Shown here: piece after piece, positions 1 through 64,000 of the stretch
Layout: each line of letters starts with the position of its first letter
Position numbering within the stretch: the stretch's first letter is position 1
NCBI RefSeq assembly: GCF_000014065.1
Contig: NC_008044.1
Location: 2,255,501-2,319,500 of the forward strand
Origin: Ruegeria sp. TM1040
GTDB taxonomy: Bacteria; Pseudomonadota; Alphaproteobacteria; Rhodobacterales; Rhodobacteraceae
DNA: 64,000 bases
Reading direction: 5' to 3'
The notes under the pieces: model-generated
What the model saw: only the letters and a program-made list of their open reading frames with translations
Told to the model about the DNA's origin: nothing
Database searches by the model: none
Made by a program: the position numbers and the translations under genes

Positions 1-103
1 CTATTTGCGCTAGGTGGGCACGAACTAGGCACTTATGTCCAGTGCAATTTCATCTCCATGCAACTGCCCTCTGTTTTCGCCGTTCTTTCCCGTCTCGATT
101 GCC

Positions 104-125
104 ATTACCGACTAATGTCGGTAAT
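104..125. promoter_or_regulatory. Candidate TetR operator (perfect dyad)
   Basis: A perfect 9-bp inverted repeat, ATTACCGAC-N4-GTCGGTAAT, lies just upstream of the TetR start chosen at 133. TetR-family dimers commonly bind dyads of this size and often repress their own operon, so this is inferred to be the autoregulatory operator for the TetR-CPBP protease operon. An alternative in-frame ATG at 115 lies inside the dyad, which argues for the later start. Confidence 0.65.
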
Positions 126-132
126 AGAGTGT

Positions 133-744
133 ATGCGTACCCGCCTCTCCCGCAGTGCCCGCAGGGCCGAAATCCTAGGAAACGCCCAAAAGCTGATCGC
201 CGCGCGTGGCTTCAGTGGCACCGAGATGGAAGACATTCGCCTTGCCAGCGGCATTTCACGGGGCGGGCTCTATCATCATTTTGCCAACAAGCATGCGGTC
301 CTTGATGCGCTGGTAGCAGAGGAGGTGCGCCGTCTTGCAGACCAGCTAAAAGCCGCGCAAGGCTCTCCGATCCCCGCGCTTCTTCGCGTAGGGTCAAGCG
401 ACCTTGGCAATGATCCCGGTCTGGTCTCGCATCTTCACACGCCCGAGGAGAAACGCGCTTACCTGTCGAGCCTTGAACAGGCGATACCCGCAGAGCTCGG
501 CCCGGTCCTGCACGAAAGACTGCGGGGCCACACCGCTGAGGGCGCAGCCCCCGCCCATGTCGCCGAGCTCTTTTTGACGATCACCGCTCATATCAACCGC
601 CGCCGCATATTGAACGAGTGGCCCCCAGAAGAGGCAGCGGGATTTACCGCGACAGCGCTTCGGGCTCTGTTGCCCTTGCTGACATCGCAAGCGGAGCTCC
701 AGCCGGTCATCGCAGAACTGAAGCGGGTGGCGGCGACATCCTGA
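133..744 (+). CDS. TetR/AcrR family transcriptional regulator
   Basis: A 203-residue one-component repressor. The N-terminal third carries the TetR helix-turn-helix, with a recognition-helix region reading SGISRGGLYHHFANK followed by the variable ligand-binding domain. Upstream in-frame ATGs at 58 and 115 exist, but 115 sits inside a perfect 22-bp dyad, so 133 is preferred; no strong Shine-Dalgarno supports any of them. The stop overlaps by one base the ATG of the CPBP protease gene (TGATG), so the two are translationally coupled, and the regulator probably controls itself and the protease through the dyad. The ligand cannot be told from sequence. Confidence 0.88.
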   Translation: MRTRLSRSARRAEILGNAQKLIAARGFSGTEMEDIRLASGISRGGLYHHFANKHAVLDALVAEEVRRLADQLKAAQGSPIPALLRVGSSDLGNDPGLVSHLHTPEEKRAYLSSLEQAIPAELGPVLHERLRGHTAEGAAPAHVAELFLTITAHINRRRILNEWPPEEAAGFTATALRALLPLLTSQAELQPVIAELKRVAATS

Positions 745-1508
745 TGCTGATCGGTTTTCTCGCGCTAACCTTTGGCATTTCGCTTTTGAGCTTTGCCTGC
801 GTTGTTGCGATCCCGGCGGCCCGAACGCCCGAAAGCGCTGCAGGTTTGCCTTTCTGGCTCGTCATGGTCTGGGGGCCATCGCTCGCGGCCATCCTTATCA
901 GTGCGCAGAACGGTCAATTGCCCGCTCTGCTGTTGCACAGCATAGAATTCTCCACCGTCCCGCCGGTCGTCTGGATCTTGGTGCTTGCACCGCTCCTGAT
1001 GCTGCTCATGCTCCGCCCCTTCGCGCCCGAGCAGCGGCGTCCGGTCGGGCCGGGCGTCATCGCAGCCATGGTTGGGCTCAATCTGATCCTTGGGCCACTC
1101 GGCGAAGAACTCGGTTGGCGCGGCATCATGCAGGCAGACCTCAATCCACGGATCGGGTGGCTTTCGGCATCGCTTCTGATCGGGGTGGTCTGGCTGATCT
1201 GGCACCTGCCCCTTTGGACGATCGACACGCCACATTCCCAGATCACCCTGCCGTTGTTTGCCGCGCACTGTCTGCTCTATGCCGTGATCATCGGCGCGGC
1301 ATACACGCTGTCAGGCGGCTCGATATTGCCCGCGATCCTGATCCATCTGACCGTCAATCTTGCTTCGAACTTTGCCACCTTTGCCGGGTTTCGCGATCCC
1401 AACGCATGGTTCAAAGCGAGCCTCTGGCCCTATTTGGCGCTTGCTGCTGGCGCGGTTGCATTGGTCTATGCGCATCTCGGCCAGTTTGGGCTCTGGCCGC
1501 AGCCCTGA
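744..1508 (+). CDS. CPBP family intramembrane glutamic endopeptidase
   Basis: A polytopic membrane protein of 254 residues in the CPBP (CAAX protease and bacteriocin-processing, Rce1-like) family. Visible motifs are EE at 121-122 within GEELGWRG, WHLP at 153-156 and HLTVN at 201-205, the three catalytic motifs of the family, so the enzyme should be active. Family members cleave within or near membranes; the bacterial substrates are mostly unknown. The ATG at 744 overlaps the TetR stop by one base, so this is the second gene of a regulator-protease operon. No bacteriocin or prenyl-protein gene lies nearby to suggest a substrate. Confidence 0.88.
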   Translation: MLIGFLALTFGISLLSFACVVAIPAARTPESAAGLPFWLVMVWGPSLAAILISAQNGQLPALLLHSIEFSTVPPVVWILVLAPLLMLLMLRPFAPEQRRPVGPGVIAAMVGLNLILGPLGEELGWRGIMQADLNPRIGWLSASLLIGVVWLIWHLPLWTIDTPHSQITLPLFAAHCLLYAVIIGAAYTLSGGSILPAILIHLTVNLASNFATFAGFRDPNAWFKASLWPYLALAAGAVALVYAHLGQFGLWPQP

Positions 1509-1566
1509 GTTCTGTTTCGGGTCACAAGACGGCGCAGCGGGCCTGTCGCGTGATCGTCGCCCATAG

Positions 1567-1591
1567 AAAAACGGCGGGATAACACCCGCCG
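1567..1591 (-). terminator. Rho-independent terminator of the glutamate dehydrogenase gene
   Basis: On the minus strand CGGCGGG-N6-CCCGCCG is followed by a run of five T. It sits about 25 bp past the gdhA stop and faces the convergent CPBP protease gene. Confidence 0.85.
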
Positions 1592-1614
1592 CTTTCCAAA
1601 GATATGAATAGGGC

Positions 1615-3045
1615 TCAGAGGCCCTTGGCGCGGTAGCTCGAGGCAACCTTGTCGATGGAGACGAGATATGCGGCGGTGCGCAGATCAGAGACGTCATCGC
1701 GTTCGTGCCACACCTGCCGCATGGACTGATAGGCAATCCGCATGGTGTCATCGAGACCCGAGCGCACCAGCTCCAGCTCACCTGCACCGCGGAGGTATTT
1801 TTCCTTGAACTTGGGATCGAGCGACCATGTCTTGCCCATGCTCTCAGAGAGCATTTCCAGTTGATCGACCACAAGCTGGTGGCGTGCCTCTTCCTGACGG
1901 CGCTGCATCCGGCCAAAGCGGATATGCGAGAGGTTCTTGACCCACTCAAAGTAGGAAACCGTCACACCGCCGGCGTTGGCATACATGTCCGGAATGATCA
2001 CCGTGCCCTTCTTGCGCAGGATCTCATCTGCGCCCGCGGTCACAGGACCGTTCGCAGCCTCGATGATCAGCTTGGCCTTCACGTTTTCGGCGTTGGAGAG
2101 GTTGATCACCCCCTCAAGCGCCGCCGGGATCAGGATGTCGCAGTCCTCTTCGAGGTATTTGGCGCCGTTCTTGATGTAGCGTCCCGACGGGTAGCCATCG
2201 ACGCCGTCATGCTTTTCGATCCACGCGCGCAGGTCTTCGATGTCGAGCCCGTTCTCATCGTAGAGACCGCCATCGCGTTCAATCACCGCAACGATCTTGC
2301 AGCCATCTTCCTCGGAGAGGAACTTGGCCGCGTGATAGCCCACATTCCCGAGGCCCTGCACGATGACGCGCTTGCCATCGAGGGTGCCAGAGAGACCGGC
2401 CTTGGCCTTGTCTTCCTCGTACCGGAAGAACTCCTGCAGTGCGTACTGCACGCCCCGGCCCGTGGCCTCGACGCGGCCTGCAATACCGCCAGCATTGAGC
2501 GGCTTGCCGGTGACACAGGCGCGGGCGTTGATGTCCGTGGTGTTCATCCGGGCGTATTGGTCCGCCATCCAGGCCATCTCGCGTTCGCCGGTGCCCATGT
2601 CGGGCGCGGGCACGTTCTGCGAGGGGTTGATCAGGTCGCGTTTGGCCAGCTCATAGGCAAAACGACGGGTGATCAGCTCTAGCTCGTGTTCGTCATACTG
2701 ACGCGGGTCGATGCGCAGACCGCCCTTGGAGCCCCCAAAGGGCGCTTCCACCAGCGCGCATTTGTAGGTCATCAGCGCCGCGAGCGCCTCCACCTCGTCC
2801 TGGTTCACCCCCATCGCGTAACGAATGCCGCCTTTGACCGGCTCCATATGCTCCGAGTGGACCGAGCGATACCCGGTGAACGTGTGGATCTGCCCGCGCA
2901 GGCGCACCCCAAAGCGGACCGTGTAGGTGGCGTTACAGACGCGGATCTTTTCCTCAAGCCCCGGCGGCAAATCCATCAGCGCCACGGCGCGGTTGAACAT
3001 GAGATCCACACTTTCACGGAAGCTTGGTTCTTTGAGATTGCTCAT
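1615..3045 (-). CDS. gdhA: Glu/Leu/Phe/Val family dehydrogenase (glutamate dehydrogenase)
   Basis: This 476-residue enzyme catalyses reversible oxidative deamination of glutamate to 2-oxoglutarate and ammonia in the cytoplasm. The dehydrogenase N-domain contains K71 in KGGIRY, K95 in MTYKCAL and K107 in FGGSKGG, which match substrate-binding and catalytic lysine motifs. A Rossmann domain with GLGNVG lies near residue 230. It is monocistronic with its own terminator. The length and the GLGNVG dinucleotide motif fit the shorter hexameric class rather than the very large GDH class; NAD versus NADP preference is not decided here. Symbol by family, not by characterised orthology. Confidence 0.9.
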   Translation of the reverse strand: MSNLKEPSFRESVDLMFNRAVALMDLPPGLEEKIRVCNATYTVRFGVRLRGQIHTFTGYRSVHSEHMEPVKGGIRYAMGVNQDEVEALAALMTYKCALVEAPFGGSKGGLRIDPRQYDEHELELITRRFAYELAKRDLINPSQNVPAPDMGTGEREMAWMADQYARMNTTDINARACVTGKPLNAGGIAGRVEATGRGVQYALQEFFRYEEDKAKAGLSGTLDGKRVIVQGLGNVGYHAAKFLSEEDGCKIVAVIERDGGLYDENGLDIEDLRAWIEKHDGVDGYPSGRYIKNGAKYLEEDCDILIPAALEGVINLSNAENVKAKLIIEAANGPVTAGADEILRKKGTVIIPDMYANAGGVTVSYFEWVKNLSHIRFGRMQRRQEEARHQLVVDQLEMLSESMGKTWSLDPKFKEKYLRGAGELELVRSGLDDTMRIAYQSMRQVWHERDDVSDLRTAAYLVSIDKVASSYRAKGL

Positions 3046-3431
3046 GGGGTGATCCCGTCCTTCTGAAACGACTCAAGTGGTTACTATGCGTCCCATCTAT
3101 GCAGAGAACGTTACCAACTGCGACTGATATTCCCCGATTTTGCACAATTTTTTGGCAGTTTGTGAACTTTTCTGAAAACGAATCGTGTGAAGCCCGCCCG
3201 CTCGCCGGGCGCGAGGCGTCGAGATTGTTTCAACCCCGCCAACAACCCCCAAACTCCGATACAATTAAGCTCAAACTTGCACCAGAAACGCCAATTTGGG
3301 CCGGTTTTCGCCCCAGTTCGGCCACCTTCGTCAACGAATAATGAAGAGTAATTTTACGTCCTCCTGCGCGCGCCCGCTTTCGCCCCTGAGCGCTGTGCGC
3401 CGTGCCCGCGGACAGAAGGAAAGACGGAAAC
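3046..3431. other. Intergenic region between gdhA and the TadG-like gene
   Basis: This 386-bp region lies between divergent genes and must hold both promoters. It is more AT-rich than its surroundings around 3120-3180. AGAAGGAAAG before 3432 serves as ribosome binding site for the TadG-like gene. I see no RNA gene or clear palindrome, and the small open frames here have no coding character. Confidence 0.5.
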
Positions 3432-5180
3432 ATGAAGGTAAACTTCTGGACTTCATCGGCCCTGACCGGTGCGCTCGGTCGCCGGGCCATTGTGGACCGC
3501 ATGCGTCAGTTTCGCAGGGACGAAAGTGGTGTCCTTGCCAAGCCGATGATTATGATCGTGGTCTTGATGTTCATGATCGGCGGTCTGGGTATGGATATGG
3601 TACGCCTCGAACGCGACCGTACCAAACTGCAATACACTCTGGACCGCGCGGTACTTGCGGCAGCGGATCTCGACCAGCCCCTCGATCCCGAGGCAGTGGT
3701 TCTCGATTACATGTCAAAGTCGGGCCTTGGCGATTACACCACGGTGGTCGTCCCTGAGGTTTCACCCACGGCAAAGCGCGTAAAGGCGAGCGTCGATACC
3801 AATTTCACTGCATCCTGGATGAACAACGTCTTTTACGACGACTACATCCGCAATCCCGATACTTACCAGCTTGAGCCAATCACACTCCCGCTGCTGGCGT
3901 CCTCAACGGCGGTGGAGAGCATCGGCAACGTCGAGATCTCGCTGGTGCTGGACGTCTCGGGATCGATGCGCAGCAATGATCGCCTGGTGAACCTCAAACG
4001 CGCCGCCAAAGAGTTCGTCCAGACGATGGATGACAACACCGAAGACGGCAAGATGAGCATTTCCATCGTGCCCTACTCGACACAGGTTTCCATGCCGGAG
4101 GCCTTTCTTGATGAGTTGAACGTCAGCAGCGAGCACGATTACTCCCACTGCATCAACTTCTCGGGGTCCGATTTCAACAACGCCGGGATCAGCACGACCC
4201 AGGCCTACGAGCGCACCATGCACTTCACCGTCTGGAACAGCGGCGACTATCGCTCAAGAACCCGCCTCGTTCGTCAGCCGACCTGTGCCGCCCATTCCGA
4301 CAACCCAGAGCGCACCGCGCTGTTGTTGTCGGACAATGTCACGCAGCTGCAAAACTACATCGACGCCTTTGTCCCATCCGAGAACACATCGATTGACCTC
4401 GGCATGAAATGGGGCTCTGCCCTTCTCGACCCATCCGTGCAGCCCGTGATTGCCTCGCTGGCTGATGATGCAAATCCCAATCAGTCCATCGCATCGCGCT
4501 TTGCCAACCGTCCCGTCCCCTACACGGATACAGAGACGCTGAAGGTGATCGTGATGATGACCGACGGTCAGAATACGTCGCAGTACTACCTCAGGAACAG
4601 CTACCGCGAGGGCGACAGCCCGGTTTGGTACAACGCCCAAGAGCGTGTTTATTCCACCTATGACCCCAACCGCGGTTCAAAACCCTATTACTGGGACAAC
4701 TTGCAGCGGTGGGCGGATCACCCCTATGGCAACGGCACCTACGAGGAAACCTACTGCACCGGCACGCTCTACTACGGCAACTGCTATTACGGGTCCTGGC
4801 AGACCCGCACCGTGGACGAGCCCGGCACGGCCGTACAGCTGAGCTATCCTGATCTCTTTGCCGACACCTCGCTCAGGTATCTGCGGGATCGCCTGTTCGG
4901 CGACTGGATGAGCAACGCGAATTACTACTGGTTCTCCGGTCTGTTCAGCTCTGTCGGCTCCACGACAAAGGACGCGCGCACGCTGGACATCTGTGAAGCG
5001 GCCAAAGCCAAGGGCGTTGTGGTCTTTACCATCGGGTTTGAGGCTCCGAGTCGAGGCCAGGAAGTCCTGCAGGCCTGCGCAAGCTCTGCATCCCATTACT
5101 ACGATGTTGACGGGCTGGAGATCTCCGATGCCTTCGCTTCAATTGCCTCCGCGATCCGCCAACTGAGGCTGACAGAATGA
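3432..5180 (+). CDS. TadG-like pilus assembly protein with von Willebrand factor A domain
   Basis: This 582-residue protein has an N-terminal FRRDESG motif (28-34) followed by one membrane segment (about 38-54), then an extracytoplasmic vWA domain. The MIDAS motif DVSGSM is at 174-179, and a second metal-site region reads MMTDGQNT at 376-382. Between about 384 and 503 there is a long insert with some 19 tyrosines plus many Trp, Asn and Gly. TadG proteins are minor components associated with Flp/Tad pili. The start at 3432 has a good RBS; the longer frame from 3402 lacks one. It overlaps the following TadE gene by four bases (ATGA). No other tad machinery is in the window. Confidence 0.85.
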   Translation: MKVNFWTSSALTGALGRRAIVDRMRQFRRDESGVLAKPMIMIVVLMFMIGGLGMDMVRLERDRTKLQYTLDRAVLAAADLDQPLDPEAVVLDYMSKSGLGDYTTVVVPEVSPTAKRVKASVDTNFTASWMNNVFYDDYIRNPDTYQLEPITLPLLASSTAVESIGNVEISLVLDVSGSMRSNDRLVNLKRAAKEFVQTMDDNTEDGKMSISIVPYSTQVSMPEAFLDELNVSSEHDYSHCINFSGSDFNNAGISTTQAYERTMHFTVWNSGDYRSRTRLVRQPTCAAHSDNPERTALLLSDNVTQLQNYIDAFVPSENTSIDLGMKWGSALLDPSVQPVIASLADDANPNQSIASRFANRPVPYTDTETLKVIVMMTDGQNTSQYYLRNSYREGDSPVWYNAQERVYSTYDPNRGSKPYYWDNLQRWADHPYGNGTYEETYCTGTLYYGNCYYGSWQTRTVDEPGTAVQLSYPDLFADTSLRYLRDRLFGDWMSNANYYWFSGLFSSVGSTTKDARTLDICEAAKAKGVVVFTIGFEAPSRGQEVLQACASSASHYYDVDGLEISDAFASIASAIRQLRLTE

Positions 5181-5725
5181 TCCATCTGCGTTTTATATCC
5201 AAACCGCTCCGGCAGTTCCGTCGCGATGAAGAAGGCAATGCAACCGTCGAGTTTGCAATGCTCTTTCCCCTGATGCTGATGGTGCTCTTTGCCTCGGTGG
5301 AGCTCGGCATGATCACTTTCCGTCAGATCATGCTGGATCGTGCCATGGACATGACCGTGCGCGACATTCGCCTCGGTACCGGCGGAGACATGCAGCATGA
5401 CGACATTCGCGACACGATCTGCGCACGCACCAGTTTCATCGATCAAGCCTCTTGCGATGTGTCCCTGAAGCTGGAGATGGTGCGCCTGGATCCGTTCAAC
5501 TGGGCGGGCATCCCGCCCGAGCCCGATTGCGTCGACAGTGTCGAAGAGGTCGATCCGGTTCTGACCTTCACCAACGGGGCCTCAAATGACCTGATGTATC
5601 TGCGCGCCTGCGTCAGCATCGAAGCGCTGTTTCCGCATTGGGGTCTCGGCAAAGCCATTCGCAAAGATGACGATGGCCGCCTGAACCTCTTTGCCTCCAG
5701 CGCCTTTGTTCAGGAGCCTCAGTGA
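5177..5725 (+). CDS. TadE family pilus assembly (pseudopilin-like) protein
   Basis: A 182-residue protein with FRRDEEG at 14-20 followed by a hydrophobic segment starting ATVEFAMLFP, the TadE/TadF signature. TadE/TadF proteins resemble prepilins: the Gly before the hydrophobic helix is where the TadV-type peptidase cuts. The rest should be extracytoplasmic and contains several cysteines. Its ATG overlaps the TadG stop, so it is the second gene of a three-gene operon. Confidence 0.85.
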   Translation: MIHLRFISKPLRQFRRDEEGNATVEFAMLFPLMLMVLFASVELGMITFRQIMLDRAMDMTVRDIRLGTGGDMQHDDIRDTICARTSFIDQASCDVSLKLEMVRLDPFNWAGIPPEPDCVDSVEEVDPVLTFTNGASNDLMYLRACVSIEALFPHWGLGKAIRKDDDGRLNLFASSAFVQEPQ

Positions 5726-5728
5726 TCC

Positions 5729-6334
5729 ATGTTCAGAAAAATCGCACATAAGTTTCGGGCGTTTCGCCGCGATGAAGAGGGCAACATTGCCGTCGAGGCC
5801 GCGCTCTACCTGCCACTCTTGCTGTTTGTCTTTGCGGCGACCTACACGCTGTTTGACCTGTTCCGTCAGGAAACCGTCAACACCAAGGCCGCTTATACCG
5901 TCTCAGACCTGATTTCGCGGGAAACCACGGCGCTAAACGACGAATACATCAACAGTATCTATACCCTCGGCAAGCTGATGGCGCGCGCGGGCTCTGATAT
6001 GTCGATGCGCATTTCGGTGATCCGCTGGGACGCTGCGGATGATCGCTATTATGTCGATTGGTCCGTCGAACGTGGCAACCAGCTCGACATCTGGACGGAT
6101 GCCACCGTCACCGCGATCAACGACAAGCTCCCCACCATGCCCGATCAGGAACGTGTCATCGTGGTCGAGACATGGAACAACGTCGACCCGGCGTTCAAAA
6201 TCGGGATCGGGCAGCGTGAAATCTACAATCTGATCTTCACCCGTCCCCGTTTCGCCTCCTTGGTGGCCTTTGAAGGCACCGTCGTAAGCGATGGCACGGT
6301 GCATGACGATGACGTGACGGACACGGGTTCCTGA
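5729..6334 (+). CDS. TadE/TadF-like pilus assembly protein
   Basis: This 201-residue protein begins with FRRDEEG at 12-18, then IAVEAALYLPLLLFVFA, a TadE/F-type single membrane helix. The remainder is a small extracytoplasmic domain. It starts three bases after the preceding TadE stop and closes the operon, which ends at a strong hairpin. All three operon members share the FRRDE(E/S)G sequence directly before the membrane helix, suggesting a common processing or export route. The prepilin peptidase is not encoded nearby. Confidence 0.82.
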   Translation: MFRKIAHKFRAFRRDEEGNIAVEAALYLPLLLFVFAATYTLFDLFRQETVNTKAAYTVSDLISRETTALNDEYINSIYTLGKLMARAGSDMSMRISVIRWDAADDRYYVDWSVERGNQLDIWTDATVTAINDKLPTMPDQERVIVVETWNNVDPAFKIGIGQREIYNLIFTRPRFASLVAFEGTVVSDGTVHDDDVTDTGS

Positions 6335-6368
6335 TCGCCGCAGCGCGCAAGCGTTCGAGTTTGAATTG

Positions 6369-6405
6369 CAAAGGCCGCCGGAGCTTGAGCCCGGCGGCCT
6401 TTGCT
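6369..6405 (+). terminator. Strong hairpin terminator between convergent genes
   Basis: A perfect 14-bp stem, GCAAAGGCCGCCGG-N9-CCGGCGGCCTTTGC, lies after the third tad gene and before the end of the minus-strand glyoxalase-related gene. There is no long T run on either side, but the A/T-rich stem base makes a bidirectional terminator likely. Confidence 0.75.
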
Positions 6406-6443
6406 GCTCTGTCAAAGATGGGACGCGGATGACCCGCGCGGGA

Positions 6444-6878
6444 TTAAGGATCGATCACCAGATGCGGTTGCCCGTCAGAGGTCTGCTCGCGACTGAAGCC
6501 TTCAGGGCCAATCACGCCGTTGACCCGGCGTCTGAAACTGGAGAACCGCTGTGATGTGACCACGTCAACCGGCACCTCCAGATCCAGCTCCAGCCTGACC
6601 CAGCCCACGCGCCCCTCTACCGCGGTCGCCCGCAGCACGCGCGCGGAAAAGGGTTGCGACAGGTAGCGCCCCCGGACCACCTGCCCGGGCTGGTAACGCT
6701 GCGCCTCGGCCTGCGACAGCATCGCAGCGCATAGGTTCCAATCGCGAAACCCCAGCTGCCGGGCCACATGTTCAAGCGCCGCGCCGTGGCGCAGGCTCTC
6801 GCCCGCCTGCTGGCGGGCTGCGCGCCACTCTCTAGCCATGGCTTTGGCCTGTGCAATCGTTGGCAAATTCTCGGTCAT
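6444..6878 (-). CDS. Small glyoxalase superfamily-related protein
   Basis: This 144-residue cytoplasmic protein has an N-terminal half (AKAMAREWRAAR, then HGAALEHVARQLGFRDWN) resembling the small domain called glyoxalase-related in database families, in which a Q-LG-RDWN stretch is conserved. The C-terminal half is beta-rich with a conserved-looking LVIDP end. I see no glyoxalase metal-binding residues, so enzymatic activity is not claimed. Its ATG overlaps the MATE transporter stop by four bases, so it is translated with the exporter. Function unknown. Confidence 0.6.
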   Translation of the reverse strand: MTENLPTIAQAKAMAREWRAARQQAGESLRHGAALEHVARQLGFRDWNLCAAMLSQAEAQRYQPGQVVRGRYLSQPFSARVLRATAVEGRVGWVRLELDLEVPVDVVTSQRFSSFRRRVNGVIGPEGFSREQTSDGQPHLVIDP

Positions 6879-8257
6879 GCGCGGCGCTCCTGCACTTTGG
6901 AGGTCACTTGGTCACGCCGGCGACGAAGGTCCAGCAGAACCAGCCCCGTCAGCACAAGGAGCCCCGCCTCGGCAACGGGCGCAGCAAGCCAGATCCCGGG
7001 CTCCCCCCAAAGCGCAGCAAGCATAAAGGTCAGTGGGATCGAGAACAGATAGGGTTTGGAGAGCCCCAGAAGCGCAGCCCGCGGGGCATCTCCTATCGCC
7101 TGAAAATGCATTGCCACCATCATGAGCGGCCCCGCGAGCACAAAAAGAGCGCCAAGAATGGGCAGGATGCGCGCAACGTCTTCGATAACGCCCTGATCGT
7201 CCACAAACCACGCTGCAATCCATGCAGCGCCCCACGTCAGACCGGCCTGCATCACCGCGCAATAGATCAAGGCACTCACGACCGCGAACCGGAGGCTTTG
7301 CCCCACTCTAAGGATTTGACCTGCCCCATACAGGTTCCCGGTGATGCTCTGCATCGCATGCGACAGCCCCAAAAGCGGCAGGAACGTGAAGGTCAAAAGT
7401 CGTGTGATGACCCCATAGGCGCTCACCGTTGTTGCATAATCAGAGACATCAACCCATTGCAGTGCAAACATAATCACCGCCGACCCCAAGGCGATGCCGA
7501 TAAAGTTGAGACTCTGCGGCGCGCCCAGCGCAAGCATCCGCCCCCAGCCGCCCCAAAGGCTCTGTCGCCAAAGACAGCTTGGCCGCAAAACTGTATCGCC
7601 ACGCAGGCGAAACGCCACGATCAGCGAGAGCGCCAGAACCTGTGCCAAAGCCGTTCCCAACGCCGATCCCGCCACGCCCAATCCCGCTTGGGCGATCAGC
7701 AGATAGTTGAACGCAATATTCGACAGCGAGACGACAAGGCTCATGAGGGCCATCAGTCCGGCCCGGCCCTCGTTACGCAAGGCGTCGGAATTCACCGAGA
7801 GCACGAACAGGAGCGGCGTACACCCCACAGTGATCCGCAGATAGGTGTGCCCCATGTCAGCAAGGAGGCGGTCGCCCCCGGCGGCGGCATGCGCCACAGC
7901 GCTCCCCCAGAGCGCAAAAGCCGCCATGAGGCCCACCGCGACCGAGAGCGCCAGACCATGCGCCGCCGCAAAATCGGCCTGCGCCGCCTCGGTATCGCCC
8001 GCACCGAGATGACGGGCCAGCCGACTGGACATGCCGCTGGCCACCAGCGTTGCCAGAGCCACAACCAACATGTAGCCGGGAAACATCAGCGTCACAGCGG
8101 CCAAAGCCTCGGGCCCGACGAAATGCCCCAGAAACAGCGCGTCCGCCACGGTCAAAAAGCCGTTCATCCCCATCACAAAGATGATGGGCAACGCAGTTTT
8201 TGCATAAACCGGCCCCAAGCGGGCGGTCAAAAATCGATTTGGAGGGGAGGTAGACAT
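6875..8257 (-). CDS. MATE family efflux transporter
   Basis: A 460-residue multidrug and toxin extrusion-type transporter with about 12 hydrophobic segments arranged as two homologous halves. Recognisable family sequences include DALFLGHFVGPEALAAV near residue 40 and GMSSRLARHLGAGD near 90. Members exchange Na+ or H+ for cationic drugs or metabolites at the inner membrane. The substrate cannot be predicted. It is the first gene of a two-gene operon with the small glyoxalase-related gene and is divergent from the ammonium transporter fusion. Confidence 0.9.
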   Translation of the reverse strand: MSTSPPNRFLTARLGPVYAKTALPIIFVMGMNGFLTVADALFLGHFVGPEALAAVTLMFPGYMLVVALATLVASGMSSRLARHLGAGDTEAAQADFAAAHGLALSVAVGLMAAFALWGSAVAHAAAGGDRLLADMGHTYLRITVGCTPLLFVLSVNSDALRNEGRAGLMALMSLVVSLSNIAFNYLLIAQAGLGVAGSALGTALAQVLALSLIVAFRLRGDTVLRPSCLWRQSLWGGWGRMLALGAPQSLNFIGIALGSAVIMFALQWVDVSDYATTVSAYGVITRLLTFTFLPLLGLSHAMQSITGNLYGAGQILRVGQSLRFAVVSALIYCAVMQAGLTWGAAWIAAWFVDDQGVIEDVARILPILGALFVLAGPLMMVAMHFQAIGDAPRAALLGLSKPYLFSIPLTFMLAALWGEPGIWLAAPVAEAGLLVLTGLVLLDLRRRRDQVTSKVQERRA

Positions 8258-8562
8258 ATCCCCGATCTCCTCTTGCAGGTATCGCGCAAGAACTGGATGG
8301 GACCCGCATTACCACCCGCGCGACAGGCGTGGAGGATGATCAAAAGACATATCCGTATGCAAGACTTCACCAAGGCCAGAATGGCCAGCGGGCGGCAGGG
8401 GCTTGCTCCCTCGTCTTTCGCTAGGCCCTCGCGTCCCCTGCGTCAAGCCCAATGGCGGCACGGGACGTAAGGGCTGCGTAAAGGAGGTAGTAACGGTTTC
8501 TTGACCGCACGCGGCTATGGTGACTGTCGAAAACGTATCTTTTTCTTTGGGTATGTCCCCTG
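8258..8562. other. Divergent intergenic region between the MATE and Amt-GGDEF-EAL genes
   Basis: These 305 bp separate divergent genes. I see no RNA gene and no convincing palindrome. A GC-rich stretch near 8385-8480 is followed by an AT-richer segment near 8525-8555 just before the Amt-fusion start, which probably includes its promoter and leader. Confidence 0.4.
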
Positions 8563-11277
8563 ATGTCTGACCTCGACGCCTCGTGGATTCTGGTCTGCGC
8601 GCTTCTTGTGCTGCTGTTGCAGGCTGGCTTCCTCTGTCTTGAGGCTGGCACCGTTCGGGCGAAAAATTCCGCCAATGTCGCGCTGAAAAACCTGTCCGAT
8701 GTCTGCATCGTCAGTACCTGTTTCTGGCTGGTCGGCTTTGGCCTCATGTTTGGCGAGAGCTTCAATGGCCTCTTTGGAACCACACAGTTTTGGCTCGCGC
8801 TCGACAATGACAGCGGTCACGCGGCGTCGATTTTCCTGTTTCAGATGGCCTTTGCGGCAAGTGCAGCCACGATCGTCTCGGGCGCAGTTGCCGAGCGGGA
8901 GCGATTTCTGGGCTATATGGTGGTCTCTGTTGCGCTCAGCGCCCTTGTGTATCCGGTTGTCGGGCATTGGATCTGGAACCAGGCGGGCTGGCTGCGCCAG
9001 ATGGGATTTGTCGATTTTGCAGGCGCGACGGTTGTACACAGCGTGGGGGGATGGACCGCTCTGGTGACCATTATCATCCTCGGGCCGAGGCTCGGGCGAT
9101 ATGGCCCCAAGAAACGTCGGTTTGATGAGTACTCGATCTCTCTGGTCACGCTGGGCGGATTGCTCTTGTGGGTCGGCTGGGGTGCGTTCAACGGCGGCTC
9201 CGCTATGGCGTTTGGGACCGGTGTTGGCCCGATTATTGCGCGCACCATGCTGCTGGCGGCAGGCGCAGGGGTGGCGAGCATTGCCATCGGGCTTGGCCTT
9301 TTTCGGCACGTCAGGGCAGAGCTTTTGGTGAACGGCTTTCTCGGAGGATTGGTCGCGGGCACCGCCGGGGTGCACCTGATGACAGGCACAGTTGCCTTTG
9401 GCATCGGCGCCCTTGGCGCAGTCACCGTAATCATCGCCCGCGATATACTCGACGCGCTCAAGATCGACGATGTTGTGGGCGCCGTCCCCGTGCATCTGGC
9501 CGCGGGGTTGATCGGGACGCTCTCGATTGCCTTCACTGCCCCGGTTGACCTGTTGCCCGCAGGCAGCCGGCTGGCACAGCTGGGCATTCAGGCGCTGGGT
9601 ATCACTGCAGTTGGCGGATGGGTGGTCTGCTCGATGGCGCCGCTGATCCTGCTGCTGCGCGCAAGAGGTTTGCTGCGCGTCCACCCCAAGGACGAGGTGC
9701 GCGGGCTGAATCTCACCGAAAACAACCAACGAAACGCGCTTATGGACCTGCTGGCCGAAATGAAACGGCATCAGCGTTCCGGCTCTTTCAGCCGCCGCGT
9801 ACGCATCGACCGGTCCACCGAATACGGTGTGCTTGCCTACCGCTACAACCGGGTTCTCGACCGGGTGGAGGCGGAAATCAACGCACGTGTCGACTCGATC
9901 CGCAAGGAACGCATGAGCCGCCTTTTGGCCGAAGAGGCGTTTGAATCCATGCGCGAGGCGCAAGAAGAAAACGCCTGGTCGGCGCGGCATGACAAACTCA
10001 CCGGACTTGGCAACCGCAAGTACCTCGAAGAGGTTGCGGTCGAGACCAGCACCGGACCACTTGGCGCGACATTGCTCATTGCGATCGACCTAGATCGGTT
10101 CAAGGAGATCAATGACACCTACGGCCATGAGGCAGGAGATGTGGTGCTGGAACACACTGCCCAGCGGCTCTCCGAAAAGATCAGAACAGGGCGTGATTTT
10201 GCCTTCCGCATCGGCGGTGATGAGTTTGTAGTCCTCATGGAGTTTGCGGGCACCCAAGACGACGCTTTTGAATACTGCTCGGACTTGTTGTTCGAATTGC
10301 TGCAACCCGTCAGATACAAAGCAACCGATCTGCAGGTCGGTGCCTCCATTGGATTTGCCCTCTGCAAGCCGCCCGAAACGCTCGGCGCGGCGCTGCGACG
10401 CGCAGATCTTGCGCTCTATGCTTCAAAGGCTGACGGACGCTCCTGCGTCAACGCCTATTCCGCCTCCATCGGATCGGCTCATGACGAAAAGATGAACCTC
10501 ATACGGGATTTCAAACAGGCTTTCGCCAATAATGAAATCGAGGTGACGCTGCAGCCGCAGATCGATGGCAAGACCATGGAAATCGCCGGCTGTGAGGCGC
10601 TGGCGCGCTGGCACCATCCCGTGCGCGGCATCGTGAGTCCGGATGTTTTTGTACCCGTCGCAAAAGAAGTGAACATGCTGGCCGATCTTGATCGCCGAAT
10701 TCTCGATCTTGCCCTTGCGGCGTATTGGAATTTTGCGAGCCACGGCATCGCGCTTCCCAGCCTCTCGGTGAATGTCTCGGCGGAGCGGCTGGGGCACCCC
10801 GACTTGATCAAGGAACTCCAGCAGCGCGAGGATCTGCCACCAGATGGATTGGCGTTTGAACTCCTTGAAACGGTCTTTCTCGATCAGTTGACCGAGAATT
10901 ACGCCAACCAGATTGCCGCGCTCAAGGCGATGGGCATCGCAATTGAAATCGATGACTTTGGCACCGGGCACGCCAGCATCGCGGGGGTGCTCGCCCTGAA
11001 GCCCGACCGGCTCAAGATCGACCGGATGTTCACCTCCGGTATTGATGAAAAACCCGCCAGGCGCGATCTGATGCGCGGCCTCATCGAGATGGCCGCAAGT
11101 GCTGGGGCAGAAACGGTGGTTGAGGGAGTCGAGACGGAGGCGCAGGCACAGGTTCTGTCGGAGCTAGGCGCAGATGTGCTGCAAGGCTTTGCCTTTGCCC
11201 GCCCGATGGATCAGGAGCGCTTTTTGCTCTGGGCGCAGGACTGGAATGCAGCGCGCCAGATGCCAAAGACCGGATAA
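8563..11277 (+). CDS. Ammonium transporter fused to GGDEF and EAL domains
   Basis: A 904-residue fusion. Residues 1-370 are an Amt-family channel. The paired pore histidines correspond to H159 (VVHSVGG) and H311 (VPVHLAAG), the recruitment-site Asp to D151, and Phe-gate positions to F97 and F209 (WGAFNGGS). A charged, probably helical linker (about 382-470) leads to a GGDEF domain with intact GGDEF at 551-555; the product-inhibition RxxD is absent. Then comes an EAL domain with EAL at 678-680, NVSAERL, the DDFGTG motif, the K of LKPDRLKID, and EGVET. Both cyclase and phosphodiesterase signatures look catalytically complete. Inference: an inner-membrane ammonium receptor setting c-di-GMP. No glnK is adjacent. 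Confidence 0.93.
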   Translation: MSDLDASWILVCALLVLLLQAGFLCLEAGTVRAKNSANVALKNLSDVCIVSTCFWLVGFGLMFGESFNGLFGTTQFWLALDNDSGHAASIFLFQMAFAASAATIVSGAVAERERFLGYMVVSVALSALVYPVVGHWIWNQAGWLRQMGFVDFAGATVVHSVGGWTALVTIIILGPRLGRYGPKKRRFDEYSISLVTLGGLLLWVGWGAFNGGSAMAFGTGVGPIIARTMLLAAGAGVASIAIGLGLFRHVRAELLVNGFLGGLVAGTAGVHLMTGTVAFGIGALGAVTVIIARDILDALKIDDVVGAVPVHLAAGLIGTLSIAFTAPVDLLPAGSRLAQLGIQALGITAVGGWVVCSMAPLILLLRARGLLRVHPKDEVRGLNLTENNQRNALMDLLAEMKRHQRSGSFSRRVRIDRSTEYGVLAYRYNRVLDRVEAEINARVDSIRKERMSRLLAEEAFESMREAQEENAWSARHDKLTGLGNRKYLEEVAVETSTGPLGATLLIAIDLDRFKEINDTYGHEAGDVVLEHTAQRLSEKIRTGRDFAFRIGGDEFVVLMEFAGTQDDAFEYCSDLLFELLQPVRYKATDLQVGASIGFALCKPPETLGAALRRADLALYASKADGRSCVNAYSASIGSAHDEKMNLIRDFKQAFANNEIEVTLQPQIDGKTMEIAGCEALARWHHPVRGIVSPDVFVPVAKEVNMLADLDRRILDLALAAYWNFASHGIALPSLSVNVSAERLGHPDLIKELQQREDLPPDGLAFELLETVFLDQLTENYANQIAALKAMGIAIEIDDFGTGHASIAGVLALKPDRLKIDRMFTSGIDEKPARRDLMRGLIEMAASAGAETVVEGVETEAQAQVLSELGADVLQGFAFARPMDQERFLLWAQDWNAARQMPKTG

Positions 11278-11334
11278 GCCCCTAAAAAGGCGCGCATCAT
11301 CTGTGGTGCGATCTTTGGCGCGGTCACCAGCCGC

Positions 11335-11826
11335 TCAGCCTGCGTCGCGCTCGACCATCAGTGCCGCAAGAATCTCGGTCATGGTCTTGGTTTGGGAGCC
11401 GGGAGTCACCCCGCCCACACCGATGCGCCGTCCCATGCGCCACCAAAGACCGGGATACCAGCAGCGCTCTGCAGATGTCGTGCTGCGCATAAGGAACCCG
11501 TTTGAAGGCTTGAACGCAAAAAAGCCGCGATCAAGATGCTGCAGATCCTGGATGCGAATGATCTCGGTGCCATCCGAACAGCGCAGCCCCGCCGCCGTGA
11601 GCTCGATGCGATGCGCGGTGGCATGCCACATGCGATAGCCCATCCAGAGCGCCAAGCCCGACACAAGCATCAGGAACCCCTGCCATGCCACGCCCGGTGT
11701 GCTCGCCATGGCGACATAGAGGGTCATCAGCCCCAGCCCGATCAACATGGCCACGCCAATCACCCGGCGGGCTGGCGATGCTTCCACGGTGGCGAGTACT
11801 TCGCCGCTGTCGATTTCGTGGCTCAT
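11335..11826 (-). CDS. Small membrane protein of unknown function
   Basis: This 163-residue protein has two hydrophobic segments (about 22-42 and 48-66) followed by a soluble domain that looks like a small PH-type beta domain (HRIELTAAGLRCSDGTEI, then a conserved-looking RGFFAFKPSNGFL). Similar two-helix plus beta-domain proteins are common in Rhodobacteraceae and mostly unnamed. It lies between the Amt fusion (convergent) and the XRE-cupin regulator (same strand, 82 bp away). No function is proposed. Confidence 0.7.
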   Translation of the reverse strand: MSHEIDSGEVLATVEASPARRVIGVAMLIGLGLMTLYVAMASTPGVAWQGFLMLVSGLALWMGYRMWHATAHRIELTAAGLRCSDGTEIIRIQDLQHLDRGFFAFKPSNGFLMRSTTSAERCWYPGLWWRMGRRIGVGGVTPGSQTKTMTEILAALMVERDAG

Positions 11827-11908
11827 TTACGGTCTCCCTCGGATCACTGGCGATGGGTTAGCGAAAAACACCGGGATCGAACAGCCCTTTTGGTGATCGC
11901 GCGACGGA

Positions 11909-12559
11909 TCAGCTCAGGGCCCCGAGATGGGTACAGGCCCAGAACACCCGCGCTTTGTCAGGGCCGGTGCTACGCACACCATGGCGCAGGGTACTGTCGT
12001 AATAGGCGCAGTCTCCGGCGGCGAGGATCACTGGTTCGTAATGCTCCACCCGCAGTTCGACCTCCCCTTCGAGCACCAGCAACAGCTCCTCGCCATCATG
12101 GCGGTCCAAGTGGGCAGGCACGCCTTCGCCCTTGGCGCAGATGGTGCCGATCAGCGGGATGATCTTCTTCCCGGTGAGCCCGTTGCACAGCACTTCATAA
12201 TCATAGACCTTGCCCTCGACCGAGCGCCCCTGCCCCGCCCGCGTCACAGTGAGCCGGGTGGTGTGAACCTCGTCTTCAGGTTCAGCGATGAGCTTTTCCA
12301 GTCCAACGCCATAGCCCCGCGCGAGTCGCAGCAGATTCTCAAAACTCGGGGATACTTTGCCGTTTTCGATCTTGTAGATCGTCGAAACGGCAAGTCGCGT
12401 GCGTTCAGCAGCTTGCTCGAGCGTCATCCCCGCAGCGCTGCGTAAGCCTTTGACTCGCCTGCCGAGTTCAAGTCGTATGCGCTGTTTTTCTCCTTCATCA
12501 AGCACCGCCGAATGCGTGTCGGCGGAAAACGAAGACTCTTTTCCTGTTGTTTCAGACAT
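11909..12559 (-). CDS. XRE family regulator with C-terminal cupin sensor domain
   Basis: This 216-residue protein has an N-terminal Cro/C1 helix-turn-helix (about 35-75: GMTLEQAAERTRLAVSTIYK) and a C-terminal cupin barrel (about 130-205) with HLDRHDGEELLLVLEGEVEL and a second motif ending in RHGVRS. Such regulators control small-molecule transport or catabolism in response to a cupin-bound ligand. The start was placed at 12559 (MSETTG) rather than the longer frame to 12652, whose extra residues look non-coding; the upstream sequence is AT-rich with only a weak RBS. It diverges from an NhaC-family antiporter about 590 bp away and may regulate it. Confidence 0.85.
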   Translation of the reverse strand: MSETTGKESSFSADTHSAVLDEGEKQRIRLELGRRVKGLRSAAGMTLEQAAERTRLAVSTIYKIENGKVSPSFENLLRLARGYGVGLEKLIAEPEDEVHTTRLTVTRAGQGRSVEGKVYDYEVLCNGLTGKKIIPLIGTICAKGEGVPAHLDRHDGEELLLVLEGEVELRVEHYEPVILAAGDCAYYDSTLRHGVRSTGPDKARVFWACTHLGALS

Positions 12560-13150
12560 ATTTTTTCTTATTTTACCAAAAATTTCCCATAGGCCGGAAG
12601 CGAGATCGATTTGGGTGAAAGTATGCATGACCAACACAGGCGAGGCCAGCAAATAGCCATGAAACCTGCCTACACCGCCAGGCCCAACCCCGCAGTACGC
12701 AGTCCAAACCTGAGCCTCGCCGGGTCGCCTGATGGCGGTCCTCGCGCCCGTTGCGGCGTTTCCAAGACAGTCCGACGCAGACGCACGCCCTAGGCAGGGG
12801 CCGCATCCCTAACTGGGCCGTAGTGCCCTCTCACAATGTCCAAGTTCGTTCATTCCCAGTGTGTTTTTGTGTTTCAGGATCATGTGATGACCCCAATTCC
12901 CCGCTCTTGCTGCTTAGATTGCCACCGGCCAAAGCGAGCCGAACATGATCGGGATGTGATCCCGCGCCACCGCGCAGAAACTCTCGGCTGGTTAGGGCCT
13001 CTCTGCACGCTCCGCACAGTTCCCCCACTCGAACGCCACGCGACGGGTTGACCCACCCTCCCACGTACTCACCAACGGCCAGCCCCTTTTTTTTGGCGGA
13101 TCACAGCGCCCTGGGGGTCGGCCTTCTTCACGATAAAGAGGACATCTTTT
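12560..13150. other. 591-bp intergenic region upstream of the NhaC-family gene
   Basis: An unusually long non-coding stretch for this gene-dense window, between the divergent XRE-cupin regulator and antiporter genes. It includes an eight-T run near 13088-13096. I looked for tRNA, riboswitch and palindrome signals and found none that I can support. The short open frames lack ribosome binding sites and family resemblance. It could hold a long leader RNA. Confidence 0.4.
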
Positions 13151-14605
13151 ATGCCATTGCAGAAAACGGACATCCGTCCCTCCATCGGCCTAGCGCTGCT
13201 GCCGATCGTGCTGACGCTCGCCATTCTTGGGGTGCAGATCTTTTACTTTGGGGATTTCACCCCCCATATCCCACTTGCAATCGGGATCGCCCTCACCGCG
13301 GTGGTGGGCCTGATCGAAGGGCTGAGCTGGGATGAGATCGAAAAAGGCGCCTTTCATGTGATCGCAGTGTCTTTCCCGGCGGTGTCGGTGCTGATCCTTG
13401 TCGGCATGATCGTTGGCACATGGATCGCCTCCGGCACCGTTCCCACGCTGATCTATTACGGGCTGTCGCTGCTTTCGCCAGAGCTGTTTCTCGCGGCGGG
13501 GATGATCCTCTGCTCCATCGTCTCGCTTGCCCTCGGGACATCCTGGGGCACGGTCGGCACAGTGGGTCTCGCGCTGATGGGCATCGGCGAAGGCTTTGGC
13601 ATCCCGGCCTACTGGACTGCAGGCGCGGTGGTTTCAGGCGCCTTCTTTGGCGACAAGATCTCGCCCCTTTCGGATACCACCAACCTGGCCCCGGCCGTGA
13701 CTGATACGCAGCTATTTGACCACATCCGCAACATGTTGCCGACCACTGTTCCCGCGATGCTGATCGCGCTGGCGATCTACACTGTGATGGGGTTCAACCT
13801 TGGTGACGGCGCGCCCTCCTTTGAACGCATCGAGAGCTTCAAGGGCGCGCTGGAGGGGTCGTTTGACATCACGCCCTGGCTGCTATTGCCCGCGCTTTTG
13901 GTGGTCGGGCTTGCAATGATGCGCATGCCGGCGATCCCGACTCTGTTCATCGGTGTCGTGGTAGCGTCTCTGATTGCGATCTTTGTGCAGGGCGCATCGC
14001 TGCATGACGTTTTCACCTATGCCAACTACGGCTATTCGGTCGAAACCGGCGTCGCCGCAATGGACTCGCTGATGAACCGGGGCGGGATCCAGTCGATGAT
14101 GTGGACCATCTCTCTGATCCTGATCGCGCTTGGCTTTGGCGGCGCGTTGGAGCGCACGGGCTGCCTTGCGGCCATCATCGAGCTTTTGACCAAGCGGGTG
14201 AAAACCATCGCGGGTGTGCAGACCTCGGCGATCCTGTCCTCCATGGCGACCAACACCGTGGCGGGCGATCCCTATCTCTCGATCGCGCTGCCTGGGCGGA
14301 TGTTCAAGCCGGTCTACGACCGTATCGGCTATTCGCGCCTGAACCTGGCACGCGCCACCGAGGAAGGCGGCACCATCATCTCGCCGCTGATCCCGTGGAA
14401 CGCCGGTGGCGCCTTTGTGATCTCGGCCCTCGCGCTGGGTGTCTCGGACGGCAAGATCGAAAACCTGCTCTACATCCCGCTGTCCTTTGCCTGCTGGCTG
14501 GCCCCGGTCTTTGGGATCTTCTACGCATGGACCGGCCTTTTTACACCCAAGGCCGAAGCGGCTGACACCGTGCGCGCAGAAGCCGCGCAGCACCCCGCAG
14601 AGTAA
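13151..14605 (+). CDS. NhaC family Na+/H+ (organic ion) antiporter
   Basis: A 484-residue inner-membrane transporter with 11 to 12 hydrophobic segments. NhaC-family signatures include TSWGTVGTVGLALMGIG near 135-150, GAFFGDKISPLSDTTNLAPA near 176-195 and ATEEGGTIISPLIPWNAGG near 400. The family exchanges Na+ for H+; some members exchange malate/lactate or other organic ions, so the substrate is open. AAGAGGAC shortly before the ATG is the RBS. The adjacent divergent XRE-cupin regulator suggests a metabolite rather than only Na+ as inducer, which is an inference. Confidence 0.88.
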   Translation: MPLQKTDIRPSIGLALLPIVLTLAILGVQIFYFGDFTPHIPLAIGIALTAVVGLIEGLSWDEIEKGAFHVIAVSFPAVSVLILVGMIVGTWIASGTVPTLIYYGLSLLSPELFLAAGMILCSIVSLALGTSWGTVGTVGLALMGIGEGFGIPAYWTAGAVVSGAFFGDKISPLSDTTNLAPAVTDTQLFDHIRNMLPTTVPAMLIALAIYTVMGFNLGDGAPSFERIESFKGALEGSFDITPWLLLPALLVVGLAMMRMPAIPTLFIGVVVASLIAIFVQGASLHDVFTYANYGYSVETGVAAMDSLMNRGGIQSMMWTISLILIALGFGGALERTGCLAAIIELLTKRVKTIAGVQTSAILSSMATNTVAGDPYLSIALPGRMFKPVYDRIGYSRLNLARATEEGGTIISPLIPWNAGGAFVISALALGVSDGKIENLLYIPLSFACWLAPVFGIFYAWTGLFTPKAEAADTVRAEAAQHPAE

Positions 14606-14615
14606 TACTCACAAG

Positions 14616-14648
14616 GATATGCGCCTGACTACAAATCGGGCGCATATC
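14616..14648 (+). terminator. Hairpin after the NhaC-family gene
   Basis: A perfect 10-bp stem (GATATGCGCC-N13-GGCGCATATC) starts 10 bp past the stop. There is no T run after it, so termination efficiency is uncertain; it may instead stabilise the mRNA end. Confidence 0.55.
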
Positions 14649-14747
14649 ACCCTGCATTCCTGCACAGACGCAGTGAGCCAGTGCAGATTTTCCTAATCCG
14701 ACATCTCACCTATTCTTGGGACACACCCTCTCATCAGGAGAAGTTTC

Positions 14748-15659
14748 ATGTCCCTGCGCCCGATTTTGGAAAAACGTTCAGCCCAGCCAACCATGGAAGG
14801 CGCTGGCGTACATCTGCACCGCGCTTTTGGGTTTCAGGATCCAAGCGAGCTGGACCCTTTCCTGCTGTTTGATGATTTCCGCAACGACCATCCGGAGCTG
14901 TATCAGCAGGGATTTCCCTGGCACCCACACCGCGGCATCGAGACGATCACCTATGTGCTGGCGGGCTCTGTTGACCACGGTGACAGCCTCGGCAACACTG
15001 GCACGCTGGGCGCAGGGGATGTGCAGTGGATGACCGCCGGTTCGGGTATCCTGCATCAGGAAATGCCGAGCGGAAACCAGAAGGGGCAGATGCACGGTTT
15101 CCAGCTTTGGGGCAATCTTCCGTCCGCCCAAAAGATGACGGCCCCACGGTATCAGGATGTCCAGGGCAAGGATATTCCCGAGGTGATCGACGATGACGGC
15201 ACCCGCGTCAAAGTGATCGTGGGCGAATTCTGGGGCAAGCGCGGCCCCGTTGATGGCATCGCCGCCGACCCGCAATATCTCGACGTCTATGTCCCCGCCG
15301 GTGTCAAAAAGACGTTCAAGATCGACACATACCGACGCGCTTTTGCCTATATTTTTGAAGGCCAAGCCGCCTTTGCGGATGCCTCCCAGCCGCAGGGTGT
15401 CCTGTTGGAAAAAGAGGTTGCCGGCCAGGAGGTCAACATCCGCGATCTCTCGGGAGATCGCACATTGGTGCGTTTTGGCACTGGCGAAGAGATCACCGTG
15501 CAGGCCGGCCCCGAGGGCGTGCGTTTCCTGCTCATTTCTGGCGCACCGATCGAGGAGCCAGTGGCATGGCATGGTCCGATCGTGATGAACACACAGGCCG
15601 AGCTGCAAAAAGCCTTCTCCGAGTTGCGCAACGGAACCTTCATCAAACCCGCTCACTGA
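14748..15659 (+). CDS. Pirin family protein
   Basis: A 303-residue two-cupin protein. The N-terminal cupin holds the pirin metal site: HPHRGIET at 63-70, then a His in DHGDSLGNTG, and ILHQEMP further on with the Glu ligand. Bacterial pirins bind Fe and are either quercetinase-like dioxygenases or redox-sensing regulators; which applies here is not visible. TCAGGAGAAG before the ATG is a good RBS. It appears monocistronic. Confidence 0.88.
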   Translation: MSLRPILEKRSAQPTMEGAGVHLHRAFGFQDPSELDPFLLFDDFRNDHPELYQQGFPWHPHRGIETITYVLAGSVDHGDSLGNTGTLGAGDVQWMTAGSGILHQEMPSGNQKGQMHGFQLWGNLPSAQKMTAPRYQDVQGKDIPEVIDDDGTRVKVIVGEFWGKRGPVDGIAADPQYLDVYVPAGVKKTFKIDTYRRAFAYIFEGQAAFADASQPQGVLLEKEVAGQEVNIRDLSGDRTLVRFGTGEEITVQAGPEGVRFLLISGAPIEEPVAWHGPIVMNTQAELQKAFSELRNGTFIKPAH

Positions 15660-15975
15660 TAGGGAGAACCGCCCCCCCCCTTTTCTCTCGGGGCGGTGCA
15701 GGCCACAGGATGGCAAACCCAGATTGGGTCCACACCCAATGCGGATCGGGTCAAGGGGCCCAGCGGCCCAGCCCGGCACGGGCGGCGTGCCCTTGACGCG
15801 CCGACGTCAATTGAAACTTGAAAAGGCTCCTGAGGGCAGACCTGCCCCTCAGGGCCGTCTAAGCCCAAACGCGCAAACACCCGCACCAAACGGGACGTCC
15901 GCGATCTTCCATCGCCTCAAGGCCTGCTGAACAAAAGCCGCGCGGAAGCGCTCCACTTTGTGACGCCTTGCAAGC
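15660..15975. other. Intergenic region with a poly-C tract
   Basis: This 316-bp stretch between convergent genes contains a run of nine C at about 15671-15679, right after the pirin gene. The rest is GC-rich with small open frames that have neither RBS nor family resemblance. I see no RNA gene. Confidence 0.4.
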
Positions 15976-16464
15976 TTAGCCCTGTGCGGCATCCCAAACA
16001 TAGGTCATCTCACCAGAGGCAGTTTTCTCGCCGGGTTCAAATCCGCATTTCTCGAGGACACGGGCCGAGGCGGCGTTCTCGGCCATCACGCCACCGGACA
16101 ACACCACGTGCGTTCCTCGCAGCTGATCTTGCAGCGCGCGCAGCATCTCGCTGGCATAGCCCTGCCCCCATGCCCGGCGCGTAAAGAGATAGCCCAGATT
16201 GCGCTGGCCCGCGGCGTCATGGGCAAAAGACAGGATTACGAGACCGACAATCTCTTGATCTTGAGCGCTCAGCGCGACGACCTCGGCCTCTTGTTGCAGC
16301 GCGTCAATGAGGTGACGCCGCGCTGCATCGGACCCCAGGTTTTGAAACCCCGGTGGAAGGAACGCCACAACCTCCGGTGCGAACAAGGCCTCGCGATCCG
16401 CCGCCGTCATCTGCACAGGCTCCGTTGCATGCAACCGCCCGGATTTCAGATCCTTCAGCTCCAT
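15976..16464 (-). CDS. GNAT family N-acetyltransferase
   Basis: This 162-residue protein has the GNAT acetyl-CoA binding motif in the middle (NLGYLFTRRAWGQGYASEML, with RxxGxG/A represented by RAWGQGYA) and the late motif NAASARVLEKCGFEP. It resembles the RimJ/RimL-like group that acetylates small molecules or protein N termini. It lies four bases downstream of the TetR regulator stop on the same strand, so the two form an operon and the enzyme may be under TetR control. Substrate unknown. Confidence 0.85.
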   Translation of the reverse strand: MELKDLKSGRLHATEPVQMTAADREALFAPEVVAFLPPGFQNLGSDAARRHLIDALQQEAEVVALSAQDQEIVGLVILSFAHDAAGQRNLGYLFTRRAWGQGYASEMLRALQDQLRGTHVVLSGGVMAENAASARVLEKCGFEPGEKTASGEMTYVWDAAQG

Positions 16465-16468
16465 CGCG

Positions 16469-17056
16469 CTACACCCCGACAGATTTGCGCACCATATCCC
16501 AATAGAGCGTCTCCACCTCTACAAGCGACAACCGCCCGCCATCACGATACCACGTCAAAACCCCGTTCAGCATCGCAATCACCGCAAGTGCTGCGATCTT
16601 GGTATCGGGCACCTGAAACAGCCCTTGCGTGACCCCGGCCTTCAGGATGCCTTCGAGCTGGTTTTCATAGGTGCGGCGGCGTTCTTCGATGCGGGCGAAG
16701 TTCTCATCGGTCAGGTTGCGCAACTCCATATACGCAATAAAGACCGCATCAGGGCGTTCGAGGTTATAACGGATGTGAAACCGCACAAACCGTTCCAACT
16801 GCCCCATTACGTCCTCAGGCAGATCCTCCGCTGCCCAGGCCGTCAGAAGCCCCTCCATATGAGCCTGCATCAAGTCAAACAGCAGGCTCTGCTTGTCAGC
16901 AGTGTAGTTATAAAGCGCGCCCGCCTGCACGCCCACCGCCCCGGCGATCTGACGCATGGAGACCGCCGCATAGCCATGACGGGCAAACAGCTCCTGCGCC
17001 GCTGCGCGAATACGCGGGCCGGTGATGTCGGAATGAGAACCTTGAGTACGTGCCAT
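16469..17056 (-). CDS. TetR/AcrR family transcriptional regulator
   Basis: This 195-residue regulator has an N-terminal HTH (about 20-60: GYAAVSMRQIAGAVGVQAGALYNY) and a C-terminal ligand and dimerisation domain containing MELRNLTDENFARIEERR, a stretch typical of TetR members near acyl-CoA metabolism genes. The start was set at 17056 (MARTQG) because the upstream in-frame ATGs lie in or beyond a perfect palindrome at 17067-17088 that is the probable operator. The GNAT gene follows four bases downstream. Ligand and regulon unknown. Confidence 0.87.
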   Translation of the reverse strand: MARTQGSHSDITGPRIRAAAQELFARHGYAAVSMRQIAGAVGVQAGALYNYTADKQSLLFDLMQAHMEGLLTAWAAEDLPEDVMGQLERFVRFHIRYNLERPDAVFIAYMELRNLTDENFARIEERRRTYENQLEGILKAGVTQGLFQVPDTKIAALAVIAMLNGVLTWYRDGGRLSLVEVETLYWDMVRKSVGV

Positions 17057-17066
17057 ATATACAGAG

Positions 17067-17088
17067 TATCTGAACATATGTTCAGATA
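17067..17088. promoter_or_regulatory. Perfect 22-bp palindrome, candidate TetR operator
   Basis: The sequence TATCTGAACAT and its exact reverse complement abut with no spacer. It is 11 bp upstream of the chosen TetR start and 94 bp from the divergent lipoprotein start, so it could control both directions. Autoregulation by the adjacent TetR protein is inferred. Confidence 0.7.
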
Positions 17089-17181
17089 AAAGCGGCATAA
17101 CGGGCGACGCGGATTAACTTGTACCCACAGGCGCATTTGTGCATCAAGGGCAAAAGCCCCGACGGAAACTCCGGTACGCCC

Positions 17182-17484
17182 ATGACCGCCACACCCGCTG
17201 CCCGCCTGTTTTTTGCACCTACGCCGCGCTCGACGCGCCTCGGGGTGCTCCTCGCCTGCACCCTACTGAGCCTCGCAACCGCCTGCTCGCGCGTGCCGGA
17301 ACTGGAGGACCGTCTCCCGGCGGATCTGCGCAGCCAGCCCTACCCGGATCTTTTGCCGTTGGAGACCGCTCTCAGCGATGAGCCGCTGCCCGAAGATGAA
17401 AGCGCCGCGCTCTCGGAGGCACTCGACGCGCGCGCCGAAGGTTTGCGCAGACGCGCAGAAGAATTGCGCCGCCGCCAATTCTGA
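17182..17484 (+). CDS. Small predicted lipoprotein
   Basis: This 100-residue protein has a hydrophobic N-terminal signal (LGVLLACTLLSLATAC) ending in a plausible lipobox with Cys, so it should be lipid-anchored. The mature part is acidic and then Arg/Glu-rich, with a predicted helical C terminus (ARAEGLRRRAEELRRRQF). The start was set at 17182 because the longer frame from 17119 adds a non-signal-like extension. It precedes hom by 95 bp. Function unknown. Confidence 0.7.
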   Translation: MTATPAARLFFAPTPRSTRLGVLLACTLLSLATACSRVPELEDRLPADLRSQPYPDLLPLETALSDEPLPEDESAALSEALDARAEGLRRRAEELRRRQF

Positions 17485-17579
17485 CCCCCCGCTCACCCTG
17501 TTGAGCGTTGCACCAAAGGGCCAGAGCCGCTAAGGCGGCATCGAACCCATAGATCGTCAAGACAATAAGGACCTCCACT

Positions 17580-18866
17580 ATGACTGAACCGCTTCGACTG
17601 GGGATTGCAGGTTTGGGCACGGTCGGCATTGGCGTGGTGAAGATCATTCGCCGCCATGCTGCCCTGTTGGAGGCGCGAACTGGCCGCCCGGTGGTGATCA
17701 CTGCCGTTTCGGCCCGCGACGCCACCAAGGATCGCGGCGTGTCGCTCAAGGACTATGCGTGGGAAACCGATCCAGTCGCCCTTGCCACGCGCGATGATGT
17801 CGATGTGTTTGTCGAACTGATGGGCGGGCACGAAGGCCCGGCCCGGCTTGCAACGGAGGCTGCGCTGGCAGCCGGCAAGGATGTGGTCACCGCAAACAAG
17901 GCGCTCCTGGCGATCCACGGCCAGGATCTGGCCGAACGCGCAGAGGCCAATGGCAGCGTCATCCGCTTTGAGGCGGCGGTTGCAGGTGGCATCCCCGTGA
18001 TCAAATCCATGACCGAGAGCCTTGCAGGCAATGAAATCACCCGCGTCATGGGCGTGATGAACGGCACCTGCAACTATATCCTCACGCAGATGGAAGCCAC
18101 AGGCCGGGGTTATAACGCTCTCTTTGAGGAATGCGGCAAGCTTGGCTACCTGGAGGCCGACCCGCTGCTGGACGTGGGCGGTATTGATGCCGGCCACAAG
18201 CTGGCGCTCCTGGCCTCTATCGCGTTTGGGACCAAACCGGCCTTTGACGATGTCAAACTCGAAGGCATTCAGCGCATCGCCATTGAAGACATCCGCCACG
18301 CCGCCGATATGGGCTATCGGATCAAGCTTCTGGGCGTTGCACAGCGTTCGGCGCGCGGGCTTGAGCAGCGCATGACCCCCTGCCTGGTGCCCGCGAATTC
18401 TCCGCTCGGGCAGCTTGAGGGCGGCACCAACATGGTGGTGATCGAGGGCGACGCCATCGAACAAGTGGTGCTGCGCGGCCCCGGCGCGGGCGAAGGCCCC
18501 ACCGCCAGTGCGGTGATGGGCGATGTGCTCGACATTGCGCGCGGCCTGCGGATCTCGACCTTTGGCCAGCCGGCCACGACGCTCTCGAAAGAACCAGCCG
18601 CACAAACCGGCCTGCCTGCGCCCTATTATGTGCGTATGGCGCTGCAGGACAAACCCGGCGCGCTGGCCAAAGTCGCCGCAGCATTGGGGGATGCGGGGGT
18701 CTCTATCCACCGGATGCGCCAGTATGATCACGCCACCACAGTGGCTCCGGTGTTGATCGTGACTCACAAATGCACGTCTGCCATGCTGGAACAGGCCCTT
18801 GAGGCGCTGGCCGCAACAGGCGTGGTTGAAGGCGCCCCCGTGGCGCTGCGCATCGAAGAGCTGTGA
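17580..18866 (+). CDS. hom: Homoserine dehydrogenase
   Basis: A 428-residue cytoplasmic enzyme reducing aspartate-semialdehyde to homoserine, the branch point for threonine and methionine. It has an N-terminal NAD(P) site GLGTVGIGV (about 11-19), the TANKALL motif, the catalytic-region stretch GGIPVIK and GVMNGTCNYIL, then EADPLLDVGGIDAGHKLALL. A C-terminal ACT domain (about 350-425, from YYVRMALQDKPGALAKVAAAL) is the usual site of threonine feedback. Length and order match the monofunctional enzyme. It leads the hom-glpX-recJ-tRNA-Glu gene order. Confidence 0.95.
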   Translation: MTEPLRLGIAGLGTVGIGVVKIIRRHAALLEARTGRPVVITAVSARDATKDRGVSLKDYAWETDPVALATRDDVDVFVELMGGHEGPARLATEAALAAGKDVVTANKALLAIHGQDLAERAEANGSVIRFEAAVAGGIPVIKSMTESLAGNEITRVMGVMNGTCNYILTQMEATGRGYNALFEECGKLGYLEADPLLDVGGIDAGHKLALLASIAFGTKPAFDDVKLEGIQRIAIEDIRHAADMGYRIKLLGVAQRSARGLEQRMTPCLVPANSPLGQLEGGTNMVVIEGDAIEQVVLRGPGAGEGPTASAVMGDVLDIARGLRISTFGQPATTLSKEPAAQTGLPAPYYVRMALQDKPGALAKVAAALGDAGVSIHRMRQYDHATTVAPVLIVTHKCTSAMLEQALEALAATGVVEGAPVALRIEEL

Positions 18867-19042
18867 GGCAGAACCTCTGAAACGCGCCGCGTGCGCGCGC
18901 TCGGGTGCAAATGCCCAAGGGCGCGCTCAAGGCGCAAAATATATGTTGTTAGCGACATCAGCCGCGCTGCAGCCTTGCCCCCGTGGGGCTGGGCGGGCTA
19001 TGCCGGGCGAGATCGCGCAAGTTTGAGATAGGATTACTGGGA

Positions 19043-20026
19043 ATGACTTCGACCACCGCCGACGCGCCGTTTCACGACCGCCTGCTGTCCCTGGGCCTCG
19101 CCCGAGTTGCGGAACAGGCTGCTCTGGCCTCTGCCCCGCTGATCGGACGCGGCGATGAAAAGGCCGCAGACCAAGCCGCCGTAAACGCGATGCGCGAACA
19201 GCTGAACCTTCTGGACATCGCCGGTGTGGTGGTGATCGGCGAAGGCGAGCGCGACGAGGCGCCGATGCTCTATATCGGCGAGGAAGTGGGCACCGGCAAC
19301 GGCCCCGGCGTGGACATCGCGCTGGACCCGCTCGAAGGCACCACGCTCACCGCAAAGGACATGCCCAACGCGCTCACCGTGATCGCCATGGGTCCACGTG
19401 GCTCCATGCTGCATGCGCCCGACACCTATATGGACAAGCTGGCCGTGGGTCCGGGCTACCCCGAGGGCGTGGTCTCTCTGGACATGTCGCCACGCGAACG
19501 CGTTGAGGCGCTGGCCAAGGCCAAGGGCTGCACACCCGCGGACATCACTGTCTGCATCCTGGAACGTCCCCGCCATGAGGCGATGATCGCTGAGGTGCGC
19601 GAAACCGGCGCGTCAATCCGCCTGATCACCGACGGCGATGTGGCGGGCGTCATGCATTGCGCAGAAGCAGAGGTCACAGGCATCGACATGTATATGGGCC
19701 AAGGCGGCGCGCCCGAAGGCGTGCTGGCGGCAGCGGCGCTCAAATGCATGGGCGGTCAGATCTTTGGCCGTCTCTTGTTCCGCAACGACGACGAAAAAGC
19801 CCGCGCCGCCAAGGCCGGCATCACCGATCTGGACCGCGTCTATTCCCGCGACGAGATGGTGACACAGGATGTGATCTTTGCCGCTACCGGCGTCACCGGA
19901 GGCTCGCTGCTGCCGCGCATCAAGCGTGAGCCGGGCTGGGTCGAGACCACCACACTGCTGATGCGCTCCAAGACCGGCTCGGTGCGCCGCATGAGCTATC
20001 GCACACCTCTGAGCGCGCATCAGTAA
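19043..20026 (+). CDS. glpX: Class II fructose-1,6-bisphosphatase
   Basis: A 327-residue enzyme hydrolysing fructose 1,6-bisphosphate in gluconeogenesis; alphaproteobacterial homologues may also act on sedoheptulose bisphosphate. GlpX features are an early GRGDEKAADQAAVNAMR stretch, the metal-site region VVIGEGERDEAPM, and the DPLEGTT motif near residue 95. The ATG at 19043 was chosen over the upstream frame start at 18983, since TTACTGGGA lies just before it and the extra residues look untranslated. It ends at a strong terminator that separates it from recJ. Confidence 0.92.
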   Translation: MTSTTADAPFHDRLLSLGLARVAEQAALASAPLIGRGDEKAADQAAVNAMREQLNLLDIAGVVVIGEGERDEAPMLYIGEEVGTGNGPGVDIALDPLEGTTLTAKDMPNALTVIAMGPRGSMLHAPDTYMDKLAVGPGYPEGVVSLDMSPRERVEALAKAKGCTPADITVCILERPRHEAMIAEVRETGASIRLITDGDVAGVMHCAEAEVTGIDMYMGQGGAPEGVLAAAALKCMGGQIFGRLLFRNDDEKARAAKAGITDLDRVYSRDEMVTQDVIFAATGVTGGSLLPRIKREPGWVETTTLLMRSKTGSVRRMSYRTPLSAHQ

Positions 20027-20086
20027 CCCAGAACAAACCTCAGCGCTTGCAGCGCGGAGCGGGATTTAGGTATTTGGGAAAAGATG

Positions 20087-20119
20087 AAGGCCGGGTCCCG
20101 CGCGGGTCCGGCCTTTTTT
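20087..20119 (+). terminator. Rho-independent terminator of glpX
   Basis: AAGGCCGG-N13-CCGGCCTT followed by further T residues (TTTT after the stem). The stem lies inside the open frame that continues into recJ, which shows that the real recJ start must be further downstream. Confidence 0.85.
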
Positions 20120-20142
20120 ACACAGAAGACGAGGGAATAGAG

Positions 20143-21885
20143 TTGAGCTTTCTGGGTGTCGAGACCTCACTGACCGGACGCCGCTGGGTGGGACCCGGTG
20201 TGGATCAGGCCCGCGCAAGCGAGCATCTGGCGCAGGAAACCGGGCTACCTCCTGCGGTGTGTCAGGTCCTCGCACGCCGGGGCGTGCCCGCGCATGAGGC
20301 CACCGGGTTTCTGACGCCGCAGCTCAAGGATCTCTTGCCCGATCCGCGCCGCATGAAGGACATGGAGACCGCAGCAGCGCGCTTTCTGCAAGCCGTGGAG
20401 CGGCGCGAGCGGATTGCGATCTTTGCCGATTATGACGTCGATGGCGGCTCTTCGGCGGCGCTTTTGCTGGTGTACCTGCGACAGATGGGCCAGCAGGCGA
20501 CACTATATATTCCGGATCGCATTGATGAGGGTTATGGCCCCAATGATGCGGCAATGGCGGCGCTGGCGCGCGATCATGACCTTATCATCTGCGTGGACTG
20601 TGGCACACTTTCGCACGGGCCCATCGCAGCGGCGAAGGGCGCGGATGTGGTGGTTCTGGATCACCACCTTGGCGGCGAGACCCTGCCCGACTGCGTGGCA
20701 GTGGTGAACCCCAACCGGCAGGATGAGGACGGCGATCTGGGCTATTTCTGCGCCGCTGGTGTGGTGTTCCTGATGCTCGTCGAGGTGCGCCGTCAGGCGC
20801 GCGACAAGGGGCTTGGCGCAGGCCCTGATCTGATGGCGATGCTCGATCTGGTGGCGCTGGCCACCGTGGCAGATGTGGCCCCCCTGATCGGCGCGAACCG
20901 CGCGCTGGTGCGCCAAGGCCTGAAGGTGATGGGGCGACGCCAACGTCCGGGTCTGGTTGCCCTCGCGGATGTGAGCCGGATGGATGCGGCGCCCTCAACC
21001 TATCACCTCGGCTTTCTCCTGGGGCCGCGGGTCAATGCGGGCGGGCGGATCGGCAAGGCGGACCTTGGTGCGCGCCTGCTGTCGACGGATGACCCGCATG
21101 AGGCTGCTGCGCTCTCCGAACGGCTTGACCAGCTCAATACGGAGCGGCGCGACATTGAGAACGCGGTGCGTGCTGCCGCACTGGAACAGGCCGAGGCGCG
21201 CGGCTTTGACGCGCCTTTGGTCTGGGCGGCGGGGGAAGGCTGGCATCCGGGCGTGGTCGGCATCGTCGCCTCGCGCCTCAAGGAAGCAACGGGCCGACCT
21301 GCGGTGGTCATCGGCCTAGACGGCGAAGAGGGCAAAGGATCGGGACGCTCTGTCTCGGGCATCGACCTTGGGGCCTCGATCCAGAAGGTCGCAATGGAAG
21401 GGCTGCTCTTGAAGGGCGGCGGGCACAAGATGGCTGCGGGCCTCACGGTGGCGCGCGGCCAGCTGGAACCCGCGATGGCCCGCCTTGCAGAGCTCTTGGA
21501 CAAACAGGGCGCAGGCGATCTGGGCCCCGCGGATCTGAAGCTCGACGGGATGCTGATGCCCGGCGCCGCCAGCGTGGAGTTGATCGAGCAGATCGAACAG
21601 GCCGGGCCGTTTGGCGCTGGGGCCCCTGCCCCCCGCTATGGGTTTCCTGACGTCGCCGTACGCTTTGCCAAACGGGTTGGAGAATCGCATCTCAAGGTCA
21701 GTTTCACCGATGGGATGGGCGGCAATATCGACGCCATCGCCTTTGGCGCCTTTGACACCAACCTCGGGCCGCGCTTGCTCGAACACGGAGGCGCGCGCTT
21801 TCATGTCTCCGGACGGCTAGAGGTCAACACCTGGGGCGGGCGCCAAAGCGCGCAATTGCGACTGGAGGACGCAGCCGAGGCCTGA
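20143..21885 (+). CDS. recJ: Single-stranded-DNA-specific 5'-3' exonuclease RecJ
   Basis: A 580-residue DHH-family nuclease used in recombination and mismatch repair. Visible motifs are FADYDVDGGSSAALL (motif I, two Asp metal ligands), CVDCGT, the DHH signature VVLDHHLGG, the DHHA1 motif KGGGHKMAAG, and a C-terminal OB-fold region. The start is a TTG with GAGGG seven bases upstream; the open frame extends to 20047 but that part contains the glpX terminator. The TTG start may keep expression low. tRNA-Glu genes follow. Confidence 0.93.
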   Translation: MSFLGVETSLTGRRWVGPGVDQARASEHLAQETGLPPAVCQVLARRGVPAHEATGFLTPQLKDLLPDPRRMKDMETAAARFLQAVERRERIAIFADYDVDGGSSAALLLVYLRQMGQQATLYIPDRIDEGYGPNDAAMAALARDHDLIICVDCGTLSHGPIAAAKGADVVVLDHHLGGETLPDCVAVVNPNRQDEDGDLGYFCAAGVVFLMLVEVRRQARDKGLGAGPDLMAMLDLVALATVADVAPLIGANRALVRQGLKVMGRRQRPGLVALADVSRMDAAPSTYHLGFLLGPRVNAGGRIGKADLGARLLSTDDPHEAAALSERLDQLNTERRDIENAVRAAALEQAEARGFDAPLVWAAGEGWHPGVVGIVASRLKEATGRPAVVIGLDGEEGKGSGRSVSGIDLGASIQKVAMEGLLLKGGGHKMAAGLTVARGQLEPAMARLAELLDKQGAGDLGPADLKLDGMLMPGAASVELIEQIEQAGPFGAGAPAPRYGFPDVAVRFAKRVGESHLKVSFTDGMGGNIDAIAFGAFDTNLGPRLLEHGGARFHVSGRLEVNTWGGRQSAQLRLEDAAEA

Positions 21886-21975
21886 ACCTCGCTAGAAATG
21901 GCGAGGACTTCGCCTGTGGATAAGAATTTTCCGCTGTAGATGTTTTTTTCCCTTGCGACGCCCGCCGCAAAACCC

Positions 21976-22074
21976 TAAACACCCGCTCACACCAAGAGTG
22001 CTCCGTTCGTCTATCGGTTAGGACGCCAGGTTTTCAACCTGGAAAGAGGGGTTCGATTCCCCTACGGAGTACCA
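21976..22074 (+). repeat. Direct repeat copy 1 (tRNA-Glu plus 24-bp leader)
   Basis: A 99-bp segment identical to 22265-22363, offset by 289 bp. It contains the whole tRNA-Glu gene and 24 bp upstream, so the duplication included promoter-proximal leader sequence. Confidence 0.9.
22000..22074 (+). tRNA. tRNA-Glu(TTC)
   Basis: A 75-nt cloverleaf including encoded CCA. The acceptor arm GCTCCGT pairs with ACGGAGT (first pair G-U), the anticodon stem CCAGG/CCTGG encloses loop TTTTCAA with anticodon TTC, and the T arm is GGGGTTCGATTCCCC. It is located downstream of recJ. Confidence 0.97.
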
Positions 22075-22264
22075 CTTTACTCTCCCGTAGAATTGCAGAT
22101 CAGACATGACCTCGCTGCTAGGCTGCGAGTCTCAGCGTGCGCACCCTTTTTGCGGCTCGCGTCGTACTGCATTGATAAATATACCTTTTGTCTGAATGTG
22201 CGGAGCTTCTCAAAAACTTTGGGATTTGTGTTATTTTCCTCTTGCACGGCCGCGCGTGCTTCAG

Positions 22265-22363
22265 TAAACACCCGCTCACACCAAGAGTGCTCCGTTCGTC
22301 TATCGGTTAGGACGCCAGGTTTTCAACCTGGAAAGAGGGGTTCGATTCCCCTACGGAGTACCA
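22265..22363 (+). repeat. Direct repeat copy 2 (tRNA-Glu plus 24-bp leader)
   Basis: The identical second copy of the segment at 21976-22074. Sequence outside the 99 bp diverges immediately on both sides. Confidence 0.9.
22289..22363 (+). tRNA. tRNA-Glu(TTC), second copy
   Basis: Identical in sequence to the tRNA at 22000-22074, including CCA. It is followed directly by a T-rich stretch that could end transcription of both tRNAs. Confidence 0.97.
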
Positions 22364-22422
22364 TTTTTCTCTCTGAAAAATTGGCGCATTCCACCACTCA
22401 CGCACCGCCGAGAAGCAGGGGA

Positions 22423-23820
22423 TTATCCTGTTGAGGAAATCGTCGCGCGCAGGCGCGACAGGGCTTCTGCCTGCTCATCAAGATCATTGAGGCAGGCGCC
22501 CAGAACCACCCCATTGAAGGCGCCCGCGCGGCGGCTGTAGCTTGAGAGCGCCTCCGCACCCACACCGGCTGCGCGTGCGGCTGTTGTCACGGTCTGATCG
22601 CAAATTTCGGGACGCAGATGCAGCACGACCTGCATGCCAGCTTGATAATCCTCCACATGGCCCACATCAGAGAAATCCGAGCGCAACCGCGCGATCAGGG
22701 TCCGGTGCCGTTCCGCATAGATTCGGCGCACCCGGCGCAGGTGCCGGTAGAACTCTCCGTGCTGCATAAACTCCGCCAGAGCCGCTTGGGGCATGGCACT
22801 GGCACGCGCACCCTTGCGACGCATCGCCCGCACGAGGCGCTCCACCAGCGCCTCGGGGGCCACGATGTACCCCATCCGCAAGCTGTTCGAGAAAATCTTG
22901 GAGAAGCTGCCGATGTAGACTGTCCGCCCCTGCCCGTCGACACCTGCCAGCGCGGGAATCGGTCGGCCCGCATAGCGAAATTCCGAATCGTAATCGTCCT
23001 CGATGATCCAGCCCTGTGACTGCGCCGCCCAGCGCACAAACTCTTGTCGCCGGCCCGCACTCATCGCGCCACCAAGCGGGTATTGATGCGACGGCGTCAG
23101 AACCACCACATCGGTGCCATCGCCAGTTGTAGGGACTTCGGCCCCTTGGGAATCGAGCGCCAAGTCTCGGATGCGACGCCCCTGCGCCTGCGCAAACCGT
23201 CGGATCGGGGGATAGCCGGGATCCTCCACCCCAACCGCTCCGGTGCTCGAGGCCAGCGCCGCGAGACAAACATCCAACGCCTCGGTCGCGCCAGAGGTGA
23301 CCAGCACCTGATCCGGCCGCGCGGCGATCCCGCGCCAATCGTTCACATGGGCGGCAATGGCCTGGCGCAGGTCCGGATGACCAAAGCGCCCGCAGCCCAT
23401 CAACATATCTTCTGGACGTGTGCGGCAGAGGCGAGCAACGGCTTTTGCCCAGGCGCGGTGCGGAAAGAGACGCATGTCCGGCTGGCCAGCCTCCAAGAGC
23501 AGGTCTCCCCGCTCGCTGAGGTCCGCAGGTGGCGTGGGCGTCCCTTTCGCCGGAAGCTCCACCTCGCCCATGGCACAGACGGTATAACCCGATCCGCGCC
23601 GCGCCATGAGATAGCCCTCGGCCACCAGCTGCTCATAGGCCGTCACGACCGTCGCACGCGCCACCCCCAGATCCCCTGCAAGCGCCCGCGTTGCCGGGAG
23701 CCGCGCCCCGGTGGCAAGAGCCCCAGAGCGAATTCGAGATCGCAAGGCCGTGCAGATCTGCTCAAAGATCGGCACATCAGAACGCCGATCCGGCATAAAG
23801 GCGGGCAAATCGCTTGGCAT
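22423..23820 (-). CDS. MocR/PdxR-type GntR regulator with aminotransferase domain
   Basis: This 465-residue regulator has an N-terminal GntR winged helix (about 15-80: IFEQICTALRSRIRSGALATG, then LGVARATVVTAYEQL) fused to a fold-type I aminotransferase-like domain. The PLP lysine lies in GSFSKIFS near residue 303, and the PLP-contacting stretch EDDYDSEFRY lies upstream. MocR proteins sense PLP or PLP adducts and control B6, GABA, taurine or similar genes. The target here is not evident: the adjacent gene is a molybdopterin oxidoreductase on the same strand 107 bp upstream. Confidence 0.9.
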   Translation of the reverse strand: MPSDLPAFMPDRRSDVPIFEQICTALRSRIRSGALATGARLPATRALAGDLGVARATVVTAYEQLVAEGYLMARRGSGYTVCAMGEVELPAKGTPTPPADLSERGDLLLEAGQPDMRLFPHRAWAKAVARLCRTRPEDMLMGCGRFGHPDLRQAIAAHVNDWRGIAARPDQVLVTSGATEALDVCLAALASSTGAVGVEDPGYPPIRRFAQAQGRRIRDLALDSQGAEVPTTGDGTDVVVLTPSHQYPLGGAMSAGRRQEFVRWAAQSQGWIIEDDYDSEFRYAGRPIPALAGVDGQGRTVYIGSFSKIFSNSLRMGYIVAPEALVERLVRAMRRKGARASAMPQAALAEFMQHGEFYRHLRRVRRIYAERHRTLIARLRSDFSDVGHVEDYQAGMQVVLHLRPEICDQTVTTAARAAGVGAEALSSYSRRAGAFNGVVLGACLNDLDEQAEALSRLRATISSTG

Positions 23821-23880
23821 AATTGGTCCGATCAGAGTGTCCTCTTGGCAACGTTATGCCTGCGCCAATCGACAGACAAG

Positions 23881-23903
23881 CAAAGACCGGGCACAACGCC
23901 CGG
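23881..23903 (-). terminator. Probable terminator of the molybdopterin oxidoreductase gene
   Basis: On the minus strand CCGGGC-N5-GCCCGG is followed by TCTTTG, a short T-rich tail. It lies between the oxidoreductase stop and the downstream MocR gene. Confidence 0.55.
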
Positions 23904-23927
23904 CCCCTGTCTTTCCCAGATGCGCAC

Positions 23928-26009
23928 TCACTCGGCGGCGCGCACCCCGGCATAGGCGCGCAGCTCAACGAAGGTCTCGTTATAGCAGGCCCCGTCGCCA
24001 ATATCGGTGCGTACCTCCACCGGGATCAGAGCGTTTGCGGTGAGGCCCGTCTTGGAACTGATGCGCCATGTACCCTTGGGGGCATACGTCACACCGCGCT
24101 GCATCGCATCCGAGATCTTGAGACGGAACGTGACGCTTCCGCGGGCGTTGGCAACCTCGACCAAATCACCATCCTGCAGCCCCCGTGCGGCGGCGTCTTC
24201 GGGGTGCACCTCGATGCTCTCGGGCCCTGCGGAAAGCGGCGCGCTGCCGAAAGTGGCGTTGATGCGTTTGTCCGAACTCGGGGTAATCAACACCAAAGGC
24301 AGGTCCTGCGACACCGGATCATAGCGCGGCACGCCAAAGCCGGTCTCCGCCTCGAGCGCGGCGCTGAACAGCTCAATCCGGCCTGTTTCTGTGTCGGGCG
24401 TCACCGTCTCGCAGAGGACCAGAGCAGCGCCATCGCTTTTTTGCATTTCCAACGCGCGATCCACCGGCATCTGGCTTGGGGGGCGGCCTTCAAATTGCGG
24501 ATGGCTGGCATCCATCGCGTCATCCATCAACTGCACGTCCGAAGCCTGATGCTCTGGCTCGATATAGCCAAAACGCGCGGCCAGACGGCGGAAAATCTCC
24601 GTGTTCGGCAGACTTTCCGCGATGGGCGCGATCACGGGCTCGGCCCGCTGGACATAGTTCTGACCATAGGCGGCAAAGATCTCATCGTGCTCAAAGTGGG
24701 TGGCTGCGGGCAGGATCACATCGCAATATGCCATGCTGTCGGTCATCACCACGTCGCAGCCAACGGTAAAGATCTCAGGCTGACTCAACGCCGCAATCAT
24801 CCGAGTCTGGTCGGGGTGTGTCGCGACAGGATTGTGGTTGTAGATCATGACGGCATTGATCGGTGTGGATTGCTCGCGATCAAGCATCAGCTGTGCCACA
24901 TCAAGGATATTCACCACCCGTGTTTCAGGGTCGATCAGATGATCGCCCTGCAGCCGGGCGCGTGTCTTGGGGGAGGCCAGTCCGGATTTGGCCACCACCC
25001 CGGCTCCCAGTCGCCCGTGCTGTCCCAGGAGCGCATTGAGCGCCATCGCCGCGCGCAGCCCCGAACCTCCGGAGCGTCCCCGTTCCATCCCATTGCCGGT
25101 GGAGGTGGCCAGCCTCTGCGCAGTCTGCATCCAATCCGCCAGCTTGAGGATATCGCTGACAGCGAGGCCGCAGATTTCAGAAGCGTTTTCAACGCTGTGC
25201 TTGCGCGCCTCGTCCATATACTCGTCAACGCCATGCACCCAATGCGCAATAAACTCCGCATCAAATGCGCCGCGCCGTTCGAGTTCAGCCGCAAGCGCAT
25301 GGGCAAGCACCACATCGGTTCCGGGTCGCACCTGAAGATAGAGGTCGGCCTGCTCTGCGATCTTGATCCGCTTGGGGTCAATCACCACCAGACGCGCACC
25401 CTTGGCGCGGGCCGCTTTGACGATCCGTGTCAGATGCAGGTTGGAGACCGTCACATTGTTGCCCCAGACCACGATGAGATCGGCATGCTGGGCCTGTTCC
25501 GGCGGCATGCCGGGAGCATTGCCATAGAGGCTCTCATAGGCGAGGCTGCGCACGCCGCCGCAGAGCGGGCCGCGATCCATTCGCGTGGCGCCCAGACGGT
25601 AGAAAAATCGCCGATCGAGCGAGCCCCCCGCCAGCTCCCCGTGAGGTCCAGCATAGTTCAGCGGCAAGATCGACTGCGCGCCATGCGCATCAATGGCAGC
25701 GTGAAACCCTTCGACCACAAGATCCAGCGCATCCTCCCAACTGATGCGTTCAAACGTGCCAGCCCCCCGCGGCCCCACCCGCCGCAGCGGATGTGTGAGC
25801 CGCGCCGGACCATGTACAAAGTCAGGGTAGGCGCGCGTGACCTTGTTGCAGACCACACCGGCCGTAAACGGATTGGCATTTGACCCGCGTACGGCAGTAA
25901 TCTGATCGCCCGTTACCTCGACGCTGAGGCTACAGGTGTCCGGGCAGTCCAACGGGCAAACGCTGGGCACGACACGCGTGTCTTGAGAGGATCTGGCTTG
26001 TCTGGACAT
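23928..26009 (-). CDS. Molybdopterin-dependent oxidoreductase (DMSO reductase superfamily)
   Basis: A catalytic subunit of about 693 residues. The N terminus has the [4Fe-4S] motif CPLDCPDTC followed by VCNK (Cx3Cx3C...C), then molybdopterin-binding segments such as VVWGNNVTVSN and a C-terminal dinucleotide-binding beta barrel ending near GDLVEVANARGSV. No Tat signal is visible, so it is probably cytoplasmic. No electron-transfer subunit is adjacent, so the partner and substrate are unknown. The ATG at 26009 has GTGGAG just upstream; a GTG at 26021 is a possible alternative. The family includes formate dehydrogenase-, thiosulfate- and polysulfide reductase-like enzymes. Confidence 0.85.
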   Translation of the reverse strand: MSRQARSSQDTRVVPSVCPLDCPDTCSLSVEVTGDQITAVRGSNANPFTAGVVCNKVTRAYPDFVHGPARLTHPLRRVGPRGAGTFERISWEDALDLVVEGFHAAIDAHGAQSILPLNYAGPHGELAGGSLDRRFFYRLGATRMDRGPLCGGVRSLAYESLYGNAPGMPPEQAQHADLIVVWGNNVTVSNLHLTRIVKAARAKGARLVVIDPKRIKIAEQADLYLQVRPGTDVVLAHALAAELERRGAFDAEFIAHWVHGVDEYMDEARKHSVENASEICGLAVSDILKLADWMQTAQRLATSTGNGMERGRSGGSGLRAAMALNALLGQHGRLGAGVVAKSGLASPKTRARLQGDHLIDPETRVVNILDVAQLMLDREQSTPINAVMIYNHNPVATHPDQTRMIAALSQPEIFTVGCDVVMTDSMAYCDVILPAATHFEHDEIFAAYGQNYVQRAEPVIAPIAESLPNTEIFRRLAARFGYIEPEHQASDVQLMDDAMDASHPQFEGRPPSQMPVDRALEMQKSDGAALVLCETVTPDTETGRIELFSAALEAETGFGVPRYDPVSQDLPLVLITPSSDKRINATFGSAPLSAGPESIEVHPEDAAARGLQDGDLVEVANARGSVTFRLKISDAMQRGVTYAPKGTWRISSKTGLTANALIPVEVRTDIGDGACYNETFVELRAYAGVRAAE

Positions 26010-26123
26010 CGAAGGCTCCACTTTTGGCGTCCTCTCCGGCTAGTGCAAAAGAAGCCCTGTCAAAAGCGCCAATATCCGATAAAAAGAGCAGTCCAATTTT
26101 AGACTTCGAGCCATGCCAAATCG

Positions 26124-26156
26124 AAAAGGCCCACACGGAAGAAATCCGTATGGGCC
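26124..26156 (-). terminator. Rho-independent terminator of the HNOBA-GGDEF gene
   Basis: On the minus strand a 12-bp stem, GGCCCATACGGA pairing with TCCGTGTGGGCC (one G-T), encloses a 5-nt loop and ends in TTTT. It isolates the H-NOX/GGDEF operon from the molybdopterin oxidoreductase downstream. Confidence 0.8.
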
Positions 26157-26203
26157 AGAAACCCTTTGCGCGAAAGCGGCGCCGCGGAGAGGTATGTGCG
26201 CTG

Positions 26204-27226
26204 TCAGGCAGACTTGCTGTTTTGCTCGACCAGATCCATCTCATCTTCGAGGCTGGGCGTATAGAACATATGCTGCGCTTTGCCCGCCCGTTTGGAGGCG
26301 TAGAGCGCAAGGTCGGCCTGATGCAATAGCGTCGCCGGCAGAGGCTGCGCGACATCCGTGGACAAGGTGGTGCCTGCAGAGGCGGAAATCCGGCACTCAT
26401 CCGCGCCATACATGATCGGCTCTTCAAGGCGCTCGATCAGGCGGCAGGCCAGATCATTGATCCGGTTGCGATCCATCAACCCCTCAAACACCAGCACAAA
26501 CTCGTCACCACCGATGCGCGCAACGGTGTCAGATTTGCGTGTACACTCCACCATGATGGAGGCCACCCGCTGCAACACCGCATCACCTGCGGCATGACCG
26601 TAGGTGTCATTGACAGATTTGAAGAAGTCGAGATCGACATTCATCAGGGCAAAGTCGCGCCCGCCGCTGATCAGGCGGTTCAACACATGGTCCATGGCGC
26701 GACGGTTCTTCAGCCCGGTCAACGTATCGGTAAAGGCCTGCTCCTCGGCGGCAATCTTGGCCCCCTGCAAGCGCAGGTTCAGCTGGCGCGACGCCTCCAT
26801 AGCGGCAGATTTCGCCTCCACCAGGTAAAGCATCTCGATCGTGAGATCCGTGGGCGAGAAATCCTGACTGGTCAGGTTGAAGTCGCGCACCGCATCCAGC
26901 ACCGAAATCCCGAAAGAGAGATTTATGAATGCGCCCCGCCCCTTGGGGAGCGGAACCAACACGCCCTTCATCCGGGTGTGCGGCGCGTCATGAAGCTGAA
27001 AGTGCAGTTTGCTGCCAGCGGTATTCATGAGATCAGCAACGGCTTTGACGGAGCGAGGCCGCTGCAGGTCCAGCACCTCGAGCACCGGTTTGCCCAACCA
27101 GCCATTGTCGCCCCGGATCTTGTCGAGGGTCGGACCGTGGCTCACGATCAGGCCATCCGCGTCAATGATCACATGCATTGGGCAGAGTTGGTCGGCAAGG
27201 CCGGTCAGCTGTTCGAAGGTCATCAT
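26204..27226 (-). CDS. Diguanylate cyclase with N-terminal HNOBA (H-NOX-associated) domain
   Basis: This 340-residue cytoplasmic protein has residues 10-135 resembling the haem-NO-binding-associated domain (LADQLCPMHVIIDADGLIV, FINLSFGIS, DFSPTDLTIEMLYLVE). A short helical connector (135-165) leads into a GGDEF domain with intact GGDEF at 239-243 and an intact inhibitory RxxD (RKSD, 230-233). It should make c-di-GMP and be product-inhibited. Its ATG overlaps the H-NOX-like gene stop (ATGA), so the two proteins are made together, and H-NOX proteins are known to control such partners by direct contact. It ends at its own terminator. Confidence 0.92.
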   Translation of the reverse strand: MMTFEQLTGLADQLCPMHVIIDADGLIVSHGPTLDKIRGDNGWLGKPVLEVLDLQRPRSVKAVADLMNTAGSKLHFQLHDAPHTRMKGVLVPLPKGRGAFINLSFGISVLDAVRDFNLTSQDFSPTDLTIEMLYLVEAKSAAMEASRQLNLRLQGAKIAAEEQAFTDTLTGLKNRRAMDHVLNRLISGGRDFALMNVDLDFFKSVNDTYGHAAGDAVLQRVASIMVECTRKSDTVARIGGDEFVLVFEGLMDRNRINDLACRLIERLEEPIMYGADECRISASAGTTLSTDVAQPLPATLLHQADLALYASKRAGKAQHMFYTPSLEDEMDLVEQNSKSA

Positions 27227-27810
27227 AATGTATGCGCCCCCAGTTCAAACGCGCGCCCCTCGCTGAAATCGCTTTCCACGAGGGTGATCGAAATCACGTC
27301 GGAGCCTTCCTGCTCCCCCACGAGATCAAGGATCACCAGAGCGCCGTAATCATCCGCCATCGCACGAAGAACCCCCGTCATCACCTGTGCATAGCCCGGC
27401 ACGCCCGGTTGGCACAGCAACTGGAACTGACCCGGCGCCTGTTCGATCAACTCAAGCCCAGGCAAATGCAGATCCGACACTGCAAGGCGGGCGCGATCCG
27501 GCAGGTCATCAAGCGAGTGCAGGAATTCAACGTAGTTCACGCCACCAAAGCGCAGCAGGCGCCTGAGAGCCTCGACCTGAGGGTTGGAGACCAGAAATGT
27601 CCCCACATCTTCGAGGATTTCATCAAGGGGGCGTTCGAGTTTGGCTTCGACCGCGCGCAGCATTCGAATCGATTGATCTTCAGGGTACACAAGCATGGCC
27701 TCGAACTCGGTAAACCCGAGCCCGCTTTCATCCATGATGTCTGCCCAGCGCTTGTCACCATAAGTGCTTGTGACAAAAGCCTGAACAGCCCTGTTGATCA
27801 AACCGTGCAT
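27223..27810 (-). CDS. Haem NO-binding (H-NOX) domain-like protein
   Basis: This 195-residue stand-alone H-NOX-like protein begins with MHGLINRAVQAFV, the typical family start, and has the GG...FLxSLD region at 89-101. In canonical H-NOX proteins the proximal haem His follows in LDxxH; here the aligned position is Pro104 (SLDDLP), and the nearest His is H98. I also cannot find the YxSxR haem-propionate motif. Whether haem is bound is therefore open. It is translationally coupled to the HNOBA-GGDEF gene, so it is probably the sensory partner of that cyclase. A perfect dyad lies 31 bp upstream of the start. Confidence 0.85.
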   Translation of the reverse strand: MHGLINRAVQAFVTSTYGDKRWADIMDESGLGFTEFEAMLVYPEDQSIRMLRAVEAKLERPLDEILEDVGTFLVSNPQVEALRRLLRFGGVNYVEFLHSLDDLPDRARLAVSDLHLPGLELIEQAPGQFQLLCQPGVPGYAQVMTGVLRAMADDYGALVILDLVGEQEGSDVISITLVESDFSEGRAFELGAHTL

Positions 27811-28225
27811 ACGGTTGCTTCCCTATTTCACCTCTGTTTTTTCTTAAGCAAACAAACTTAAGAAAGCCCAAAGACCTCCCCACATCGACGGGCTTGAACC
27901 GAAAAAACTCGGCGCATTGCGTCACTTTTCTCAGACCAAGCGGGACACCATGCCGGTGGCACAAGCAAAAAACCGGCAGCGGGATGTCTCCCACGGCCCA
28001 ATACCACCACCAAGACTTGTAGTTTCAACGCGCTGCGCACTGTTCAGTTACACTGCTTGCGAATTTCAAGATTCGAAAGCTCTGAACGAATTCAGCCCCT
28101 ACCCCATTCAATCGTATCTGCGCCTATCATACCGTAAGCACCATGGAGGCTCCAACCCCATAGTGCCCGCTCCCCTTGTGGAAGCGCGTAAAATTGCTTG
28201 CGCCGCGTCAATTGAGTAACAATGG
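27811..28225. other. Intergenic region upstream of the H-NOX-like gene
   Basis: This 415-bp region contains the H-NOX/GGDEF promoter side with a perfect dyad at 27841-27864, and the 3' end of the MttB-like transcription unit at its other end. The middle part has no gene, RNA or repeat that I can recognise. Confidence 0.5.
27841..27864. promoter_or_regulatory. Perfect dyad upstream of the H-NOX/GGDEF operon
   Basis: TTCTTAAG-N8-CTTAAGAA, 31 bp before the H-NOX-like ATG. Neither flank gives a minus-strand T run, so it is more likely a protein-binding site or 5' leader hairpin than a terminator. The cognate regulator is unknown. Confidence 0.55.
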
Positions 28226-29785
28226 TTAAAAATCTGTGGGGGCTCCGCCTTCTTCCTTCCGGCGGGCGACGAAGGCCTGCAGCTCTTCGCGAATGCCCTC
28301 ATCAAGCGTCGGAGCCTCGAATTCGTTGATGATCTGCTTGAAGAGACCGTTTGCTCGCTGCGCGGTCCAGGTTCCGCCCGCGGCCTCCCAAGCCTCATAA
28401 TTGTGCCAGTCGCTCAGGAACGGCTGATAAAAGGCTGTCGCATAACGATCCTGCGTGTGCTGGATGCCGAAGAAATGTCCATCATTTCCGACCTCCCGGA
28501 TCGCATCGAGCGCGATTTCCTCGGGGCCGGTGGCATTGATGACCGGGTCCATGTAGCGCTGGATCATCTGCAAGACCTCGCAATCCATGATGAATTTCTC
28601 TGGAGAGGCGATCAGCCCGCCTTCGAGCCAGCCCGCAGCGTGGTAGACCATATTCGTGCCCGACTGCACCGCTGCCCAGAGCGAGTTCGACGTCTCCCAC
28701 ATGGCTTGCCCATCCGGCACATTGGCCGCGCAAACGCCGGAGGACCGCATCGGCAATCCGTAAAATCGTGCCATCTGCCCGGTCATTTGAGTCGCGCGCA
28801 TATATTCAGGAGTTCCAAATGCAGGTGCTCCGGACTTCATGTCGACATTGGAGGTAAACGTTCCGATCGCGCAGGGCGTGCCGGGGCGGACATATTGGAA
28901 CAGGGCAATGGCGCAGAGCGCCTCTGCCAGCGACTGCGCCACGGCCCCCGCCATGGTGACCGGAGCCATCGCGCCTGCCAGCGTGAACGGTGACACGATC
29001 ACGGGTTGGCCCCGCCGCACCAGCCTCAGCGCACCATCAATCATCGGCTCGTCATGCTTCAAGGGCGAGGTGGAGTTGATGTTGGTGTACATGTGCGGTT
29101 GGGAGTCGAATTCCTCATGGCTCAGACCACCCGCGATGCGCACCATCTCCATCACGTCCTCGACCCGCTCTTTGCCGAGCGAATAGGCATGCATCACCTT
29201 GTCGGTGAGCGTGAGCTTGTCATAAAGCACATCGAGGTGACGGATCGAGGCATGGAGATCGACAGGCTCCACCGGATAGCCCCCCGCAAAATGGATGCAG
29301 TTGAAATACTGCGTCAATTTCAGCAGGTTCTGGCAGTGTTCACGGGTGCCGGGGACCTTCTTGTTCAGGTCCATATCCCAATAGTTCGGCGGCGAGGACA
29401 CATTGCCAAAGACGATCGAATTGCCGCCGATGCGAATGGCGCGCTCTGGGTTGCGCGGCGTAAGGGTGAACTCCGAGGGGACCTTGCCCACCATCTCCAT
29501 CACAAACTCGCGGTCCATGCGCACCAAAGCGCCATCCACCTTGAGCCCCGCCTCCTTGAAGATCTCAAGCGCTTCGTCGTTCAGGAACTCGACGCCGATC
29601 TCCTCGAGAATGCGCATCGCGCCATCATGGATTGCGGCAATACCCTCTGCGGTGAGCGGCTCGACCGGGCGGTCAATATTGACCGGAGGCTTCCATGGCA
29701 TCTGCTCCAAAGTGGCGGCTCCCCGACGGGCGGCTGCACCGGCCCGGCCTCCTCCCCGGCGTCGGCGCGCTTGTGTCTGCGACAT
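28226..29785 (-). CDS. Trimethylamine methyltransferase (MttB) family protein, non-pyrrolysine
   Basis: A 519-residue TIM-barrel corrinoid methyltransferase homologue. MttB superfamily stretches are visible throughout (GAMRILEEIGVEFLNDEAL, VIVSPFTLAGAMAPVTMAGA, AAGWLEGGLIASPEKFIMD). The frame is continuous with no internal amber codon, so it lacks the pyrrolysine of true trimethylamine enzymes; such members include glycine betaine, proline betaine and carnitine methyltransferases. The start at 29785 has AGGAGAGGG upstream. No corrinoid protein gene is adjacent. Glycine betaine is an attractive substrate given the carnitine cluster in this window, but this is inference. Confidence 0.87.
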   Translation of the reverse strand: MSQTQARRRRGGGRAGAAARRGAATLEQMPWKPPVNIDRPVEPLTAEGIAAIHDGAMRILEEIGVEFLNDEALEIFKEAGLKVDGALVRMDREFVMEMVGKVPSEFTLTPRNPERAIRIGGNSIVFGNVSSPPNYWDMDLNKKVPGTREHCQNLLKLTQYFNCIHFAGGYPVEPVDLHASIRHLDVLYDKLTLTDKVMHAYSLGKERVEDVMEMVRIAGGLSHEEFDSQPHMYTNINSTSPLKHDEPMIDGALRLVRRGQPVIVSPFTLAGAMAPVTMAGAVAQSLAEALCAIALFQYVRPGTPCAIGTFTSNVDMKSGAPAFGTPEYMRATQMTGQMARFYGLPMRSSGVCAANVPDGQAMWETSNSLWAAVQSGTNMVYHAAGWLEGGLIASPEKFIMDCEVLQMIQRYMDPVINATGPEEIALDAIREVGNDGHFFGIQHTQDRYATAFYQPFLSDWHNYEAWEAAGGTWTAQRANGLFKQIINEFEAPTLDEGIREELQAFVARRKEEGGAPTDF

Positions 29786-29914
29786 GGGATTCCCTCTCCT
29801 GCGACGGATTTTTACCCGTCCAGATTGGGCCGGATGACACCAGACACACCTGTCCAATACCGACACCTCATGTCGCATTTGCCCTTCGTGATGCCGCCGG
29901 AGTGCGTTCCAGTC

Positions 29915-30607
29915 TCAGGCCTGCGCAAGCCAGTCCGGGATATGACCGATATTGGGCAGCACGACATCGGCCAAATCGGCCAGATCCTCGGCGCGAGCCA
30001 AACCGGTCAGAACGCCAATGGTGCGCATCCCCGCTGCACGCCCCGCAATCAGATCGTGGCGACTGTCGCCGACCATCGCAGTTGCGCCGGGGGCGACACC
30101 CACATGGCTACAAAAGGCCAGGAGCGGGTCGGGGTCGGGTTTGGAGCCAAATCCGCTGTCAGCCCCGATCACCATGTCAAATTGGTCATAGACGCCAGAA
30201 CGGGTCAGATGCCGTTGCGCCGAATGCGCGCCGTCATTGGTCATCACGCCCAACTTCAGGCCAGACGCGCGCAAGTCCGACAGAAACGGCGCGAGCGGTA
30301 CCGCCTGTGCCAATTCGGCCTCACCCGCAGTGCGGATCAGGTATTGCTCAAGATCAGTCTCACTCATCTGCGGCACATGCGGCGACAACACCTCGGCCAC
30401 CTCGTCATTGGTGCCTGCGATCACCAGGCTGTCGGGATGAAAGGCGCGTTCGGTCAAATCGTAGCGCACCGCCTCGGCCATCGCGCCCAGACGCCCTGTG
30501 TCCTCACCGGCCAACTCCGTGAGCATCCCCAGCGCCCAGCCATTCCAGGTCTGGGCAAAGTCAAAAAGCGTGCCGTCCTTGTCGAAAAGAAGCGCAGAGA
30601 GAGTCAT
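29915..30607 (-). CDS. HAD family hydrolase (phosphoglycolate phosphatase-like)
   Basis: A 230-residue HAD-superfamily phosphatase. Motif I is DKDGTL (9-14) with nucleophile and acid Asp, motif II is TND in KLGVMTNDG, a motif III Lys lies in GSKPDPDP, and motif IV is GDSRHD near 195. The helical cap between motifs I and II is of the Gph/PGP type. Substrates of such enzymes range from phosphoglycolate to nucleotides and sugar phosphates, so the assignment stays general. It lies upstream of the MttB-like gene on the same strand and could be co-transcribed. Confidence 0.88.
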   Translation of the reverse strand: MTLSALLFDKDGTLFDFAQTWNGWALGMLTELAGEDTGRLGAMAEAVRYDLTERAFHPDSLVIAGTNDEVAEVLSPHVPQMSETDLEQYLIRTAGEAELAQAVPLAPFLSDLRASGLKLGVMTNDGAHSAQRHLTRSGVYDQFDMVIGADSGFGSKPDPDPLLAFCSHVGVAPGATAMVGDSRHDLIAGRAAGMRTIGVLTGLARAEDLADLADVVLPNIGHIPDWLAQA

Positions 30608-30643
30608 GAGAAGTCCTTGGGAAAATCCGTTTGGCAGCGTGTA

Positions 30644-30928
30644 TCACGTCCAGTGCACCTGTTCACCCCCGGGCAGCGTCGCGCGGGCTTCCACAAGCGA
30701 CGGATATGGCACGCCCTCATGGTCACAAAACGCCATCACCCAGGAATCGTCCATCAGCAGAAAGTCCAGCACTGCGCCCAGAAACTCCGGGTCGTTCACG
30801 CGGTCGCGCAAATCACTGAGCGAGGCTCCGCTGGACCCCAGAAAGATTGGCAAGAGCTCTTCGTTCCCGGCCAGCCAAGTGAGCGCCTTTAGGCCCAGAA
30901 CTTCGGCGCGATCGGCGGAAAATGGCAT
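30644..30928 (-). CDS. DUF3572 domain-containing protein
   Basis: This 94-residue protein matches the DUF3572 family by ALTWLAGNEELLPIFLGSSG and VLDFLLMDDSWVMAFCD. It is small, helical and cytoplasmic, with unknown function. In Rhodobacteraceae it is often found divergent from a PleD-like response regulator, as here. GGAGGCC precedes the ATG. Confidence 0.85.
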   Translation of the reverse strand: MPFSADRAEVLGLKALTWLAGNEELLPIFLGSSGASLSDLRDRVNDPEFLGAVLDFLLMDDSWVMAFCDHEGVPYPSLVEARATLPGGEQVHWT

Positions 30929-31044
30929 AACGGCCTCCTTGTCGACATTTTTAAGTCAATTTGCACTACCCCCGAAAGGGTTTGTTAACCAGTCTCAACA
31001 ACACTCAAACACAAGCAAAAGCCGGGAATGAAGGTGTTTTCAAC

Positions 31045-32448
31045 GTGCAAGGCACGATCCTAGTCATAGATGGGGTATCCACCAATCGCATCATCTTGAA
31101 GGTGCAACTGACAGCAGCCTGTTTCCAGGTGCTGCAGGCCGACAGCCTGTCGGCCGCGATGGCCCTGATGAAAGACAACCGCCCGGATCTCGTCCTCACT
31201 GCAATGACCCTGCCGGACGGCGATGCCGCGGATGTCAAACGCGCCCTGGACCGGGTGCGCCATGGCGTTGGGGTGCCGGTGATTGCGCTCTGCCCGCAAA
31301 ACGATCGCGGCACCCGCATCATGGCGCTGTCGGCGGGGATCGACGAGGTGCTGCCGCTTCCGGTGGACGACATGATCCTGCAGGCGCGCATCCGCAGCCT
31401 GTTGCGCATGCGCATGCAAGACGACGAACTGCACCTGCGCGAAGAGGGCGTTGCCGCCTTCTCCGTACCGCTGAAGGACACCACCGCCGTGCAGATCACA
31501 CAATCGGATGCGACTGTCGCATTGGTTTGTCATGATCTGCAGACGGCGCAAAAGTGGAAATCCCGCCTCAGCGCCAGCGTGGACTTCCGTCTGAAAGCTT
31601 ACAATGTCGACGCGATCCAGGATCTGATGCGCACGCCGGTGCCGGATGTGATCGTGATCGAGCTTAACGAACACTCGGCTGGCATGGCGCTACGTCTGTT
31701 GGCGGATCTGCGTGCCCGGATCAGCACCCGCGACAGTGTGGTGATCGCGGTGCCGAACCCCGCCGATGCCAGCATCGCGGCAGAGGCGCTGGACCGGGGT
31801 GCGCATGACGTCTTGCACTGCGGCTTTCAGGTGGATGAACTGGCCCTACGGATCACCGCGCAGCTTGCACATCAGCAGCGCGCCGAAATGATCCGCAACA
31901 CCCTGCGTGATGGCTATCGTGCGGCGATGCGTGATCCGATGACCGGGCTCTACAATCGCCGCTACGCACGCCCGTTCCTCGAACAGGTGACCCAAGACGC
32001 CCAATCTGCGGGATCAAATTTCGCCGTGATGGTTGCGGATCTGGACCATTTCAAGCGCATCAACGATGCCTATGGCCACCCGGTGGGCGATGCGGTGCTG
32101 ATCGAAGCCGCGCGTCGCCTTCAAGCGGAGTTGCGTGGTTGCGACCTGCTGGCGCGGATCGGTGGGGAGGAGTTCATGCTGGTGCTGCCGGATCTGCACC
32201 CCGACGAGGCAAGCACCGTGGCCAACCGACTGTGCCGCGCGATCAGCGGCAGCCCCTTTGTGGTCAAAGGCTGCGCTCAGCCTCTCGAGGTTACAATCAG
32301 CGTCGGCGCCGTCGTCGCGCAGCATGGCACGCAGCCGTTGAGCGCCGATGATCTCTTTGTGGCGGCGGACCGCACGCTCTATGAGGCCAAGCACGCGGGC
32401 CGTAACCAGGCCGCGATCAAGGGGCTCACACAGAGCGCCGCCGCCTGA
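31045..32448 (+). CDS. PleD-like diguanylate cyclase with two degenerate receiver domains
   Basis: This 467-residue protein has REC-REC-GGDEF order. The start is a GTG (MQGTILVIDG) with AAGG upstream; the longer frame to 30961 is unlikely. In the first receiver the expected phospho-Asp aligns with Ala53 (DLVLTAMTLP) and the acidic pair is reduced to ID; the second receiver (from VALVCHDLQ) also lacks a convincing acceptor. The GGDEF domain is intact as GGEEF with an RxxD inhibitory site (RGCD) upstream, so it should make c-di-GMP independently of classical phosphorylation. Divergent from DUF3572. Confidence 0.9.
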   Translation: MQGTILVIDGVSTNRIILKVQLTAACFQVLQADSLSAAMALMKDNRPDLVLTAMTLPDGDAADVKRALDRVRHGVGVPVIALCPQNDRGTRIMALSAGIDEVLPLPVDDMILQARIRSLLRMRMQDDELHLREEGVAAFSVPLKDTTAVQITQSDATVALVCHDLQTAQKWKSRLSASVDFRLKAYNVDAIQDLMRTPVPDVIVIELNEHSAGMALRLLADLRARISTRDSVVIAVPNPADASIAAEALDRGAHDVLHCGFQVDELALRITAQLAHQQRAEMIRNTLRDGYRAAMRDPMTGLYNRRYARPFLEQVTQDAQSAGSNFAVMVADLDHFKRINDAYGHPVGDAVLIEAARRLQAELRGCDLLARIGGEEFMLVLPDLHPDEASTVANRLCRAISGSPFVVKGCAQPLEVTISVGAVVAQHGTQPLSADDLFVAADRTLYEAKHAGRNQAAIKGLTQSAAA

Positions 32449-32493
32449 TCCCTCTGCATCCATAAGATCTGCAGATCACGCGTCCTTCCGGGA

Positions 32494-33003
32494 TTATGGA
32501 CGATCTTCGCGTGGCTTGCGAAACCGTGCAATGTGGTCCCTTACCTTTTCGGCAAAACCTGCACGCTCTGCGGGCGTCATCTTCTGCAGCTCTGCAATCC
32601 AGACCTCATGCATGGAACTGCGGAAGGCCTGCGCGGACTGGCTCTGGGCGTCGATCTCGGCGCGCAGGCGATCGGCATCAAGCGGGTCCTGCTGGATCAC
32701 CTCCAGCAGCACATTGAGTTCGGCCAGCCGCCGCTCGACAATGTCGCCGTGCTTGCCACTTGCGAGCCTGCGCAATGCGCGCCGCTCCGCATCATCAAAG
32801 GAGCGATACATCACCGCCCCGATTGCATCTGCCGCCGCAGGAGGTGGAGCCTTGTGGCGATGCGGACCGGGACGACCCTCGCGCAGCGCGGCACCCACCA
32901 TGATCCCCACCACCGCGAGATTGCCCGCAAGCGACAGCGCAAACACGGCCTTCAGCCAGCGTGGCATCCGCGAAATCCCCTTGGGTTCAGCTGTATGTAT
33001 CAT
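32494..33003 (-). CDS. Periplasmic heavy-metal sensor (ZraP/CpxP-like) protein
   Basis: This 169-residue protein has one N-terminal membrane segment (about 17-38) and a periplasmic helical domain with an early His/Pro patch (GPHRHKAPPP) and the LxxMTPAERAGFAEKVRDH end typical of ZraP/CpxP-like proteins. These bind metals or misfolded proteins and feed back on envelope stress regulators. It overlaps the upstream putative anti-sigma gene by four bases and ends the sigma-factor operon, so it probably modulates that system. Confidence 0.75.
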   Translation of the reverse strand: MIHTAEPKGISRMPRWLKAVFALSLAGNLAVVGIMVGAALREGRPGPHRHKAPPPAAADAIGAVMYRSFDDAERRALRRLASGKHGDIVERRLAELNVLLEVIQQDPLDADRLRAEIDAQSQSAQAFRSSMHEVWIAELQKMTPAERAGFAEKVRDHIARFRKPREDRP

Positions 33004-33395
33004 TGCAAATCCTCAGCCAGCACCGTGGCCAGATCAAAAGTTTCATAGGCCGCATAGTCTGTTGTCTCACTGCCTGTGCGGGCCAGCGTCTGCAAGCCCG
33101 GCGTTTCCAGCATCAGGTCCGGTGCATTGATCCCGACCCAGAGCCCGACGCAACTCGCGGCCACCAGCCCCCCCAGCGACGGCCAGCCCCCCAGCGCTGC
33201 AATCAGAACCTCAATCGGGCCACGCCGAGGAGGCTCTGTCGCGGTGCTGCTGAGGTGCCCCGCCTGCGCGTCGGCTGCATCGGCGAGGATGGACTCCATC
33301 AGGGAGGCGGGCACCTCGGGACGGGTCGCGCGCGCCTCGGCAAAGAGTGCGTCGAGATCGTCAATTTCGGTCTGGCTATTTAGCTTGTTACCCAT
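33000..33395 (-). CDS. Putative anti-sigma factor (single membrane segment)
   Basis: This 131-residue protein has a soluble N terminus with a DDLDALFAEARATRPEVPASLM stretch, one membrane segment (about 75-92: GGLVAASCVGLWVGI) and a short outer domain. I do not recognise a zinc anti-sigma motif. The call rests on position: its start overlaps the ECF-type sigma factor stop by eight bases and its stop overlaps the ZraP-like gene, the usual arrangement for a membrane anti-sigma factor. It could be another regulatory membrane protein. Confidence 0.6.
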   Translation of the reverse strand: MGNKLNSQTEIDDLDALFAEARATRPEVPASLMESILADAADAQAGHLSSTATEPPRRGPIEVLIAALGGWPSLGGLVAASCVGLWVGINAPDLMLETPGLQTLARTGSETTDYAAYETFDLATVLAEDLQ

Positions 33396-34014
33396 CTTGA
33401 TACCCCAATTCCTCGCGCCGACCCGCCAATGCTGCGGCCAAAGCGCGTTTGCCCCGTGCGGTCAGGCTTTCCACGGCCTCCACGCTGATCTCCATGACCC
33501 CGGCGATTTCCGGGTTCGTCAGTTCCTCTATGTGGCGCAGCACCACGGCCTGACGTTGCCGCTCGGGCAAGGTCATCAGCGCATCTTGCAGCGCGTCCCG
33601 GCGCGCCCCCTCCTGAAGAGCCTCCGCCGCCCCGGCCGCAGGGTCAGGAGGTTCCGGGATCGCGTCCAGATCCACATGCCCGCCACGAACCCGGCGTTTG
33701 TGGTCGATGCAAAGATTCATCCCCACACGATAGAGCCAAGTAGAGACGCGGGCCTCGCCATTTCGCCAGTCGGGCGCGATTTTCCACAGCCTGAGCATCG
33801 CTTCCTGGGTCACGTCTTCGGCCTCTGCGCGATTGCCCAATACCCGTGTCGCCAGTGACAGCACCCGCGGCGCAAGCCTCCGGGTCAGCTCTGTCGCCGC
33901 CGAAGGATCGCCATTGCCGAAGCGGATCAGCAAGGCTTCGTCGCTGAGCGCGGGCTCCACAAAGGTGGCCCGCGTCGCGCCATGCGCACGATCAACGCCC
34001 GTCTCGGCGGTCAT
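33388..34014 (-). CDS. ECF-type RNA polymerase sigma factor
   Basis: A sigma-70 family factor of 208 residues with region 2 (AEDVTQEAMLRLWKIAP, then STWLYRVGMNLCID) and region 4 (LPERQRQAVVLRHIEELTNPEIAGVMEIS, ending VESLTARGKRAL). The start was set at 34014 because GGAG lies five bases before it; an ATG at 34059 and the longer frame lack an RBS. That GGAG is in the 3' arm of a perfect 7-bp hairpin (34020-34037). It follows the EF-hand gene and precedes the putative anti-sigma gene, suggesting an envelope- or cation-responsive system. Confidence 0.87.
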   Translation of the reverse strand: MTAETGVDRAHGATRATFVEPALSDEALLIRFGNGDPSAATELTRRLAPRVLSLATRVLGNRAEAEDVTQEAMLRLWKIAPDWRNGEARVSTWLYRVGMNLCIDHKRRVRGGHVDLDAIPEPPDPAAGAAEALQEGARRDALQDALMTLPERQRQAVVLRHIEELTNPEIAGVMEISVEAVESLTARGKRALAAALAGRREELGYQDG

Positions 34015-34019
34015 CGGTG

Positions 34020-34037
34020 CTCCGCTCGCAAGCGGAG
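34020..34037 (-). promoter_or_regulatory. Hairpin masking the sigma factor ribosome binding site
   Basis: On the minus strand CTCCGCT-TGCG-AGCGGAG forms a 7-bp stem whose last four bases, GGAG, are the Shine-Dalgarno of the sigma gene (spacer five bases). Formation of this stem would block translation, so it may be a translational switch in the EF-hand/sigma mRNA. Inferred. Confidence 0.5.
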
Positions 34038-34084
34038 ACACCGGTTTTTTGGCACCCATATGCACTGTGTCGTTTGGATCAGGT

Positions 34085-34588
34085 TTACTCCGAGTCCTGG
34101 CCCGCACCTGCACGATGCTTTTCGGGCCCACCGCGATGATGCTGACGCTTTCTGATCTCTTCGACAATAGCCTGCGCGGTATCGAACTCCGCTTTGGAAA
34201 TGGAGCCATTGCCATCGGTATCCGCCTTTTCCAGCAGATTGATCGCACCGTGGCGGCGCGGCATTTCCTCGGCGCTCAGGCCTCCATCCCCATCAGTGTC
34301 AAACCGCTCGATCATCTTGGCGGTGCGACGGGCCATCCGCTCTTGCGCGCGGGCATTCAACTCGTCGGCGCTCAGCACGCCATCCCCGTTTTGATCAGCC
34401 TCGGCAAACCGCGCTTGCCCGCGCGCCGCAAGCTCGTCTTGGGTCAGCGCGCCATCGCCATTGGCGTCCAGCTGTTCAAACGTGGGCTTTTCATGGCGCG
34501 GGCCAAAGCCTTGCTTGGCCAGAACCTGCCCCCCCGCCAGAGCGGTGGTGAGCGTCAGCAGAGAGGCGATCAGGATCTGTTTCTTCAT
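34085..34588 (-). CDS. Exported EF-hand calcium-binding protein
   Basis: This 167-residue protein has an N-terminal signal peptide (MKKQILIASLLTLTTALAGG, cleaved near VLAK) and four EF-hand loops: DANGDGALTQDE, DQNGDGVLSADE, DTDGDGGLSAEE and DTDGNGSISKAE, all with canonical Ca ligands at positions 1, 3, 5 and 12. The C terminus is His/Gly-rich. It is the first gene of the operon with the sigma factor, putative anti-sigma and ZraP-like genes, so periplasmic Ca2+ or another divalent metal may be the signal or the target. Confidence 0.88.
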   Translation of the reverse strand: MKKQILIASLLTLTTALAGGQVLAKQGFGPRHEKPTFEQLDANGDGALTQDELAARGQARFAEADQNGDGVLSADELNARAQERMARRTAKMIERFDTDGDGGLSAEEMPRRHGAINLLEKADTDGNGSISKAEFDTAQAIVEEIRKRQHHRGGPEKHRAGAGQDSE

Positions 34589-34853
34589 GACATCGTTCCT
34601 TCGTTGAGCCGCAGCAGCACCATGCTGCCCGATGTATGAGTAAAACGCGCGCCCCCGCAGTTTCCGTCGCAGATTGTCGAAATTTCTATGTCGCCCTCGG
34701 AAAGGTAAGTTTTTACGGAGGTTTTGCCCCCCGCGTCACCCGGTCACAGCGTAATACATCTGTGATTTGCATATTTGGGATAAACCATTGAAGTAATCAC
34801 GACCACTGCACACGAATTATTACCCAAGCGCGCATAGGTCACGGAGTATTTAG

Positions 34854-35285
34854 ATGACAGACACGCAAGGCCTCACCCCGCAGCACGCCTCCGTTGATGA
34901 GGAACGTCAGACCAAACCGGCCCTCTGGAAGGGCTGGCGCGGACGTTGCCCGAACTGCGGCGAAGGCAAACTGCTGCACAGCTATCTCAAGGTCAACGAC
35001 AGCTGTTCTGAATGTGGTGAGGAGTTCCATCACCACCGTGCCGACGATGGCCCCGCCTATCTGACGATCCTGATCGTGGGACACCTGATGGCCCCTTTGA
35101 TGCACTATATGGCGTTTGAGTGGCGGCCCTCGCCCTGGGTCATGGCGTCGGTATTCTCGACCGGCTGTCTGGCGGCCTCGCTCTATCTGCTGCCGCATCT
35201 CAAGGGCGTGGTGGTTGCCTATCAATGGGCCCGCCGCATGCATGGGTTCGACAAGACGCCAAAAGAAAAGACCTCCGCCGCCTGA
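34854..35285 (+). CDS. DUF983 domain-containing membrane protein
   Basis: This 143-residue protein matches DUF983: a zinc-ribbon-like CPNCGEGKLL...CSECGEEF pair (about 37-63) followed by an HHHRADDGPAYLTILIVGH stretch and two membrane segments. Function is unknown in the literature I can recall. It is closed by a strong terminator and precedes a NUDIX gene on the same strand. Confidence 0.87.
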   Translation: MTDTQGLTPQHASVDEERQTKPALWKGWRGRCPNCGEGKLLHSYLKVNDSCSECGEEFHHHRADDGPAYLTILIVGHLMAPLMHYMAFEWRPSPWVMASVFSTGCLAASLYLLPHLKGVVVAYQWARRMHGFDKTPKEKTSAA

Positions 35286-35325
35286 TCGCCCCCTTTTCTT
35301 TCCATGTCAAAGACGTGACACTGCA

Positions 35326-35352
35326 AACGGCCCGCCCCTGCGGGCCGTTTTC
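35326..35352 (+). terminator. Rho-independent terminator after the DUF983 gene
   Basis: A 10-bp stem, AACGGCCCGC-CCCT-GCGGGCCGTT, followed by TTCTTC. It lies 41 bp past the DUF983 stop and just upstream of the NUDIX start, which must therefore be at or after 35356. Confidence 0.8.
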
Positions 35353-35373
35353 TTCATGTCAGAGGGCACAGCG

Positions 35374-36102
35374 ATGGCAGCGACCGGTGCAAGCGACACA
35401 AGCATAGACAAGACCACGATTCGCGATGCCGCGACGGTGATCGTGGTGCGCGATAGCAAAAGCGACGACCCCAAGGTCCTGATGGGCCAGCGTGGCGCCA
35501 AGGCCGCGTTTATGCCCAACAAATTTGTGTTCCCCGGTGGCGCAATGGATCTGGGCGATCGCGAGATTGCCCTGGCCGGTGACATTGGTGCGCCCTGCCG
35601 GAACCGCCTGCAAGAAGATGGGGGCGCAGAGGTCTGGCGCGCGCTCTGCGTGGCCGCAGCCCGTGAACTCTGGGAGGAAACAGGGCTGATCCTTGGACAG
35701 CCGGGGTATTGGCCCGCCGAGGTGCCCAAGGATTGGCAGAGCTTTGCCGCAACGGGCCATGTTCCGGATGCTTCGGCGCTGACATTCGTGTTTCGCGCCC
35801 TGACCCCGCCGGGTCGCCCGCGCCGCTTTGATGCACGGTTCTTCTTGCTCAAAGCGGAGGATCTGCGCGGCGATCTAGATGACTTCTCCCGCGCCTCCGA
35901 CGAGTTATCCCACCTGCAGTGGATCCCGCTCAGCCAGGTGCGCAGCTTTGATCTGCCGTTCATCACCGAGGTCGTGCTGGCAGAGGTCACCGCCAACCTG
36001 CGCCACGAAAGCCCCCCGGAGAGCACGCCCTTTTTTCGCAATGATGATGAAGAGAGCCTCTTTTTGCGCTTGCATGGCCGCCCGATGTCGCAGGCGGATT
36101 GA
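35374..36102 (+). CDS. NUDIX hydrolase
   Basis: A 242-residue NUDIX-fold enzyme of unknown substrate. The NUDIX box is split by an insertion: VFPGGAMDLGD supplies the Gly-rich start and AAARELWEETGL the metal-binding REx2EExG half. The long form resembles the RNA pyrophosphohydrolase-unrelated, CoA/nucleotide-diphosphate-acting NUDIX group. The start at 35374 has AGAGGG upstream; ATG 35356 is an alternative. The preceding terminator separates it from DUF983. Confidence 0.85.
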   Translation: MAATGASDTSIDKTTIRDAATVIVVRDSKSDDPKVLMGQRGAKAAFMPNKFVFPGGAMDLGDREIALAGDIGAPCRNRLQEDGGAEVWRALCVAAARELWEETGLILGQPGYWPAEVPKDWQSFAATGHVPDASALTFVFRALTPPGRPRRFDARFFLLKAEDLRGDLDDFSRASDELSHLQWIPLSQVRSFDLPFITEVVLAEVTANLRHESPPESTPFFRNDDEESLFLRLHGRPMSQAD

Positions 36103-36128
36103 GCTCATCCGCAGCGGGTCGGGCGCGC

Positions 36129-37031
36129 TCAGAGCGCCAGAATAAGCGCGAGGATCGAGAGCACCAGGAGGGCCATGCCAATGATCTCCCGCCGCGTCAC
36201 CTCTTCCTTGAAGACCAGAAGGGATGCGAGGAGAGACAGCAGAAGTTCCACCTGGCCCAGCGCTTTGACATAGGCTGCGTTTTGCAAGGTAAAGGCCAGG
36301 AACCAGCAAAAAGAGCCGCCCATGCTGGTGAGCCCCACCCAAACCGCGACCCGGCGCGCATCCCAGACCCGCAGGATCTCGCCGGGATCTCGCGACAGCA
36401 GCCACACAAGCATCATCGCGGTCTGCAAACAGACAACCACCCCTAGTGTGACCGCCGCCCGCAGCACGGCGTCCGGCTCCTGCAATTCAAGTGAGGCGCC
36501 GCGATAGCTCACAGCGGAAAAGGCAAAGAGCACCCCCGACCCCAGCCCCAAGAGCGGCGCGCGCCCGGTAAGTTGCCCCCAAAGCCCCTTGGGTCCGTCC
36601 TTGGTCTTTGACAACACCAGCACCGCCACCAGTCCAATGAGGATCGCAACCCACCCCAGCGGGGAGACCTCATCGCCCAAAATAACCAGACCCACGATCG
36701 CGGTCTGGATCACCTCGGTTTTCTTGAAGGTGATGCCAACCGCAAAATTGCGCTCCTTAAAGAGCGCGACGACGCAGACTGTTGCCAGGATCTGCGACAG
36801 GCCGCCGATTATGGCGAAACCCCAGAACGCTGCGCTCAGGGCCGGCAGCTCGGCGCCCGTTGCGCCCACATAGGCCCAAAGCAGCAGCAAGATCAGGGGC
36901 GCCGAATAGACGAACCGAGAAAACGTCGCCCCCGCCGCGCTCAGGGTGACGCTGCTCAGGACCTTTTGCAGCATGAAGCGCACGGTCTGAAAACTGGCAG
37001 CGGCGAGGGTGACGGGGATCCAGAGCGGCAT
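36129..37031 (-). CDS. EamA/DMT superfamily transporter
   Basis: A 300-residue protein with ten hydrophobic segments arranged as two EamA repeats (for example the segment near VEVIQTAIVGLVILGDEVSPLG in the first repeat and VELLLSLLASLLVFKEEVTRRE in the second). Such drug/metabolite transporters move small metabolites across the inner membrane; substrate unknown. It is convergent with the NUDIX gene and lies downstream of the desaturase on the same strand. Confidence 0.88.
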   Translation of the reverse strand: MPLWIPVTLAAASFQTVRFMLQKVLSSVTLSAAGATFSRFVYSAPLILLLLWAYVGATGAELPALSAAFWGFAIIGGLSQILATVCVVALFKERNFAVGITFKKTEVIQTAIVGLVILGDEVSPLGWVAILIGLVAVLVLSKTKDGPKGLWGQLTGRAPLLGLGSGVLFAFSAVSYRGASLELQEPDAVLRAAVTLGVVVCLQTAMMLVWLLSRDPGEILRVWDARRVAVWVGLTSMGGSFCWFLAFTLQNAAYVKALGQVELLLSLLASLLVFKEEVTRREIIGMALLVLSILALILAL

Positions 37032-37076
37032 GGGCTGACCTTATGGTATACTATCGCATACCGCCCTTATGCGCCT

Positions 37077-38102
37077 TTACTCGGAGGATTTCCAGAGCGG
37101 ATGTGGCACCGGGTCTTTGGCGCGAAAGGCAAACTGGCGAAACACGCTCGCATAGCTGGGCAGCACATAGCCGTCATTCCGGTCCTGAAAGCGCGCGCGG
37201 TGCTGACGATAAAGCCGGGGCAACCGGTGCCACGGTACGCCGGGATAGAGATGATGCACAATATGGAGATTGTTGTTCAGGAACAGAAAACTCAGGATCC
37301 AGCCGAGCACTCCCCGTCCCTCCACGATTGCCGTGCGGCCGTGCATGTCCTCATGGGCACGGTGTTCCAGATAGGTACGGATCTTGAGCAATGCCAGTCC
37401 GATGTAGGCAGCGCCCAGATAGGCAAGAACCGACATCTCCGAGAGGCTCACGATCCCCAAGACCAACAGGATTCCGATCCCGTGCAGCAGCCAATCGCGT
37501 CCGATCCCGCACACACCATTGCGTGCCAACCGCCAGTCCGTCTGCATAAAGCAGATCTGCCCGATCATTGGCCCCAAGAGTATGCGCCCCAGAAGCGTAT
37601 TGTTCACACGCAAGAGGCTCTGTCGCCATTTTGGCAGGCGCGCCCAGATCTCCGGATCCATGAAATTGCTCTCGGGATCATCATAGGGATCGGTGAGGTT
37701 TTCATCCTGGTGGTGCGCAAGATGCGTGTCGCGAAACCGGCCATAGGGCACACAAAGATTGAGCGGCAAAAACACCAGCGCCTCGTTAAGCGCGCGCCTC
37801 GCAAAGGGGTGCCCGTGCAACACCTCATGGCAGAGCGAGGAATGCAACGCCACCATTAGCCCCGCCGCCACGACGGCCAGAGCCTGCGATACCTGCGCCA
37901 GACCAAAGAGAGCGCCTGCCCAAAGGAGATAGCAAGCCACAATCAGGAGGAAAGTTCCCCATTCCGGATGTTTGGGCAGGACCGCTCTGGCCTCTGCTTC
38001 GGCGACGTCGATCGCGGGCGGGACCTCCAGCAAGTTCTCGGGCATCCCGATCGCGCTCTCGGCTGTCCTTGATGCCGGTTGCATGGCACTCATGTCATGC
38101 AT
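37077..38102 (-). CDS. Fatty acid desaturase family protein
   Basis: A 341-residue membrane di-iron enzyme. The three histidine boxes are present: HSSLCHEVLHGH, HLAHHQDEN and HIVHHLYPG. Membrane segments flank the boxes. This family includes acyl-lipid desaturases and beta-carotene hydroxylase/ketolase-like enzymes, so the substrate stays open. The start at 38102 overlaps the end of the DUF2061 gene; ATG at 38093 is an alternative. It forms an operon with DUF2061, divergent from an XRE regulator. Confidence 0.88.
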   Translation of the reverse strand: MHDMSAMQPASRTAESAIGMPENLLEVPPAIDVAEAEARAVLPKHPEWGTFLLIVACYLLWAGALFGLAQVSQALAVVAAGLMVALHSSLCHEVLHGHPFARRALNEALVFLPLNLCVPYGRFRDTHLAHHQDENLTDPYDDPESNFMDPEIWARLPKWRQSLLRVNNTLLGRILLGPMIGQICFMQTDWRLARNGVCGIGRDWLLHGIGILLVLGIVSLSEMSVLAYLGAAYIGLALLKIRTYLEHRAHEDMHGRTAIVEGRGVLGWILSFLFLNNNLHIVHHLYPGVPWHRLPRLYRQHRARFQDRNDGYVLPSYASVFRQFAFRAKDPVPHPLWKSSE

Positions 38103-38301
38103 GGTGACGTCCCCAGCGGATGCCCGCCCAAACCCGCTCGTAAATCAGATAGCTCAGGAAGCCGAGCGCGGTATTGATCCCCGCCATCATGCCACCTGCA
38201 CTCAAGGAGCCGGTGGCGATAAACCCCACCGCCGTCATCGAGATCAGCCCGATCACATTCCACACAATCGCCTTCACGAGGGAGCGCCCGCGCGTTTCCA
38301 T
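38095..38301 (-). CDS. DUF2061 family small membrane protein
   Basis: This 68-residue protein has two hydrophobic segments, with SLVKAIVWNVIGLISMTAVGF as the DUF2061 core and INTALGFLSYLIYERVWAGIRWG at the end. Function unknown. Its stop overlaps the desaturase start by eight bases, so the two are translated together. It follows a candidate regulatory dyad at 38314-38332. Confidence 0.8.
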   Translation of the reverse strand: METRGRSLVKAIVWNVIGLISMTAVGFIATGSLSAGGMMAGINTALGFLSYLIYERVWAGIRWGRHHA

Positions 38302-38313
38302 AGGTCCTCCAAT

Positions 38314-38332
38314 GTTTGCTACACCTGCAAAC
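38314..38332. promoter_or_regulatory. Dyad upstream of the DUF2061-desaturase operon
   Basis: GTTTGC-N7-GCAAAC, perfect six-base arms, 13 bp upstream of the DUF2061 start. It lies in the divergent region shared with the XRE gene, which makes it a candidate operator; inference only. Confidence 0.4.
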
Positions 38333-38386
38333 TAGGCCAACGGCAGACTGTGCAGAATTCTGTATGTGATTAACAAAATTCATCAG

Positions 38387-38407
38387 ATGTGATATTTGTC
38401 ATCACAT
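38387..38407. promoter_or_regulatory. Dyad overlapping the XRE regulator start codon
   Basis: ATGTGAT-N7-ATCACAT, perfect seven-base arms with the second arm running into the XRE ATG at 38406. Binding here would block transcription initiation or early elongation of the gene, consistent with autorepression. Confidence 0.5.
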
Positions 38408-39275
38408 GACGGATAAAATCGACAAACGCCTCCGGGCGGTACAGTTTCGGGACCGCCTTGAGCGCGCGCTGCGCGACAGCGGCCTCAGTCAGAGCGCTTT
38501 GGCGCGCGCCACCGGTGTGGATCGCTCGACAATTTCGCAGCTCTTGACGGACGATGGCGCGCGCTTGCCCAATGCGCATGTGATCGGCGCCTGCGCAGAG
38601 GCATTGGGTGTGTCGGCCGATTGGTTGCTGAGCCTCTCGGAGCGCCCAGAAAGCGCCGCGGAACTGCTGGCCTCCTCTATTGCGATGACTGAAGCGCCAC
38701 GCGCGCTGGTGGATGAACGGATTTACGAGTGGCATCGCGAGGCCGCCGGCTACAAGATCCGCCATGTGCCCGCGACGCTGCCCGATATGCTCAAGACGCG
38801 CGCGGTGCTCGAATGGGAATATGCGCCACACCTGGGGCGCACCGCCGATCAGGCCATCGGCGCTTCCGAGGACCGGCTCACTTGGATGCGGCAGGCCGGG
38901 TCAGATTACGAGATCGCGCTGCCCATCTATGAGGTCGACAGCTTTGCCAAAGGGGTAGGCTATTACGAGGGACTATCGGCTGAAATCCGCATCGAGCAGC
39001 TTGAGCATCTGGAGCGGCTGACCACGCAGCTATACCCGCGCCTGCGGGTCTATCTCTACGATGCAAAGCGATTATATTCGTCGCCGTTGACGGTGTTTGG
39101 GCCGCTCTTATGCGTGTTCTATGCCGGCAGTCACTACATGGCCTTTCGAGATCGCGCGCGGGTAGAAACCTACACCGGTCATTTTGATCGCCTGGTGCGC
39201 GAGGCAGACATCACCGCCCGGCAGGTTCCCGGGCGCCTGCGCGCACTGCGCGCACAGATCGGGGTGGCGACGTAG
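38406..39275 (+). CDS. XRE family helix-turn-helix regulator with unknown C-terminal domain
   Basis: A 289-residue regulator. Residues 15-70 form a Cro/C1-type HTH (SQSALARATGVDRSTISQLL). The remaining 220 residues form a larger domain that I do not recognise, with IYEWHREAAGYKIRHVPATLPDM and YPRLRVYLYDAKRLYSSPLTVFG stretches suggesting a soluble effector-binding fold. It is divergent from DUF2061 and the desaturase, with dyads in the 104-bp shared region, so it probably regulates membrane-lipid modification and itself. Confidence 0.83.
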   Translation: MTDKIDKRLRAVQFRDRLERALRDSGLSQSALARATGVDRSTISQLLTDDGARLPNAHVIGACAEALGVSADWLLSLSERPESAAELLASSIAMTEAPRALVDERIYEWHREAAGYKIRHVPATLPDMLKTRAVLEWEYAPHLGRTADQAIGASEDRLTWMRQAGSDYEIALPIYEVDSFAKGVGYYEGLSAEIRIEQLEHLERLTTQLYPRLRVYLYDAKRLYSSPLTVFGPLLCVFYAGSHYMAFRDRARVETYTGHFDRLVREADITARQVPGRLRALRAQIGVAT

Positions 39276-39345
39276 CGCTGCGCCATCCGGGCGGCTGGCG
39301 GCACCTGATCCGAGTGACCAAAACGCTCCGTGTTTGACGCCGGTC

Positions 39346-40098
39346 CTATACCTTCGGATCCGGGTTTTCCGTGTGGCCATCCACCGCAATGACCTGACCG
39401 GAGATGCGCCGCGAAGCTTCGGAGCCAAGGAACACCGCCATGTTGGCCACATCCTCAGCCGTGACCCAGGTGCGCATAGACGTGCCCGCGGCATAGCCCT
39501 CGTGGACCGCATCGCGGCTCATGCCTTTGAGTGCCGCCTCGCGCGCCAGAACGCCCTCCATGCGCGGCCCCTCGACCGCGCCGGGGCAGATCGCATTGGC
39601 GCGGATACCAAAGGGGCCGAGCTCCATCGCGAGGGTTTTCATCAGGCCAATCACAGCCCATTTCGCGGCCGCATAGGGCGCGCGATTGGGATAGCCGTAG
39701 ATCCCCGCCGTAGACGATGTAAGCACGATGCTGCCCTGCCCGGCCGCTTTCATGAGCGGTGCCGCGTATTTCGCCGCCAGAAAGGCACCCTCGAGGTTGA
39801 CGCTGACACAGGCGCGCCAGTCCTCCAGCTGGATGTCTTCCACCAAGGCGGTCGGCCCGGCCACGCCAGCATTGGCGCAGAGCACATCAAGCCCGCCTGC
39901 CTGCGCAATCTCGGCAAAGAGCGCGCGCATCGCGACCTCGTCGGTGGCATCGACCTGCCGCGCGTTCCACCCGTCGGGCAGCGCGGCCAGGGCGTCGCGA
40001 TCCACATCGGAAACCCAGACTTCGGCGCCCGTCGCGACAAAGCCCTCTGCCATGGCGCGCCCGATACCGGACGCGCCCGCCGTCACCAGAACGCGCAT
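39346..40098 (-). CDS. SDR family oxidoreductase in the carnitine cluster
   Basis: A 250-residue short-chain dehydrogenase. The NAD site is TAGASGIGRAMA (6-17), NAG lies in CANAGVAG, Ser is in LTSSTAG, and the catalytic YxxxK is in YAAAKWAVIG. All catalytic residues are in place. Its ATG overlaps the carnitine dehydrogenase stop by one base. Inferred role: 3-hydroxybutyrate/acetoacetate interconversion or oxidation of another carnitine-derived hydroxyacid. The exact substrate is not shown by sequence. Confidence 0.88.
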   Translation of the reverse strand: MRVLVTAGASGIGRAMAEGFVATGAEVWVSDVDRDALAALPDGWNARQVDATDEVAMRALFAEIAQAGGLDVLCANAGVAGPTALVEDIQLEDWRACVSVNLEGAFLAAKYAAPLMKAAGQGSIVLTSSTAGIYGYPNRAPYAAAKWAVIGLMKTLAMELGPFGIRANAICPGAVEGPRMEGVLAREAALKGMSRDAVHEGYAAGTSMRTWVTAEDVANMAVFLGSEASRRISGQVIAVDGHTENPDPKV

Positions 40099-41573
40099 TA
40101 GCGAGGCGCACCGATGGCGCGACCCAGCCCTTCGGGTGCGGGCAACGCCGCATGTGCCTCGGCGAGCTTCACAAGATTGGCCTCGATATGCGCGGCCGGC
40201 GGTGCCGAGCGGCGGGTTTTCAGATCCACATGCAAGAGCATATGCTCGCCGGTCGCCAGGAGGCGGTCGCCTTCATACATCTCGTGCCAGAGGTGCATCT
40301 TCTTACCCGCGCCCATTATGACCCGCGTTCGGACTTGGACCGGGTGGCCCGCGTGGACCTCGTCGATATGGCGGATATGGGTCTCGGCGGTGAAGTAGCT
40401 GCCGCCTGAGGCGATATAGTCGGCGTCACAGCCGATGATCTCCATCAGCCGGTCAGTGGATTGGGCAAAGGCATCCAGATAGCGGCTCTCGGTCATGTGG
40501 CCGTTGTAGTCGGTCCAATCGAGCGGCACGACGCGGCTCTGGGTGAGGATGGGCTGCGACAGATCGGCAACGTCCTCCATGCTGCGCGCAAGCCCCGCCT
40601 CTGACAGGCGCGCGGCGTCATGAGCATTCTGAAGCGCCCCGGCACCCCAGTTGTTTGCGCCCAGCGCCCGCATCATCCCCACGAGGTTGTCATCGCGGAT
40701 ACGCTCGAGCTCGCGGATGGAATACTGCCCTGACTGTGCGTCCGACTGGCCTGCGATCAGGTCGACCAACGCATCATTATACTCGGGTACATCCATCAGT
40801 TTGGTCCAGGGCCAGCTGAGAGCCGGGCCGAACTGCGCCATGAAATGCTTCATGCCCGCCTCGCCGCCCGCAACGCGGTAGGTTTCAAACAGCCCCATCT
40901 GCGCCCAGCGGATGCCAAAGCCATAGCGGATCGCGTTGTCGATCTCTTCGGTGGTGGCGATGCCATCTTTTACCAGCCACAGCGCCTCGCGCCAGACCGC
41001 CTCAAGGAACCGGTCCGCCACATGAGCGTCGATTTCCTTTTTCAAGTGCAAGGGATACATGCCGATTTCGGTGATGATCGCCTTGGCCTTGGCAATCATC
41101 TCGGGCGTGTTCACATCAGTTGTGACCACCTCCACCAGCGGCATGAGGTAGACCGGATTGAAAGGATGCGCCACAACGATCTGTGCGGCGTTGGTGAACC
41201 CGTCCTGCAATTGCGAGGGCTTGTAGCCCGAGGTCGACGAACCAATCACCGCGCCCCCGGGCGCATGCGCCTCGAGCTCTGCGTATACTTTCTGTTTCAG
41301 ATCGAGCCGCTCGGGCACGCTCTCCTGTACCCAGTCGACGCCCTGCACGGTTTCCGCGAGGGTCTCATGATAGCTCAGACTTCCTTCGGGTGGCAGCGCC
41401 ACATTGCCAAGCCCGGGCAGGCTGCGGCGGGCATTGGCAAGAACATCGCCAATCTTGCGCTCGGCTTCGGGATCCGGGTCAAAGACCCGCACATCCCAGC
41501 CATTGAGCAAGAACCGCGCGGCCCAACCGCCGCCGATAACGCCACCGCCAATGATTGCTGCTGTTTTTGTCAT
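40098..41573 (-). CDS. L-carnitine 3-dehydrogenase fused to betainyl-CoA thioesterase
   Basis: A 491-residue bifunctional enzyme. The N-terminal part is a 3-hydroxyacyl-CoA dehydrogenase-type domain (NAD site IGGGVIGGGWAARF at 8-21, AHPFNPVYLMPLVEVV, and a helical C-domain) oxidising L-carnitine to 3-dehydrocarnitine. The C-terminal part, from about residue 335, is a hotdog thioesterase (DWTDYNGHMTESRYLDAF). The same fusion is known in proteobacterial carnitine degradation, where the thioesterase releases glycine betaine from betainyl-CoA. It sits in a divergent cluster with a BKACE gene and a GlxA-type regulator. Confidence 0.92.
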   Translation of the reverse strand: MTKTAAIIGGGVIGGGWAARFLLNGWDVRVFDPDPEAERKIGDVLANARRSLPGLGNVALPPEGSLSYHETLAETVQGVDWVQESVPERLDLKQKVYAELEAHAPGGAVIGSSTSGYKPSQLQDGFTNAAQIVVAHPFNPVYLMPLVEVVTTDVNTPEMIAKAKAIITEIGMYPLHLKKEIDAHVADRFLEAVWREALWLVKDGIATTEEIDNAIRYGFGIRWAQMGLFETYRVAGGEAGMKHFMAQFGPALSWPWTKLMDVPEYNDALVDLIAGQSDAQSGQYSIRELERIRDDNLVGMMRALGANNWGAGALQNAHDAARLSEAGLARSMEDVADLSQPILTQSRVVPLDWTDYNGHMTESRYLDAFAQSTDRLMEIIGCDADYIASGGSYFTAETHIRHIDEVHAGHPVQVRTRVIMGAGKKMHLWHEMYEGDRLLATGEHMLLHVDLKTRRSAPPAAHIEANLVKLAEAHAALPAPEGLGRAIGAPR

Positions 41574-41585
41574 ATCCCGTTGTCC

Positions 41586-42146
41586 CTAGTTCTGGGGCAC
41601 CATCTCCAGGGCCCCGGTGTCATATCCATTCTTGCGCAGGACCGCTTTTGCAGCCTCCAGCTCTGTCGCGCTGATGTTGGGCGTGCGGGCCAGAATCCAG
41701 CCCTGCTTGCCTTTTGGCGTGCCGATGACCGCCACCTGATAGTCCGCGTCCACGTCCAGCACCCAGTAGTCCCCCCATGTGAAGGGCAAGAGCCGCAACC
41801 AGGAGACAAAGTTCACCTCAAGCTTGCCAGGCCCCGCGACGCGCGCCACGCCTTCGACCGTTTCCAGCGGTCCCGTCACGCCCCCCTTGCGACAGCTGTT
41901 CACCACCTTGATGCGATCCTTGGGAAGCGGGCTGTACTCTGCGGTCACCGCCGCACAGCCCTGCTCAAACCGGTTGGGAAACCGCGCGATCTCGTACCAA
42001 GTGCCAAGATAGCGCGACAGGTCCAGATCCTCTTGCACGGTCATCGCAACATCGGTGTCGCGATACTCTGCAGCCTGCACCGGTGCCGCGAGTGTAAGAG
42101 CAACCAGGGTGGCGGCGAGTGTGGAGCGAAAAGCAACTGCAATCAT
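41586..42146 (-). CDS. Lipocalin family protein (Blc-like)
   Basis: This 186-residue protein has a signal peptide (start at 42146, GGAGGTCC upstream; cleaved near APVQAAE) and a lipocalin barrel: LGTWYEIARFPNRFEQGC near 55-72, the middle YWVLDVDADYQVAVIG motif, and a C-terminal WILARTPNIS. Bacterial lipocalins bind fatty acids or lysolipids in the periplasm. It has no lipobox Cys that I can place, so it is probably soluble or secreted rather than an outer-membrane lipoprotein. It lies between the two carnitine enzymes. Confidence 0.87.
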   Translation of the reverse strand: MIAVAFRSTLAATLVALTLAAPVQAAEYRDTDVAMTVQEDLDLSRYLGTWYEIARFPNRFEQGCAAVTAEYSPLPKDRIKVVNSCRKGGVTGPLETVEGVARVAGPGKLEVNFVSWLRLLPFTWGDYWVLDVDADYQVAVIGTPKGKQGWILARTPNISATELEAAKAVLRKNGYDTGALEMVPQN

Positions 42147-42211
42147 GATACGGACCTCCGGGGGCAAAATATCTTTCAACTCTAACCCCTGCCCCCGGCT
42201 TTCGTTCCCGA

Positions 42212-43129
42212 TTACTTGGTGATCGGGGCGCGTTTCTGCAGGCCAAGCTTCTCGCGCACTTCTGCCGGCGTGATCACACGCGCGCCAAGGTTGGACACGA
42301 TGGTGCCAGCGCGCTCCACCAGTTGCCAGTTTTCGGCCAGCACGCCCTTGTCGAGATAGAGGTTATCCTCCAGCCCCACGCGCACATTGCCGCCTGCCAG
42401 CACTGAGGCCGCCACATAAGCCATCTGATCACGCCCCAGCGAGAACGCCGACCAGTTCCAGTCGTCGGGCACATTGTTGACCATCGCCATAAAAGTATTG
42501 AGATCATTGGGCGCCCCCCATGGGACCCCCATGCAGAGCTGCACCAGAGCATCCGATTTCAGCACGCCGTCTTTGACCAGTTGCTTGGCATACCAAAGAT
42601 GCCCGGTGTCAAAGGCTTCGATCTCGGGCTTCACGCCAAGATCCGTCATCATCTGCCCCATCGCCTGCAACATGCCGGGCGTGTTGGTCATCACATAGTC
42701 GGCCTCGGCAAAATTCATGGTGCCGCAATCCAACGTGCAGATCTCCGGCAGGCATTCCGCCACATGCGCCACACGCGCGCTTGCGCCGATCATGTCGGTG
42801 CCGTCTTCGGTCACGGGCAGCGGGCGCTCGACCCCGCCAAAGACGATATCGCCCCCCATGCCCGCAGTGAGATTCAACACCACATCGGTATCGCTCTCGC
42901 GGATGCGGTCGGTGACCTCGCGATAAAGACCAAGATCCCGCGAGGGCGCGCCGGTTTCTGGGTCGCGCACATGACAATGCACAATCGCGGCCCCTGCCTT
43001 GGCGGCGGCAATCGCGCTTTCTGCAATTTCCTTGGGCGAACGAGGCACATGCGGGCTGCGATCCTGCGTTCCCCCAGAGCCGGTCACTGCACAGGTGATA
43101 AAGACCTCTCGGTTCATGGAAAGCGGCAT
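42212..43129 (-). CDS. BKACE family enzyme, probable 3-dehydrocarnitine cleavage
   Basis: A 305-residue TIM-barrel enzyme of the beta-keto acid cleavage family. The family signature CHVRDPETG (with HCH as metal ligands) lies near 51-60, and EAFDTGHLWYAKQL is further on. BKACE enzymes exchange a beta-keto acid with acetyl-CoA to give acetoacetate and a new acyl-CoA. Given the adjacent carnitine dehydrogenase/thioesterase, the substrate is probably 3-dehydrocarnitine, giving betainyl-CoA and acetoacetate. AGGG upstream of the ATG is the RBS. It diverges from the regulator by about 134 bp. Confidence 0.88.
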   Translation of the reverse strand: MPLSMNREVFITCAVTGSGGTQDRSPHVPRSPKEIAESAIAAAKAGAAIVHCHVRDPETGAPSRDLGLYREVTDRIRESDTDVVLNLTAGMGGDIVFGGVERPLPVTEDGTDMIGASARVAHVAECLPEICTLDCGTMNFAEADYVMTNTPGMLQAMGQMMTDLGVKPEIEAFDTGHLWYAKQLVKDGVLKSDALVQLCMGVPWGAPNDLNTFMAMVNNVPDDWNWSAFSLGRDQMAYVAASVLAGGNVRVGLEDNLYLDKGVLAENWQLVERAGTIVSNLGARVITPAEVREKLGLQKRAPITK

Positions 43130-43263
43130 TTTGTGTTTTCCCTCTGATGTACAGGGTTGTGCCCCGGGTTATCCCCAGGCTTCTCCCCGGATTCCAATTT
43201 GCGCTGATCTGCAGTCTGGCTCAGCCTTGGCAGCAAGAGTTGACGCGAAGCGAATCGAAGTTG

Positions 43264-44295
43264 ATGAAATCCGCAAAAAACATCCTCCAGCCGGAGAACC
43301 GCCCCCTCAAGACCGCCGTTCTGGTGATGGATGAGTGTAACACATTGTCCTTTGCCGCAGCAGTCGACCCCATGCGCGCCGCCAATCGGCTGGCGGGGCG
43401 GGCGGCTTTTGACTGGGACTATGTCAGCGCCTCAGCCGAGCCGCCGATGCTCACCTCAGGCCTCACCGTGCCGACCACGCCGCTGGCGCGGCTGGATGAC
43501 TGTGACCTCTTGATTGTCGTTGCCGGCTTTCAACTGGCACGCCATGCCACACCAAGCCTTCTGGCCGGTCTGCGCCGCATTGCGGGCAGTGGCGCCACCA
43601 TCGCCGGGATCGACGGTGGCCCCTGGCTCATGGCCGAAGCCGGGCTGCTGGACGGCCATGCGGCAACGACCCATTGGGAAGATTTGGAGAATTTCTCGGC
43701 CCGCTTCCCCGATATTCACTGTCGCACGGATCGCTTTACCGTCTCTGAGGGGCGCATGACTTCAGGCGGGGCGACGCCGGCAATCGAGATGATGTTGCAT
43801 ATCATCGGCGCGCGTCACGGGCATGGCTTTGCCTCACGAGTGGCAGGTCTCTTCCTTTATGACGGCACCGCCTCGCCCCAGCGCAGCCAGAGCCGCCTTG
43901 GTCATCACAAGCACAACGCCCTCACCGCGAAGGCCAACGCCATAATGGAAGCCGCGCTGGATGACCCCAAACCGCTGGCGGAAATCGCCGAGGTGCTCGG
44001 CACCAGCCCCCGCAGCCTGCAACAGCAATTCCGCCTGCGCCTCAACACAACGCCACAGGATCACTATCTGCAACTGCGTCTGGCAGAGGCTCGCCGACTG
44101 GTCACAGACACCAATCTGCCCTTGATGGAAATCGCGGTGGCGACGGGGTTCACGTCGCAATCCACCTTTGCGCGCGCCTTTCGCACCGCGCATGGGCTCT
44201 CGGCGCGAGAGCTACGCCAGAACAGCGCCGAGACCGCGTTTGCAAGCTACCCTGTGCTCAAGGCAACCAGCCACGCCAGCCACAGCACCAACTAG
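43264..44295 (+). CDS. GlxA family transcriptional regulator (CdhR-type)
   Basis: A 343-residue activator with an N-terminal DJ-1/PfpI-like sensor domain (about 15-190, DGGPWLMAEAGLLDG) and a C-terminal AraC-type double HTH (about 230-330: PLAEIAEVLGTSPRSLQQQFRLRLN, then LMEIAVATGFTSQSTFARAFR). Domain order matches regulators of choline, carnitine and betaine genes such as CdhR. It is divergent from the BKACE gene and is the likely carnitine-responsive activator. The start at 43264 was chosen because the frame upstream of it is not protein-like. Confidence 0.9.
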   Translation: MKSAKNILQPENRPLKTAVLVMDECNTLSFAAAVDPMRAANRLAGRAAFDWDYVSASAEPPMLTSGLTVPTTPLARLDDCDLLIVVAGFQLARHATPSLLAGLRRIAGSGATIAGIDGGPWLMAEAGLLDGHAATTHWEDLENFSARFPDIHCRTDRFTVSEGRMTSGGATPAIEMMLHIIGARHGHGFASRVAGLFLYDGTASPQRSQSRLGHHKHNALTAKANAIMEAALDDPKPLAEIAEVLGTSPRSLQQQFRLRLNTTPQDHYLQLRLAEARRLVTDTNLPLMEIAVATGFTSQSTFARAFRTAHGLSARELRQNSAETAFASYPVLKATSHASHSTN

Positions 44296-44311
44296 CCCTT
44301 CATCTTCTCAC

Positions 44312-44366
44312 AAATATCCCGGGGGTGAATTGCCCGATCAGGGCAAGAGGGGGCAGCGCCCCCTCC
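44312..44366 (-). repeat. AAATATCCCGG-hairpin element, copy 1 (terminator-like)
   Basis: Read on the minus strand: hairpin GAGGGGGC-GCT-GCCCCCTC, hairpin TTGCCC...GGGCAA, then CCCCCGGGATATTT. It follows the aldo/keto reductase stop and lies between convergent genes. A related element is at 62670-62700. It looks like a shared intergenic repeat acting as a terminator. Confidence 0.6.
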
Positions 44367-44373
44367 GTTGGCC

Positions 44374-45420
44374 TCAGTACGGCATCGCATGGGCGCGATG
44401 GGCCTGATCGATCTGAGCCAGAACTTCGGGCGCCAGTTCAAGATCCGCACCTTCAAGGATATGCGCGAGCTGCGCCACATCGGTCGCACCAAAGATCGCC
44501 GAAGCCATAAACGGCCGTGTCCGGCACCACCCCAGCGCCATATGCACCGGATCCAGCCCATGATCGGCCGCGATCGTCAGGTAGGCCGCGACGGCCGCCT
44601 CTACCCGATCAGACTGCCGCCCGCCCATCTCCGGGTTGATCGACTTGCGCGACTTTTCCGGCACCGCACCCTCTTGATATTTCCCGGTGAGATACCCGGC
44701 CCCCAAAGGAGAGAACGACAGCAAGCCAACATCCTCATAGTGGCTCAGCTCTGCCAGGTCCGTGTCATAAAGCCTGCACAGCAAAGAGTATTCGTTCTGG
44801 ATCGAGGCAACCCGCGGGCCCTTGCCCTCTTCCGCCAGACGCAGCCATTGCGCAGTGCCCCAGGCGCTTTCATTGGAAAGCCCAAAGGCGCGGATGTTGC
44901 CCTTTTCGACTTGCGCCTGCAACGCGGCGAGGCATTCTTCCATATCCGCGATCACCTGCGCGCGATTATAAGAAGAAGCGGTCGGATCATAACTCCAGTT
45001 CTTGCGGAACATGTAGCTGCCGCGGTTTGGCCAGTGAAACTGATAAAGGTCGATGTAGTCGGTCTTGAGCCGCTTCAACGATGCCTCAACGGTCGCCGCA
45101 ATGGTTTTGCCTGTGATCGGCGCCCCGTCGCGCGCCACGGAGCCCTCGCCTGAGTGTTTTGTCGCAAGGATATAGTCCTTCCGGCGGCCGGTCTTTTGGT
45201 TCCAGTTGCCGATGATCTCTTCGCTCAGACCAAGGGTCTCCGCCCGAATGGGGTTCACTGGATACATCTCAGCGGTATCGAGGAAGTTGATCCCCGCTTC
45301 CAGCGCCATGTCGATCTGCGCATGCGCATCCGCTTCATCGGTCTGAGTGCCATAGGTCATGGTCCCAAGGCACAGATCGGTCACCATCATATCTGTGCGG
45401 CCAAGCCGGTTCTTCTTCAT
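44374..45420 (-). CDS. Aldo/keto reductase (Tas-like)
   Basis: A 348-residue NADPH-dependent aldo/keto reductase. The catalytic set is FLDTAEMY (Asp and Tyr), K in ATKHSG and H in YQFHWP; the nucleotide-binding C terminus reads GATDVAQLAHILEG. Length and sequence resemble the Tas group. The start at 45420 has AGGAGAGCGAG upstream. It is divergent from the MFS transporter. Natural substrate unknown. Confidence 0.88.
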   Translation of the reverse strand: MKKNRLGRTDMMVTDLCLGTMTYGTQTDEADAHAQIDMALEAGINFLDTAEMYPVNPIRAETLGLSEEIIGNWNQKTGRRKDYILATKHSGEGSVARDGAPITGKTIAATVEASLKRLKTDYIDLYQFHWPNRGSYMFRKNWSYDPTASSYNRAQVIADMEECLAALQAQVEKGNIRAFGLSNESAWGTAQWLRLAEEGKGPRVASIQNEYSLLCRLYDTDLAELSHYEDVGLLSFSPLGAGYLTGKYQEGAVPEKSRKSINPEMGGRQSDRVEAAVAAYLTIAADHGLDPVHMALGWCRTRPFMASAIFGATDVAQLAHILEGADLELAPEVLAQIDQAHRAHAMPY

Positions 45421-45678
45421 CTCGCGCTCTCCTGATGTTCTGTTCCTCGCGGACCCTAGCCCGCCGGGGAGCGGATGCAAGTCATTGAACGGCGCTCCTG
45501 GGGCGCGTTGCCCACCCTTTTACCGACTTGCCTCAAATCTGGTCCTTTCCCCTTTGCATGCCCGACACCCCCTTGCACAGGCCAGCGCCACACTGCGATC
45601 TGCGCCGCATTGGCCACAGCACATGAAAAACGACCCCCGAACGTCGAAAACGCAACTGCACCGATCTGGCAAATCCCT

Positions 45679-46920
45679 ATGGTCAGCCCTGCTATGCGCA
45701 CGATCCTCTCTTTTGCCGCCCTCTTTCTTTCCGTGATTTTGCTTCAGCTCTCGACCGGAGGTGTGGGGCCGCTGGATGCCATTTCCGGCGCTGCGATGGG
45801 GTTTGACAACCGCCAGATCGGCCTTCTGGGCTCGGCGCATTTCTTTGGCTTCTTTATCGGCTGCTGGTGGACCCCGCGCCTTATGGGTCGTGTCGGACAT
45901 TCGCGCGCTTTTGCGGTTTGCACGGCACTTGGCGCGATGGGCCTCTTGGCGCATACGCTCACGGACGATCCCTACGCATGGGCCGCCATGCGCATCGCAT
46001 CTGGCCTCTGTGTCGCGGGCTGCTACACGGTCATCGAGGCCTGGATCAACGCAAAGGTCACCAATGAGAACCGGGGCCGCACCTCCGGTCTCTATCGTAT
46101 TGCCGACACCAGTGCGTCTCTGGCGGCGCAGCTGTTGATCGCGGTGCTGCCGCCTGCGCATTACATCTCGTATAACCTGCTGGCGATCCTGTGCTGCGCA
46201 ACGCTGCTGCCGCTGATGATGACCCGCGCGAGCCAGCCCGAGATGCCCGCCGCCCCGCGCCTGAGACCCCGTCTGGCCTGGCGTTGTTCACCCCTCGGGG
46301 TGGCCGGCGTGATCGTCTCCGCCCTGAGTGGCGCCTCCTTCAGGATGGTTGGCCCGATCTACGGTCAGGAAGTCGGACTGGTGATCGACCAGATCGCCTT
46401 TTTCCTTGCCGCCTTCGTTCTGGGCGGCGCGCTCGCGCAGTACCCCGTGGGCTGGCTTGCGGATAAATTCGATCGTCGCTGGGTGCTCATCTGGCTCTCA
46501 GGCGTCTCGATGATTGCCTGCGCCGTGACCCTGCCTGCAAGCGGTGGCGGCACGATTGCCATCATGGCGTCGGCGGCTTTCTTCGGCCTGACGACAGTGC
46601 CGATCTTTTCTGTCTCTGCCGCGCATGCCAATGACTTTGCCACCTCCGAAGAGCGGGTGGAACTCTCAGCGGCCTTGATGTTCTTCTACGCCACGGGCGC
46701 GATTGCCGCACCCTTTATCGCCTCGGCCCTCATTGAGGCCTTCGGGCCAGGGGCGCTATTTGTCTTTATCGCAGTGGGGCATGCGGGGTTGATCGTCTTT
46801 GGCCTTGCAAGGATGCGCAGCCGCGCCACCCCAACCGAACGCACCCGCTACGTCTATGCGCCGCGCACGTCATTCACGATCGGCAAGATGCTGAAACGCG
46901 CCCGTGAGGGGCGGCAATGA
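45679..46920 (+). CDS. MFS transporter (YcaD-like)
   Basis: This 413-residue protein has about 12 membrane segments. The N half has GMRIASGLCVAGCYTVIEAWINAK-type MFS sequence and the loop motif GWLADKFDRR lies between helices in the second half. It resembles small-molecule MFS carriers of the YcaD group. No RBS is clear; start 45679 or 45694. Substrate unknown. Confidence 0.85.
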   Translation: MVSPAMRTILSFAALFLSVILLQLSTGGVGPLDAISGAAMGFDNRQIGLLGSAHFFGFFIGCWWTPRLMGRVGHSRAFAVCTALGAMGLLAHTLTDDPYAWAAMRIASGLCVAGCYTVIEAWINAKVTNENRGRTSGLYRIADTSASLAAQLLIAVLPPAHYISYNLLAILCCATLLPLMMTRASQPEMPAAPRLRPRLAWRCSPLGVAGVIVSALSGASFRMVGPIYGQEVGLVIDQIAFFLAAFVLGGALAQYPVGWLADKFDRRWVLIWLSGVSMIACAVTLPASGGGTIAIMASAAFFGLTTVPIFSVSAAHANDFATSEERVELSAALMFFYATGAIAAPFIASALIEAFGPGALFVFIAVGHAGLIVFGLARMRSRATPTERTRYVYAPRTSFTIGKMLKRAREGRQ

Positions 46921-47021
46921 GAGTGCCCAACTGTCAAACGCGAGGCAAACCTGTCTGTCTGAGATTGGGACCTTGTTTCCGTTCGTCCGAGTGATCTAAA
47001 TGGCCGCTTTGTTTCAAGGCA

Positions 47022-47900
47022 TCAGGTATCTTTGGCGGAGCGCGACTTGAGCCACGTCAAGACGTTGGTCGTCGGCGCATTGTTTTTGGCGGTTCGCGGC
47101 ATGAGGACATAGAAGTCATTTCTGTCTGGGGCCCAGGCTTCGCCAACCTCGACCAAACGTCCGGCTGCAAGGTCATGAGCAACCAGAAACCGGCTTACCA
47201 AGGCCACTCCTTGCCCTGCGATAGCTGCATCTACCGCAAGAGACGTCTGGCTCAGACGAAGGTGCCGAGCAGACTGGTCCTGTACGCCCAAATGCGCCAG
47301 ATAGCTGGGCCATAGGTCATGGGCGTCATGGACCTTCGGCTGTTTGGCAAGGGTTTCTGGATCAAGAGGAGTGCCTCCCTTGTCCGCAAGCTTTTGCGCG
47401 GCGACCGCGACTAGCGATTGCTTGAATAAAAGGGTTACGTCCAGTGATGCGCCAAACGGCGGCGATCCTTGGCGCACTGCAAGGTCTATCCCGTCACTAT
47501 GGAAGCTGGAAACTTTTTCGGTCGCCATGATCCGCAAATCGATGTTCGGATGTGCTGTAGCGAAGTCGGGAAGATTGGGAATCAGCCATTTCGCAGCAAA
47601 GGTTGGCGTGACACTGATGAGAACTTTATTCGGCTCTGGCTTCAACTCGGCAGTTGCGGCTCGAAGGTCTGCGAACACTCCGGCAATCCGGTTGTGATAG
47701 CTGCGCCCGACTGGCGTAAAAGCCAGGCCCTTCGGCACCCGTTCAAACAAGACCACATCAAAATGCGCTTCGAGTTGTCGCACCTGCTGCGCAACGGCCC
47801 CTTGCGTGACACCCAACTCATCAGCGGCTGCACGGAAACTGAGGCGGCGGCCTGCTGCATCAAAAGCACGCAAACTGTTGAGCGGGGGAAGTTCGGTCAT
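47022..47900 (-). CDS. LysR family transcriptional regulator (GcvA-like)
   Basis: A 292-residue LTTR. It has a winged HTH at 5-65 (LSFRAAADELGVTQGAVAQQVRQLE) and two alpha/beta effector-binding lobes (90-290) including VSSFHSDGIDLAVRQG, as in GcvA-type members. It is divergent from an SDR gene. The start region holds an AGTA-N4-TACT dyad (47909-47920) 9 bp upstream, a candidate LTTR site. The lower GC of this gene and of its divergent neighbours suggests a separate origin, but I did not compute it. Confidence 0.88.
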   Translation of the reverse strand: MTELPPLNSLRAFDAAGRRLSFRAAADELGVTQGAVAQQVRQLEAHFDVVLFERVPKGLAFTPVGRSYHNRIAGVFADLRAATAELKPEPNKVLISVTPTFAAKWLIPNLPDFATAHPNIDLRIMATEKVSSFHSDGIDLAVRQGSPPFGASLDVTLLFKQSLVAVAAQKLADKGGTPLDPETLAKQPKVHDAHDLWPSYLAHLGVQDQSARHLRLSQTSLAVDAAIAGQGVALVSRFLVAHDLAAGRLVEVGEAWAPDRNDFYVLMPRTAKNNAPTTNVLTWLKSRSAKDT

Positions 47901-47908
47901 TCTGTAAT

Positions 47909-47920
47909 AGTAATTCTACT
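47909..47920. promoter_or_regulatory. Candidate LysR-type binding dyad
   Basis: AGTA-N4-TACT in the 98-bp divergent region between the LysR and SDR genes. It is short and unproven. Confidence 0.35.
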
Positions 47921-47998
47921 GTCATATAACATCAATTCTGAATCCAAGTTTGCCAAAAAATGCACGATTTATGCCTCAAGCAAGAAAGGATGATCGAT

Positions 47999-48703
47999 AT
48001 GACAGTAGAAAAAGTAGCTCTGATTACGGCGGGTGGCAGCGGCATGGGCGCGAACGCTGCGCGCAAATTGGCAGATGATGGGTTCAAGGTTGGCATCCTG
48101 TCTTCGTCTGGCAAGGGCGAAGCGCTTGGCGGTGAACTTGGCGGCTTTGGCGTAACGGGCTCCAATCTTGATGGAGAAGCGCTGAACGAATTGGTCGAGG
48201 GTGCGAAGGATCGTTGGGGCCGCATTGATGTCTTGGTGAACTCTGCTGGCCACGGACCAAAAGGTCCGGTTCTCGAGATCAGTGACGAGGATTGGCATCA
48301 AGGAATGGAAGTCTACCTGATGAACGTTATCCGTCCGACAAGGCTGATCACACCTGTGATGCAAGCGCAGGGCGGCGGGGCGATCATCAACATCTCAACC
48401 TTCGCGGCATTCGAACCCGATCCCCTTTTTCCAACGTCTGGCGTCTTCCGGGCCGGACTTGCCGCATTCACAAAGCTCTACTCGGATAAGTATGCATCAG
48501 AAAACATTCGCATGAACAACGTCCTTCCGGGTTTCATAGACAGCCTGCCTGAGACCGAAGACCGCAAAGCACGTATTCCAATGGGACGTTACGGTTTCGC
48601 CTCGGAGGTGTCTTCTCTCATTTCGTGGCTCGCCTCGGAAAATGGTGGCTACATGACGGGACAAAACCTGTGTATCGACGGAGGGTTAACCCGTGCCGTC
48701 TGA
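47999..48703 (+). CDS. SDR family protein with altered catalytic motif
   Basis: A 234-residue Rossmann-fold SDR. The NAD(P) motif is TAGGSGMGANAA and the NSAGH motif is present, but at the expected YxxxK site the aligned sequence is SGVFR (FPTSGVFRAGLAAFTK), with Ser for Tyr and Arg for Lys. The rest of the family core is preserved (MNNVLPGF, GQNLCIDGG). It could be a non-classical SDR or a non-catalytic NAD-binding protein. The start at 47999 has AAAGGATG upstream. It overlaps the following small membrane protein by 11 bases. Confidence 0.85.
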   Translation: MTVEKVALITAGGSGMGANAARKLADDGFKVGILSSSGKGEALGGELGGFGVTGSNLDGEALNELVEGAKDRWGRIDVLVNSAGHGPKGPVLEISDEDWHQGMEVYLMNVIRPTRLITPVMQAQGGGAIINISTFAAFEPDPLFPTSGVFRAGLAAFTKLYSDKYASENIRMNNVLPGFIDSLPETEDRKARIPMGRYGFASEVSSLISWLASENGGYMTGQNLCIDGGLTRAV

Positions 48704-48944
48704 TACCTTGGCCCTTGTATCGACGCGCGAGCGCCTTGTCTTCGCGGTCAAGTGGGGCGCATCCGCCGTTCAGATCATGGGATACACTGCAACGGGGTTT
48801 GGCTGGACACCTTGGAATCTCTACTTGTTTCTTTTCGGAGTCGTAGGGTGGTTCGCCGTCGGCGCGCTATGGAATGACAAGGCGCTCATGCTTGTACACC
48901 TTGTCGCACTCGGCGCAATGATTGCCGGTATGGCAAGCGGGTGA
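48693..48944 (+). CDS. Small membrane protein (DUF6552-like)
   Basis: This 83-residue protein starts with GTG and has three hydrophobic segments, with GYTATGFGWTPWNLYLFLFGVVGWFAVGALWND as the recognisable core. I tentatively match it to a DUF6552-type family that I recall being mislabelled as UbiE. It has no methyltransferase motif. It is coupled to the SDR gene by an 11-base overlap; function unknown. Confidence 0.65.
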   Translation: MPSDTLALVSTRERLVFAVKWGASAVQIMGYTATGFGWTPWNLYLFLFGVVGWFAVGALWNDKALMLVHLVALGAMIAGMASG

Positions 48945-49031
48945 TGAGCGAAAGCAGCCATTTGGGCACTGTGCAGCATTCAGGAGGTATGGGCTCAAAG
49001 CTGCCAAACCCGTATTCACATTCCATCGCGC

Positions 49032-49067
49032 CCAAAACAAAAAGGGCCAGCGCGCGGCCAGCCCTTT
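49032..49067 (-). terminator. Rho-independent terminator of the flotillin gene
   Basis: On the minus strand AAAGGGC pairs with GCCCTTT around a GC-rich imperfect inner stem, then TTTTTGTTTT follows. It is located just past the flotillin stop. Confidence 0.85.
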
Positions 49068-49090
49068 CCGATGTCTCAGCGCATCAGCGC

Positions 49091-50779
49091 TTAGTGAACC
49101 TCTGAGGTCTTCGCCTGATCCGTTGCCTCCGGGTCGGCGGCGACTTCGGGGGCGATGTCATTGCCCTCCAGCATGCCGTTCACCACGCCGGACACGCCGT
49201 CCTCCATTGAGATCCCCAGTTCACGCCCCAGTGTTTTGAGCGCCGGCATCTGCACCGCCATGCCCATGATGGAATCGAGCGCCTGATTGACCACGGGTTT
49301 GTCGCCAGAGGCGCCCGCGCTGCTGTAGGCCGCGCCGCCGCCCACGCCACCGACCTGATGGATCTTGATCGAGTCGATTTTCTCGGCCGGTTTCACCATC
49401 TCTGCAATGATCGAGGGCATCGCCTCGATGCGAGCGAGGTCAACCTTCATGCGCACCAGTTCCGGCGAGAGCGCATTGTCCGCCTCCACAAGGGCGCGTT
49501 TACCTTCCGCTTCGGCCAGCATGTCGTTTTTCTTGGCCTCCGCGCGAATATTGAGCGCGTCTGCCTCGGCCTGTGCTTCCTCGCGACGGGCCTCGGCGCG
49601 GTCGGCGGCGGCTTCTTTTTCGGCCTGCGCGGCCAGACGGATGCCAGTGGCTTGACGCTCTGCCTCTCGCGCAGCCTCAATGAGGACAATCTGCTTTTGA
49701 CGCTCGGCCTCGGCCACCTCACGCGCGGTCGCGACGGCCTCGGTCGCCTTGATGGCCTCGGCACGGGCGAGGTCGGCAGAGGCGCGGGCGCGGCTTTCTT
49801 CCTCGGATTTCTGCGCAATGATGATCTGGCGTTCCTGCTCGGCCACCTCCAGTTCGCGCTCCTTGGTGATCTCGGCCTCGCGGATCTTGCGCTCGCGCTC
49901 AATATCGGCGGCGCGGATGGCTTCTTCGCGGGCGATCCGCGCGCGTTCTGTTTCGCGCACCGAGTCCTCGGTCCGGGCTGCGATCTCCGCCTCTTGGGCG
50001 ACTCGCATGGTCTCGACCTTTTGCATCTGCTCGATGCGGGCCTGCTGTTCATCCTGCTCGATCAACAGCTTGTGACGCTCGGCTTCCATTGCGGCGCGGC
50101 GCACGGCGACTTCTGCCTCTGCGTCGATCTGCGCGCGCTCTTTTTTGGAGGTCGCAATCACCTCTGCCAGCTTGCGCATACCGACCGCGTTGAAGGCGTT
50201 GTTTTCATCCAGCGCCTCAAAGGGTGTCTGGTCGAGCGCGGTCAGCGAGACGGATTCAAGCGACAGACCGTTTTTCAGCAGATCCTCGGAGACGGCATTC
50301 TGCACCTCCTGCACAAAATCGGCGCGGTTTTCATGGAGCCCGTCCATCGTCATCTGGGCCGCCACGGCGCGCAGACCATCGATGAGCTTGCCTTCGATCA
50401 TCTCGCGCAGCTGCTCGACATCGAATGTGCGGTCCCCAAGCGTCTGCGCCGCGCGCGAAATCCCTTCTTCGGTGGCCATCACCGAGACGTAGAACTCCAC
50501 ACCCACATCGACCCGCATGCGGTCCTGGGTAATGAGTGCCGCCTCACCCGAGCGCTGCACCTCCAGACGCAGGGTCTTCATGTTGACCGGGCTGATTTCA
50601 TGCAGCAGCGGAACCACAACCGTACCGCCGTCCATAATGACCTTTTTGCCGCCAGAGCCGGTCTTTACCAGGCTGACTTCACGGGTGGCCCGGCGATAGA
50701 GCCGTCCAAGGACAAGCCCGATGAGGGCAACCAGCGCCAAGATACTGATGACAGGCACCAATAGGAAAGATCCATCCAT
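49091..50779 (-). CDS. Flotillin family SPFH protein (YqiK-like)
   Basis: This 562-residue protein has an N-terminal membrane segment (about 7-27), an SPFH/Band-7 domain (about 30-200, with MRVDVGVEFYVSVMATEEGISRAAQTLG) and a very long alanine/glutamate-rich coiled coil (about 220-440), then a short C-terminal domain. Flotillins scaffold membrane microdomains. It lies downstream of a YqiJ/NfeD-like gene on the same strand, the standard partner arrangement. Confidence 0.92.
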   Translation of the reverse strand: MDGSFLLVPVISILALVALIGLVLGRLYRRATREVSLVKTGSGGKKVIMDGGTVVVPLLHEISPVNMKTLRLEVQRSGEAALITQDRMRVDVGVEFYVSVMATEEGISRAAQTLGDRTFDVEQLREMIEGKLIDGLRAVAAQMTMDGLHENRADFVQEVQNAVSEDLLKNGLSLESVSLTALDQTPFEALDENNAFNAVGMRKLAEVIATSKKERAQIDAEAEVAVRRAAMEAERHKLLIEQDEQQARIEQMQKVETMRVAQEAEIAARTEDSVRETERARIAREEAIRAADIERERKIREAEITKERELEVAEQERQIIIAQKSEEESRARASADLARAEAIKATEAVATAREVAEAERQKQIVLIEAAREAERQATGIRLAAQAEKEAAADRAEARREEAQAEADALNIRAEAKKNDMLAEAEGKRALVEADNALSPELVRMKVDLARIEAMPSIIAEMVKPAEKIDSIKIHQVGGVGGGAAYSSAGASGDKPVVNQALDSIMGMAVQMPALKTLGRELGISMEDGVSGVVNGMLEGNDIAPEVAADPEATDQAKTSEVH

Positions 50780-50834
50780 CCCAATTCTCCTTTTTGTTCA
50801 AATAGTTCGTATCGATTTGAAGTCTGAGCGCCGC

Positions 50835-51587
50835 TTATTCAGAGAGCGGCACCAGAACATATCGTTTGCTCCGCCGATCCCGGATCACGAGCACCTCGGT
50901 GCCCTGCGCAATCTTTTCCTGATCGCTCAGGGGTTCTGCGCGCAGGTAGTGCGCGTTTCCATAGCGGTCGGTGACGCGCACTTCGGCGGGGCGACCGCGT
51001 TGCGCGGTGCCTTGGGTGATCACGCCGCGTCTGCGGCCCAATGCGCCCTCCGAGACGGCTTCGGTCTCGGTCTGTGGCAAGATGCGCGCAAAAACGGCGC
51101 CAAAACCACGCGTGAACCAGAGACCAAACACACCTGAAGGGATCGCAACCAGTCCGGCCGGTGCAAAGCTCTGAAAGAGGCTCCGCGCGCCCAGCTGCAA
51201 CGCCATACCAGAGAGGCCAAAGGCCAAACACAGACAGCCGATCCAGATCAGGAAGGGCATGCGGCCGATGCCAAGCCAGCTCAGAACACCGCCCCCGCCA
51301 GTGACGTCAGGCGCGGCCGAACCCGTGTCGGCTTCAAGACCCTCCACTGACTCAAAGTTCAGAGCCTCCAGATCCGCGCTATCCAGCGCATCCAGATCCA
51401 CAGCCCCCATATCGAGATCCGCATCCAGTTCAGGCCCGCCGGGGCCATCCAGATCGGCATCGCTGTCACCTCCAAGGAGGCTGCCTCCCAAGAGCAATGC
51501 CAGAACTTCCATCCCCACCAGACCGAGCAAAAGCGCAAGAGCCACGGTGAATGGGGCAAAGGCCCCGTCGAGAAGAAGATCTGTCAT
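50835..51587 (-). CDS. YqiJ/NfeD-like membrane protein with OB-fold domain
   Basis: A 250-residue protein: one N-terminal membrane segment, an acidic Asp/Gly-rich stretch (about 38-85), two more membrane segments near 100-150, then a C-terminal OB-like domain (about 185-245: [23 protein letters not shown]). This resembles YqiJ, which pairs with the YqiK flotillin. The start was placed at the ATG 51587 rather than the TTG frame edge at 51593. It forms an operon with the flotillin gene. Confidence 0.83.
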
Positions 51588-51834
51588 CTGCAAATATAGT
51601 CCAATATGTATGCCATTGTATGCAAATCGATATGTTCACGCATGCGCGAGGTTTCAAGGGCTTGGGCGTCAAATTCGCCTCGAACCTCCCCGATGCGGTG
51701 CCGTCGGTCAAGGCAGGATGCACCCGAAACCCGAGCGTTTCACCGGTTTCTTTGCGTTGCACTGGATCATGGGGTTTTCGTACCTTCCCGCATGGGATAG
51801 ACGGGCTGCCAGACAAGCGACGTGGATGGACGAT

Positions 51835-53556
51835 ATGGCCCGAATTCTCATCACCTCGGCACTGCCCTATATCAATGGGATCAAGCACCTCGGCAACCTC
51901 GTGGGGAGCCAACTTCCTGCCGATCTCTATGCCCGCTACAACCGGGGACGCGGCCATGAGGTCATGTTCCTCTGCGCGACCGACGAACACGGCACCCCCG
52001 CAGAACTGGCCGCAGCCAAAGCCGGCAAGCCCGTGGCCGATTATTGCGCCGAAATGCACGCCGTGCAGGCCGACATCGCCAAGCGGTTTGGCCTGTCGTT
52101 TGACCATTATGGCCGCTCCTCGAGCCCGCAGAACCACGCGCTGACTCAGCATTTTGCGGGCAAGCTCGAAGAGGCTGGCCTGATTACCGAAGTGTCGGAA
52201 AAACAGGTCTATTCCAACGCCGATGGCCGCTTTCTGCCTGATCGCTATATCGAGGGCACCTGCCCCAACTGCGGCTTTGAGAAGGCGCGCGGCGATCAAT
52301 GCGAGGAATGCACCAAACAGCTCGATCCGACCGACCTCATCAACCCGCGCTCTGCGATCTCGGGGTCGACCGACCTTGAGGTGCGCGAGACCAAGCACCT
52401 GTTCCTGCGCCAGTCCGCAATGCGCGACCAACTGGACCAGTGGATAGACTCTAAGACCGACTGGCCGGTGCTCACCACCTCGATTGCCAAGAAATGGCTG
52501 CATGATGGCGACGGTTTGCAGGACCGGGGCATCACCCGTGACCTCGACTGGGGGATTGCGGTCAAAAAAGGCGACGCGGACTGGCCTGGCATGGAAGGCA
52601 AGGTCTTCTACGTCTGGTTCGACGCACCGATTGAATATATCGCAGCCGCTGGCGAATGGGCCGAGGCCCATGGCAAAACCGATGCCGATTGGGAGCGCTG
52701 GTGGCGCACCGACAAGGGCGCGGATGACGTCAAATATGTGCAGTTCATGGGCAAGGACAACGTTCCCTTCCACACCCTGTCCTTCCCCGCGACCCTGCTG
52801 GGGTCGGGCGAGCCGTGGAAGATGGTCGATCATCTGAAATCCTTCAACTACCTCAACTATGATGGCGGTCAGTTCTCCACCTCGCAGGGGCGCGGCGTGT
52901 TCATGGATCAGGCGCTCGAGATCCTGCCTGCCGATTACTGGCGCTGGTGGCTGCTGTCCCATGCCCCCGAAAGCTCCGATTCCGAATTCACCTGGGAGAA
53001 CTTCCAGCAATCGGTGAACAAGGATCTGGCGGATGTGCTTGGGAACTTTGTCTCGCGCATCACCAAATTCTGCCGCTCGAAATTTGGCGAAGAGGTGCCC
53101 GATGGCGGCACCTGGGGCGAACAGGAACAGACCCTCATTGAAGAGCTCTCCACCCGCATCGGCGCCTTTGAACGCCATATGGAGGCGATGGAGGTGCGCA
53201 AATCGGCGCAGGAACTCCGCGCGATCTGGGTTGCGGGCAATGAATACCTGCAATCTGCCGCGCCTTGGTCGGTGTTCAAGGAAGACCCCGAGCGCGCGGC
53301 AGGTCAGGTCCGCCTCGGCCTCAATCTGATCCGTCTCTATGCGGTTCTGTCGGCGCCCTTCATTCCAGATGCCTCCGATCGCCTGTTTGCCGCTCTCGGC
53401 ACCGAGGATCGCAGCTGGCCCGAAGACGTTGCCGCCGCACTCGCCGCCTTGCCCGCAGGCCATGCCTTCACGGTGCCGGAGGTGCTCTTTGCCAAGATTA
53501 CCGATGAGCAGCGCGAAGAGTGGCAAGAGCGCTTTGCCGGAGGTCGCAGCGCCTAA
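51835..53556 (+). CDS. metG: Methionine--tRNA ligase
   Basis: A 573-residue class I aminoacyl-tRNA synthetase charging tRNA-Met. The N-terminal sequence [20 protein letters not shown] holds the HIGH-type motif as HLGN; the KMSKS counterpart is FSTSQG (QFSTSQGRG). A connective-peptide zinc knuckle has CPNC and CEEC. It lacks the C-terminal tRNA-binding domain of some MetRS and ends with the anticodon-binding helices. The start was set at 51835 (ARILITS after Met); MDDM at 51826 is possible. It is followed by a strong terminator. Confidence 0.95.
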
Positions 53557-53583
53557 GGCGCGCACCGCACGCTCCACCGCATC

Positions 53584-53612
53584 AAAGGCCGCCCCACCCG
53601 GGCGGCCTTTTT
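53584..53612 (+). terminator. Rho-independent terminator of metG
   Basis: A perfect 11-bp stem, AAAGGCCGCCC-N5-GGGCGGCCTTT, continues into TT. It lies 28 bp past the metG stop. Confidence 0.88.
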
Positions 53613-53685
53613 CATTGCCCATCCCCCATTCGCAACTTTGGAAAAATCAAAGTTTGCCAAGGGAAGAATTAGCCGATTGACATAT

Positions 53686-53702
53686 CTGACCAAATAAATC
53701 AG
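53686..53702. promoter_or_regulatory. Candidate iron-responsive dyad upstream of hemP
   Basis: CTGA-N9-TCAG with an AT-rich centre, overlapping a TTGACA box at 53677-53682. Rhodobacteraceae iron genes have been reported to carry an Iron-Rhodo-box of roughly this form; the match is by memory and weak. Confidence 0.35.
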
Positions 53703-53942
53703 GAATAAGGCAATCCAGCCAACCTGTGTGATACAGGCCAGCCGACAACCTGAACCTTGCGTCCCGCACATGTTGAACTTCACTGGCCAAATCCCCATGC
53801 GCACCGACCGTGATGCCGACCCAGAGCCCGTTGCGGATCTGTGGCAGACCGTCCTGTCGGAAGAATTGCCCCAGCAAAATTCATGCGTTGAGTGGCTGTT
53901 CGACAAGGTGGAGCAGAACACGCACAGACAGAGGTCTCTTTG

Positions 53943-54122
53943 ATGAGCAACCTGAAACCGATTTCCCAAGCCGACATCACCGCCGCCACGCAGCCGGAAA
54001 CCTATCCGACCTACCACGCCGAGGATCTCACGCGCGGGGGCGTGCAGGCGCGCATTCTTCTCAATGGTCAGATCTATTCGCTGCGGATCACCCGCGCGGG
54101 CAAGCTGATTTTGACCAAGTGA
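53943..54122 (+). CDS. hemP: Hemin uptake protein HemP
   Basis: A 59-residue cytoplasmic protein with the HemP-family end: ARILLNGQIYSLRITRAGKLILTK. HemP supports haem-receptor expression and haem use. The start at 53943 follows a weak RBS; the longer frame to 53892 is not HemP-like. It leads the iron cluster, with imelysin 51 bp downstream. Gene symbol by family resemblance. Confidence 0.85.
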   Translation: MSNLKPISQADITAATQPETYPTYHAEDLTRGGVQARILLNGQIYSLRITRAGKLILTK

Positions 54123-54173
54123 CCCCACAGGCGCCCCGCGCCTCTTTTTCAAAATTCCAACGAGGATGATTTT

Positions 54174-55442
54174 ATGAAAACGCCGCTTTTCACCGGTGCT
54201 GCCGTGTTGGCTCTGGCCGCAGGGACCTCTGCTGCATTCGCCACGTCCAAGGGCGAAGTGCTGATCAACTACGCCAATATCGCCGAAGCAAAATACGAGG
54301 ACAGCCTGATCACGGCCAAGACGCTTCAGGCGGCGGTTGGGGCCCTGATCGACGCGCCCTCCGCCGAGACCCTCGCCGCTGCCAAAAAGGCTTGGCTGGC
54401 TGCCCGGGTGCCTTATCAGCAGACTGAAGTCTATCGTTTTGGCAATGCCATCGTTGACGACTGGGAAGGCAAAGTGAACGCATGGCCTCTGGATGAGGGT
54501 CTCATCGACTATGTGGATGCCTCTTATGGCGGCCCCACGGATGAAAACGCCGCAGCAGTGCTCAATGTGGTCGCAAACCCCGATTTCAGCCTGTCAGGCC
54601 AGGCGATCGATGCGTCCGAGATCACGCCCGAGCTGCTGGCAGAGACCCTGCACGAAGCGGACGGCGTCGAAGCAAATGTCGCCACCGGCTACCACGCCAT
54701 TGAATTTCTGCTCTGGGGGCAGGACCTGAACGGCACCGAGCATGGCGCCGGCGCGCGGGCATGGACCGATTACGCCACTGGCGAAGACTGCACCAACGGC
54801 AATTGTGACCGTCGGGGCGCTTACCTCAAAGCGGCCACCGATCTGTTGGTATCGGATCTCGAGTGGATCACTGCGCAATGGGCCGAGGGGGGCGCCGCGC
54901 GCGCCGAGGTGCTCTCTGACGAGAACGCGGGCATAACCGCAATTCTGACCGGCATGGGCTCACTGTCCTATGGGGAACAGGCTGGCGAGCGCATGCGTCT
55001 GGGCCTGATGCTGAACGATCCCGAGGAAGAGCATGACTGTTTCTCCGACAACACCCACAACAGCCACTATTACGATGGGCTGGGCATCCAGAACGTCTAT
55101 CTGGGTGAATACGTGCGGGTGAACGGTGCGTTGGTCTCTGGTGCCGCGCTCGCGGATCTGGTCGAAGCCGCCGATCCCGCTTTGAACAGCGAACTCACCG
55201 CCAAGCTCGCCACCACCATGATGAAGCTCGGTCGCATCAAGACCGCTGCCGAGGCGGGTTTCTCCTATGACCAGATGCTCGCGCAGGGCAGCACGGCGGG
55301 CGAGGCCCTGGTCATGGGCGGCGTTGACGCGCTCGTGGACCAGACCCGTTCAATCGAACGTGTGGTGGCGGCGCTGGAACTCGACGCCGTCTCCATTGAG
55401 GGCTCGGATTCGCTGGACGACCCCTCGGCGGTCTTTCACTAA
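54174..55442 (+). CDS. Imelysin family iron-regulated periplasmic protein
   Basis: A 422-residue imelysin/IrpA-like protein. It has a signal peptide (MKTPLFTGAAVLALAAG..., cleaved near AFA) and a helical imelysin domain with the conserved GxHxxE motif intact as GYHAIEFLLWG near residue 165; a late HDCFSDNTHNSHYYDG stretch is rich in possible metal ligands. Imelysin proteins are iron-regulated and thought to take part in iron import. It is followed by a terminator, then bfd. Confidence 0.9.
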   Translation: MKTPLFTGAAVLALAAGTSAAFATSKGEVLINYANIAEAKYEDSLITAKTLQAAVGALIDAPSAETLAAAKKAWLAARVPYQQTEVYRFGNAIVDDWEGKVNAWPLDEGLIDYVDASYGGPTDENAAAVLNVVANPDFSLSGQAIDASEITPELLAETLHEADGVEANVATGYHAIEFLLWGQDLNGTEHGAGARAWTDYATGEDCTNGNCDRRGAYLKAATDLLVSDLEWITAQWAEGGAARAEVLSDENAGITAILTGMGSLSYGEQAGERMRLGLMLNDPEEEHDCFSDNTHNSHYYDGLGIQNVYLGEYVRVNGALVSGAALADLVEAADPALNSELTAKLATTMMKLGRIKTAAEAGFSYDQMLAQGSTAGEALVMGGVDALVDQTRSIERVVAALELDAVSIEGSDSLDDPSAVFH

Positions 55443-55467
55443 CGCAGGTCCGGTCCCCGATCTGTCC

Positions 55468-55497
55468 GGAGTCGCGCCTTGGCGCGGCTCCATTTTT
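55468..55497 (+). terminator. Rho-independent terminator after the first imelysin gene
   Basis: GGAGTCGCGCC-TT-GGCGCGGCTCC with one T-G pair, then ATTTTT. It separates the hemP-imelysin part from the bfd-onward part of the iron cluster. Confidence 0.8.
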
Positions 55498-55594
55498 GAT
55501 ACTCGGACCTGAGTTTTTGCCACCCAAAGCCTGTATGCGGCCCATTTTACAACTGCGGCTCACAATTTCCTGATCAAAACAGTCCGATTTACCC

Positions 55595-55623
55595 TTGAAA
55601 GCTTATTCTTTTACTCGGATATT
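55595..55623 (+). promoter_or_regulatory. Candidate sigma-70 type promoter of bfd
   Basis: TTGAAA (55595-55600) and GATATT (55618-55623) with a 17-bp spacer, about 50 bp before the bfd start. A short CTGTA-N3-TACAG dyad lies just downstream (around 55634-55646) and could be a regulator site. Both are inferred from consensus. Confidence 0.4.
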
Positions 55624-55671
55624 GATTCAAAGCCTGTAGCTTACAGAATCTCTTGGGATCGACGCCCCGCC

Positions 55672-55959
55672 ATGATCATCTGCCACTGCACCGCCATTTC
55701 GGATCACGACATTCATGCAGCGATTGACTGGATGCGTGCCTCTGACCCACAAACCATTATCACTCCTGGGAAAATCTACCGCGCCTTGGGCAAGCAGGCG
55801 GAATGCGGAGGCTGCATGCCGCTCTTTCTGGACACGATGCGCGCCAACGCTAAGGTGGTTGTACCTGCACAGTTGCAGAACTTGCGTACAGCCATTTCTC
55901 CGGAGAGCAATTATGAAGGGCGACCCCAAAGTCATCGAATATCTCAACAAGGCACTTAG
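55672..55959 (+). CDS. bfd: Bacterioferritin-associated ferredoxin
   Basis: A 95-residue [2Fe-2S] protein that donates electrons to release iron from bacterioferritin. The cluster ligands are CHC near the N terminus ([10 protein letters not shown]) and CGGC near residue 45 ([11 protein letters not shown]). The C-terminal tail is longer than usual for Bfd. It overlaps the bfr start by 47 bases. Confidence 0.92.
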
Positions 55960-56398
55960 GAGCGAGCTGACTGCTGTCAGCCAGTACTGGCTGCACTACC
56001 GGCTCCAGGCGGACTGGGGCCTTGGGCACATGGCCAAGAAGAGCCGCGAGGAAAGCATCGAAGAGATGAACCACGCGGACAAGCTGATCGACCGGATCAT
56101 CTTTCTCGAAGGTCATCCCAACCTGCAGACACTCGACCCGCTGCGCATCGGCCAATCCCCCAAGGAAACATTAGAATGCGATCTGGCCGCCGAACAAGAA
56201 GCCCGCGCGCTTTATAAAGAAGCGGCAGAATACTGTAGGACCCATGGTGATTTCGTGTCTGAGGAGCTGTTCAAAGAGCTACTCGCAGACGAGGAAGGCC
56301 ATATTGATTTCCTGGAGACCCAGCTTGAATTGCACGACCGCGTTGGCGCCGAAAACTACGCGCAGCTCAACGCCTCCAAGATGGACGAAGCCGAGTAA
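55913..56398 (+). CDS. bfr: Bacterioferritin
   Basis: A 161-residue 24-mer iron storage protein. The di-iron ligands are E18 in [11 protein letters not shown]51 and H54 in EEMNHADK, E94 in AAEQEA and E127/H130 in DEEGHID; M52 is the haem ligand. CGGAGAG upstream of ATG 55913 is a strong RBS lying inside bfd, so the two genes overlap and are co-expressed. The next gene overlaps or abuts its end. Confidence 0.95.
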
Positions 56399-57938
56399 CT
56401 CGGTACCAGTTCTCGGTGCGGCCCTCGCTCTGGTGCTGGCCGCACCGCTTCATGCGACGGACCGCCCTGCCCCCGCGGCGCCTGGTTTGGCAGAGCCGCA
56501 TCTGTCGATCTTGCCCCGAACCACACATGAAACCCGTCGGGTGGAACGCGTCACCGCGCCCACTGAGGACTTTGCTGCACCCGAAGCGTTCGAGGAAAAC
56601 TCTGCCGGAACTGCGACCCTGCCGCACACAGATGATCGCGATGCCTTCAGCCAGCCGCCCGCAAACCTCACCTTTGAGCAAGGGTTGGAGTTTCATCTCG
56701 GGGAAGCGCTGTTTGACAAACTATGGGTGTTTTCTCCGGCCTCGACGCTGGCGTCAGATGGGCTCGGCCCCGTCTACAATGCCCGCGCCTGCCAGCGATG
56801 TCATATCCGCGACGGTCGTGGTCATTTGCCAGAGGGGCCGGACTATCGCTCTGCCTCGACGTTTTTGCGCATATCGATCCCGGGCCCGGTGCCACCGCAC
56901 CTGCGCGCCATTCCAGACTATATCGGCATGGTGCCAGAGCCGACCTATGGCTGGCAGTTGCAGGATTTTTCTGCCCCCGGCGTAGATCCCGAATACCGCC
57001 TGTCCGTCACCTTTACCGAGGAAGAAATTGCCCTGAATGGCGGCGAGGTCGCGCATCTGCGCAAACCCCAATTCGAGGCGTCTGCGCTCAAATACGGCCC
57101 GCTTGATTCAGAGGCTATGCTGTCACCGCGCGTCGCTCCACCGATGATCGGGCTCGGCCTTCTGGAGGCCATCCCGGCCGCCGACATCCTCGCGCTGGCC
57201 GACCCGGACGACCTGGACGGCGATGGCATCTCGGGGCGCGCCAACCTCGTATGGTCGAAGGAATTCGACCAGGTCATGCTTGGTCGGTTTGGCCTCAAAG
57301 CCGGGACCGCCACCATTCACGAACAATCCGCGGCGGCCTTCTCTGGCGATATCGGCATCTCGACCCCTTTGTTTCCCCAGCCCTACGGGGACTGCACCGC
57401 TCAGCAGGTTGATTGCCGCGCTGCCCCTCATGGCGATGAAGACTTGCGGGGCACTGAAATCGACCAGCCCAATATGGATCTCGTGACCTTTTACAGCCGC
57501 AATATCGCAGTACCGGCCCGCCGCAACTTGGATGCGCCAGAGGTGTTGCGCGGTAAATCCGTATTCTACGAGATCGGCTGCACCAGCTGCCACACCCCGA
57601 AGTTTGTCACCCACCGCCTGATAGACCGCCCCGAGCAGAGCTTTCAGCTCATCTGGCCCTACTCTGACCTGCTGCTTCACGATATGGGTGAGGGGCTGGC
57701 CGACAACCGCCCCGAAGCGCGCGCCACGGGGCGCGAGTGGCGCACCGCCCCGCTCTGGGGGATCGGGCTGACGCAACAGGTCTCTGCTCGCGCCACGTTC
57801 CTGCATGATGGCCGCGCCCGCACCCTTCTTGAGGCGATCCTCTGGCACGGCGGCGAAGCACAAGCCGCCCGCGACCGGGTGGTGGCCCTGCCCCCTGCCG
57901 ACCGCGCGGCGCTTATTTCATTCCTGGAGTCCCTTTGA
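56343..57938 (+). CDS. Di-haem oxidoreductase family protein (DUF1111)
   Basis: A c-type cytochrome-like protein of about 531 residues with two haem motifs, CQRCH and CTSCH, and DUF1111 sequences such as [15 protein letters not shown] and [10 protein letters not shown]. The N terminus has a signal peptide ([18 protein letters not shown]), so it is periplasmic. No standard start codon lies between the bfr stop and the signal; a TTG at 56343 inside bfr gives a good signal peptide, but no RBS is visible, so the start is uncertain. In iron clusters such proteins may reduce or oxidise iron for uptake. The stop overlaps the next gene by one base. Confidence 0.82.
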
Positions 57939-58966
57939 TGCCCCTCTTATACCGCCTCACCGCCACCGCCTGCACCGTTGCCTGCACCGTCTTGGCACTT
58001 TCGAGCGCCGCCCGCGCGGACGCACTTGCAGAGGCGGTGATCGATCAGCATATCCTGCCGACCTACGCCCAGCTCGCGTCCGAGAGCGCCGAGTTTGCAA
58101 CCCTCGCCCAGAGCGACTGCGCCCCCACCTCAGAGGCTGTGCGCAATGCCTGGGGAGCGGCCTTTGACGCCTGGGTCGCTGCGAGTCATCTGCGCTTTGG
58201 CCCCTCAGAGGTGGACAATCGGGCCTTTGCCATCGCCTTTTGGCCCGACAGCCGCTCCAAGACCCCCAAAGCGCTGCGCAGTCTGTTGACCAACCGCAGC
58301 CCGGTGGTGGACACGCCCGAGGATTTTGCCACCGCTTCGGTCGCTGTGCGCGGGTTCTACGCGCTCGAATACCTCTTTTTTGATCCGGCTTACGCGGATC
58401 TCGGCGATCCGGACTATGCCTGCGCATTTGTTCAAGCGGTTGCACGGGACCTTGCGCGAAACAGCGCCGCTATTCTGGATGACTGGGAGCAGGACTACGC
58501 CGATCAATTGCGCACCCCGGCAGCGCGCTACCGCAGCGAGACCGAAGCGCATCAGGAGCTGTTCAAGGCGCTGACCACCGGGCTTGAGATCCTCGCCGAC
58601 ATGCGGATCGGGCGCCCGCTTGGTACTTTTGATGCGCCAAAGCCGAACCGCGCCGAGGCCCGTCGCTCTGGCCGCTCCCTGCGCCATATCGAGATCCAAC
58701 TCCAGAGCCTGCGGGAACTGGCCCTGCTCTTGTCGGCCAATGACGGGGCACTGACCGAGCATCTGACCCAGGTGTTTGACAAGGCCGACCGCCACGCAGA
58801 CCAGCTCTCGGACGATCCAAGCCTTGCGGGCATCACAGATCCGCAAAAGCGCTTTCTGCTGGAGACACTGCAACAGGACGTCTTTGAGATCAAAGAAATC
58901 GCCCTGCGTGATCTCGGCCCCAAACTGGGTGTCGAGGCCGGCTTCAACGCGCTGGATGGCGACTGA
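57938..58966 (+). CDS. Second imelysin family protein
   Basis: A 342-residue periplasmic protein with a signal peptide cut near ARA. It is shorter than the first imelysin. In the GxHxxE position it reads GFYALEYLFFD, so Tyr replaces His, which may change metal binding. The ATG overlaps the di-haem protein stop by one base. Together they form the pattern di-haem protein-imelysin-DUF1513 seen in iron-regulated operons. Confidence 0.85.
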   Translation: MPLLYRLTATACTVACTVLALSSAARADALAEAVIDQHILPTYAQLASESAEFATLAQSDCAPTSEAVRNAWGAAFDAWVAASHLRFGPSEVDNRAFAIAFWPDSRSKTPKALRSLLTNRSPVVDTPEDFATASVAVRGFYALEYLFFDPAYADLGDPDYACAFVQAVARDLARNSAAILDDWEQDYADQLRTPAARYRSETEAHQELFKALTTGLEILADMRIGRPLGTFDAPKPNRAEARRSGRSLRHIEIQLQSLRELALLLSANDGALTEHLTQVFDKADRHADQLSDDPSLAGITDPQKRFLLETLQQDVFEIKEIALRDLGPKLGVEAGFNALDGD

Positions 58967-59002
58967 CCACGTGTCGCATTGCACTGATACAGGAGTTTCA
59001 AC

Positions 59003-60103
59003 ATGCCCTCTCGACGCGGCTTTCTTGCAGGTCTGTTGGCCAGCAGCGTGACGCCAACCGCCACATGGGCCGATGTCGGCGCGCCGGCCTATCTCTCTGC
59101 GGGCAAGGACGCGCTGGGGCTGTTTGTGATGGCCGGGCTTTCGGCGGCGGGCGAGGTGCTGTTTCGCCACCCGCTGCCCGATCGCGGCCATGCGGCCAGC
59201 GCTCACCCCACACGCCCCGAAGCGGTGGCCTTTGCCCGCCGCCCCGGGCGCTTTGCCGATGTGATCGACTGCCGTAGCGGCGCGCAGCTGGCTCGCCTTG
59301 AGCCCCCCGAGGGGCATCATTTTTATGGGCACGGCGTGTTCTCGCCCGAAGGGGAGGTGCTTTACACCACCGAGAACGACTATGCGCGCGGTGCGGGCGT
59401 GATCGGTGTCTGGAACGCAGGCGACTACCACCGCATTGGCCAGTTTTCCTCGGGAGGCATCGGCCCGCACGAGATGCTCTTGCGCCGCGACGCCCCCGGT
59501 CTTGTGGTGGCCAATGGGGGCATCGAAACCCACCCCGAGAGCGGCCGCGCCAAACTCAACATCCCCTTCATGCGCCCCAATCTCAGCTATCTGAGGCTTT
59601 CGGGCGAAATACAGCACCAAATGGAACTGCCCGCCGATCTGCACAAGAACTCGATCCGTCACATCGCGGTGCGCAGCGATGGCGCGGTGGGCTTTGCGAT
59701 GCAATGGCAGGGAGATCTGGGCGCTGATGTGCCCATTGTCGGCCTGCATCAACCCGGCAGCGCACCGCGCTTGATGGCTGAGGATGACCCGCGCCTGCGC
59801 AACCTCAATGGCTATGGTGGCTCGATTGCGTTCTCAGGAGATGAGACCGCAATCGCTGTGACCTCGCCGCGCGGCGGTGTGGTGCAGGTGATGGACTGCA
59901 CGAGCGGTGCCTTGCAGGCGGAACATGCCCTCTCGGATGTCTGCGGTTTGGCGCCCCTGAAAGACGGTTTTCTGGTGAGCACCGGAACCGGGATCATGGC
60001 TCAGATCGGCACAGAGGTAACGACGCTCACGCAGGCGCCCCTGGCTTGGGACAACCACCTCATCGCCCTTTCCTCGGCGGCATCGGCACCACGCCAGCCC
60101 TAA
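59003..60103 (+). CDS. DUF1513 domain-containing protein, Tat-exported
   Basis: A 366-residue protein with a twin-arginine signal (SRRGFLAGLLAS, 3-14) and a beta-propeller-like repeat domain matching DUF1513 (GHGVFSPEGEVLYTTENDY, GIGPHEMLL). It probably acts in the periplasm after folding in the cytoplasm. It is the last gene of the iron cluster and ends at a strong terminator. Function unknown; association with imelysin and iron uptake is from context. Confidence 0.87.
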   Translation: MPSRRGFLAGLLASSVTPTATWADVGAPAYLSAGKDALGLFVMAGLSAAGEVLFRHPLPDRGHAASAHPTRPEAVAFARRPGRFADVIDCRSGAQLARLEPPEGHHFYGHGVFSPEGEVLYTTENDYARGAGVIGVWNAGDYHRIGQFSSGGIGPHEMLLRRDAPGLVVANGGIETHPESGRAKLNIPFMRPNLSYLRLSGEIQHQMELPADLHKNSIRHIAVRSDGAVGFAMQWQGDLGADVPIVGLHQPGSAPRLMAEDDPRLRNLNGYGGSIAFSGDETAIAVTSPRGGVVQVMDCTSGALQAEHALSDVCGLAPLKDGFLVSTGTGIMAQIGTEVTTLTQAPLAWDNHLIALSSAASAPRQP

Positions 60104-60128
60104 GCAGATTCGCGTCAAACACCGATAC

Positions 60129-60165
60129 AAAGCCCCTCTGCCCTTTTGCGAGGGGCTTTCTTTTT
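60129..60165 (+). terminator. Rho-independent terminator of the iron cluster
   Basis: A perfect 10-bp stem, AAAGCCCCTC-N11-GAGGGGCTTT, is followed by CTTTTT. It lies 26 bp past the DUF1513 stop. Confidence 0.9.
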
Positions 60166-60247
60166 GATGCCACCCAATACCAAAACGAAAATCAATAGTG
60201 ACAATATACCTGCATTCGCCTAAAGATATTCGGGAAAAGGAAAGCAA

Positions 60248-61042
60248 ATGGACGCCAACGACCGCCAAAACGAAATCCTTTCCTTGCTGACCCAGCAGGA
60301 TCGCGTCGAGGTCGAAGACCTCGCGCAGCGCTTTGGCGTATCCTTGCAGACGGTGCGAACAGACTTGCGTGACCTCTCTGCCCGAGGGCAGCTCAGCCGC
60401 GTGCATGGCGGCGCGATGCGCATCAGCTCGGCGTCAAATCGCGGCTATGCCGAACGGCGCAGCCTCAACGCGACCGGCAAGCGCGCGATGGCAGCTCTGG
60501 CGGCTGAGGTGATCCCGGAAAACTGCTCCATCGCGCTCAATATCGGCACCTCCACCGAACAGGTCGCGCGTGCACTCTCTGGCCACAAGGGCCTCACGGT
60601 GCTCTCAAACAACATCAACATTATCAATATGATGATGGAAATGGAGACGCGTGACCTGATCCTTGTTGGCGGCTCCATCCGGCAAAGCGACGGCGCCATC
60701 GTCGGCGAAGAGGCCGTCGAGTTCATCAATCGATACAAGGTCGATTACGCCGTGATCGGCGCCTCTGCCATGGACGCCGACGGTGCCATCCTCGACCACG
60801 ACGCGCGCGAAGTATCCGTCGCCCGCGCGATCCTCAAAAACGCCCGCACGCGCATCCTGATGTGCGACGGCAGCAAATTCGACCGCTCTGCCCCAGTGCG
60901 CATCTGCGCGCTGGCCGAGCTGGACCTTGTCATCACCGACCGCCCCGTTCCCGCGGAATTTGCCGAGGCCGCAGAGGCCGCTGGCACACGAATCCTCATC
61001 GCAGACGGCGGCGCAGAAAACGAAAGCAGCGCAAATGACTGA
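60248..61042 (+). CDS. glpR: DeoR/GlpR family transcriptional regulator
   Basis: A 264-residue DeoR-type repressor. The HTH lies at 5-60 (RVEVEDLAQRFGVSLQTVRTDLRDL, RVHGGA) and a phosphosugar-binding domain follows (IGTSTEQVARAL, GASAMDADGAILDHD). Its stop overlaps glpD by eight bases, so it is inferred to be GlpR, repressing glpD and responding to glycerol 3-phosphate. The glycerol transport genes are not in the window. Confidence 0.87.
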   Translation: MDANDRQNEILSLLTQQDRVEVEDLAQRFGVSLQTVRTDLRDLSARGQLSRVHGGAMRISSASNRGYAERRSLNATGKRAMAALAAEVIPENCSIALNIGTSTEQVARALSGHKGLTVLSNNINIINMMMEMETRDLILVGGSIRQSDGAIVGEEAVEFINRYKVDYAVIGASAMDADGAILDHDAREVSVARAILKNARTRILMCDGSKFDRSAPVRICALAELDLVITDRPVPAEFAEAAEAAGTRILIADGGAENESSAND

Positions 61043-62615
61043 TTCCTCGCAAAGCACCGAGATCACCGATCTCTTCATCATTGGCGGCGGCATCAATGGC
61101 TGTGGCATCGCGCGCGACGCAGCAGGCCGTGGGCTTTCCGTGACCCTCGCGGAAAAGAACGATCTCGCGTCCGCGACATCCTCGGCCTCGACCAAGCTCT
61201 TTCACGGCGGGCTGCGCTATCTTGAATATTTCGAGTTCCGCCTCGTCCAGGAAGCCCTGATCGAACGTGAAGTACTGCTGCGTGCGATGCCGCATATCTC
61301 CTGGCCAATGCGCTTTGTGCTGCCCTTTCACAAAGACATGCGGTTCGACAACACCACACCAACCTCCAAACTGCTCACCACCTTCATGCCATGGATGAAA
61401 GGCCGCCGCCCTGCGTGGCTGATCCGGCTGGGCCTTTTCATGTACGATACGCTTGGCAAACGCGGCATCCTGCCCGGCACCACGACGGTGGATCTGACCC
61501 GTGACGAGGCAGGCAAGCCGCTGCAATCAAAATTCAAAAAGGCCTTTGAATATTCCGACTGCTGGGTCGAGGACGCTCGCCTCGTGGTGCTCAATGCGCG
61601 CGACGCCGAAAGCCGCGGCACAGAGATCCTGACCCGCACCGAAGTCATCAACGCCACCCGCCACGCCGATCACTGGGAGATCCGCCTCAGGGATCTTGCC
61701 ACCGGCGAGGAAGAAACGCGCCGCGCCAAGATGCTCGTCAATGCCGGTGGCCCATGGGTTGCAGATGTGCTGCGCCAGAAGCTGGGCCAGAACAGCCGCG
61801 AAAACGTACGCCTCGTGCGCGGCAGCCATATCGTCGTGCCCAAGCTATATGATCATGGGCGCTGCTATTTCTTCCAGGGTCAGGATGGGCGCATCATCTT
61901 TGCCATCCCCTACGAGGAAGACTTCACCCTCATCGGCACCACGGATGCAGATCACCCAGATCCCGAAACAAAACCCGTCTGCACCGAGGAAGAGCAGGAT
62001 TATCTGGTGCGCTTTGCCTCGAACTACTTCGAGCGCCCCGTCACGCGCGAGCAGATCGTCTGGACCTACTCGGGCGTGCGCCCGCTCTATGACGATGGCG
62101 CCAGCTCGGCGTCGGCAGCGACGCGTGAATATGTGCTGACACTCGACACCGCCCAAGCCCCTTTGCTCAACGTCTTTGGCGGCAAGATCACCACCTATCG
62201 CAAACTCGCCGAAGCCGCGCTCGAGAAGATCAACGAAGTCTTTCCAGAGCTGCCTGAGAAATGGACGGCCGGTGTCGCTCTGCCCGGTGGCGACTTCCCC
62301 GTCGAGGGCGTGACGGAACTGGGTGCCAAACTCGCGCAAGACTATCCGTTCCTCACCCCCTATGCCGTGCGCCGCCTGATCCGCGCCTATGGCACCGAGG
62401 CTTGGGATGTTCTGGGCGATGCGACCACGCCGTCGGATCTCGGGGAGGATTTTGGCGCGACCATCACCGCGCGCGAATTGGACTGGACCATTCAAAACGA
62501 ATGGGTGCGCTCCGGAGAGGACTACCTCTGGCGCCGAACCAAACTCGGCCTGCGTCTCGATGCAGACGCTCGCGGTGCCGTCAACCGCTACATCGAGGCG
62601 CGCATCACCGGCTAA
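61035..62615 (+). CDS. glpD: Glycerol-3-phosphate dehydrogenase (aerobic, FAD-linked)
   Basis: A 526-residue membrane-associated flavoenzyme oxidising glycerol 3-phosphate to DHAP with electrons to quinone. The FAD site is IIGGGINGCGIARDAAGRG (15-33), then STKLFHGGLRYLEYFE and the C-terminal GGKITTYRKLAEAALE. The start at 61035 overlaps glpR by eight bases. It ends at a strong terminator. Belongs with glpR in glycerol use. Confidence 0.94.
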   Translation: MTDSSQSTEITDLFIIGGGINGCGIARDAAGRGLSVTLAEKNDLASATSSASTKLFHGGLRYLEYFEFRLVQEALIEREVLLRAMPHISWPMRFVLPFHKDMRFDNTTPTSKLLTTFMPWMKGRRPAWLIRLGLFMYDTLGKRGILPGTTTVDLTRDEAGKPLQSKFKKAFEYSDCWVEDARLVVLNARDAESRGTEILTRTEVINATRHADHWEIRLRDLATGEEETRRAKMLVNAGGPWVADVLRQKLGQNSRENVRLVRGSHIVVPKLYDHGRCYFFQGQDGRIIFAIPYEEDFTLIGTTDADHPDPETKPVCTEEEQDYLVRFASNYFERPVTREQIVWTYSGVRPLYDDGASSASAATREYVLTLDTAQAPLLNVFGGKITTYRKLAEAALEKINEVFPELPEKWTAGVALPGGDFPVEGVTELGAKLAQDYPFLTPYAVRRLIRAYGTEAWDVLGDATTPSDLGEDFGATITARELDWTIQNEWVRSGEDYLWRRTKLGLRLDADARGAVNRYIEARITG

Positions 62616-62637
62616 AAGCTCAACGGAAAACAAAAAT

Positions 62638-62663
62638 GAGGGGCCCGCGGCCCCTCTTCTTCT
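62638..62663 (+). terminator. Rho-independent terminator of glpD
   Basis: An 8-bp stem, GAGGGGCC-CGC-GGCCCCTC, then TTCTTCT, located 23 bp past the glpD stop. Confidence 0.82.
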
Positions 62664-62669
62664 AACGAA

Positions 62670-62700
62670 AAATATCCCGGAGCGCGAGGCAGCGCCTCGC
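62670..62700 (-). repeat. AAATATCCCGG-hairpin element, copy 2 (terminator-like)
   Basis: On the minus strand GCGAGGC-GCT-GCCTCGC is followed by GCTCCGGGATATTTTT. It lies just past the cobO stop. The same GGGATATTT tail after a hairpin with GCT loop occurs at 44312-44366. Confidence 0.6.
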
Positions 62701-62729
62701 ATCCCCACCCCGCGCCCTGCGTTTGGGGT

Positions 62730-63377
62730 TTAGAATTCCACGCCCTTCTGCGCCTTGATCCCGGCACGGAAGGGATGCTTCACCTGAGTCATCTCTGTGA
62801 CCAGATCTGCAATCTCGATCAATTCTTCCTTGGCGTTGCGCCCGGTGAGCACCACATGCGTCATCGCCGGTTTGTGCTCGACGAGGAACTCAAGAACCTC
62901 CTCAAGGTCAAGATACTCATAGCGCAGCGCAATGTTGATCTCATCGAGCAGAACCATCGTGTTCTTCTCATCAAGGATCATCTCCTTGGCCTTTTCCCAG
63001 CCCGCGCGCGCAGCGGCAATATCCCGGGCCTTGTCCTGCGTCTCCCAGGTAAACCCCTCGCCCATCGCGTAAAACTGACAGAGATCCGAGAAGTTTTCCT
63101 CGATCAGCGTCCGTTCGCCGGTCTGCCAGGCCCCCTTGATGAACTGCACCACCGCCGAGGGCATGCCATGGGCGATACAGCGCATGATCATACCGAATCC
63201 CGAAGAGGATTTGCCCTTGCCCGGGCCGGTGTGAACAATAATCAGACCTTTTTCGCCATCTTTCGTCTTCATCATCCGGTCCCGCGCGGCCTTCTTTTTG
63301 GCCATCTTCGAGGCATGGCGTGCCGCTTCTTCTTCTGAGATGCCGGTTTCGGACTTTTGGGATGTCTGGTCGCTCAC
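62730..63377 (-). CDS. cobO: Cob(I)yrinic acid a,c-diamide adenosyltransferase
   Basis: A 215-residue CobA/CobO/BtuR-type enzyme attaching the adenosyl group to cobalamin precursors. The P-loop reads GPGKGKSSSGFGM near residue 51, followed by the family sequences VVQFIKGAW and LLDEINIAL, with VVLTGRNAKEEL near the end. The start is GTG at 63377 with AAGGAG upstream; the open frame extends to 63794 but that part runs antisense through a riboswitch. It is divergent from a cobalamin-riboswitch-controlled gene. Confidence 0.93.
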   Translation of the reverse strand: MSDQTSQKSETGISEEEAARHASKMAKKKAARDRMMKTKDGEKGLIIVHTGPGKGKSSSGFGMIMRCIAHGMPSAVVQFIKGAWQTGERTLIEENFSDLCQFYAMGEGFTWETQDKARDIAAARAGWEKAKEMILDEKNTMVLLDEINIALRYEYLDLEEVLEFLVEHKPAMTHVVLTGRNAKEELIEIADLVTEMTQVKHPFRAGIKAQKGVEF

Positions 63378-63777
63378 TGTCTTGCTCCTTGCGGGTCTGA
63401 CCCAGGGTTTGCCCATCTCTTGACAAAGACATGCCCCATGGCGCAAGGAAATTTCGTTGGTTCCCGAAGGTGACAGCCTTTGGGCGAAGAGGGAATGTGT
63501 CGGGCCGGGATCATCCTTGCTCCAAACACAGCCGCCCCCGCGACCGTGACCGGAGAGGTCTTCCAACGCCACTGGCGCGCCCCTTGTGGGCAGGCCGGGA
63601 AGGCAGGGAGACCGTTCGCGCCCCACTCGGGGCGGATCTATCCGCAAGCCGGGAGACCTGCCAACGCGTGAGAACCGGCGGACGGGGTGTGCCGCGACCG
63701 GTTGAGGGCCTGCCAGCACTTGCGCGCGCCCCCATCTGGCCTGCCCCGCTTCGCCCCAGAGGAGGAGAAAAGGCCGC
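63378..63777. other. Intergenic region between cobO and the DUF1636 gene
   Basis: A 400-bp region between divergent genes. Most of it is the plus-strand cobalamin riboswitch (63456-63663) followed by a GC-rich expression-platform segment up to the DUF1636 RBS (GGAGGAG). The first 78 bp hold the cobO promoter side. Confidence 0.6.
63456..63663 (+). ncRNA. Cobalamin (B12) riboswitch
   Basis: The segment has the ordered conserved parts of a cobalamin riboswitch: GGTTCCC near the start, GAGGGAAT with a following pseudoknot/paired region, CCGCCCCCGCGACCGTGACC, CGGAGAG, GCCACTGG, CCGGGAAGGC, and the B12 box GCCGGGAGACCTGCC at the 3' end. It should bind adenosylcobalamin and turn down the plus-strand gene starting at 63778. 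The exact 5' boundary is approximate. Confidence 0.9.
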
Positions 63778-64000
63778 ATGGGAGAGATCCCCAATCAGAG
63801 CCCGGACGATCAAAGCCCAGAGGATCAAGGTCCGGAGCCGGTCGTTCTGACCGTCTGCACCACCTGCCGCCCAGAAGGCAGCGACCCCGAGGCTCCGCGC
63901 CCGGGACGTATTCTGGCGGACCGGCTGGCAGGCAGCGCCCTGCCCGAAGGCGTCACCGTCCGTGGGGTGGAATGTCTCTCGGCCTGCAAGCGGTCCTGCA
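63778..64000 (+). CDS. DUF1636 family putative metal-binding protein (partial)
   Basis: The first 74 residues before the window ends. It has a Cys pair CTTC and then GVECLSACKRSC, the DUF1636 pattern of paired cysteines that may bind a metal. GGAGGAG lies upstream of the ATG. It sits directly after the cobalamin riboswitch, so it is inferred to be part of a B12-repressed cobalt/cobalamin operon; in related genomes I recall such genes next to cobW and cobN. The C terminus is outside the window. Confidence 0.83.
   Translation, partial: MGEIPNQSPDDQSPEDQGPEPVVLTVCTTCRPEGSDPEAPRPGRILADRLAGSALPEGVTVRGVECLSACKRSC

Follow-up and report, generated by a model that had tools for sequence, protein, structure and literature searches.

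The window, which here means the whole stretch of 64,000 nucleotides that was analysed, holds a gene in which an ammonium transporter (Amt) domain, a HAMP-like linker, a GGDEF domain and an EAL domain follow one another (Table 1). The initial annotation had read this gene as one polypeptide combining an Amt channel with both c-di-GMP domains, and the single uninterrupted frame, with three Pfam matches along it, bears this out. The signalling output lies on the same chain as the Amt, in one ORF, as is characteristic of signalling Amts. Two structure predictions reached mean pLDDT values of 52.5 and 46.5, and the 11 helices of the Amt part are seen in these low-confidence models only.

Table 1. 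Features of the fusion gene and of its immediate surroundings (positions in the window).
Feature	Positions	Strand	Basis
Whole gene: Amt, HAMP-like linker, GGDEF, EAL; 904 aa	8563..11277	+	ORF list, Pfam, orthologues of 904-911 aa
Amt domain (residues 8-387)	8584..9723	+	Pfam PF00909 (Ammonium_transp), 9.6e-95
Relay linker, HAMP-like (residues 384-448): two helices joined by connector 'SGSFSRRVRIDRSTEYG', the second containing conserved E and N	9712..9906	+	Family linkers against Pfam HAMP, profile match
Helix running into the cyclase (residues 449-473)	9907..9981	+	Continuous helix 420-480 in model, partly pLDDT <50
GGDEF domain (residues 474-627); intact catalytic motif, T542 in place of the primary I-site arginine	9982..10443	+	Pfam 3.8e-34, residue check
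EAL phosphodiesterase domain (residues 648-881), all catalytic residues present	10504..11205	+	Pfam 6.2e-62, residue check
DNA missing at this site in relatives; approximate, ends ± tens of bases	8452..11325		Flank alignments, six other Tritonibacter genomes
MATE-type transporter, flanking; older gene order, outside the system	6875..8257	-	Pfam MatE 9.8e-35, order in relatives
163-aa protein, no Pfam match, other flank; near MATE gene in relatives	11335..11826	-	Order in relatives

Domains and active sites of the fusion

The Amt part belongs to the Amt/Mep/Rh family (PF00909) by its twin-His pair, Phe gate and selectivity filter: H159/H311, D151, F97/F209, W138 and S213 are all present. The three residues singled out by the initial annotation, H159, H311 and D151, are as claimed and are invariant across nine orthologues. 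The same holds for the two enzymatic domains, which had been called intact. The diguanylate cyclase active site is complete (D509, N517, D526 and GGDEF at 551-555), as is the metal-binding and catalytic set of the EAL domain (E678, N737, E766/E769, D797, D798, K818, E854 and Q874), and none of these residues varies among nine orthologues. The inhibitory RxxD site, described as lost, reads T542-G-R-D545, and its arginine is missing in 9/9 orthologues; this site is optional within the GGDEF family.

Some GGDEF-EAL proteins, of the LapD type, are receptors with degenerate motifs, and on this precedent the fusion could be a c-di-GMP receptor and not an enzyme, its catalytic domains serving ligand binding only. 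Such a role is scarcely credible here, as the two active sites are complete, without variation among orthologues, and the site that has been lost is the inhibitory, c-di-GMP-binding one. Over the whole GGDEF-EAL part, the best NCBIfam scores are those of phosphodiesterases such as DibA, far under the cut-offs, a weak hint that breakdown dominates. We think phosphodiesterase activity the more likely dominant output of the fusion, with a GGDEF domain that would be either active or a GTP-binding regulator.

The putative buried ammonium site and the linker

Ks-Amt5 of Kuenenia stuttgartiensis (PDB 6eu6) is an ammonium sensor histidine kinase whose kinase activity responds to NH4+ (PMC5764959), and is a characterised case of the Amt-histidine kinase fusions that the initial annotation mentions as ammonium sensors. 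Its two-ammonium site consists of Q24, E31, N47, D50, T51, T109 and T112, its pore is blocked by F27, Y30 and F34, and according to its authors it contains no HAMP domain (PMC5764959). The fusion resembles Ks-Amt5 in its N-terminal Amt receptor module, its buried site, the lack of an adjacent glnK and its position on the same side of the Amt tree; it differs in its output, GGDEF-EAL instead of a histidine kinase, and in its pore.

The equivalents of the Ks-Amt5 ligands in the fusion are Q20, E27, N43, D46, V47, T103 and S106: five of seven are identical, one is a conservative replacement (T112 to S106), and T51 is replaced by V47. These residues are invariant in the nine orthologues, and the Q-E-N-D-T set is kept in 23/24 other fusions of our site table, the exception (L065) having N and A in place of D50 and T109. 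The set is absent from E. coli AmtB, A. fulgidus Amt1 and the glnK-linked Amt of the genome itself, as well as from three Amts similar to the latter, these four reading A-E-N-L-S instead, with Q and D missing. Both AmtB and the genome's own Amt share the Amt fold, twin-His pair, Phe gate and filter with the fusion, but their buried site is incomplete and neither carries an output domain; the genome's Amt, moreover, adjoins glnK. The Q-E-N-D-T set also occurs in five stand-alone Amts with no glnK within 1.5 kb, so that it marks a wider group than the fused proteins, in a set of relatives whose choice by similarity to the fusion's Amt favours sensor-like sequences. These five (L040, L044, L045, L047 and L048), with their putative buried site, are possible sensors acting with a separate partner.

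A pore block of the Ks-Amt5 type was not found in the fusion: F23 is shared, and L26 and T30 differ. With two of the three blocking residues absent, the protein may still transport ammonium. Filter, Phe gate and twin-His pair being intact as well, the Amt part could be a transceptor that carries ammonium and drives the output by flux instead of by binding at the buried site. We consider this rather unlikely, given that the buried-site ligands are kept throughout the fused family and missing in transporters such as AmtB, and that the fused Amts form a branch of their own.

The linker (residues 384-448) can be aligned across fusions of every output type; one N is the same in all of them and one E in nearly all. 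Pfam HAMP matches are found in 14/21 family linkers (best 9.9e-6), any other family being matched by two linkers at most. The window linker by itself has no match to Pfam HAMP (PF00672) with E limits of 1 or 10, and for this reason we call it HAMP-like. A profile of the family linkers compared with HAMP domains of the same genome gave a probability of 91, against 2 for the reversed profile and 14 or less for 100 column shuffles, and a subset profile built from the window linker and the GGDEF-EAL linkers closest to it gave 77. In a profile search of the PDB, the linker retrieved Amt-GGDEF chains and then, more weakly, a HAMP-bearing kinase.

Orthologues, genomic setting and other fusions

A search for full-length homologues, proposed as a check with the initial annotation, found the same architecture in eight other Rhodobacteraceae records (Leisingera, Tritonibacter mobilis, Roseobacter SK209-2-6 and a MAG) at 66-78% identity. 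The match covers residues 1-904 in five records and 1-895 to 1-899 in the other three, with ORFs of 904-911 aa throughout. These orthologues, together with low dN/dS, rule out an assembly or annotation artefact. Full-length matches are present in 2/395 genomes of the family sample and 2/18 of the genus, and strong matches to the Amt-plus-linker part in 27/398 sampled Pseudomonadota genomes.

Between the window and T. mobilis (L010), dN/dS (NG86) is 0.108 for Amt, 0.084 for the linker, 0.048 for EAL and 0.081 for the whole gene, dS being undefined for GGDEF; between two further orthologues (L009 and L014) it is 0.036, 0.021, 0.066, 0.041 and 0.043 for Amt, linker, GGDEF, EAL and whole gene, respectively; all these ratios are rough, since finite dS exceeds 1 throughout. 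The most distant orthologue, L015, for which dS is undefined in most domains of both pairs, yields finite values of 0.159 for the linker (against the window) and 0.041 for Amt (against L010). Every ratio that could be computed indicates restraint on nonsynonymous change; the one for GGDEF comes from a single Leisingera pair. The gene stands single, occurs in few species and has surroundings that are mostly unrelated, and might on these grounds encode an active c-di-GMP half that merely uses its Amt half as a membrane anchor, free of ammonium control. This is very unlikely, as the Amt domain is restrained too in both of the pairs first named and its binding-site residues are invariant in nine orthologues.

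The initial annotation had also noted that no glnK is adjacent; indeed, none lies anywhere in the 64,000-nt window. Likewise, no glnK occurs in any orthologue locus or in 23/24 other fusion loci, and canonical Amts have it beside them in 4/4 cases. The genome's own glnK-amt pair lies elsewhere (L080, 5644-7336), with the Amt after glnK. In the proposed inspection of homologue neighbourhoods, contexts proved mostly unrelated, and common flanks are confined to four related Leisingera-type records, outside which no conserved operon partner was found; the remaining orthologues differ. None of the window's tested neighbours was found in any orthologue locus. Among those neighbours is a Glu/Leu/Phe/Val dehydrogenase-family gene (1615-3045, minus strand), 5.5 kb from the fusion, and its lack of a match in the orthologue loci suggests that it is probably unrelated to the fusion.

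In six other Tritonibacter genomes the flanks align up to about 8399-8450 and again from about 11326-11345, with no fusion between. The gap between the MATE and 163-aa genes holds a different ORF in two of these six, and the inserts differ between Tritonibacter species (window 8450-11335; L139 2998-4164; L141 170-1350), which suggests that the spot may often take up genes. The T. mobilis fusion sits on another contig than the MATE/163-aa site. Transfer of the single gene into this site is a simpler reading than loss elsewhere. No plasmid record covering 80% of the query was found at the limit used, and a crude sigma-54 promoter pattern had no match in the 300 bases upstream of each gene.

The fusion type as such is already known: Amt-GGDEF chains are in the PDB, Amt-PAS-GGDEF-EAL proteins occur in many Pseudomonadota, and Ks-Amt5 is a precedent. 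The chains of PDB 8qpf, 8qj3 and 8qj4, entitled 'Ammonium transporter', match residues 7-647 of the fusion (1.4e-108). They share the buried-site Q/E/N/D/T, a related linker and the lack of a PAS-sized insert; however, they stop after GGDEF, with no EAL, and their motif is GGEEF. A literature search of limited scope found no papers on Amt-GGDEF-EAL proteins or on PDB 8qpf/8qj3.

We further annotated 24 fused or extended Amt ORFs, consisting of the longer Pseudomonadota matches together with a small number taken from family and genus. Their Pfam outputs are PAS-GGDEF-EAL (14), MCP (6), kinase (2), PAS only (1) and no recognised output (1). The 14 PAS-GGDEF-EAL proteins, from Pseudomonadota, follow the fusion in the order of their parts (Amt, HAMP-like linker, GGDEF, EAL), but all 14 insert at least one PAS between linker and GGDEF and most keep RxxD, whereas the roseobacter type has neither. 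It is the sole GGDEF-EAL form without PAS among the fusions annotated, and its distinguishing traits are the missing PAS and the missing I-site arginine. The six Amt-MCP fusions (L062, L073, L074, L075, L076 and L077) keep the buried site and are candidate ammonium chemoreceptors.

The Amt tree comprises 71 domains. A branch with support 99/89 divides it, and every fused Amt, Ks-Amt5 and 8qpf among them, is found on the same side; several changes of output are needed along the tree. With its midpoint root, long branches that meet in places, and relatives picked by similarity to the query, the tree is best read as support for a kinship of the fused Amts and not as a dated history.

A possible route from ammonium to c-di-GMP

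Taken together, the fusion is probably a receptor for ammonium in the membrane that sets c-di-GMP turnover, with binding at a putative buried site relayed through the HAMP-like linker. Ammonium would enter a presumed Amt-fold trimer through the usual selectivity filter and would be held in the membrane-buried site formed by Q20, E27, N43, D46, T103 and S106. Occupancy of this site would shift the C-terminal helix, a movement that would reach GGDEF-EAL through the HAMP-like linker and the helix after it, and the balance between making and breaking c-di-GMP would change, in whichever direction. The proposal of an ammonium-responsive c-di-GMP enzyme, made with the initial annotation, thus gains from the Ks-Amt5-like site and from the grouping with signalling Amts in the tree. 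Its emphasis on the twin-His pair is misplaced: this pair is found in nearly every Amt of the site table, transporter or sensor.

A more specific version is that roseobacters share a PAS-less ammonium receptor, consisting of a trimeric Amt and a HAMP-like relay, lacking a product-feedback site and travelling as a single movable gene; we put this forward tentatively, as a possibility that is rather less probable than its opposite. An effect on the choice between biofilm and motility would follow from the role of c-di-GMP in general.

For marine bacteria, ammonium is one of the main sources of nitrogen; a single protein that linked it directly to c-di-GMP would couple nutrient supply to attachment or swimming. 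More generally, the buried-site residues combined with a HAMP-like linker would provide a testable rule for recognising sensor Amts. The architecture also raises the question of how enzymes that normally act in pairs are driven by a membrane module with threefold symmetry.

Several other elements were observed in the window. An antisense ORF of 491 aa (8515-9990, minus strand) overlaps the fusion gene, and further GGDEF-like ORFs, similar to the GGDEF part of the fusion, lie at about 26234-26758 (minus) and at 31696-32406 (plus). Two tRNA genes (22000-22071 and 22289-22360, plus strand), about 290 bases apart and with equal Rfam scores, are possibly duplicates, and a Cobalamin riboswitch is found at 63441-63679 (plus strand, 85.6 bits).

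Follow-up and report, generated by a model that had tools for sequence, protein, structure and literature searches.

The window analyzed here is the whole of a 64,000 nucleotide stretch of Ruegeria sp. TM1040 (contig NC_008044.1, family Rhodobacteraceae), in which an H-NOX gene overlaps the gene of a putative diguanylate cyclase. The features considered are as follows.

26204-27226, minus strand: HNOBA-GGDEF diguanylate cyclase, DgcA/Dgc1-like (PF00990, E 1.1e-39; PF07701, E 1.7e-6)
27223-27226, minus strand: ATGA, the start codon of the cyclase overlapping the stop codon of the H-NOX gene (from the sequence)
27223-27810, minus strand: H-NOX (HNOB) protein of Group 5 type, without the heme histidine and YxSxR (PF07700, AF2 model, H-NOX structural matches)
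27400-27414, minus strand: C133-Q-P135-G-V137, the place of the YxSxR heme-propionate motif (from alignments)
27499-27501, minus strand: codon of Pro104, the place of the proximal heme histidine (from alignments to H105 of Alr2278 and the histidines of the Dinoroseobacter shibae H-NOX and of L003, an H-NOX of another class)
28226-29878, minus strand: upstream gene of the MTTB family (trimethylamine methyltransferase-like), a neighbor only (PF06253, E 3.8e-228)

The H-NOX open reading frame begins with ATG and encodes 195 amino acids. HNOB (PF07700) is the only Pfam family found in the protein, matching residues 2-156 with an E-value of 3.2e-21 and 76.4 bits against a cut-off of 25.5, and no NCBIfam model was found for it. 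The genome as a whole gave a single HNOB and a single HNOBA match in a profile search. When the protein, less its initial methionine, was compared with PDB sequences by phmmer, the nearest solved sequences were Nostoc Alr2278 H-NOX (E 2.5e-13, query residues 1-162 aligned) and sGC beta-1. An AF2 model built from an 81-sequence alignment has a mean pLDDT of 93.8, and the top matches in a structural search with this model were all H-NOX domains, with Nostoc 2o09_A matched at Z 20.7 and rmsd 2.2 over 178 aligned residues. The H-NOX start and core that had been read from the sequence are thus borne out, and an H-NOX sequence with a confidently predicted H-NOX fold is confirmed.

Of the features expected of a heme-binding, gas-sensing H-NOX, the proximal histidine and the YxSxR motif are both missing. 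The phmmer alignment places heme His105 of Alr2278 opposite Pro104, in the string SLDDLP, and the Y-x-S-x-R column opposite C133-x-P135-x-V137 (C-Q-P-G-V), and further alignments give the same columns. The Shewanella and Vibrio H-NOX proteins and Nostoc Alr2278 share the fold (S. oneidensis 4u99_B, Z 19.2) at 14-26% identity, but they have both the heme histidine and YxSxR. The coupled enzyme has an HNOBA domain scoring 28.2 bits against a Pfam cut-off of 23.4, and its intact GGDEF signature, with an I-site RxxD five residues ahead (RKSDTVARIGGDEF), assigns it by prediction as a diguanylate cyclase. The sequence-only reading had reported the proline at the ligand position, the missing YxSxR and translational coupling to an HNOBA-GGDEF enzyme, and these observations are confirmed because profile, alignment, the ATGA overlap at 27226-27223 and AF2 model all agree.

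We compared the protein with other H-NOX sequences in a sample of 394 Rhodobacteraceae genomes, of which 296 have an HNOB match. Sequences were taken from 267 of these, and the 29 genomes left out of the counts include some that carry fragments or an in-frame stop. The sequences were sorted into 241 window-like proteins (one per genome, the window protein included) and 43 other-class proteins in 42 genomes, with 16 genomes carrying both. Omitted from the 241 are L001, L002 and L352-L355, which are duplicates, and 80 named loci. L298 and L312 are without a clear start, so that 238 relatives are counted wherever gene position was needed.

Residue 104 is proline in 175 of the 241 and histidine in 20 (8.3%), while the other 46 have arginine (10), asparagine (8), glutamine (7), alanine (6), serine (5), glutamate (3), glycine (3), threonine (2), aspartate (1) or lysine (1). 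Histidine is absent from 221 members of the group. None of the 241 has the full YxSxR at the aligned place, and a Y-S-R string occurs elsewhere in 4 of 238. By comparison, 42 of the 43 other-class proteins have the histidine and 41 have a Y.S.R string. The 80 nearest named genomes are all non-histidine (Pro 59, Ser 16, Ala 4, Thr 1), the nearest named relative being Tritonibacter mobilis at 93% identity. A search of 385 alphaproteobacterial genomes with the window protein gave matches in nine. Four are of the window type and all of these belong to the window's family, the window genome included; one is a histidine-bearing paralogue in the family (G294); and the remaining four, outside the family, all have the histidine and Y-S-R.

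The pairing with the cyclase is nearly universal. A cyclase gene lies directly downstream of the H-NOX gene in 237 of 238 relatives, and the exception (L175) is at a contig end. The GGDEF motif is intact in 235 of these 237 partners and the RxxD site in 232, while the four-nucleotide overlap, [AGT]TGA at the H-NOX stop, is found in 177 of 238 relatives. Of the 229 relatives whose flank is long enough, 86 have an upstream MTTB-like gene in the same orientation, and MTTB is named among the neighbor families in the legend of the Group 5 neighborhood figure of Lee-Lopez and Yukl (PMC8738867).

Group 5 is the class that those authors described in 2022 from a network built from the Paracoccus denitrificans protein, and they report that fewer than 10% of its members keep the histidine, that most have proline and that none has a conserved cysteine (PMC8738867). 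The printed histidine share agrees with the 20 of 241 found here. Loss of the axial histidine in the Paracoccus and Rhodobacter sphaeroides proteins had been noted earlier by Kumar and Spiro (2017), who cite Iyer 2003 and Plate and Marletta 2013 for it (PMC5588039). The window protein and its relatives have the histidine replaced, no conserved cysteine, glycine hinges and an adjacent GGDEF gene, as well as the MTTB neighbor, and against the published description of the type protein, Pden_3719 with DgcA (Pden_3720), we found no difference. The window protein is therefore another member of Group 5, and the class itself is not new. The oddity implied by the sequence-only reading is gone, as ligand loss is the rule in Rhodobacteraceae and is already in print (PMC8738867, PMC5588039). 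What we add are the counts at position 104 and at YxSxR, the cyclase pairing and the placing of D. shibae in the same clade. As a separate observation, one other-class paralogue (L045, in genome G086) has glutamine in place of the histidine and keeps the Y.S.R string, which hints that the ligand may have been lost outside Group 5 as well.

A protein of this kind could still bind heme, through its hydrophobic pocket or through some other residue, and continue to sense NO or CO. The hydrophobic core is kept, as is Pro117, and in ordinary H-NOX proteins the proximal Pro117 presses on the heme. The D. shibae protein reportedly binds heme despite lacking the tyrosine and serine of YxSxR (PMC8846402). 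We also looked for a substitute ligand among the 241 relatives and found none, since H2, H76, H98 and C133 do not separate the types. H98, raised as a possible ligand in the sequence-only reading, is histidine in 137 of 241, at similar frequency in histidine-keeping (12/20) and proline (107/175) proteins, and is rejected. H2 is histidine in 221 of 241, but it is equally common in histidine-keeping (18/20) and proline (160/175) proteins and for this reason is no replacement ligand. H76, like H98 and C133, is not conserved, and the proline, alanine, serine, arginine, glutamine, asparagine, glutamate and glycine found at position 104 cannot all be ligands. We consider retention of heme rather unlikely. 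Whatever its role, His2 stands right behind the start methionine, where the other-class protein L003 has tyrosine.

The one cysteine of the window protein, C133, stands at the position of the YxSxR tyrosine and raises a different possibility, that the protein senses redox state or S-nitrosation as the zinc-site H-NOX of Vibrio cholerae does. Column 133 is the best cysteine column of the alignment, with cysteine in 137 of 241, but valine replaces it in 55. The V. cholerae protein is a heme-free redox sensor and so resembles the window protein in having a heme-independent H-NOX function, but it has both the heme histidine and a three-cysteine zinc site, and the window protein has neither (PMC7108781). 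Together with the published description of Group 5 as being without a conserved cysteine (PMC8738867), this makes sensing through cysteine very unlikely.

The loss of the defining cofactor ligand, and the fragments that alone are left in a few genomes, might also be taken as signs of a decaying pseudo-sensor without function. This we regard as scarcely credible. The dN/dS of the window gene against seven near relatives is 0.04-0.10, and such purifying selection largely refutes decay; the adjoining cyclase is kept in nearly all of the group, and deletion of hnoX in P. denitrificans has phenotypes (PMC5588039, PMC12582929). Within the group P117, G70 and G146 are invariant (241/241), and R83, R84, R87, G90, D153, G156 and F188 nearly so. 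By their numbering, we take G70 and G146 to be the Group 5 glycine hinge residues. The protein is thus under strong purifying selection with its ligand position set free. Three blocks, RRLLRFGG (83-90), ADDYGxL (152-158) and GRxFxL (185-190), are near-invariant in Group 5 and differ from the sequence of other-class L003. These blocks are candidates for a cyclase-binding surface.

The tree requires no fewer than 51 changes at position 104 itself, and in none of 238 relatives is this residue leucine, isoleucine, valine, phenylalanine, methionine, tryptophan, tyrosine or cysteine. Positions 101 and 105, on the same helix, are also polar or small. A site that varies so freely and yet is never hydrophobic looks as though it has not simply been packed shut, and with the remaining scaffold conserved the former heme pocket might hold another small ligand, the protein then sensing something else. 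Against this, residues near the old site vary (133 and 135-137 at 2.0-3.7 bits), and a conserved polar pocket signature was sought in the group alignment and none was found. We think this unlikely.

The histidine and non-histidine proteins are interspersed on the trees. Three FastTree trees, the first poorly resolved, require 15, 13 and 12 changes between histidine and non-histidine for the 20 histidine rows. When the tree was rooted at its midpoint and the residue treated as two states, a histidine ancestor with loss and rare regain had a log likelihood of -50.3, compared with -53.9 for irreversible loss and -54.0 for a non-histidine root. This favors, no more than suggestively, an ancestral histidine that was often lost and seldom regained. 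The residues at 104 are mostly one base from the codons of histidine (CAY) or proline (CCN). By plain Fisher tests two pocket residues appear enriched with His104, S8 (17/20 against 64/221) and W135 (9/20 against 19/221); on eight independent pairs across supported branches neither reached significance among the tests listed.

The D. shibae H-NOX (L122, in genome G035) is one of the histidine-keeping proteins and belongs to the same clade as the window protein. G035 was identified as D. shibae DFL 12 by its plasmid NC_009955.1, where a comparison of 3,000 bases gave a 100% match at the same coordinates. The two H-NOX proteins share about 45% identity, the same operon arrangement with the same cyclase next, and the same fold as modeled. 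The D. shibae protein differs in having GLDDLHDRARL at the ligand, and at the place of YxSxR it has C-x-W-x-R, in which the tyrosine and serine are missing. It is listed as heme-binding, with an NO-bound form that inhibits Dgc1, in a review (PMC8846402) that draws on the original work of Bedrunka (2018). Because this relative, with the same partner, keeps the histidine and reportedly binds heme, Pro104 stands in place of a reportedly functional ligand. Because it does so within the same clade, a single conserved scaffold has carried both sensor and ligand-less forms, one giving way to the other.

With moderate confidence, we propose that the Group 5 H-NOX without a heme ligand is a dedicated regulatory subunit of the HNOBA-GGDEF diguanylate cyclase with which it is co-translated. 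The observations behind this are the fold, the missing ligand and propionate motif, the near-universal cyclase pairing, the purifying selection and the common descent with D. shibae. The sequence-only reading had offered three options, namely heme-based sensing of something other than NO, heme held through H98, or heme-free regulation of the cyclase; the last is the best supported of the three, now with the losses at the ligand and YxSxR, the fold and the pairing behind it, while H98 found no support. A parallel exists in the alpha subunit of sGC, whose H-NOX domain is heme-free and is kept inside a cyclase complex, though sGC alpha is eukaryotic and fused to its guanylate cyclase. Counting against a heme-free regulatory subunit is the invariance of Pro117, which a wholly heme-free protein does not obviously need.

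As such a subunit, the proline form would need neither heme nor direct NO binding. It would dock on the cyclase, probably at HNOBA, and keep its activity down. Ordinary H-NOX signaling has NO displace the proximal histidine, with a movement of helix F and a rotation of the two subdomains that pivots on glycine hinges (PMC7108781). Because this signaling breaks the Fe-His bond, and the histidine is absent here, the protein may perhaps stay permanently near the NO-on, cyclase-inhibiting state, and output would then depend on how much H-NOX is present or on another input, rather than on NO at heme. We found no biochemistry for any proline-type protein in the literature consulted, and among the titles listed no printed "constitutive, proline" reading. 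The window model is closer to NO-activated human sGC beta (Z 21.7/21.6/20.9) than to the inactive form (Z 20.1/19.7/18.8). We considered this closeness as a sign of a locked NO-on state and rejected it; it is uninformative about the proline because the histidine-keeping D. shibae model ranks alike (NO-activated Z 21.0/20.8/20.5, inactive Z 19.3/19.1/18.4).

The P. denitrificans protein, which also lacks the histidine, fits a cyclase brake in its genetics. Biofilm is deficient in the hnoX mutant and over-produced in the dgcAB mutant, opposite phenotypes that led the authors to suggest inhibition of DgcA by H-NOX, although they still draw NO acting through H-NOX (PMC5588039). Inhibition of the cyclase there is unproved because c-di-GMP could not be quantified (PMC12582929).

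A further proposal is that in Rhodobacteraceae single-base changes at one codon (CAY to CCY and onward) have repeatedly made of an NO sensor a brake on the cyclase that senses nothing and is permanently NO-on, with the histidine sometimes regained, so that a change from histidine to proline would switch an unchanged pair between NO-responsive and NO-blind control of c-di-GMP. This is possible but doubtful. Evidence that the histidine is kept where NO is made is weak. Counted by eye, either a NirK match over its cut-off or a PF02239 match of at least 300 bits is present in 12 of 20 histidine genomes and 21 of 55 proline genomes, a subset of the 175 taken in locus order (Fisher p 0.12). For PF02239 alone the counts are 10 of 20 and 12 of 55 (p 0.024, with no correction for relatedness or for testing twice). 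Neither NirK nor PF02239 is present in the window genome.

The H-NOX and cyclase pair is present in most of the family genomes sampled, and its sensor matches a family named for heme and NO binding. Pathway schemes show NO as their input, and if the ligand-less form is NO-blind such schemes are incorrect in most of the family. The finding is ordinary within the family and its main point is already in print (PMC8738867, PMC5588039). Since a reportedly heme-binding histidine-type protein in D. shibae and the proline-type proteins share their partner, the sensed input can be tested by exchange of a single codon.

The window also contains, at 30961-32448 on the plus strand and roughly 3.2 kb away from the H-NOX gene, a second diguanylate-cyclase gene with receiver and GGDEF domains (PleD-like). 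Paracoccus likewise has a DgcB with a receiver domain (PMC5588039).
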